Positions 1-21,707 of a stretch of DNA of 21,707 bases are shown here, one piece after another. The notes beneath the pieces are model-generated. The model worked only from the letters and a program-made list of their open reading frames with translations. It searched no databases and was not told where the DNA came from. How positions within the stretch are numbered: position 1 is the stretch's first letter; every line of letters starts with the position of its first letter. Source of the DNA: Prolixibacteraceae bacterium (lineage in GTDB: Bacteria > Bacteroidota > Bacteroidia > Bacteroidales > Prolixibacteraceae); contig JAGODU010000062.1 of assembly GCA_017998095.1 (NCBI GenBank), positions 1 through 21,707 on the forward strand, written 5' to 3'. A program made the translations under genes and the position numbers.

Positions 1-1
1 A

Positions 2-580
2 TATACAGGTGCAAATTCAAGGTGTGTAAAGTATCTTGGACTTGCATACCTGAGGGGAGATACTTTGAATCCAAAAAGAAATTCGGTTGTTGAAGGTGAT
101 AAGATGGTAATAGGGAATTCCATACCCGACTTTACATTCAACTGGCTTAACAATTTTGAATATAAAAATTTCTATTGCGAAATGCTATGGTACGGAGCAA
201 TAGGTGTCGATAAATATAATGCTACAAAAGCTTCTACTTTCATTACCGGACTTAATTCAGAAGTAAGAAATATTGTAATGGATACATTGAAATACCACAC
301 AACAAATATTTTCTATGAAAGCTCTTACTTTGTTGAGGATGCAAGCTTCGTCAGACTTAAAACATTAAGCTTTACTTATTCCCAGCCTAAGAAGATAGCT
401 TCAAAAATTAGTATGGAATATACTTTAAGCTTTGAAAACCTTATTACAATAACCCGGTATTCCGGTTATGACCCAGAGGCTTCAATATATACAGATAACA
501 ATTTCACGGATAATGCAATAGATAAAGGAGCTTACCCCAATCCAAGAGGTGTTTTCTTAGGCATTAACATGACTTTTTAA
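2..580 (+). CDS. SusC/RagA-like TonB-dependent receptor, C-terminal end (partial)
   Basis: The reading frame is open from the first bases of the window to the TAA at 578-580, with no start inside, so this is the last 192 codons of a gene that begins upstream. The pattern is that of the final beta-strands of a SusC-family outer-membrane barrel: a NSIPDFTFNW segment (like the family's G-x-P-x-P-D-x-x-Y/F), strands of alternating polarity, a SGYDPEA motif, and the end YPNPRGVFLGINMTF with the aromatic last residue typical of outer-membrane barrels. Such receptors import glycans or peptides with energy from TonB and pair with a SusD lipoprotein, which is the next gene four bases on. The substrate cannot be read from this fragment. 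The in-frame TTG at 65 is an internal leucine, not a start. Confidence 0.9.
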   Translation, partial: YTGANSRCVKYLGLAYLRGDTLNPKRNSVVEGDKMVIGNSIPDFTFNWLNNFEYKNFYCEMLWYGAIGVDKYNATKASTFITGLNSEVRNIVMDTLKYHTTNIFYESSYFVEDASFVRLKTLSFTYSQPKKIASKISMEYTLSFENLITITRYSGYDPEASIYTDNNFTDNAIDKGAYPNPRGVFLGINMTF

Positions 581-584
581 AATA

Positions 585-2159
585 ATGGCAATGAAGAAAT
601 ATATCACAATATTATCCTTTTTACTTCTCTTCTCCTGCGAAGACGAATTTTATAAAGATGTAAACAAGTATCTGGCAATTGATACTGAAGAAGAAAAGGT
701 TGAAATGATGAACGGTATTTATTCAAACCTTGTTAAGGTTCATAACTACAACTATTTTAGTTTAACCGGCAGAGCCGATGATTTAAATCAATACATCAGC
801 TATATGTTCTATCTGGAAGATGGTCGTATCAATTGCGGTGCTTCAGCCAGCAATCAAATCGATTATACTGATATCGCCTCTGAAAAATATTCCTTTTTAT
901 ACACTGCTATCATTAATATTAATACCCTCCTTGAAACTTTAAAAGAACCTGAGGATAAGTATCTGCTCGGGGAACTTCATTTCTTAAGGGCTTACTGTTA
1001 TTTAAAACTCGCAAGGCTTTTCGGCACTCCTCCATTGGTAAAGGATACTGATGTAAGTTATACACTTGAAAAACCTACACATCAGGAAATGTTTCAGTTT
1101 ATTGAAGAAGAATTGCTTAATGCAATAGAACTTCTGCCGGAAACTTATACTGAGGCTAGGGTTTCGGGAGAAACCCCCCATAAAGGAACTGCCAAAGCCT
1201 TGCTGGCAGAAGTTTATCTTTCTATGGCCGGATTTCCTTTATATGATACAGGTAAGTATGCAGAAGCAGCCCGATTAGCAGGTGAAGTAATTGAAAGAGC
1301 CGACTACTATAACTTTGCCCTTCTTGATGATTTCGCTTCCCTATGGAAAGAAGATTACAAACACAATAAGGAAAATCTATTCGGACTGTTCTTTAAAGGC
1401 AATGAAGATAATGAAATGAATAATATTGCAAATTATATGTTGAGCTATAACATGGAAGGGGAATGGGCAAGTATGAATTTAGAAAGTAGTTATAATCCCG
1501 AAATCAAATTCTATGTCGACTTTCCGTTAAACTACAGGAAAGAACAAACCTTTGTCATTGGCACATATGGTGCAAAATATTACAATACAATGGATACATC
1601 ATTTTACGTGATGCAATTTTCACCCTTTGACCCGATAAAAGAACCCTGTGAATTTATACGTGGTGCTGTATATAAAAAGTGGATTGATATTACTAATGAA
1701 AAGTACGATCCCGGAAATTTTGCTGAAAAATATTCTGTATATTCTGCCCTTTCAGAAGTAACCCTTTACTTGTTACGCTATGCACATACTCTACTTACCT
1801 ATGCCGAGGCGAAAGCACGCTCCGGCAATCTTGATGCATCTGCTTATGAAATGATCAACAGGATAAGGAGGCGCGCCAATCATCTCGATATTTATTCTCC
1901 TTCAGTATTTGATCTTACACCCGGCCTTTCTGCTGAGCAATTTGCTGATTCAGTTGTAAAGGAACGCTCCTGGGAACTGGCAGGTGAACCCGATGGAAGA
2001 TGGTTTGATATTATCAGATTAAACCTTAAGGATCAACTACCTTCAATGAGTTATAGTTTCGACTTCCCAAATAAGGCAACATCTGCCAGTGTTACTGATG
2101 AATGGTATTTTTACCCTATTCCTGAACAAGATCGCTTTTTAAACCCTAATTTCAAATAG
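585..2159 (+). CDS. SusD/RagB-family outer-membrane nutrient-binding lipoprotein
   Basis: This protein of 524 residues is the usual size for SusD-like proteins. The N-terminus has a lipoprotein signal ending in LLLFSC, followed at once by acidic residues (EDE). In Bacteroidota that arrangement is a surface-export signal, so the protein is probably anchored on the outer face. SusD-family features are the helical TPR-like N-terminal half (FLRAYCYLKLARLFG), the segment YAEAKARSG near residue 405, RSWELAGEPDGRWFDIIRL near residue 465, and the ending YFYPIPEQDRFLNPN. It should act as the lid and ligand-binding partner of the SusC receptor encoded just upstream (4-base gap). Two ATGs are possible, at 585 and 591. 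The second gives a more typical MKKYITIL signal peptide. The ligand is unknown. Confidence 0.93.
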   Translation: MAMKKYITILSFLLLFSCEDEFYKDVNKYLAIDTEEEKVEMMNGIYSNLVKVHNYNYFSLTGRADDLNQYISYMFYLEDGRINCGASASNQIDYTDIASEKYSFLYTAIININTLLETLKEPEDKYLLGELHFLRAYCYLKLARLFGTPPLVKDTDVSYTLEKPTHQEMFQFIEEELLNAIELLPETYTEARVSGETPHKGTAKALLAEVYLSMAGFPLYDTGKYAEAARLAGEVIERADYYNFALLDDFASLWKEDYKHNKENLFGLFFKGNEDNEMNNIANYMLSYNMEGEWASMNLESSYNPEIKFYVDFPLNYRKEQTFVIGTYGAKYYNTMDTSFYVMQFSPFDPIKEPCEFIRGAVYKKWIDITNEKYDPGNFAEKYSVYSALSEVTLYLLRYAHTLLTYAEAKARSGNLDASAYEMINRIRRRANHLDIYSPSVFDLTPGLSAEQFADSVVKERSWELAGEPDGRWFDIIRLNLKDQLPSMSYSFDFPNKATSASVTDEWYFYPIPEQDRFLNPNFK

Positions 2160-2161
2160 TC

Positions 2162-3526
2162 ATGAAAAAATATATACATCACAATATTGTTGTTGCAATT
2201 ATCATGTTAACTGTAATATTTGTCAGGACATCATTTGCACAGGAAAATTTGCAATTAAGTATTGGAGAAGGCATTTCTGCCTCTCTGCCGGAACTTGTCG
2301 ATATCAAGAGCGTAAACACTTCCCTGAAGCTTGATTCGATCTATGAAGATTTGAATATCGGATACAAAACCATTAAAAGAAAATGGCTTTTCAATTATGA
2401 CAATAACAATTTGACTACTAAAGAGCACCTGTACTATTCTGATGATTACAGCAACCCATTAAACCTACGGGAAGAATGGTTCTACAATGAAAGAGGACAA
2501 GTAGTTAAATATCAGGAGAGAGATGTCCTTACGACCTTGTCGGACAGCTTATTTGTTAAAGTTCTCCAGGAAAATACTTATGCAGGCGATAATATCATAC
2601 TAATAAAAAGTAAAACAGTGAGCAGAGCAAGTGCAGGAGGTAATTATGTAAACGGAGAACTTGTATTGCATTATTCAATTGAGTACCATGAAACATTTAT
2701 CAGAAATTTATATAACACAGAGGGTAACTTATATCTGGCTTATAAAGAACCAACTAAAGATTCAATTTTTTACTATTACTATGACGCTGACCATCTAAGG
2801 TTAAGAATTGAAAAGATTAATAGTAATAACCAACTATATGTTGAACAATTTGAATACACAGAATCAAATACGATGAAACATATTTCAAAAAAATATGACC
2901 GTTTCTATAACACAACAGATGTTTCTGATATAGAAAAAAAAGTTTTATCCTCGGAATATGTATATGATTATGAACTTAATGATTATGGGAAACCCAATAA
3001 AATAACAGTAACAGCAAATAACTATGGATTTTCAAACTATGATTCCCAGACTTTCTTTGAATACAATGAAAATGGTCAGCCTGTATTGATTTCTATTTAC
3101 TTCTGGGGCACTCAGAACTCATCGAAAAGTGAATGGTATGAACAGGCCAGACTTGTTTATAAATACAACGATGATGGCAATATCTCCAGCTACCAGATGT
3201 CCATTTATGATGCCCGCCTACATGGATGGGTAATAGGCGAGCAAAAGACATACTTCTACAGTTCTTTGAAAAGTACAACATCTAAGATCGAAACCTCTAA
3301 TGTTGATGTTTGCATATACCCCAACCCCGTAAATGAAACTATTTATCTGTCGGGCACAATATGCAATGACTCGAAATTCATTATTCATGATTACTCTGGA
3401 AAGAGTGTTTCCGAAGGAGAAATGACCGGGAACTCAATTAATGTGAGCAATCTCAGAAAAGGCCTTTACCTGATTAATATTTATAATGACAAAGCCCGAA
3501 CTGTAAAAAGGTTTATAAAGGAATAG
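2162..3526 (+). CDS. T9SS-exported protein with YD/RHS-like repeats
   Basis: The protein has 454 residues. It starts with a Sec signal peptide ending near TSFAQ and finishes with a type A T9SS sorting domain (from about residue 382: YPNPVNETIYLSG, then YSGKSVSEG, LRKGLYLINIY and a basic end), so it should cross the outer membrane and be released or attached at the surface. The middle is tyrosine- and asparagine-rich, with recurring Y-N-x-x-G-like units (YNERGQVVKY, YNTEGNLYLAY, YNENGQPVLI, YNDDGNISSYQ). These resemble the beta-hairpin YD motifs of RHS-type proteins, but no enzymatic core is visible. It begins two bases after the SusD stop and is clearly in the same operon, so it may bind or present the substrate of the SusCD pair. 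That role is inferred from position only. Confidence 0.82.
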   Translation: MKKYIHHNIVVAIIMLTVIFVRTSFAQENLQLSIGEGISASLPELVDIKSVNTSLKLDSIYEDLNIGYKTIKRKWLFNYDNNNLTTKEHLYYSDDYSNPLNLREEWFYNERGQVVKYQERDVLTTLSDSLFVKVLQENTYAGDNIILIKSKTVSRASAGGNYVNGELVLHYSIEYHETFIRNLYNTEGNLYLAYKEPTKDSIFYYYYDADHLRLRIEKINSNNQLYVEQFEYTESNTMKHISKKYDRFYNTTDVSDIEKKVLSSEYVYDYELNDYGKPNKITVTANNYGFSNYDSQTFFEYNENGQPVLISIYFWGTQNSSKSEWYEQARLVYKYNDDGNISSYQMSIYDARLHGWVIGEQKTYFYSSLKSTTSKIETSNVDVCIYPNPVNETIYLSGTICNDSKFIIHDYSGKSVSEGEMTGNSINVSNLRKGLYLINIYNDKARTVKRFIKE

Positions 3527-3591
3527 ATATACTTATATTCCATTTCCCCATTACTCATAAAGAAATCAGGTGATTATTCAATTTATTCTGA

Positions 3592-3631
3592 ATTAATTAA
3601 TAGAATTATACCCTCAATTTTATTAATTAAT
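3592..3631. repeat. 40-nt near-perfect inverted repeat before higBA
   Basis: Arms ATTAATTAATA (3592-3602) and TATTAATTAAT (3621-3631) are exact inverted copies. The stem continues inward by GAATT against AATTT with one G-T pair, leaving an 8-nt loop (3608-3615). The right arm ends two bases before the candidate -33 box of the toxin-antitoxin promoter, so it could be an operator for HigA or the HigBA complex. It could also be a 3'-end hairpin of the SusCD operon, although the stem is nearly all A-T and weak. An outer inverted pair, AATCAGGT (3564-3571) and ACCTGATT (3647-3654), flanks it. Confidence 0.6.
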
Positions 3632-3633
3632 CA

Positions 3634-3665
3634 TTTGGAATTAGTTACCTGATTAGCTAACTTTG
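3634..3665 (+). promoter_or_regulatory. Bacteroidota-type promoter of higBA
   Basis: TTTG at 3634-3637, a 20-base spacer and TAACTTTG at 3658-3665 match the Bacteroidota sigma-factor consensus TTTG-N(19-23)-TAnnTTTG exactly. The -7 box ends only two bases before the ATG of higB (3668), so transcription would begin at or within the start codon. That suggests a leaderless mRNA. Confidence 0.65.
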
Positions 3666-3667
3666 CT

Positions 3668-4024
3668 ATGGAAATAAACAAAATCAGAGAAGTATTTTTT
3701 TATAAAAATTACTTTCTGGACTTCTTCGATACTTTAACCTCAGATGTTAAAACAAAACTAAACTGGACGTTAAGACTAATTGAAACAACAGAAAGAGTAC
3801 CGATAAAATACTTCAAGTATTTGGAAAGTTCAACTGGAATATACGAGATCAGAGTAGAGTTCGGAAGTAATATTTATAGAGTATTTTCTTTTTTTGATGA
3901 AGGGAAACTCATAATTCTGATTAACGGATTTAAGAAGAAATCGAACAAGACTCCCAGGAGTGAAATTGCAATGGCAGAAAAAATAAAAAAAGAATATTTC
4001 AATGAAAAATCAAACAACCAATAA
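3668..4024 (+). CDS. higB: HigB-type toxin, RelE/ParE superfamily (Gp49-like)
   Basis: The protein has 118 residues, a normal length for the phage Gp49-like/HigB toxin family. Family features are the central beta-sheet segment GIYEIRVEFGSNIYRVFSFF (about residues 57-76), then LIILINGFKKKSNKTP (about 80-95), then a C-terminal helix with EIAMAEKIKKEY. Toxins of this family are ribosome-dependent mRNA endonucleases. The conserved basic and aromatic residues (R62, Y71, R72, K89-K91) are compatible with that activity. The antitoxin gene overlaps the toxin's 3' end by 23 bases, and toxin-first order is characteristic of HigBA rather than RelBE. The only good start is the ATG at 3668, since there is no other methionine until residue 101. 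A complete promoter lies directly upstream, so the pair has its own transcription. Confidence 0.88.
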   Translation: MEINKIREVFFYKNYFLDFFDTLTSDVKTKLNWTLRLIETTERVPIKYFKYLESSTGIYEIRVEFGSNIYRVFSFFDEGKLIILINGFKKKSNKTPRSEIAMAEKIKKEYFNEKSNNQ

Positions 4025-4310
4025 CCTCAAATCACTCTCTGACCATCTGGATGAGCAATATGGTAAAAGAGGTACTCCTGAAAGAGAAGAATTTGAAGAA
4101 GGATTTGAATCTTTCAAAATTGGAGTTATGCTTCAGGAACTCCGTAAAGAACATGGTATGACTCAGGAACAGCTTGCCCAGAAATGCGGGACAACAAAAA
4201 CATACATTTCAAGAATTGAAAATGATTCTTCTGATATCAGACTTACTACAATAATGAGAATCATTCGTCAGGGTTTTGGGATGAAACTTAAACTTACAGT
4301 TGAGCCCTGA
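4002..4310 (+). CDS. higA: HigA-type antitoxin, XRE-family helix-turn-helix
   Basis: This 102-residue protein has a C-terminal Cro/C1-type helix-turn-helix at about residues 41-98: IGVMLQELRKEHGMTQEQLAQ, then CGTTKTYISRIEN as the recognition-helix region. The N-terminal 35 residues are charged and rich in acidic residues (EREEFEEGFE). It should neutralise the HigB toxin by direct binding and repress the shared promoter at 3634-3665. The ATG at 4002 lies inside the toxin gene, giving a 23-base overlap that points to translational coupling. The stop is only three bases from the stop of the convergent AlkD-like gene, so there is no space for an intergenic terminator. Confidence 0.9.
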   Translation: MKNQTTNNLKSLSDHLDEQYGKRGTPEREEFEEGFESFKIGVMLQELRKEHGMTQEQLAQKCGTTKTYISRIENDSSDIRLTTIMRIIRQGFGMKLKLTVEP

Positions 4311-4313
4311 CCT

Positions 4314-5018
4314 TTACAAATTCTTCTTACCGTAAAAGATTTTATTCCTTACTTCTCTTAAAATCCTTTTATGAAGTACTGACTCATGCTTCAGAAGAAA
4401 TTCTTTTACTATACCCGACTCCCTTTTTGCCAGCTCCCTCAGTGCCCACGAAACAGCTTTAACAACCATATCATGATAATCTTCCTTCACCATTTCACAT
4501 ATCATCAGTGTTCTAATGGAATCGCCCAACCCTCCATGTGCTTTCTGGTTAAGCGGTATTGTTGATACAACTCCCAACCTCCTCTGCCAGTAATCTTTAT
4601 CCCTGATCAATTCAATAATATCTTCATCATCGAGAATGCCAAGTCTCCAGGCATTTCCATGTACATATACACCGTAACAATCAACACTTGCCCAGTTATC
4701 AAGCCCCTTGTTAAAATATTTAATATCAGCTTTTGTTGCTTCTATTAATAATTGTTTATCACTTCTCAGGAAATCGCATGCTATCATGAAACATTCTATT
4801 ATTCCACTGTCGGACAGCTCTTTTGCTATTTCAATCTTTCCCCTTGAAGTGAGTCCCTTCGCTTTTTTCATCAATTCTTTTACTATTCTCTTTTCATCAA
4901 CTCCCTGTAATCCGGCAACTTTCAGGGCAGTTGGTATCATCGTTTCATTGAACTTTATCCTTGAAGGATCTCCCGAATCGAGCACGTCCTGAATTGTTTC
5001 TTTAACTAAATAAGTCAT
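4314..5018 (-). CDS. AlkD-like DNA alkylation repair protein (HEAT-like repeats)
   Basis: The protein has 234 residues and is predicted all-helical, matching the AlkC/AlkD family of DNA glycosylases that remove positively charged alkylated bases such as 3-methyladenine and 7-methylguanine without flipping them. The residues that define the AlkD active cleft are in place: W109 and D113 in DNWASVDCYG, R146/R147 in DYWQRRLGVV, and W191 in AVSWALREL. In Bacillus cereus AlkD the corresponding residues are W109, D113, R148 and W187, so spacing is nearly identical. The ATG at 5018 is followed by a plausible N-terminal helix. The gene stands alone, convergent with higBA and divergent from the VIT/vWA gene. 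Glycosylase activity is inferred from these residues. Some family members bind DNA without excising bases. Confidence 0.85.
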   Translation of the reverse strand: MTYLVKETIQDVLDSGDPSRIKFNETMIPTALKVAGLQGVDEKRIVKELMKKAKGLTSRGKIEIAKELSDSGIIECFMIACDFLRSDKQLLIEATKADIKYFNKGLDNWASVDCYGVYVHGNAWRLGILDDEDIIELIRDKDYWQRRLGVVSTIPLNQKAHGGLGDSIRTLMICEMVKEDYHDMVVKAVSWALRELAKRESGIVKEFLLKHESVLHKRILREVRNKIFYGKKNL

Positions 5019-5116
5019 TTAATCATGTTTTATATTTTGTTAATTTATTAACTTTAAGCAACCTTTTTAAACCTTAATTCATCTAAGGGTATTATATCAT
5101 ACTAAATCACTATCCT

Positions 5117-6520
5117 ATGAAAAATTTTCATACTCTTTCAAATTTAAAAAGAATATCAGTGCTTTTACTAGCTATAAGCATGAATTTCTTTTCATCAATT
5201 GCATTTGCCCAGGAAGAAGAAACAGAAGATAAGACTATTTCTCCATTCTTTTACGTAGAATCTTCAGATTCAACCGTTGATCAGCTACCTCTCAAATCGA
5301 CCAAAGTAAATGTCGATATAAGTGGCGTCATTGCTGATGTTACTATTCTTCAAAGCTATTCTAATGTCGGCTCCAAAACCATTGAAGCTAAATACATTTT
5401 CCCGATGTCGACCAAAGCAGCTGTTTACAAGCTCCGTATGATAATAGGCGACAGGATAATGACTGCTGTGGTAAAAGAAAAAGAGCAGGCACAGGAAGAA
5501 TATGAAGAAGCTATTCAACAAGGACACACTGCCACCCTTCTCGAACAGGAGCGCCCCAATGTTATGCAGATGAAAGTCGGCAATATCCTGCCCGGCGACA
5601 ATATTGACATAGAACTGAGATACACTGAACTTATTACCCCCGTAAATGGTGTTTATGAATTTGTGTATCCAACAGTTGTTGGTCCCCGCTATTTCGGACC
5701 TTCATCCGATCCTTCCGACAGTACCTGGGTTGAAATACCATACACCCACGAGGGAGAACCACCAATGAATACTTTCGATATTAATGTTTCTATAAACGGA
5801 GGCATGCCGGTAAAGGCCGTCAGTTGCCCTTCACATGAACCTGTAGATATAGAGTATCTCAGTGAAACCGCTGTTAAGGTTGGCTTGCGGGAAGGTGATT
5901 CACTTTCGGGAAACAAAGACTTTATCCTTGATTACGTACTCAGCGGCGATAAGAATGAAGCCGGGGTATTGCTTTACGAAGGTGAAGATGAAAACTTCTT
6001 CCTTTCTATGATACAGCCTCCAAAGAATCCTGAGCCAAATGATGTCAACTATCGTGAATATATTTTCATCGTTGATGTTTCAGGCTCAATGTTCGGCTTT
6101 CCTCTTGAAATATCAAAGTCGCTTATAACTAATGTGATAAACAGTTTGAATCCACTTGAAAAGTTCAATATAATTTGTTTTTCCGGAGGGTCTTCATTTC
6201 TGTTTGATGAGTCAAAATATGCAACACCTGAAAATAAAGAATCCGCAAATACATTCCTGACATCATTAAGCGGAGGAGGAGGCACTAACCTTCTGCCGGC
6301 TCTTCAGTCTGCTCTTTCCTATCCCACTGATGATGAATTTTCAAGAATATTTGTAATTGCTACCGACGGATACGTAACAGTTGAAAAGGACGCTTTCGAC
6401 CTTATTCGTAACAATCTCAATAAGGCAAACTTCTTTGCATTCGGGATAGGCACTGCAGTCAACCGCTTTATAATTGAAGGAATGGCCCATGCAGGTATGG
6501 GTGAAGCCTTTGTAGTTTAA
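5117..6520 (+). CDS. VIT and von Willebrand A domain protein, N-terminal part, ended by a premature TAA
   Basis: The 467-residue product has a signal peptide ending at SIAFAQ (about residue 32), an inter-alpha-trypsin-inhibitor-type VIT domain (about 42-170, with KYIFPMS, KEKEQAQEEYEEA and LPGDNIDIELRY), and a von Willebrand A domain from about residue 314. The metal-ion adhesion site is intact: D320-x-S322-x-S324 in VDVSGSM, T390 in GGGGTN, and D417 in ATDG. Such proteins are exported and bind partners through the A domain. The frame stops at TAA 6518-6520 just as the A domain finishes (EAFVV), but the same frame stays open to 7388 and encodes the missing part of the family. This is therefore the front of an interrupted gene, not a naturally short protein. 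If made alone it would lack the T9SS sorting domain and would not be expected to leave the periplasm. Confidence 0.85.
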   Translation: MKNFHTLSNLKRISVLLLAISMNFFSSIAFAQEEETEDKTISPFFYVESSDSTVDQLPLKSTKVNVDISGVIADVTILQSYSNVGSKTIEAKYIFPMSTKAAVYKLRMIIGDRIMTAVVKEKEQAQEEYEEAIQQGHTATLLEQERPNVMQMKVGNILPGDNIDIELRYTELITPVNGVYEFVYPTVVGPRYFGPSSDPSDSTWVEIPYTHEGEPPMNTFDINVSINGGMPVKAVSCPSHEPVDIEYLSETAVKVGLREGDSLSGNKDFILDYVLSGDKNEAGVLLYEGEDENFFLSMIQPPKNPEPNDVNYREYIFIVDVSGSMFGFPLEISKSLITNVINSLNPLEKFNIICFSGGSSFLFDESKYATPENKESANTFLTSLSGGGGTNLLPALQSALSYPTDDEFSRIFVIATDGYVTVEKDAFDLIRNNLNKANFFAFGIGTAVNRFIIEGMAHAGMGEAFVV

Positions 6521-7390
6521 AAACAAGCAGAAGCAGCTGCCGATGCCGAACTCTTCAGAAACTATATTGAAAACCCTGTGCTTACCGGAATCAAAGCTTC
6601 ATTTAACAACTTCGATGTATATGACGTTGAACCGGTTGCAATCCCCGATGTCTTTGCAGAAAGACCAATAATTATTTATGGAAAATGGAAGTCCCCATTG
6701 CAGGGATCAATCAAACTGGACGGTATTTCAGGGAAGAATATACCTTACAGCAAAACTCTGAATATGAATGACTATACCCCATCTGATGAAAATAAAGCTT
6801 TAAGGTATTTATGGGCAAGATACAGACTCCGGATGCTCAGCGATTATAATAACTCCACTTTCTATTCAGATAAGGAACAATTAAAAACTGAAATCACTGA
6901 CTTAGGATTGAAATATAATCTTCTCACAGAATATACCTCTTTCATTGCTATCGACTCTTTAATCAGGAATGTTGACGGGCAGCTCACAACAGTGGTAGTA
7001 CCAAATCCAATGCCTGAAGGAGTTTCAGACCTTGCTGTAGGTGATTATACAGGTAATAAGATTGCTACTGCAAATTACTCACTGGAATTGTTAAACAATA
7101 CCGGAACAAACAGCTTAACTAAAATAGTTAAAGCATATCCCAATCCTTTCATTTCAAACTTGTCATTCATAATTCAAATTGCAGGTGAAGATTGTTATAA
7201 AACAAAAGAAGTTGAGATTTATAACAGCATCGGACAACTTGTCAACAAGATTGATGTCACCTCACTTTCTTCTTCAGTCAATTATCTGACTATACCTGAA
7301 AGTGAATTTAAAGGACAAAAAGGAATTTTCTGTTTAGTATTTAAAATTGACAGCAAAGAATACGGAAGTATTAAAGTCAACAGGAAATAA
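6521..7390 (+). pseudogene. Separated C-terminal part of the VIT/vWA protein with T9SS sorting domain
   Basis: This 289-codon stretch is in exactly the same frame as the preceding gene, directly after its TAA. It continues with KQAEAAADAELF, then the family's post-A-domain region (YLWARYRLRMLSDY and LGLKYNLLTEYTSFIAID, typical of VIT/vWA proteins), and ends with a type A T9SS sorting domain from about 7127 (KAYPNPFISNLSF, YNSIGQLVNKID, GIFCLVFK). The only start-like codon near the front is the GTG at 6578, which falls in the middle of a conserved stretch and has no signal peptide after it, so independent translation would give a cytoplasmic fragment. No further stops or frameshifts have accumulated, which suggests a recent nonsense mutation or a sequence error. 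Full length without the stop would be 757 codons. Confidence 0.75.
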
Positions 7391-7427
7391 AGCCGTATTA
7401 ACACTATTCAAATTATAGTTTGAACCA

Positions 7428-7460
7428 TACCAAATTCGTACCAGATTCGTACCAAATACC
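7428..7460 (+). repeat. Tandem 11-nt repeats
   Basis: TACCAAATTCG (7428-7438), TACCAGATTCG (7439-7449) and the partial copy TACCAAATACC (7450-7460) lie head to tail. The third copy forms the left arm of the adjoining hairpin. There are too few copies, without spacers, for a CRISPR array. Confidence 0.7.
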
Positions 7461-7495
7461 ATAAGAGGGGTTGCCTTATGGTATTTGGGTCGAAT
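7445..7495. repeat. Intergenic stem-loop between the VIT/vWA gene and tdh
   Basis: The arms CCAAATACCATAAG (7452-7465) and CTTATGGTATTTGG (7475-7488) form a perfect 14-bp stem with a 9-nt loop. After a short mismatch the stem resumes with ATTCG (7445-7449) against CGAAT (7491-7495). It lies 54 bases past the last stop codon and is not followed by a T-run, so it is not a standard intrinsic terminator. It could be a palindromic repeat element, an mRNA-stabilising 3' hairpin or an operator for tdh. Confidence 0.7.
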
Positions 7496-7594
7496 GAGTT
7501 ACTTATCTAGTACGGTTAAGGAGTATATGGTATAATCTCATTTGTTTTAATCTTTTTTATCATGAAATTGCATAAATAAATACTGATCTGTATT

Positions 7595-8623
7595 ATGAAA
7601 GCAATTGTTAAAGTTAAGCCTGAAAGAGGCATTTGGATGGAAGAAGTTCCTGTTCCAAAACCGGGAGTAAATGAAGTTCTTTTAAAAATAAGGAAGTCGG
7701 CTATATGTGGTACCGACCTTCACATATTCAAATGGGATGAGTGGGCACGTCAGACTATCAATACCCCATTGATTATAGGACATGAGTATGTAGGTGAAAT
7801 AGTGGAACTTGGCTCTGAAGTTACCCAGTATAATATAGGCGACCGTGTAACTGCTGAAGGTCATATTGCATGCGGGCATTGCAGAAACTGCAGAAGAGGC
7901 CGCCAGCATATCTGCGATCACACAGTGGGAATTGGTGTTAATCGTGATGGAGGATTTGCTGAATTTGTTGCTGTTCCCGTTAGCAACGTTCTTAAAATAG
8001 ACAGCCGCATTCCGGATGAAATAGTTTCTATAATGGACCCTCTGGGTAATGCCTGCCACACAGCTCTTTCATTTCCTCTTATTGGTGAGGATGTTATGAT
8101 TACAGGAATCGGAGGGCCTATTGGAGCAATGGCAACAGCTATCTGTAAATTTGTTGGTGCACGAAATGTTATGGGCACTGACTTAAGTCCCTACAGGCGT
8201 GAACTGGCAAGGAAGATGGGAGCCGATGAAGTAATTGATCCTCTTACCGATTCTATTGATGAAGCAATAAAGAGGATGGGCATGGTTTCAGGCTTTGATA
8301 TAGGTCTCGAATGCTCAGGCTCTCCTGTTGCTTTCAACGATATGGTAAATCACATGTACAATGGCGGGAAAATTTCTCTTTTGGGCATCCTCCCATCAAA
8401 TACTACAATCAACTGGAATAAAGTTATTTTCAAAGGACTCACTTTAAAAGGTATATATGGTCGTGAAATGTTTGAAACATGGTATCACATGGAGATGATG
8501 CTGACACGTGGTCTAAACATTACACCTGTTATTACTCACCGCCTTAAGGCCGATGATTTTGAAGAAGGATTCCGAATAATGGAAGAGGGCAATTGCGGAA
8601 AGGTAATACTCGATTGGGAGTAG
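7595..8623 (+). CDS. tdh: L-threonine 3-dehydrogenase
   Basis: This zinc-dependent medium-chain dehydrogenase oxidises L-threonine with NAD+ to 2-amino-3-ketobutyrate in threonine catabolism. At 342 residues it follows the Escherichia coli enzyme along its whole length. Diagnostic segments are AICGTDLHIFKWDEW (C38, T40, H43), GHEYVGE (H63, E64 of the catalytic zinc site), the structural zinc cysteines C93, C96, C99 and C107 in CGHCRNCRRGRQHIC, GIYGREMFETWY, and the end GKVILDWE. The nucleotide-binding loop reads TGIGGPIG, one glycine longer than the GAGPIG of the E. coli enzyme. The usual partner, 2-amino-3-ketobutyrate CoA ligase (kbl), is not in the window, so the enzyme is not in the classical kbl-tdh operon here. 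The ATG at 7595 gives the standard N-terminus MKAIVKVKPERGIW. Confidence 0.95.
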   Translation: MKAIVKVKPERGIWMEEVPVPKPGVNEVLLKIRKSAICGTDLHIFKWDEWARQTINTPLIIGHEYVGEIVELGSEVTQYNIGDRVTAEGHIACGHCRNCRRGRQHICDHTVGIGVNRDGGFAEFVAVPVSNVLKIDSRIPDEIVSIMDPLGNACHTALSFPLIGEDVMITGIGGPIGAMATAICKFVGARNVMGTDLSPYRRELARKMGADEVIDPLTDSIDEAIKRMGMVSGFDIGLECSGSPVAFNDMVNHMYNGGKISLLGILPSNTTINWNKVIFKGLTLKGIYGREMFETWYHMEMMLTRGLNITPVITHRLKADDFEEGFRIMEEGNCGKVILDWE

Positions 8624-8658
8624 TAATAAAAAAATATAATTCTTTTTAATCGAAAAAT

Positions 8659-8673
8659 TGAGCACAGTGCTCA
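8659..8673. promoter_or_regulatory. 15-bp palindrome, candidate operator before the antiporter gene
   Basis: TGAGCACAGTGCTCA is a perfect inverted repeat of 7-bp arms about a central A. It ends 18 bases before the -7 box at 8692, so it covers the place where the -33 element should be and could block or position RNA polymerase. No T-run follows, so a terminator for tdh is less likely. Confidence 0.5.
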
Positions 8674-8691
8674 GAATTAATTATAATAATT

Positions 8692-8699
8692 TAATTTTG
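8692..8699 (+). promoter_or_regulatory. Candidate -7 box for the antiporter gene
   Basis: TAATTTTG matches TAnnTTTG and lies 19 bases before the ATG at 8719, giving a short leader. A clear TTTG at the -33 spacing is absent. That interval is occupied by a palindrome, which may indicate activator- or repressor-dependent use. Confidence 0.5.
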
Positions 8700-8718
8700 A
8701 AGCACTCATTTATCAATT

Positions 8719-10989
8719 ATGAAGCGATTAAAAGACATAATTTTTTATAGTATTTCTTTAATTGTCTTTGCTATTGCTGTTTTTTGGATTGTAGGAGAAG
8801 GGCATGTACTTGAAATATACAACGGAGTAATATCGCATAAGGGTGATTCTTCTCCATGGCTTACTTTCGTTGCTTCAATCAGTCAGAACTTCACTCATCC
8901 TCTGGCCTTGCTGCTACTTCAGATAATTGTCATTCTTATTGTATCCAGACTCTTTGCTGTAATTTTTGTAAAAATCGGACAGCCAACTGTCATTGGGGAA
9001 ATTGTTGCAGGCATATTGCTTGGTCCGTCATTGTTGGGACTATTATTCCCGGAGGTATCTTCATTTCTTTTCCCCGTTGAATCGCTTGGAAACCTAAATG
9101 TACTAAGTCAGATTGGTTTAATACTCTTCATGTTTATTGTAGGAATGGAGCTTGATTTCAATGTTCTTAAAAACAGAGCTAAAGAAACAATAGTTATCAG
9201 TCAGTTCAGCATTATTGTTCCCTTTGCTCTTGGAATGTTGCTGGCTTATATAATCTATACTTCATTTGCTCCAAGGGGAGTAGCTTTTCTTCCATTCAGT
9301 TTGTTTATCGGGATTTCGATGAGCATTACTGCTTTCCCTGTTCTGGCAAGGATAGTAAGAGAAAGGGGAATACACAACAAGAGGGTCGGAACAATTGTAA
9401 TCAGTTGTGCTGCTGTAAATGACATTGTAGGATGGTGCCTTCTTGCAGCAGTAATTGCAATTACAAAAGCCGGGTCATTTGTAAGCTCCATCTATGTTAT
9501 TTTGCTTTCTGTTGCCTATGTTCTGATAATGATAATGGTAGTAAGACCATTTCTAAAAAGGATTGGAGAAGTACATTCGACTCGAGAGAACCTTACCAAG
9601 TCAGTAGTTGCAATATTTTTTCTTACTCTCATTGTTTCATCAGTAGCAACTGAAGTAATAGGTATTCATGCCCTTTTCGGAGCTTTTATGGCAGGTACTA
9701 TCATGCCTGATAATCCTAAGTTCAGGAACGTATTTGTTGAAAAAGTAGAAGATATTTCGCTGGTACTGCTTCTTCCTTTATTCTTTGTATTCACAGGTCT
9801 GAGAACACAAATAGGATTGATAAACGACATTAACCTTTGGAAAGTAACCGGACTGATTGTATTAATTGCAATAGCCGGCAAATTTGTTGGCAGTGCTTTT
9901 GCTGCAAGGTATGTCAAGCTAAGCTGGAAAGACAGTCTGACAATTGGATCACTGATGAATACCAGGGGATTGATGGAACTTGTGGTTTTAAATATCGGTT
10001 ATGAACTTGGAGTACTGACACCGGAAATATTTGCCATGATGGTAATAATGGCATTGCTGACTACTTTCATGACCGGACCGACTCTTGATCTTATTAACAA
10101 GATTTTCAAAGACAAAAAGGAAATAGTAAGGGAAAGGATTGTAACTCCTGAAAAATATAAAGTGCTGATTTCGTTTGGAAACCCGGAAAGGGGTAGGCAC
10201 TTGTTAAGGTTTGCCGATTCACTGACTAAAAGCACGCAGGAAGAAAGTTCAATTACTGCTTTGCATCTCTCATCAACAAATGATGTCAGCAACTTTAACA
10301 TTGAAGAATACGAAAGTGACAGTTTCAGTCCAATCATTGAAGAGGCAACGCAGGTAAAGAGAAAAATAACTACCATGTTTAAGGTTTCAAATGATATAAC
10401 CGACGATATTATTGAAACCGCCAACATAGGTAAATATGATTTGCTGCTTATTGGTCCGGGACAATCAATTTATGAAGGCACTCTGCTTGGAAAGATATTG
10501 GGATTCACTACCAAAATATTCAATCCCGACAGGTTATTCAATACGGTGACAGGTAAAGAAAAACTATTTCAGACGTCTCCCTTTGATGATAAAATAAGGT
10601 TGATATTAGCAAGGTGTACTACTCCGGTTGGAATTTTAATTGAAGAAGATGTATCTCCTTTAAAAAGCATTATCGTTGCCATAAATTCAAAAGAAGAACT
10701 CTTTTTGCTGAAATATGCTGAAAAGTTTGCAATGAATGTTGGCTCAAAGGTTTACGTCCTTCCATTAGTATCTTCTCTTTCATCTAACAATGAATTTGTT
10801 GAAGCTGTTGAGCACTCAAAGAGTGTTGACCAGGATAACTTTATAGTTCTGAGCGAACAAAATAAAGATGACGAACTTATATCAAAATCAGATCTTATCA
10901 TTATAAGCATGAATAACTGGATTAAGCTTTCAAACCTTAAAAAGTCGTGGATTAAAAAGATACCTTCAATCTTTATAGTGAAGAATTAA
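8719..10989 (+). CDS. CPA2-family monovalent cation/proton antiporter with stress-protein-like C-terminal region
   Basis: This inner-membrane protein has 756 residues. An extra N-terminal membrane helix (about 7-25) is followed by a 12- to 13-helix CPA2 antiporter core (about 60-460). Family motifs are GQPTVIGEIVAGILLGPS (88-104), FMFIVGMELD (137-146), SITAFPVLARI (202-212), the conserved acidic site VNDIVGW (D235), IHALFGAFMAGTIMP (316-330) and NTRGLMELVVLNIG (414-427). The last 290 residues are soluble and probably cytoplasmic. They lack a TrkA-N nucleotide-binding motif and look more like one or two degenerate universal-stress-type folds (YKVLISFGNPERGRHLL; DLLLIGPG). Exchange of Na+ or K+ for H+ is inferred, and the ion cannot be told from sequence. 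The gene starts 95 bases after tdh with its own candidate promoter, and its stop lies two bases from that of the convergent gene. Confidence 0.88.
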   Translation: MKRLKDIIFYSISLIVFAIAVFWIVGEGHVLEIYNGVISHKGDSSPWLTFVASISQNFTHPLALLLLQIIVILIVSRLFAVIFVKIGQPTVIGEIVAGILLGPSLLGLLFPEVSSFLFPVESLGNLNVLSQIGLILFMFIVGMELDFNVLKNRAKETIVISQFSIIVPFALGMLLAYIIYTSFAPRGVAFLPFSLFIGISMSITAFPVLARIVRERGIHNKRVGTIVISCAAVNDIVGWCLLAAVIAITKAGSFVSSIYVILLSVAYVLIMIMVVRPFLKRIGEVHSTRENLTKSVVAIFFLTLIVSSVATEVIGIHALFGAFMAGTIMPDNPKFRNVFVEKVEDISLVLLLPLFFVFTGLRTQIGLINDINLWKVTGLIVLIAIAGKFVGSAFAARYVKLSWKDSLTIGSLMNTRGLMELVVLNIGYELGVLTPEIFAMMVIMALLTTFMTGPTLDLINKIFKDKKEIVRERIVTPEKYKVLISFGNPERGRHLLRFADSLTKSTQEESSITALHLSSTNDVSNFNIEEYESDSFSPIIEEATQVKRKITTMFKVSNDITDDIIETANIGKYDLLLIGPGQSIYEGTLLGKILGFTTKIFNPDRLFNTVTGKEKLFQTSPFDDKIRLILARCTTPVGILIEEDVSPLKSIIVAINSKEELFLLKYAEKFAMNVGSKVYVLPLVSSLSSNNEFVEAVEHSKSVDQDNFIVLSEQNKDDELISKSDLIIISMNNWIKLSNLKKSWIKKIPSIFIVKN

Positions 10990-10991
10990 CT

Positions 10992-11651
10992 TCATTCACC
11001 ACATTTCTCGTTGTATTCCCTTATAATCTTTTCAAGATTACCATACTCATAGCCCTTTTCTTTATTTGCTATTTTATTTGCTATTTCAGGGCAATCGGAA
11101 AGGAATTTGCTCATGTTTTTACTAAAGTTGAGCAGGTAGCCAAATGAATTGAAGTTTTCAATTTTCTTGCCATCCTTTGAGCCAAGCCATACTTCTTTCA
11201 ACTCTTCTTCGCTGAAGGAAAGGTCAATCTTTGAATTCCAGATGTCATCTTCATCAATTTTTATCCTTTCCTTATCATCAAAATAAGATTTGAAGAATTT
11301 GACTTTCCCATCGACTGTTTTTAGAAGGAAGCTGTATTTCATGGTTGTATATTCCGGAGAATATTTCATGGTTTCATAAACACGGTCAGCAACTTTATAG
11401 CCTTTTATGTCCTTAGGTTTATATTTTGCTGAGGGCTTTTCGGCATTAGGAGAATCGAAGAAGAACACTTTACCCTGGTTTGAAATTTTGTTTTTCAACA
11501 TCAGGTAACCCTGAATAGTGTCATTTGACTTGGTTATAATATAACCCGGATAAATTGTCCACAGCTTAATTGGTTCATTGTTGCCCTGACTGAATAAGAC
11601 AGAAGGCAACATCAGCATTATTGCAAGGAATGAAGAGAATAACTTTTTCAT
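10992..11651 (-). CDS. Secreted protein of unknown function
   Basis: I do not recognise a named family. The 219-residue product begins at the ATG at 11651 with a clear signal peptide (MKKLFSSFLAIMLMLPSVLFSQ). An upstream in-frame start at 11690 would only add 13 residues ahead of it. The mature part opens with a beta-rich segment with the motif GYIITKSNDTIQGYL (36-50), repeats a short MKYS unit twice (MKYSPEYTTMKYSF), and has a charged middle. The end has one cysteine in FLSDCPEIANKI and another in YNEKCGE, which might form a disulphide. Similar short exported proteins with a G-Y-I-x-T-x-x-x-D-T-I start are known to me from Bacteroidota, without assigned function. It lies 53 bases downstream of the LytTR regulator on the same strand, so it may be the last gene of the efflux operon. 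Confidence 0.7.
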   Translation of the reverse strand: MKKLFSSFLAIMLMLPSVLFSQGNNEPIKLWTIYPGYIITKSNDTIQGYLMLKNKISNQGKVFFFDSPNAEKPSAKYKPKDIKGYKVADRVYETMKYSPEYTTMKYSFLLKTVDGKVKFFKSYFDDKERIKIDEDDIWNSKIDLSFSEEELKEVWLGSKDGKKIENFNSFGYLLNFSKNMSKFLSDCPEIANKIANKEKGYEYGNLEKIIREYNEKCGE

Positions 11652-11704
11652 AATCAGAGTTTTTGTACTATTAAAGGTATGAAAACTCAAAGGAAATATA
11701 AATA

Positions 11705-12421
11705 CTAAAGGAAATTTTTATCAAGGAAGGCCTGAAACTTTTCTTTATACTGTTCGCTGACAGGTATATATTCTTTTCCGAAGACAATACGGCTGCGGTC
11801 AATAACTTCAATTTTACTAAGGTTAACGATAAAAGAGCGGTGTATCCTCATAAAAGTATCCTCAGGAAGCTTTTGTTCTATTGCCCTTAAAGAATTCAGT
11901 GACATTATTGGTTTAGGTTCATTGGAACAGTAAACCTTTATATAATCTTTCAGCCCTTCAATGTAAAGGATATTGTTAAAGCTGATCTTGCGGATTTTAT
12001 ATTCTGATTTCAGGAAGAGGAAGTCATTATTAGATTCCACTGCTGTAGATGAATTGCTTTCAAGTTCAAACAGTCTGTAAGCTTTTTGTACAGCTTTCAG
12101 GAACTCATCATAGCCGAAAGGTTTAAGCAGATAATCGGTGGCATTAAGTTTAAAGCCTTCGATAGCGTATTGCGGATAAGCAGTAGTGAATATTATTTTG
12201 GGTCCTTCATTTATAATTTTCACTAACTCTGTACCTTTTAAATCGGGCATTTGAATATCGACAAGCAGGAGGTCTGCCCCTTCATTGTTAAAATAATCCA
12301 GTGCATCGAGTGGATTGTCAAAACTGGCTGTAAGCTCAAGGAAAGGAGTCTTCTTAATGTAATCAGTAAGAAGAGCAAGTGCAAGAGGTTCATCGTCAAT
12401 TGCTATGGTCCTGAGCTTCAT
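11705..12421 (-). CDS. LytTR-family response regulator
   Basis: The 238-residue protein has two domains. The receiver domain (about 3-115) has the acidic pocket D9-D10-E11, the phosphoacceptor D55 in LLLVDIQMPD, T79/T80 in FTTAY, and K100 in LLKPFG. The LytTR DNA-binding domain (about 136-238) contains DFLFLKSEYKIRKI, ILYIEGLKDYIKVY, LPEDTFMRIHRSFIVNLSKI and the beta-strand end KEYIPVS. LytTR regulators bind direct repeats upstream of target promoters. The gene starts three bases after the stop of the LytS-type kinase gene, so the two are a cognate pair. Position at the end of the transporter operon suggests control of that operon, though I could not identify confident LytTR direct repeats upstream of 18212. 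Confidence 0.93.
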   Translation of the reverse strand: MKLRTIAIDDEPLALALLTDYIKKTPFLELTASFDNPLDALDYFNNEGADLLLVDIQMPDLKGTELVKIINEGPKIIFTTAYPQYAIEGFKLNATDYLLKPFGYDEFLKAVQKAYRLFELESNSSTAVESNNDFLFLKSEYKIRKISFNNILYIEGLKDYIKVYCSNEPKPIMSLNSLRAIEQKLPEDTFMRIHRSFIVNLSKIEVIDRSRIVFGKEYIPVSEQYKEKFQAFLDKNFL

Positions 12422-12424
12422 TGG

Positions 12425-13513
12425 TTAGCTTTTATTTATTTCAATATTCAAAGTTACAATAAAAGAATTATCATTCTGAACAACAAGCATTTCATGTTTT
12501 TCAGGGAAGAGTAAAGACAACCTTTTTCTTACGTTTTCAAGTCCAATACCTGAGTGGGCAGAGTCAGAAGGTTGATTATCGCTTCCAATTGAATTCTCTG
12601 TTATAAAAATAAGCCTTCCTTGATTGATATCCATGCTTATTTTAATGAAAGATTTCCCTTTGTAACTAATACCATGTTTAAAAGCGTTTTCAATGAAAGG
12701 AATGAATAAAAGCGGAGGAATAGAAATATCATTATATGATTCCGGGAAAGACACTTCCAGATAAACCCTTGGATTTATTCTAAGCTTCATCAGAGCAATA
12801 TAGTTGTTCATAAAATCAATTTCATTGCTAAGCATTGTTTCTCCGTGTTCAGAATCATAAAGCAGATATCTCATAAGCTTGGAAAGCTTAAGGATAGACT
12901 CTTGAGCTGCAGGAGTATCGAAAGTAGTAAGAGAATAAATATTATTCAGGGTATTGAAAAAAAAGTGCGGACTGATTTGGTTTTTCAGAAAGGCAAGTTC
13001 AGAATGAAGTTTTTCCTTTTCCAGTTCCTTGCGTTTTTGCTCGTTATACCGGTGTTTATCCATATATGATAATCCAAGAGCAAAACCTGAAATAAGGATA
13101 GAGGTAAAGGAAAAGTTCATTATTCTGAAAGCTTCCATGAATGGTCTGGGCTTCATACTTTCAGGGCTCATTTCTTTCATCATTTCCTGAAACTGAGGTC
13201 CCCTGCTTAAGCCAATATAATAACTCCTGCCAACAAAGTATAAGATCCAGTACAAAGCAATTATCAGAAAAACAGTTGCAACAAAATACCAGACCTTTTT
13301 ATTTCTGAAATATAGTCTTGGAACAAGATAAAGATAACCTACATAAAAGATAATTCCATAGGTTATAGTGTTAGTATAAAAATGGAATAGTCCTCGAGTA
13401 TCTTCAACACCAATAAGTCTGAAGATATACTGTGGAAAAATCAATATAACTGCCCATCCTGTAAGATGTATCAGGATTTTTAATTTATTATCAGTTAAAA
13501 TTGACTTTTTCAT
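12425..13513 (-). CDS. LytS/YehU-type membrane sensor histidine kinase
   Basis: The chosen start is the ATG at 13513 (MKKSILTDN), giving 362 residues. An in-frame TTG at 13531 would add six. Four membrane helices occupy about residues 14-152 with only short loops, so there is no large extracytoplasmic sensor. A helical linker (EKEKLHSELAFLKNQI) leads to the kinase core with phosphoacceptor H183 in NQISPHFFFNTLNNIY. N276 lies in PFIENAFKHGI, and the glycine box is GIGLENVRKRL (about 322-332). This is the His_kinase family that partners LytTR regulators. It begins 28 bases after the permease stop and ends three bases before its regulator. A kinase with little periplasmic sequence encoded next to an ABC exporter may sense the transporter or its substrate inside the membrane. 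That is inference. Confidence 0.92.
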   Translation of the reverse strand: MKKSILTDNKLKILIHLTGWAVILIFPQYIFRLIGVEDTRGLFHFYTNTITYGIIFYVGYLYLVPRLYFRNKKVWYFVATVFLIIALYWILYFVGRSYYIGLSRGPQFQEMMKEMSPESMKPRPFMEAFRIMNFSFTSILISGFALGLSYMDKHRYNEQKRKELEKEKLHSELAFLKNQISPHFFFNTLNNIYSLTTFDTPAAQESILKLSKLMRYLLYDSEHGETMLSNEIDFMNNYIALMKLRINPRVYLEVSFPESYNDISIPPLLFIPFIENAFKHGISYKGKSFIKISMDINQGRLIFITENSIGSDNQPSDSAHSGIGLENVRKRLSLLFPEKHEMLVVQNDNSFIVTLNIEINKS

Positions 13514-13541
13514 TTTCTTTATCTTATCCAAATTTAGTTAA

Positions 13542-14762
13542 TTATTCATATCTCAGGGCATCGATAGGATTCAAAGCAGCCGCTTTACGTGCAGGGTACC
13601 AACCGAAGAATACGCCAATAGCAGTACATACAGCAAAAGCAAGGACAACAGATTGAGTCATGACTACTGTAGGCCAACCCATTATAGATCCAACCACATT
13701 ACTTATCAGAAAGCCAAATACTATTCCTATTATTCCGCCTAAGACGCTTAACATTGTTGACTCAATAAGGAACTGCATAAGGATATCTCTTCCTTTTCCT
13801 CCAATTGACATTCTAAGACCTATTTCCCTTGTTCTTTCAGTAACAGACACATACATGATGTTCATAATTCCAATACCCCCAACAAGCAATGATATTCCTG
13901 AGATTGCACCAAGCAAGGCAGTTAAGATATTACTGATTGAAGAAAATGTCTGAACCAATTCTGACTGCGACATAATTCTAAAGTCGTCCTCGTCTCCATC
14001 TTTGATTTTATGGGCTCTTCGCAAAGCTGCAGTCATTTGCTCAATTGCTTTGTCGTTGAGTTCTTCGCTTACTGCTGAAGCAAATATTGAATTGATATGA
14101 GGTATAGCCAGTATTCTTTTCTGAACTGTAGTAAAAGGAGCAACAATAATATCATCCTGATCATTTCCCATACCGTTTTCCCCTTTATCAGCAATAATAC
14201 CGATTACTTTAAGCGGGATATTGTTGAATCTGATAGTTTGTCCGATAGGATCAGAGCCATCGGTAAAAAGATTTTCAATTACTGTCTGACCAATAAGGCA
14301 AACCTTGGCATAAGTATCTATTTCATTTTGAGTAAAGCATCTGCCATCCTGGATATCATATTTCCTGATAGGGAAAAAATATTCATTGACTCCATATAAT
14401 GAGGAAGGCCAGTTCAGATTACCATTTATAACCTGCCCGCTGGCTCTTACTTCAGGAGAAACGGCACTTATTGCATCACATTCTTTGGCAATAGCCTCAA
14501 CGTCTGACAGTTTCATGTTACGGGCATTTGAGTTCCCCATTCTCACACCTCCTCTTTGTTCTGAACCGGGCATTGCAAATATCAGGTTAGTTCCCATTCC
14601 GGACATCTGGTCCTGAATACTTTTTTTCGAACCCTCTCCTATTGCAAGCATTGCAATGACAGAAGCAACACCTATTATTATTCCAAGCATGGTAAGGAAA
14701 GCTCTGAACTTGTTTCTCATCAGAGCACTCCATGCTATCTTTATTAAATTTCTGTAATTCAT
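13542..14762 (-). CDS. MacB/FtsX-like ABC transporter permease
   Basis: The start is taken at the ATG at 14762 (MNYRNLIKIAWSALMRNKFR), giving 406 residues. The alternative at 14771 is a TTG. The layout is that of a MacB-type permease: one N-terminal membrane helix (about 20-43, LTMLGIIIGVASVIAMLAIG), a periplasmic core of about 230 residues (LIFAMPGSEQRGG, then a SPEVR and DIQDGRCF region), and three C-terminal helices (LGAISGISLLVGGIGIMNIM, then after TERTREIGLR the LSVLGGIIGIVFGFLISNVV and VVLAFAVCTAIGVFFGWYPA helices). The end AARKAAALNPIDALRYE is a typical FtsX-family finish (read KAAALNPIDALRYE at the very C-terminus). In E. coli the ATPase is fused to this part, whereas here it is a separate gene 19 bases upstream. 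It couples ATP hydrolysis to export through the adaptor and channel. Confidence 0.92.
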   Translation of the reverse strand: MNYRNLIKIAWSALMRNKFRAFLTMLGIIIGVASVIAMLAIGEGSKKSIQDQMSGMGTNLIFAMPGSEQRGGVRMGNSNARNMKLSDVEAIAKECDAISAVSPEVRASGQVINGNLNWPSSLYGVNEYFFPIRKYDIQDGRCFTQNEIDTYAKVCLIGQTVIENLFTDGSDPIGQTIRFNNIPLKVIGIIADKGENGMGNDQDDIIVAPFTTVQKRILAIPHINSIFASAVSEELNDKAIEQMTAALRRAHKIKDGDEDDFRIMSQSELVQTFSSISNILTALLGAISGISLLVGGIGIMNIMYVSVTERTREIGLRMSIGGKGRDILMQFLIESTMLSVLGGIIGIVFGFLISNVVGSIMGWPTVVMTQSVVLAFAVCTAIGVFFGWYPARKAAALNPIDALRYE

Positions 14763-14781
14763 ACTGTTCAAATTAGAATTC

Positions 14782-15531
14782 TTATTCTTCTATCGGCATT
14801 GACTTCAATATCTCTGAAGCAATATTATGATTCATCACTTCAGTTTCACTTATCACATGGCCGTCACGGAAAACGAGATTTCTTAAAGTAAGTTTTGCAA
14901 TATCAGGCTCATGAGTAACAAATACTATCGTCTTTCCATTCTGATTAAGCTTCTGAAACAAATCCATAATCTCGTATGATGTTCTGGAATCGAGATTACC
15001 GGTAGCCTCGTCAGCAAGAATAACTACAGGGTCGTTTACCAGAGAGCGGGCAATGGCAACACGTTGCTGCTGACCACCTGAAAGCTGATTGGGAGTATGA
15101 TGCATTCTGTCGGCAAGTCCAACTGCTTCGAGAGCATTGATAGCCCTTTCCTTTCTTTCCTTTGCCTTCACCCTTGAATTGTAAAACAAAGGCAGTTCAA
15201 CATTTTCAAGAGCAGTGGTCCTTGCAAGCAGGTTGTATGACTGAAAAACAAAACCAAGCTTATTGTTTCTCAGTTCAGCCAGCTGGTTTTTATTCATTTC
15301 AGAGATGCTGATACCATCAAGTTTATAATCGCCTTCAGTAGGTTTATCAAGACAGCCGAGAATATTAAGCATTGTTGATTTCCCTGAACCGCTGGCTCCC
15401 ATGATAGCAACAAAGTCGCCTTCCGTTATTTTCATTGACACTCCTTTGAGTGCATGAACAGTGACATCTCCCACATAGAAATTCTTCTTAAGATTTGTCA
15501 CTTCTATTATTGCTTTTCTGTCTGCTGTCAT
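14782..15531 (-). CDS. MacB/LolD-like ABC transporter ATP-binding protein
   Basis: This 249-residue ATPase subunit has all nucleotide-binding motifs: Walker [10 protein letters not shown] (about 44-52), Q-loop in [21 protein letters not shown], signature [15 protein letters not shown] (about 148-162), Walker [14 protein letters not shown] (about 168-180), and the switch histidine in VFVTHE. The [16 protein letters not shown] region is typical of the MacB/LolD subgroup that drives mechanical conformational change in FtsX-type permeases rather than classic substrate translocation. The gene starts one base after the stop of the adaptor gene and is followed 19 bases later by the permease. The substrate of the resulting MacAB-type pump (macrolides, peptides, lipoproteins or siderophore-like molecules in known cases) cannot be told. 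Confidence 0.95.
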
Positions 15532-15532
15532 T

Positions 15533-16858
15533 TTATCTTCTCCTTTGTCCCGGAGGGGTTGGCATAAACGGGCTTTGAGTAGCAGCTTTCTTCACTTCCT
15601 TATTTGTTTTCTTTGTAAGTGAAGTTACTATTTCATCACCTTCTTTAAGTCCGGATACGATTTCATAATTCAATCCGTCATTATCGCCTATTTCAATTTT
15701 CTGAGGGCGCATCATTTCACCGTTTTTAATCCATACAGTATTCCCGATTTCTGTACTCATTCCCTGACCTTTAAATGCTCCAAATCCTCCGGCAGGGAAC
15801 TGTCCGCCACTAAATCCACCAAAGTTACCTGCCGGTTTTTTATTCTTCATTTCTTTAAAATCGGGTTTAGGAAAATCTTTTCCGTCGGGTTTAGGTATAG
15901 CTCCTGATTTAATCTTTGATTCCATATATTCCCACATGACCATTCTGTCGGGTGTAAAGCGTAAGGCTTTGCCAGGTACAACAAGAATATCGTTCTTTTC
16001 TTTCACAAATACAGTGATATTAGCTGTCATTCCCGGCATAAGAATCTTATCAGGATTTGGAGCATTAATAATAACTGTATATGTAACAACATTAGAGGTC
16101 AGTACAGGTTTCAATCTCACTTCAGACACAGCCCCTGAAAATGTTTTACCGGGGAAAGCGTCTACTTCGAATTCAACTCTTTGACCTTTCTTTACCTGTC
16201 CTATATCAGCTTCATCAATATTGGCTTCAACCTGCATTTGTGTTAAATCGTTGGCTATTGTAAAAAGAGTAGGTGTATTAAAGCTGGCTGCAACAGTCTG
16301 GCCTTCGTCAACAGCTCTGTCAAGTATAATCCCGTCGATAGGAGAATAAATTGTTGCATAGGAAAGATTGATCTTATTCCTTTCATGAGCTGATTTTGCA
16401 TTATTAAGGTTTGAAATTGACTTTTTATAATTATACTGAGCAAGATCGTAGTCAGCCTGAGCTATAAGGTTCTTTTCCTTAAGAGCCTTATTTCTTTCAA
16501 AAGTTGATTTCTGATATTGAAGTTCTGCTTCAGCATTATCTACATTTGATTGACTTTGAATCATCTGAGCAAGCAATGGCTCGCGATCAAGCTCTGCAAT
16601 TACTTGTCCTTTCTTTACTTCAGAATTGAAATCAACATATATTCTATCGATTTCTCCTGATACCTGAGTACCAACTTCAACTGTTTTAAGTGCTTCCAGA
16701 GTTCCCGTAGCAGTAATTGTATTGCTGATGTTTCCTTTGCCTACCTTGGCTGTCTCCAGAGCAAATTCTGCTTTGGCACTGCGGGCAGATATTGAAATGG
16801 CAACTGCTGCCACTATAACTGCAGCTGAAGCCAAAATTATGATTGTTCTTTTTTTCAT
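15533..16858 (-). CDS. macA: MacA-like periplasmic adaptor (membrane fusion protein)
   Basis: The ATG at 16858 (MKKRTIIILASAAVIVAAVA) gives 441 residues with an N-terminal membrane anchor. The longer open frame to 17002 would overlap the channel gene and was rejected. Domains in order: first half of the lipoyl/barrel-sandwich domain (about 45-95, TGTLEALKTVEVGTQVSGEI), an alpha-hairpin coiled coil (about 95-168), the second lipoyl half (SPIDGIILDRAVDEGQTV), a beta-barrel (about 205-285), and a membrane-proximal domain (about 370-415). An unusual insert at about residues 335-367 is rich in glycine, phenylalanine, lysine and proline (NFGGFSGGQFPAGGFGAF) and interrupts the region between the barrel and the membrane-proximal domain. 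The tail is basic (PGQRRR). It should link the inner-membrane ABC permease to the TolC-like channel encoded just upstream. Confidence 0.92.
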   Translation of the reverse strand: MKKRTIIILASAAVIVAAVAISISARSAKAEFALETAKVGKGNISNTITATGTLEALKTVEVGTQVSGEIDRIYVDFNSEVKKGQVIAELDREPLLAQMIQSQSNVDNAEAELQYQKSTFERNKALKEKNLIAQADYDLAQYNYKKSISNLNNAKSAHERNKINLSYATIYSPIDGIILDRAVDEGQTVAASFNTPTLFTIANDLTQMQVEANIDEADIGQVKKGQRVEFEVDAFPGKTFSGAVSEVRLKPVLTSNVVTYTVIINAPNPDKILMPGMTANITVFVKEKNDILVVPGKALRFTPDRMVMWEYMESKIKSGAIPKPDGKDFPKPDFKEMKNKKPAGNFGGFSGGQFPAGGFGAFKGQGMSTEIGNTVWIKNGEMMRPQKIEIGDNDGLNYEIVSGLKEGDEIVTSLTKKTNKEVKKAATQSPFMPTPPGQRRR

Positions 16859-16874
16859 TTTATATTTTTTTAAT

Positions 16875-18212
16875 TTATTCAAGTGTAAGGGTTGTCCCCA
16901 TATAAAAATCAAGAATCTTGTGGCTGAAAACAAGATTATATTTTGCCTGCAGCAACTTGCTTTCTGATGAAATGAGATTTGTTTTCTGCACAAGAAAATC
17001 AACTGAGTTTATCAATCCCTGATTAAATCTTTCCAAAGCAACATTATATGATTCAGTTACTGATTCATACTGATCAATTGATGCTTCATATTCAATACGT
17101 GCAGATTGAACATCACTACATACCTGTTCAATATTCTTTCTTAATTCATTTTGAGTATTAAGCTCATTAAGCTTTGCATCATCAATGCCAATCTTTGCAA
17201 GCTTAACAGAGTTCTTAGCCTGGTTTTTCTGATAGATAGGGATCGATAATGACAGCCCTAAAGAAGGACTGATATAACTACCCATCTGATCGAAATAACC
17301 TACAGAACTCTGGCTTGTGGCGTTTGTTCCTAAGCCGGCATTAAGAGTTATGCTTGGTAACATTCCTGCTTTTGCAATATCAATTTCAATCTGAGCATTT
17401 TTAGTATTTATTTCAGCATTTTTAATCTGAGGCTTAATCTTTTTGGCAATATTGAAAACTTCTTCTGAAGAAGAGATATTATTTTGACCAATTATCTTTT
17501 GGATATCAGGGTCAGCAATTTCAAAATCTTCAGTAACTGGAAGCTCCATCAGCTGCATAAGATTCACTTCTGCCATTCTTAATTGCTTTTCTGAATTAGC
17601 AAGAGTAAGCTTTTCAGTAGCCATTTGTGACTTTATCTGCAGATAATTCGACTTTGGAATAGCACCCAGATCCATTCTTTCTTTAGCCAGCGTCAGTTCC
17701 TGCTCTGTTGATTCAATTTGCTTTTTGGCATTGTTGACCTGCTCCTTGGCATAAAGAACCTGTAGGAAAGAATTCAGGATGTTAATCTCAACCGATTCTT
17801 TTACTGATTCAGCATTAAATCTGCCTGCCTCAAGACTAAGTTCACTTTGCTTCACTTCATTCTGAAGGCGGAAGCCGTTGAAGAGTGTCACATTAGATCC
17901 AACATTCAAATTCGTGCGGCTGTTTATGGAACCACCTCCGTATTCCTGACCTGTTTCTATCATGCTCTTACCCCATCCGAAGTTTTGAGAAACAGAAGCA
18001 CTTACATTTGGCAACCTGTTTGATTTTGCCTGATCCAACTGTATTGCATTCCTGTCGTTGGTCAGAATTGCTTTTTTTATCTGCACATTGTTTTCAAGTG
18101 CATAATTCTTACAGTCATCGTAAGTCCAGCTTTCTTTCTGCGCCTTCACTTCAGTAAAAAGAGACGGAATGATTAAACATGTAAGAAAAAAACTATAAAA
18201 CTTTGATTTCAT
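16875..18212 (-). CDS. TolC-like outer-membrane efflux channel
   Basis: This 445-residue protein has a signal peptide ending at EVKAQ (about residue 25). The two repeated halves each carry long coiled-coil helices rich in Q, N, K and E (YAKEQVNNAKKQIESTEQELTLAKERMDLG near 150-185; NELNTQNELRKNIEQVCSDVQSARIEYEASIDQ near 350-385). The beta segments SVSQNFGWG, NLNVGSNVTLFNGFRL and SPSLGLSLSIPIYQ are as in the outer membrane efflux protein family. FNQGLINSVDFLVQKTNLI is the conserved second-repeat motif. As a trimer it forms the outer-membrane exit duct for the adjacent MacAB-type pump. It is the first gene of the operon, 16 bases ahead of the adaptor start, and is divergent from the PhoH-family gene, with a 217-base shared control region. 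Confidence 0.93.
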   Translation of the reverse strand: MKSKFYSFFLTCLIIPSLFTEVKAQKESWTYDDCKNYALENNVQIKKAILTNDRNAIQLDQAKSNRLPNVSASVSQNFGWGKSMIETGQEYGGGSINSRTNLNVGSNVTLFNGFRLQNEVKQSELSLEAGRFNAESVKESVEINILNSFLQVLYAKEQVNNAKKQIESTEQELTLAKERMDLGAIPKSNYLQIKSQMATEKLTLANSEKQLRMAEVNLMQLMELPVTEDFEIADPDIQKIIGQNNISSSEEVFNIAKKIKPQIKNAEINTKNAQIEIDIAKAGMLPSITLNAGLGTNATSQSSVGYFDQMGSYISPSLGLSLSIPIYQKNQAKNSVKLAKIGIDDAKLNELNTQNELRKNIEQVCSDVQSARIEYEASIDQYESVTESYNVALERFNQGLINSVDFLVQKTNLISSESKLLQAKYNLVFSHKILDFYMGTTLTLE

Positions 18213-18244
18213 TTTCTTTGATATTTATGATTGCAAATCTGACA

Positions 18245-18278
18245 CAACTATATTAATAGGGAAAATAAAATCTGCAAA
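18245..18278 (-). promoter_or_regulatory. Candidate promoter of the efflux operon
   Basis: Read on the minus strand, TTTG (complement of 18275-18278) is followed after 22 bases by TATAGTTG (complement of 18245-18252), one mismatch from TAnnTTTG. It would start transcription about 25-30 bases before the ATG at 18212. The mismatch makes this tentative. Confidence 0.35.
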
Positions 18279-18300
18279 CGCTACTTTTTTACCTCTGTTC

Positions 18301-18322
18301 TCCTGATTTTTAAGAATCAGGA
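18301..18322. repeat. 8-bp inverted repeat in the divergent control region
   Basis: TCCTGATT (18301-18308) and AATCAGGA (18315-18322) are exact inverted copies around a 6-nt spacer. The position between the efflux operon and the PhoH-family gene is suitable for an operator. There is no adjoining T-run and no gene end nearby, so a terminator is unlikely. Confidence 0.45.
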
Positions 18323-18394
18323 ATGAAATGTTATCATTAAATCATACCTGACAGCAAGATTATTTTGACATAATTCTTATATCAAAAAAGTAGT

Positions 18395-18402
18395 TATTTT
18401 TG
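18395..18402 (+). promoter_or_regulatory. Candidate -7 box for the PhoH-family gene
   Basis: TATTTTTG matches TAnnTTTG exactly, 27 bases before the ATG at 18430. The nearest upstream TTTG (18364-18367) is 27 bases away, longer than the usual 19-23, so the -33 contact is uncertain. Confidence 0.45.
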
Positions 18403-18429
18403 CATAACACGATTTCATAAATATCATTG

Positions 18430-19428
18430 ATGTACGAAAAGACTTTTTATCTCGAAGGGGTTGATCTTCTTGAATTTTATGGTGTTAATAACACTAAGCT
18501 GGAGCTTATAAAGTCATTCTTCCCTAAGCTTAAAATAATGGCACGGGGAGATATTGTCAAAGCCCGTGGCAGTGAAGAAGACATAGCAGGATTTGAGATT
18601 AAATTCAATGAGATACTGGATCAGTATCACGATTTTCATTCTTTGCCCGAAGCAACAATAATTCAGATTATCTCTGAAAAACAACAGGCTGATGGTACCA
18701 TTCCTGAAAACTCAGATATACTTGTCTTTGGAGTCAGCGGCCGCCCTGTCAGGGCTCGTACTCCCAACCAAAGAAAACTGGTTGAAGAAACAGATAATAA
18801 TGATCTTATCTTTGCACTTGGTCCTGCGGGTACCGGTAAAACTTATACTGCAATAGCTCTGGCAGTCAGGGCACTTAAAAACAGAGAAATTCGAAAAATA
18901 ATACTTAGCCGTCCGGCTGTTGAAGCAGGTGAAAGACTTGGCTTTCTTCCGGGCGACCTTAAAGAAAAGATTGACCCCTACCTTCAGCCTTTATATGATG
19001 CACTTGGCGATATGATTCCTCAAAAGAAGCTTGAAGAGTTTATGAAGGACAAGGTCATTGAAATTGCTCCCCTTGCTTTCATGAGAGGAAGAACACTAAG
19101 CAATGCTTTTGTAATACTTGATGAAGCCCAAAACACAACAATTAACCAGCTTAAGATGTTTCTTACAAGGATGGGGTTGAATACGAAGTTCATTGTAACA
19201 GGCGATGAAACACAAATCGATCTTCCAAGAAGAAATGATTCGGGTCTTATACAAGCAATGCGGATATTAAAAGGCATAGATGGAATTTCAATTGTGAAGT
19301 TCGATCAGAATGATATAGTAAGGCATAAGCTCGTACGCGATATTGTTGCTGCGTATGAAAAACACCAGGCGGAGATGGATGCACGTCGCGAAGAGATGAG
19401 AAATGAAAAGAAAAATAATAACGAGTAA
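18430..19428 (+). CDS. phoH: PhoH-family (YbeZ/PhoL-like) ATPase
   Basis: The start is taken at the ATG at 18430. The codon before it is an in-frame TTG. The 332-residue product has a KH-like N-terminal part (about 1-75) followed by the PhoH P-loop domain: Walker A GPAGTGKT (131-138), LSRPAVEAGERLGFLPGD (159-176), Walker B VILDEAQNTT (228-237), and TGDETQIDLP (257-266). The charged C-terminal tail (EMDARREEMRNEKKNNNE) is typical. E. coli YbeZ-type members act with the RNase YbeY in rRNA maturation and RNA quality control. YbeY is not encoded in this window. The gene is the first of a tight row with purC (17-base gap) and an FKBP lipoprotein gene, and is divergent from the efflux operon. Confidence 0.93.
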   Translation: MYEKTFYLEGVDLLEFYGVNNTKLELIKSFFPKLKIMARGDIVKARGSEEDIAGFEIKFNEILDQYHDFHSLPEATIIQIISEKQQADGTIPENSDILVFGVSGRPVRARTPNQRKLVEETDNNDLIFALGPAGTGKTYTAIALAVRALKNREIRKIILSRPAVEAGERLGFLPGDLKEKIDPYLQPLYDALGDMIPQKKLEEFMKDKVIEIAPLAFMRGRTLSNAFVILDEAQNTTINQLKMFLTRMGLNTKFIVTGDETQIDLPRRNDSGLIQAMRILKGIDGISIVKFDQNDIVRHKLVRDIVAAYEKHQAEMDARREEMRNEKKNNNE

Positions 19429-19445
19429 TATAAATATATCTGAAT

Positions 19446-20396
19446 ATGAGTAACGCAATTGTTAAAACTGATTTCAATTTTCCCGGTCAAAAGAGTGTAT
19501 ATCATGGAAAAGTAAGAGATGTCTACGATATTAATGATGATTATCTCATAATGATTGTATCAGACAGAATCTCTGCCTTCGATGTTGTCCTTCCTAAAGG
19601 AATCCCTTATAAAGGACAGGTTCTCAATCAGATTGCATCTAAGTTTCTGGATGCTACTAGTGATATCTTACCTAACTGGAAGATAGCAACTCCCGATCCG
19701 ATGGTTACTGTCGGACATAAATGTGAGCCTTTCAAAGTTGAAATGGTTATCAGGGGTTATCTAACCGGACACGCATGGCGCGAATATAAAGAAGGTAAAC
19801 GAACTCTTTGCGGTAATACATTACCTGAAGGAATGAAAGAAAACCAGAAGTTCGGAATGCCTATTATAACTCCGACTACAAAGGCTTCTGTTGGTCACGA
19901 TGAAGATATATCCAAAGAAGAAATAATTGCTCAGGGCATCGTATCAAAGGAAGATTACGAAATGCTTGAAAAATATACTCATGCTATCTTTCAGAGGGGA
20001 ACTGAAATAGCTGAAAAAATGGGACTAATACTTGTAGATACAAAATATGAATTCGGAAAGAAAGACGGAAAGATTTATCTGATCGATGAAATCCATACTC
20101 CTGACTCTTCAAGGTATTTTTATCTCAAGGGATATGAAGAAAGATTTAAAAATAATGAACCTCAGAAGCAACTTTCCAAGGAGTTTGTCCGTCAATGGTT
20201 AATAGAAAACGGATTCCAGGGTAAAGAAGGCCAGTCAGTTCCTGAAATGAATGAAGAGTTCGTTAACAGCGTAAGCGAAAGATATATAGAATTATATGAA
20301 AATATAACAGGCGATAAGTTTGTTAAGGCAGATATCAACAATATTATGAAACGCATTGAAACAAACATCAATAATTTCATAAGTTCAAAACTATAA
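19446..20396 (+). CDS. purC: Phosphoribosylaminoimidazole-succinocarboxamide synthase
   Basis: This SAICAR synthetase (316 residues) joins CAIR and aspartate with ATP in de novo purine synthesis, in the cytoplasm. The length and motifs fit the longer bacterial/eukaryotic-type branch: [11 protein letters not shown] (about 21-31), [19 protein letters not shown] (about 39-57), [20 protein letters not shown] (about 97-116), [15 protein letters not shown], and [15 protein letters not shown] (about 212-226), which carries the nucleotide- and aspartate-binding residues. The ATG at 19446 gives a standard N-terminus. It is 17 bases after the PhoH-family gene and seven bases before the FKBP gene, so the three are probably cotranscribed. 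Other pur genes are absent from the window. Confidence 0.97.
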
Positions 20397-20403
20397 ACAT
20401 TTT

Positions 20404-20919
20404 ATGAAACGATTTTTAATTTATTCAGTAATCCTCATTTCTACAGTTTTTGCTTCTTTCAGTTGTATTGATCTTGATGAAGAATATGAAGAAAACCTAA
20501 GGGAACAGGAGAAGTATTATGCCAAACTCCAGGAACAGTTTGGTAAAGACACTGTTATCATTGAGAAATATCTTGCCGACAGTAGTCTTACTGCCGTTAA
20601 AGATTCTTCCGGTATTTATTATATCATTGAAGCAGCTGGTGAAGAACTGCATCCCAATGACAACTCAGTTATCACTGTTTTATATAAAGGATGTCTTGTC
20701 GACGGAACTGTTTTTAGCCAGACTTATGATGATGTAGCCTATACAACAAATTTAAGAGGACTTATTTCAGGCTGGAGAATCGGAATCCCAAAAATAGGAG
20801 CAGGAGGAAAGATTAAACTTTTTGTACCATCATATTATGGTTATGGCGATGTAGAATGGGGAAGCGTTCCTGCAAATTCAGTCCTTATTTTTGATATTGA
20901 ACTGCTTTCATTCTATTAA
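20404..20919 (+). CDS. FKBP-type peptidyl-prolyl cis-trans isomerase lipoprotein
   Basis: The 171-residue protein has a lipoprotein signal ending at ASFSC (C21), followed by an acidic stretch (IDLDEEYEE) that may act as a surface-export signal. A helical linker (about 28-60) precedes an FKBP domain (about 85-171) with ITVLYKGCLVDGTVFSQ, the hydrophobic pocket residues Y94, F104, W124 (LISGWRIGIPKI) and F164, and the late motif YYGYGDVEWGSVPANSVLIFDIELL. It should speed prolyl isomerisation in exported proteins at the membrane or cell surface. The active-site aromatic set appears complete. It starts seven bases after purC and is followed by a strong terminator, so it closes the phoH-purC row. 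The pairing with purC looks positional rather than functional. Confidence 0.92.
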   Translation: MKRFLIYSVILISTVFASFSCIDLDEEYEENLREQEKYYAKLQEQFGKDTVIIEKYLADSSLTAVKDSSGIYYIIEAAGEELHPNDNSVITVLYKGCLVDGTVFSQTYDDVAYTTNLRGLISGWRIGIPKIGAGGKIKLFVPSYYGYGDVEWGSVPANSVLIFDIELLSFY

Positions 20920-20956
20920 GCTTTATCATTTCAGAACAAAAAATTAAAAATCTATA

Positions 20957-20993
20957 TAAAAAGAGCTGCAATTTCATTTTGCAGCTCTTTTTA
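20957..20993 (+). terminator. Intrinsic terminator after the FKBP gene
   Basis: Arms AAAAAGAGCTGCAA (20958-20971) and TTGCAGCTCTTTTT (20979-20992) form a perfect 14-bp stem, 15 with the flanking T-A pair, and a 7-nt loop. The core is GAGCTGC and the stem ends in a T-run, with an A-run on the 5' side, so it could work in both directions. Confidence 0.88.
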
Positions 20994-20996
20994 ATA

Positions 20997-21026
20997 TTGA
21001 CTAATACAAAATAAAATCCTAATTTG
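20997..21026 (+). promoter_or_regulatory. Possible promoter of the hemopexin-repeat gene
   Basis: TTG at 20997-20999 and TAATTTG at 21020-21026, separated by 20 bases, resemble the Bacteroidota promoter, but the -7 box is one base short of TAnnTTTG. It directly follows a terminator and precedes an AT-rich leader of about 50 bases, so a promoter is expected in this interval. Confidence 0.35.
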
Positions 21027-21079
21027 CATGTATGGTTTTATAGTTATTAAGAATATTAAAATGTTAAAAAAAAATATCT

Positions 21080-21707
21080 ATGAAAAACTACAGGATTTTA
21101 TTCGCTTTTATTTTTCTGTTTTTCTGTTTTTTAAAAACAGGAATATCCTCAGATGCTGTAAATAAAGAATCAAAAGTTACTGTTGCAAACTGGGGTAACG
21201 GAAAAGCTTATTTTTTCAAGGGAAATGAATATATACGCTTTGATATAAGTGCTGACAAGGCTGATCCCGGTTATCCGAAGAATATTGATTCAAAATCATG
21301 GAATGGATTACCATGGACTAACGGTGTTGATGCTGTAGTTAATTGGGGTAACGGAAAAGCATACTTCTTTAAGGGTAATGAATATCTACGCTGGGATATA
21401 ACTACAGATAAAGCTGATCCCGGATATCCTAAGCATATTGATTCAAAATCATGGAATGGATTACCATGGACTGACGGTGTTGATGCTGTCGTTAATTGGG
21501 GTAACGGTAAAGCTTATTTCTTTAAAGGAAATGAATATGTACGCTGGGATATTAAGACCGACAAAGCTGATCCCGGATATCCAAAGCCTATTGATTCAAA
21601 ATCATGGAATGGGTTACCCTGGACTAACGGTGTTGATGCTGTCGTTAATTGGGGAAACGGAAAAGCATACTTCTTTAAAGGTAATGAATATGTACGCTGG
21701 GATATAA
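21080..21707 (+). CDS. Secreted hemopexin-like repeat protein (partial, runs off the window)
   Basis: Reading from the ATG at 21080 the frame is open to the last base (209 codons, no stop). A signal peptide (MKNYRILFAFIFLFFCFLKTG) is followed by a short linker and then 51-residue repeats starting at residues 37, 88, 139 and 190, the fourth cut by the window end. Each has the pattern NWGNGKAYFFKGNEY, then R-W-D-I, DKADPGYP, IDSKSWNGLPW and GVDAVV. The K-A-Y-F-F-K-G-x-x-Y-x-R-x-D core and the following G-L-P/D-A pair are those of hemopexin blades, four of which usually close one beta-propeller. Known relatives include vertebrate hemopexin and matrix metalloproteinase domains, plant PA2-type albumins and Photorhabdus photopexins. 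They bind haem, ions, polyamines or proteins. The ligand here is unknown. A parallel open frame from 21438 is an artefact of the repeat. Confidence 0.88.
   Translation, partial: MKNYRILFAFIFLFFCFLKTGISSDAVNKESKVTVANWGNGKAYFFKGNEYIRFDISADKADPGYPKNIDSKSWNGLPWTNGVDAVVNWGNGKAYFFKGNEYLRWDITTDKADPGYPKHIDSKSWNGLPWTDGVDAVVNWGNGKAYFFKGNEYVRWDIKTDKADPGYPKPIDSKSWNGLPWTNGVDAVVNWGNGKAYFFKGNEYVRWDI
21188..21707 (+). repeat. Tandem 153-bp coding repeats
   Basis: Units begin at 21188, 21341, 21494 and 21647, spaced exactly 153 bases. Units 2 and 3 differ at 16 of 153 positions. Of 15 changed codons 11 are synonymous, and the proteins match at 47 of 51 residues. The array continues beyond the window. Confidence 0.95.

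Follow-up and report, generated by a model that had tools for sequence, protein, structure and literature searches.

The window, by which we mean the whole stretch of 21,707 nucleotides that was analysed, ends inside a gene for a hemopexin-repeat protein (21080..21706, + strand), and we propose that its product is an exported ligand-binding propeller with a repeated or multivalent ligand, a statement to which, taken as a whole, we give a probability of about 0.6. That the protein has the hemopexin family and fold is close to certain. The visible stretch is the 5' end of the gene, where a signal sequence is followed by almost the whole of a first four-bladed propeller.

A truncated hemopexin-repeat gene and its predicted fold

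The reading frame runs for 209 codons without a stop and is still open where the window ends. Pfam profile PF00045 matches it in four stretches (E 2.6e-43, 146.2 bits against a cut-off of 21.3), and the AlphaFold model (mean pLDDT 91.1, pTM 0.84) is a confident propeller of three blades and half of a fourth, so that the hemopexin-like repeats and the propeller blades of the original prediction are both recovered. All 30 of the best PDB matches of the model (Foldseek) are hemopexin domains, and the VIA structure matches also agree with a hemopexin propeller, the VIA table being one of listed families only that has no power to exclude others. The four-bladed β-propeller fold is predicted from a partial ring in this model and from a whole ring, confidently modelled, in a second protein, P0001 (see below). 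A match to PF19362 (DUF5938; 28.4 bits against a cut-off of 27) lies over one of the blades and is set aside as a side match, and NCBIfam gives only a sub-cut-off match. There is no Pfam match to a catalytic metalloprotease domain before the ring, a feature of matrix metalloproteinases, and fewer than ten residues lie between the signal-like start and blade 1.

The N-terminus is strongly hydrophobic (best 12-residue Kyte-Doolittle mean 3.1), a composition in keeping with the signal peptide originally proposed. The signal-peptide-like segment covers approximately residues 1-24 (21080..21151, +) and is modelled as a low-confidence helix apart from the propeller; from its sequence the protein would be exported by Sec. 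The motif WGNGKAYFF starts at residues 38, 89, 140 and 191, a step of exactly 51, and the window contains three whole 51-residue units and the first 24 residues of the next, at the exact 153-bp spacing originally described. TRF reports the array at 21191-21707 (period 153, 3.4 copies, 89% matches, 0% indels, score 796), the sole long repeat array in the window. Unit spacing and blade profile matches place blade 1 at residues 33-83 (21176..21328, +; profile match at residues 35-83), blade 2 at residues 84-134 (21329..21481, +), which by composition carries the only histidine of the mature part (residue 119), blade 3 at residues 135-185 (21482..21634, +), and the first 24 residues of blade 4 at 186-209 (21635..21706, +), where the window end cuts it.

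An FKBP gene ends 160 bases upstream, and the best match to its product in a sample of 393 genomes from one order is only 55% identical, with no close host relative there. Between the two genes lies a terminator-like hairpin (20957..20993) with a 15-pair palindromic stem, for which the scan listed a site on the - strand and none on the + strand (a single hit, where shuffled sequence gives 0.1 on average); this suggests that the propeller gene forms its own transcription unit after the hairpin. SusD and Por_Secre_tail genes are also present in the window and point to a Bacteroidota host. Elsewhere in it, a VIT/VWA-domain gene (5117-6520, +) has an in-frame TAA at 6518-6520, in the middle of the VWA domain region, and its frame is open again at 6578-7390 (+), with a weak, below-cut-off match to a C-terminal sorting domain; the stop is a nonsense change or else an error in the sequence. 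At 3668-4310 (+) a Gp49/HigB-like gene (PF05973) overlaps a helix-turn-helix gene (PF01381) in a toxin-antitoxin-like arrangement.

P0001 and the length of the full protein

P0001 (281 residues, nine member sequences) is encoded on a separate contig of 5538 bases and begins without a methionine at the edge of that contig. Its first 37 residues match the last 37 of the window's reading frame exactly, and are followed by the rest of the shared blade, a linker of approximately 18 residues (low confidence) and four further blades. In register, the blades of the window's protein and those of the second ring in P0001 are 92% (1/1'), 96% (2/2') and 96% (3/3') identical, and blade 3 is also 96% identical to blade 2'. 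Given the exact overlap and the edge start without a methionine, we infer that the window's reading frame and P0001 are two pieces of one two-ring gene, separated where the assembly broke within the repeat. The full protein is probably two four-bladed propellers joined by a linker, an arrangement seen partly in P0001 (last blade, linker and whole second ring), and simple arithmetic from the window and P0001 gives a length of about 453 residues. P0001 stops right after its last blade, and its precomputed Pfam matches are PF19362 and PF00045 only; no T9SS sorting domain or toxin domain is found in the visible reading frame, whose C-terminus lies beyond the window, or in P0001.

The exact overlap could also come from the mere likeness of blades, for example between paralogues, and P0001 could be a paralogue or another strain's copy. 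A protein with a single ring of four blades and ~230-245 residues, like most of its relatives, with P0001 a different gene, is unlikely yet credible: P0001 does lie on another contig, and four blades are by far the commonest number among the 165 proteins counted from the matches listed (120 for the window part and 120 for P0001), in which 138 have four, nine have eight and 18 have another number (several of these being fragments), though the length limits of the search skew these counts in favour of short proteins. The overlap, however, falls precisely at the window edge, and P0001 opens with no start at the edge of its contig, as is expected of a gene split in its repeat. Whether blades come in multiples of four, a question raised by the original prediction, is answered positively by the relatives, 147 of the 165 having four or eight, while the count in the gene itself ends 24 residues into blade 4.

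Relatives and putative ligands

With an E-value limit of 1e-3, the hemopexin part of the window has 784 homologues and P0001 has at least 2041, and at least 12 genome loci with relatives come from Bacteroidota, Syntrophus and further Proteobacteria sensu lato. The window's protein belongs to a known, widespread bacterial hemopexin group, of an uncommon type of bacterial propeller protein. Rarity holds in Bacteroidota, where PF00045 is found in six of 395 genomes sampled around genome G005 (a count that includes G005 itself, the centre, chosen for its match, and one weak match to a 65-residue frame with stops). None of 14 control genomes has PF00045. Relatives annotated as 'hemopexin repeat-containing protein', such as P0002, P0004 and P0021 from Syntrophus sp. 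SKADARSKE-3 and P0049 from Maridesulfovibrio, are 58-62% identical to the window's protein and likewise have a signal-like N-terminus and the same motif in each of four blades, which are often very similar to one another; they differ in having mostly one ring in 220-250 residues, and in a blade consensus with YxRYDI and TWPG where the window's protein has YVRWDI and SWNG. A hydrophobic N-terminus is present in 58 of the 69 relatives that have four blades and a length of 200-260 residues, and the eight-blade proteins listed, P0121 included, are without an obvious signal sequence and may do other work. In other listed relatives the blades adjoin peptidase, lysozyme-like or other domains, as hemopexin rings do in matrix metalloproteinases. 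The hemopexin domains of MMP-2, MMP-14 and vitronectin share the fold and blade motif at 28-35% identity, but their blades are diverged and the domains are joined to others. Much longer hemopexin proteins occur in Bacteroidota, with very long frames (4545 and 1121 codons) on contig C72 of G009 (~37952-42883) and contig C550 of G005.

A mobile origin was considered and rejected: none of 50,697 phage records holds a relative, none of the 153 stretches that fit a pattern in an exact-word scan of viral contigs encodes one, and matches occur in 11 of 72,556 plasmid records, the best of them (66.5%) in Nostoc. Gene neighbourhoods give no support for a pathway link through a conserved neighbour. At L001 (2032-4031) and L002 (6772-8717) the hemopexin gene shares four bases with the end of a flavodiiron-like ODP-lactamase/flavodoxin gene, and a transglycosylase gene precedes the pair (Pfam on three genes); these are two related contigs, the only two alike among L001, L002, L055 and L056, and this context is absent from the window.

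Sequence databases contain many bacterial hemopexin proteins, and among the open-access papers listed we found no tested function for a stand-alone one. The window's hemopexin-repeat protein would be a non-enzymatic binding module acting outside the cytoplasm; its near-equal blades would give each ring one surface repeated all the way round, and it may bind a repeated or multivalent ligand, such as a cell-surface or matrix polymer or another protein. As a small, cysteine-free protein it should be easy to purify and test for ligands.

Ligands of plant proteins with the hemopexin fold include ions, spermine and a porphyrin analogue (PMC6934871), and the window's protein might similarly hold a small molecule or ion (spermine, a porphyrin analogue, or Ca, Na or Cl ions) in its central channel. 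We regard this as unlikely, given that the fold shared with the plant seed albumins says nothing on the ligand, and that LS24, CP4 and DC25 are only ~25% identical to the window's protein and have diverged blades.

The visible mature part of the protein has one histidine and no cysteine or methionine, P0001 has none of the three, and histidine is missing after residue 30 in 37 of the 69 four-blade relatives in the 200-260-residue range. Serum hemopexin holds haem by two histidine ligands, and bis-histidine binding of the serum type looks unlikely from the visible part of the window's protein and from P0001; the absence of cysteine and near lack of histidine argue against that mode of holding haem, not against every form of haem binding. 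Scavenging of haem or an iron compound, either with haem between two propellers as in serum hemopexin or in the manner of photopexins, is a poor prospect on this composition, and no haem transport gene was found among 16 Pfam-scanned proteins (three from other loci). It does have in its favour the hemopexin fold, the probable two-ring layout, the abundant tyrosines (11 in the visible mature part), which could in principle bind haem, and the role of iron-compound scavengers proposed for photopexins (PMC2266911), which are likewise bacterial hemopexin-repeat proteins.

Divergence and origin of the near-identical blades

Units 1-3 are 82, 84 and 92% identical in pairwise protein comparisons and 85, 84 and 89% identical in DNA. 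Together the three pairs show 65 nucleotide differences, of which 43 fall at third codon positions. Pooled over these units pS is 0.42 and pN 0.07 (Fisher p 6e-15, the pairs not being independent), and the synonymous excess is also present in the single pair of units 2 and 3 (p 2e-6). Nei-Gojobori estimates between whole units are dS 0.57-0.68 and dN/dS 0.07-0.15, rough values from ~31 synonymous sites per pair. The partial blade 4 is identical in protein to blade 3 over its 24 residues, with 66 of 72 nucleotides the same. The original prediction had described units nearly invariant in protein, with many third-position differences, held by selection and not a fresh DNA expansion; the silent excess bears out both the third-position pattern and the selection, and the description as nearly invariant is broadly right, if a little strong for unit 1 (82-84%). 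The sequence comparison thus supports blades kept by purifying selection and not freshly copied. A non-functional recent repeat expansion or a decaying gene, to which the standing of the array as the sole long one in the window might point, is already contradicted within the visible part by the predominance of silent differences, the 209 codons without a stop, and the existence of a near-identical protein (P0001) and 784 homologues, and is highly improbable.

Blades this alike are not unusual in the group, contrary to the earlier expectation. Pereira & Lupas 2022 report more than 10,000 highly repetitive propeller domains, take a median blade identity above 60% as the cut-off, and name hemopexin PF00045 among the families that have them (PMC9218822). 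This value is exceeded by 117 of 164 listed proteins with at least three blades (group median 66%), a list biased towards relatives of the window's protein, which itself has a median of 88% over three whole blades and ranks fifth. It resembles the highly repetitive β-propellers both in this identity and in the probable amplification of one blade, and a duplication of the ring after blade amplification is suggested here in addition (compare PMC9218822). Concerted evolution is rejected, by a strict test, as a general rule of the group: the median identity within a protein is greater than its best identity to any other listed protein in only five of 164, and the nearest blade lies in the same protein for 199 of 683 blades. 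The window's protein fails this strict test of homogenisation owing to P0001, and passes it with P0001 left aside. Blades of the window's protein and P0001 are 82-96% alike and the best outside blade reaches 80%, which dates amplification or levelling to after their divergence from the relatives sampled.

The history that best accounts for such similar blades is one in which, in this lineage, a single blade was amplified to form a ring, the whole ring was then duplicated, and purifying selection afterwards kept the blades alike. More tentatively, and with the odds somewhat against it, the product would be a single secreted polypeptide of two almost four-fold-symmetric rings, one blade having become four and the ring then having been copied whole, with an eight-fold repeated binding surface. 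If true, this would be a double propeller of natural origin, close to symmetric, whose sequence records both the amplification of a blade and the duplication of a ring. Blades so nearly identical, yet with many silent differences between them, illustrate how a propeller can arise from a single blade and then be held uniform by selection.
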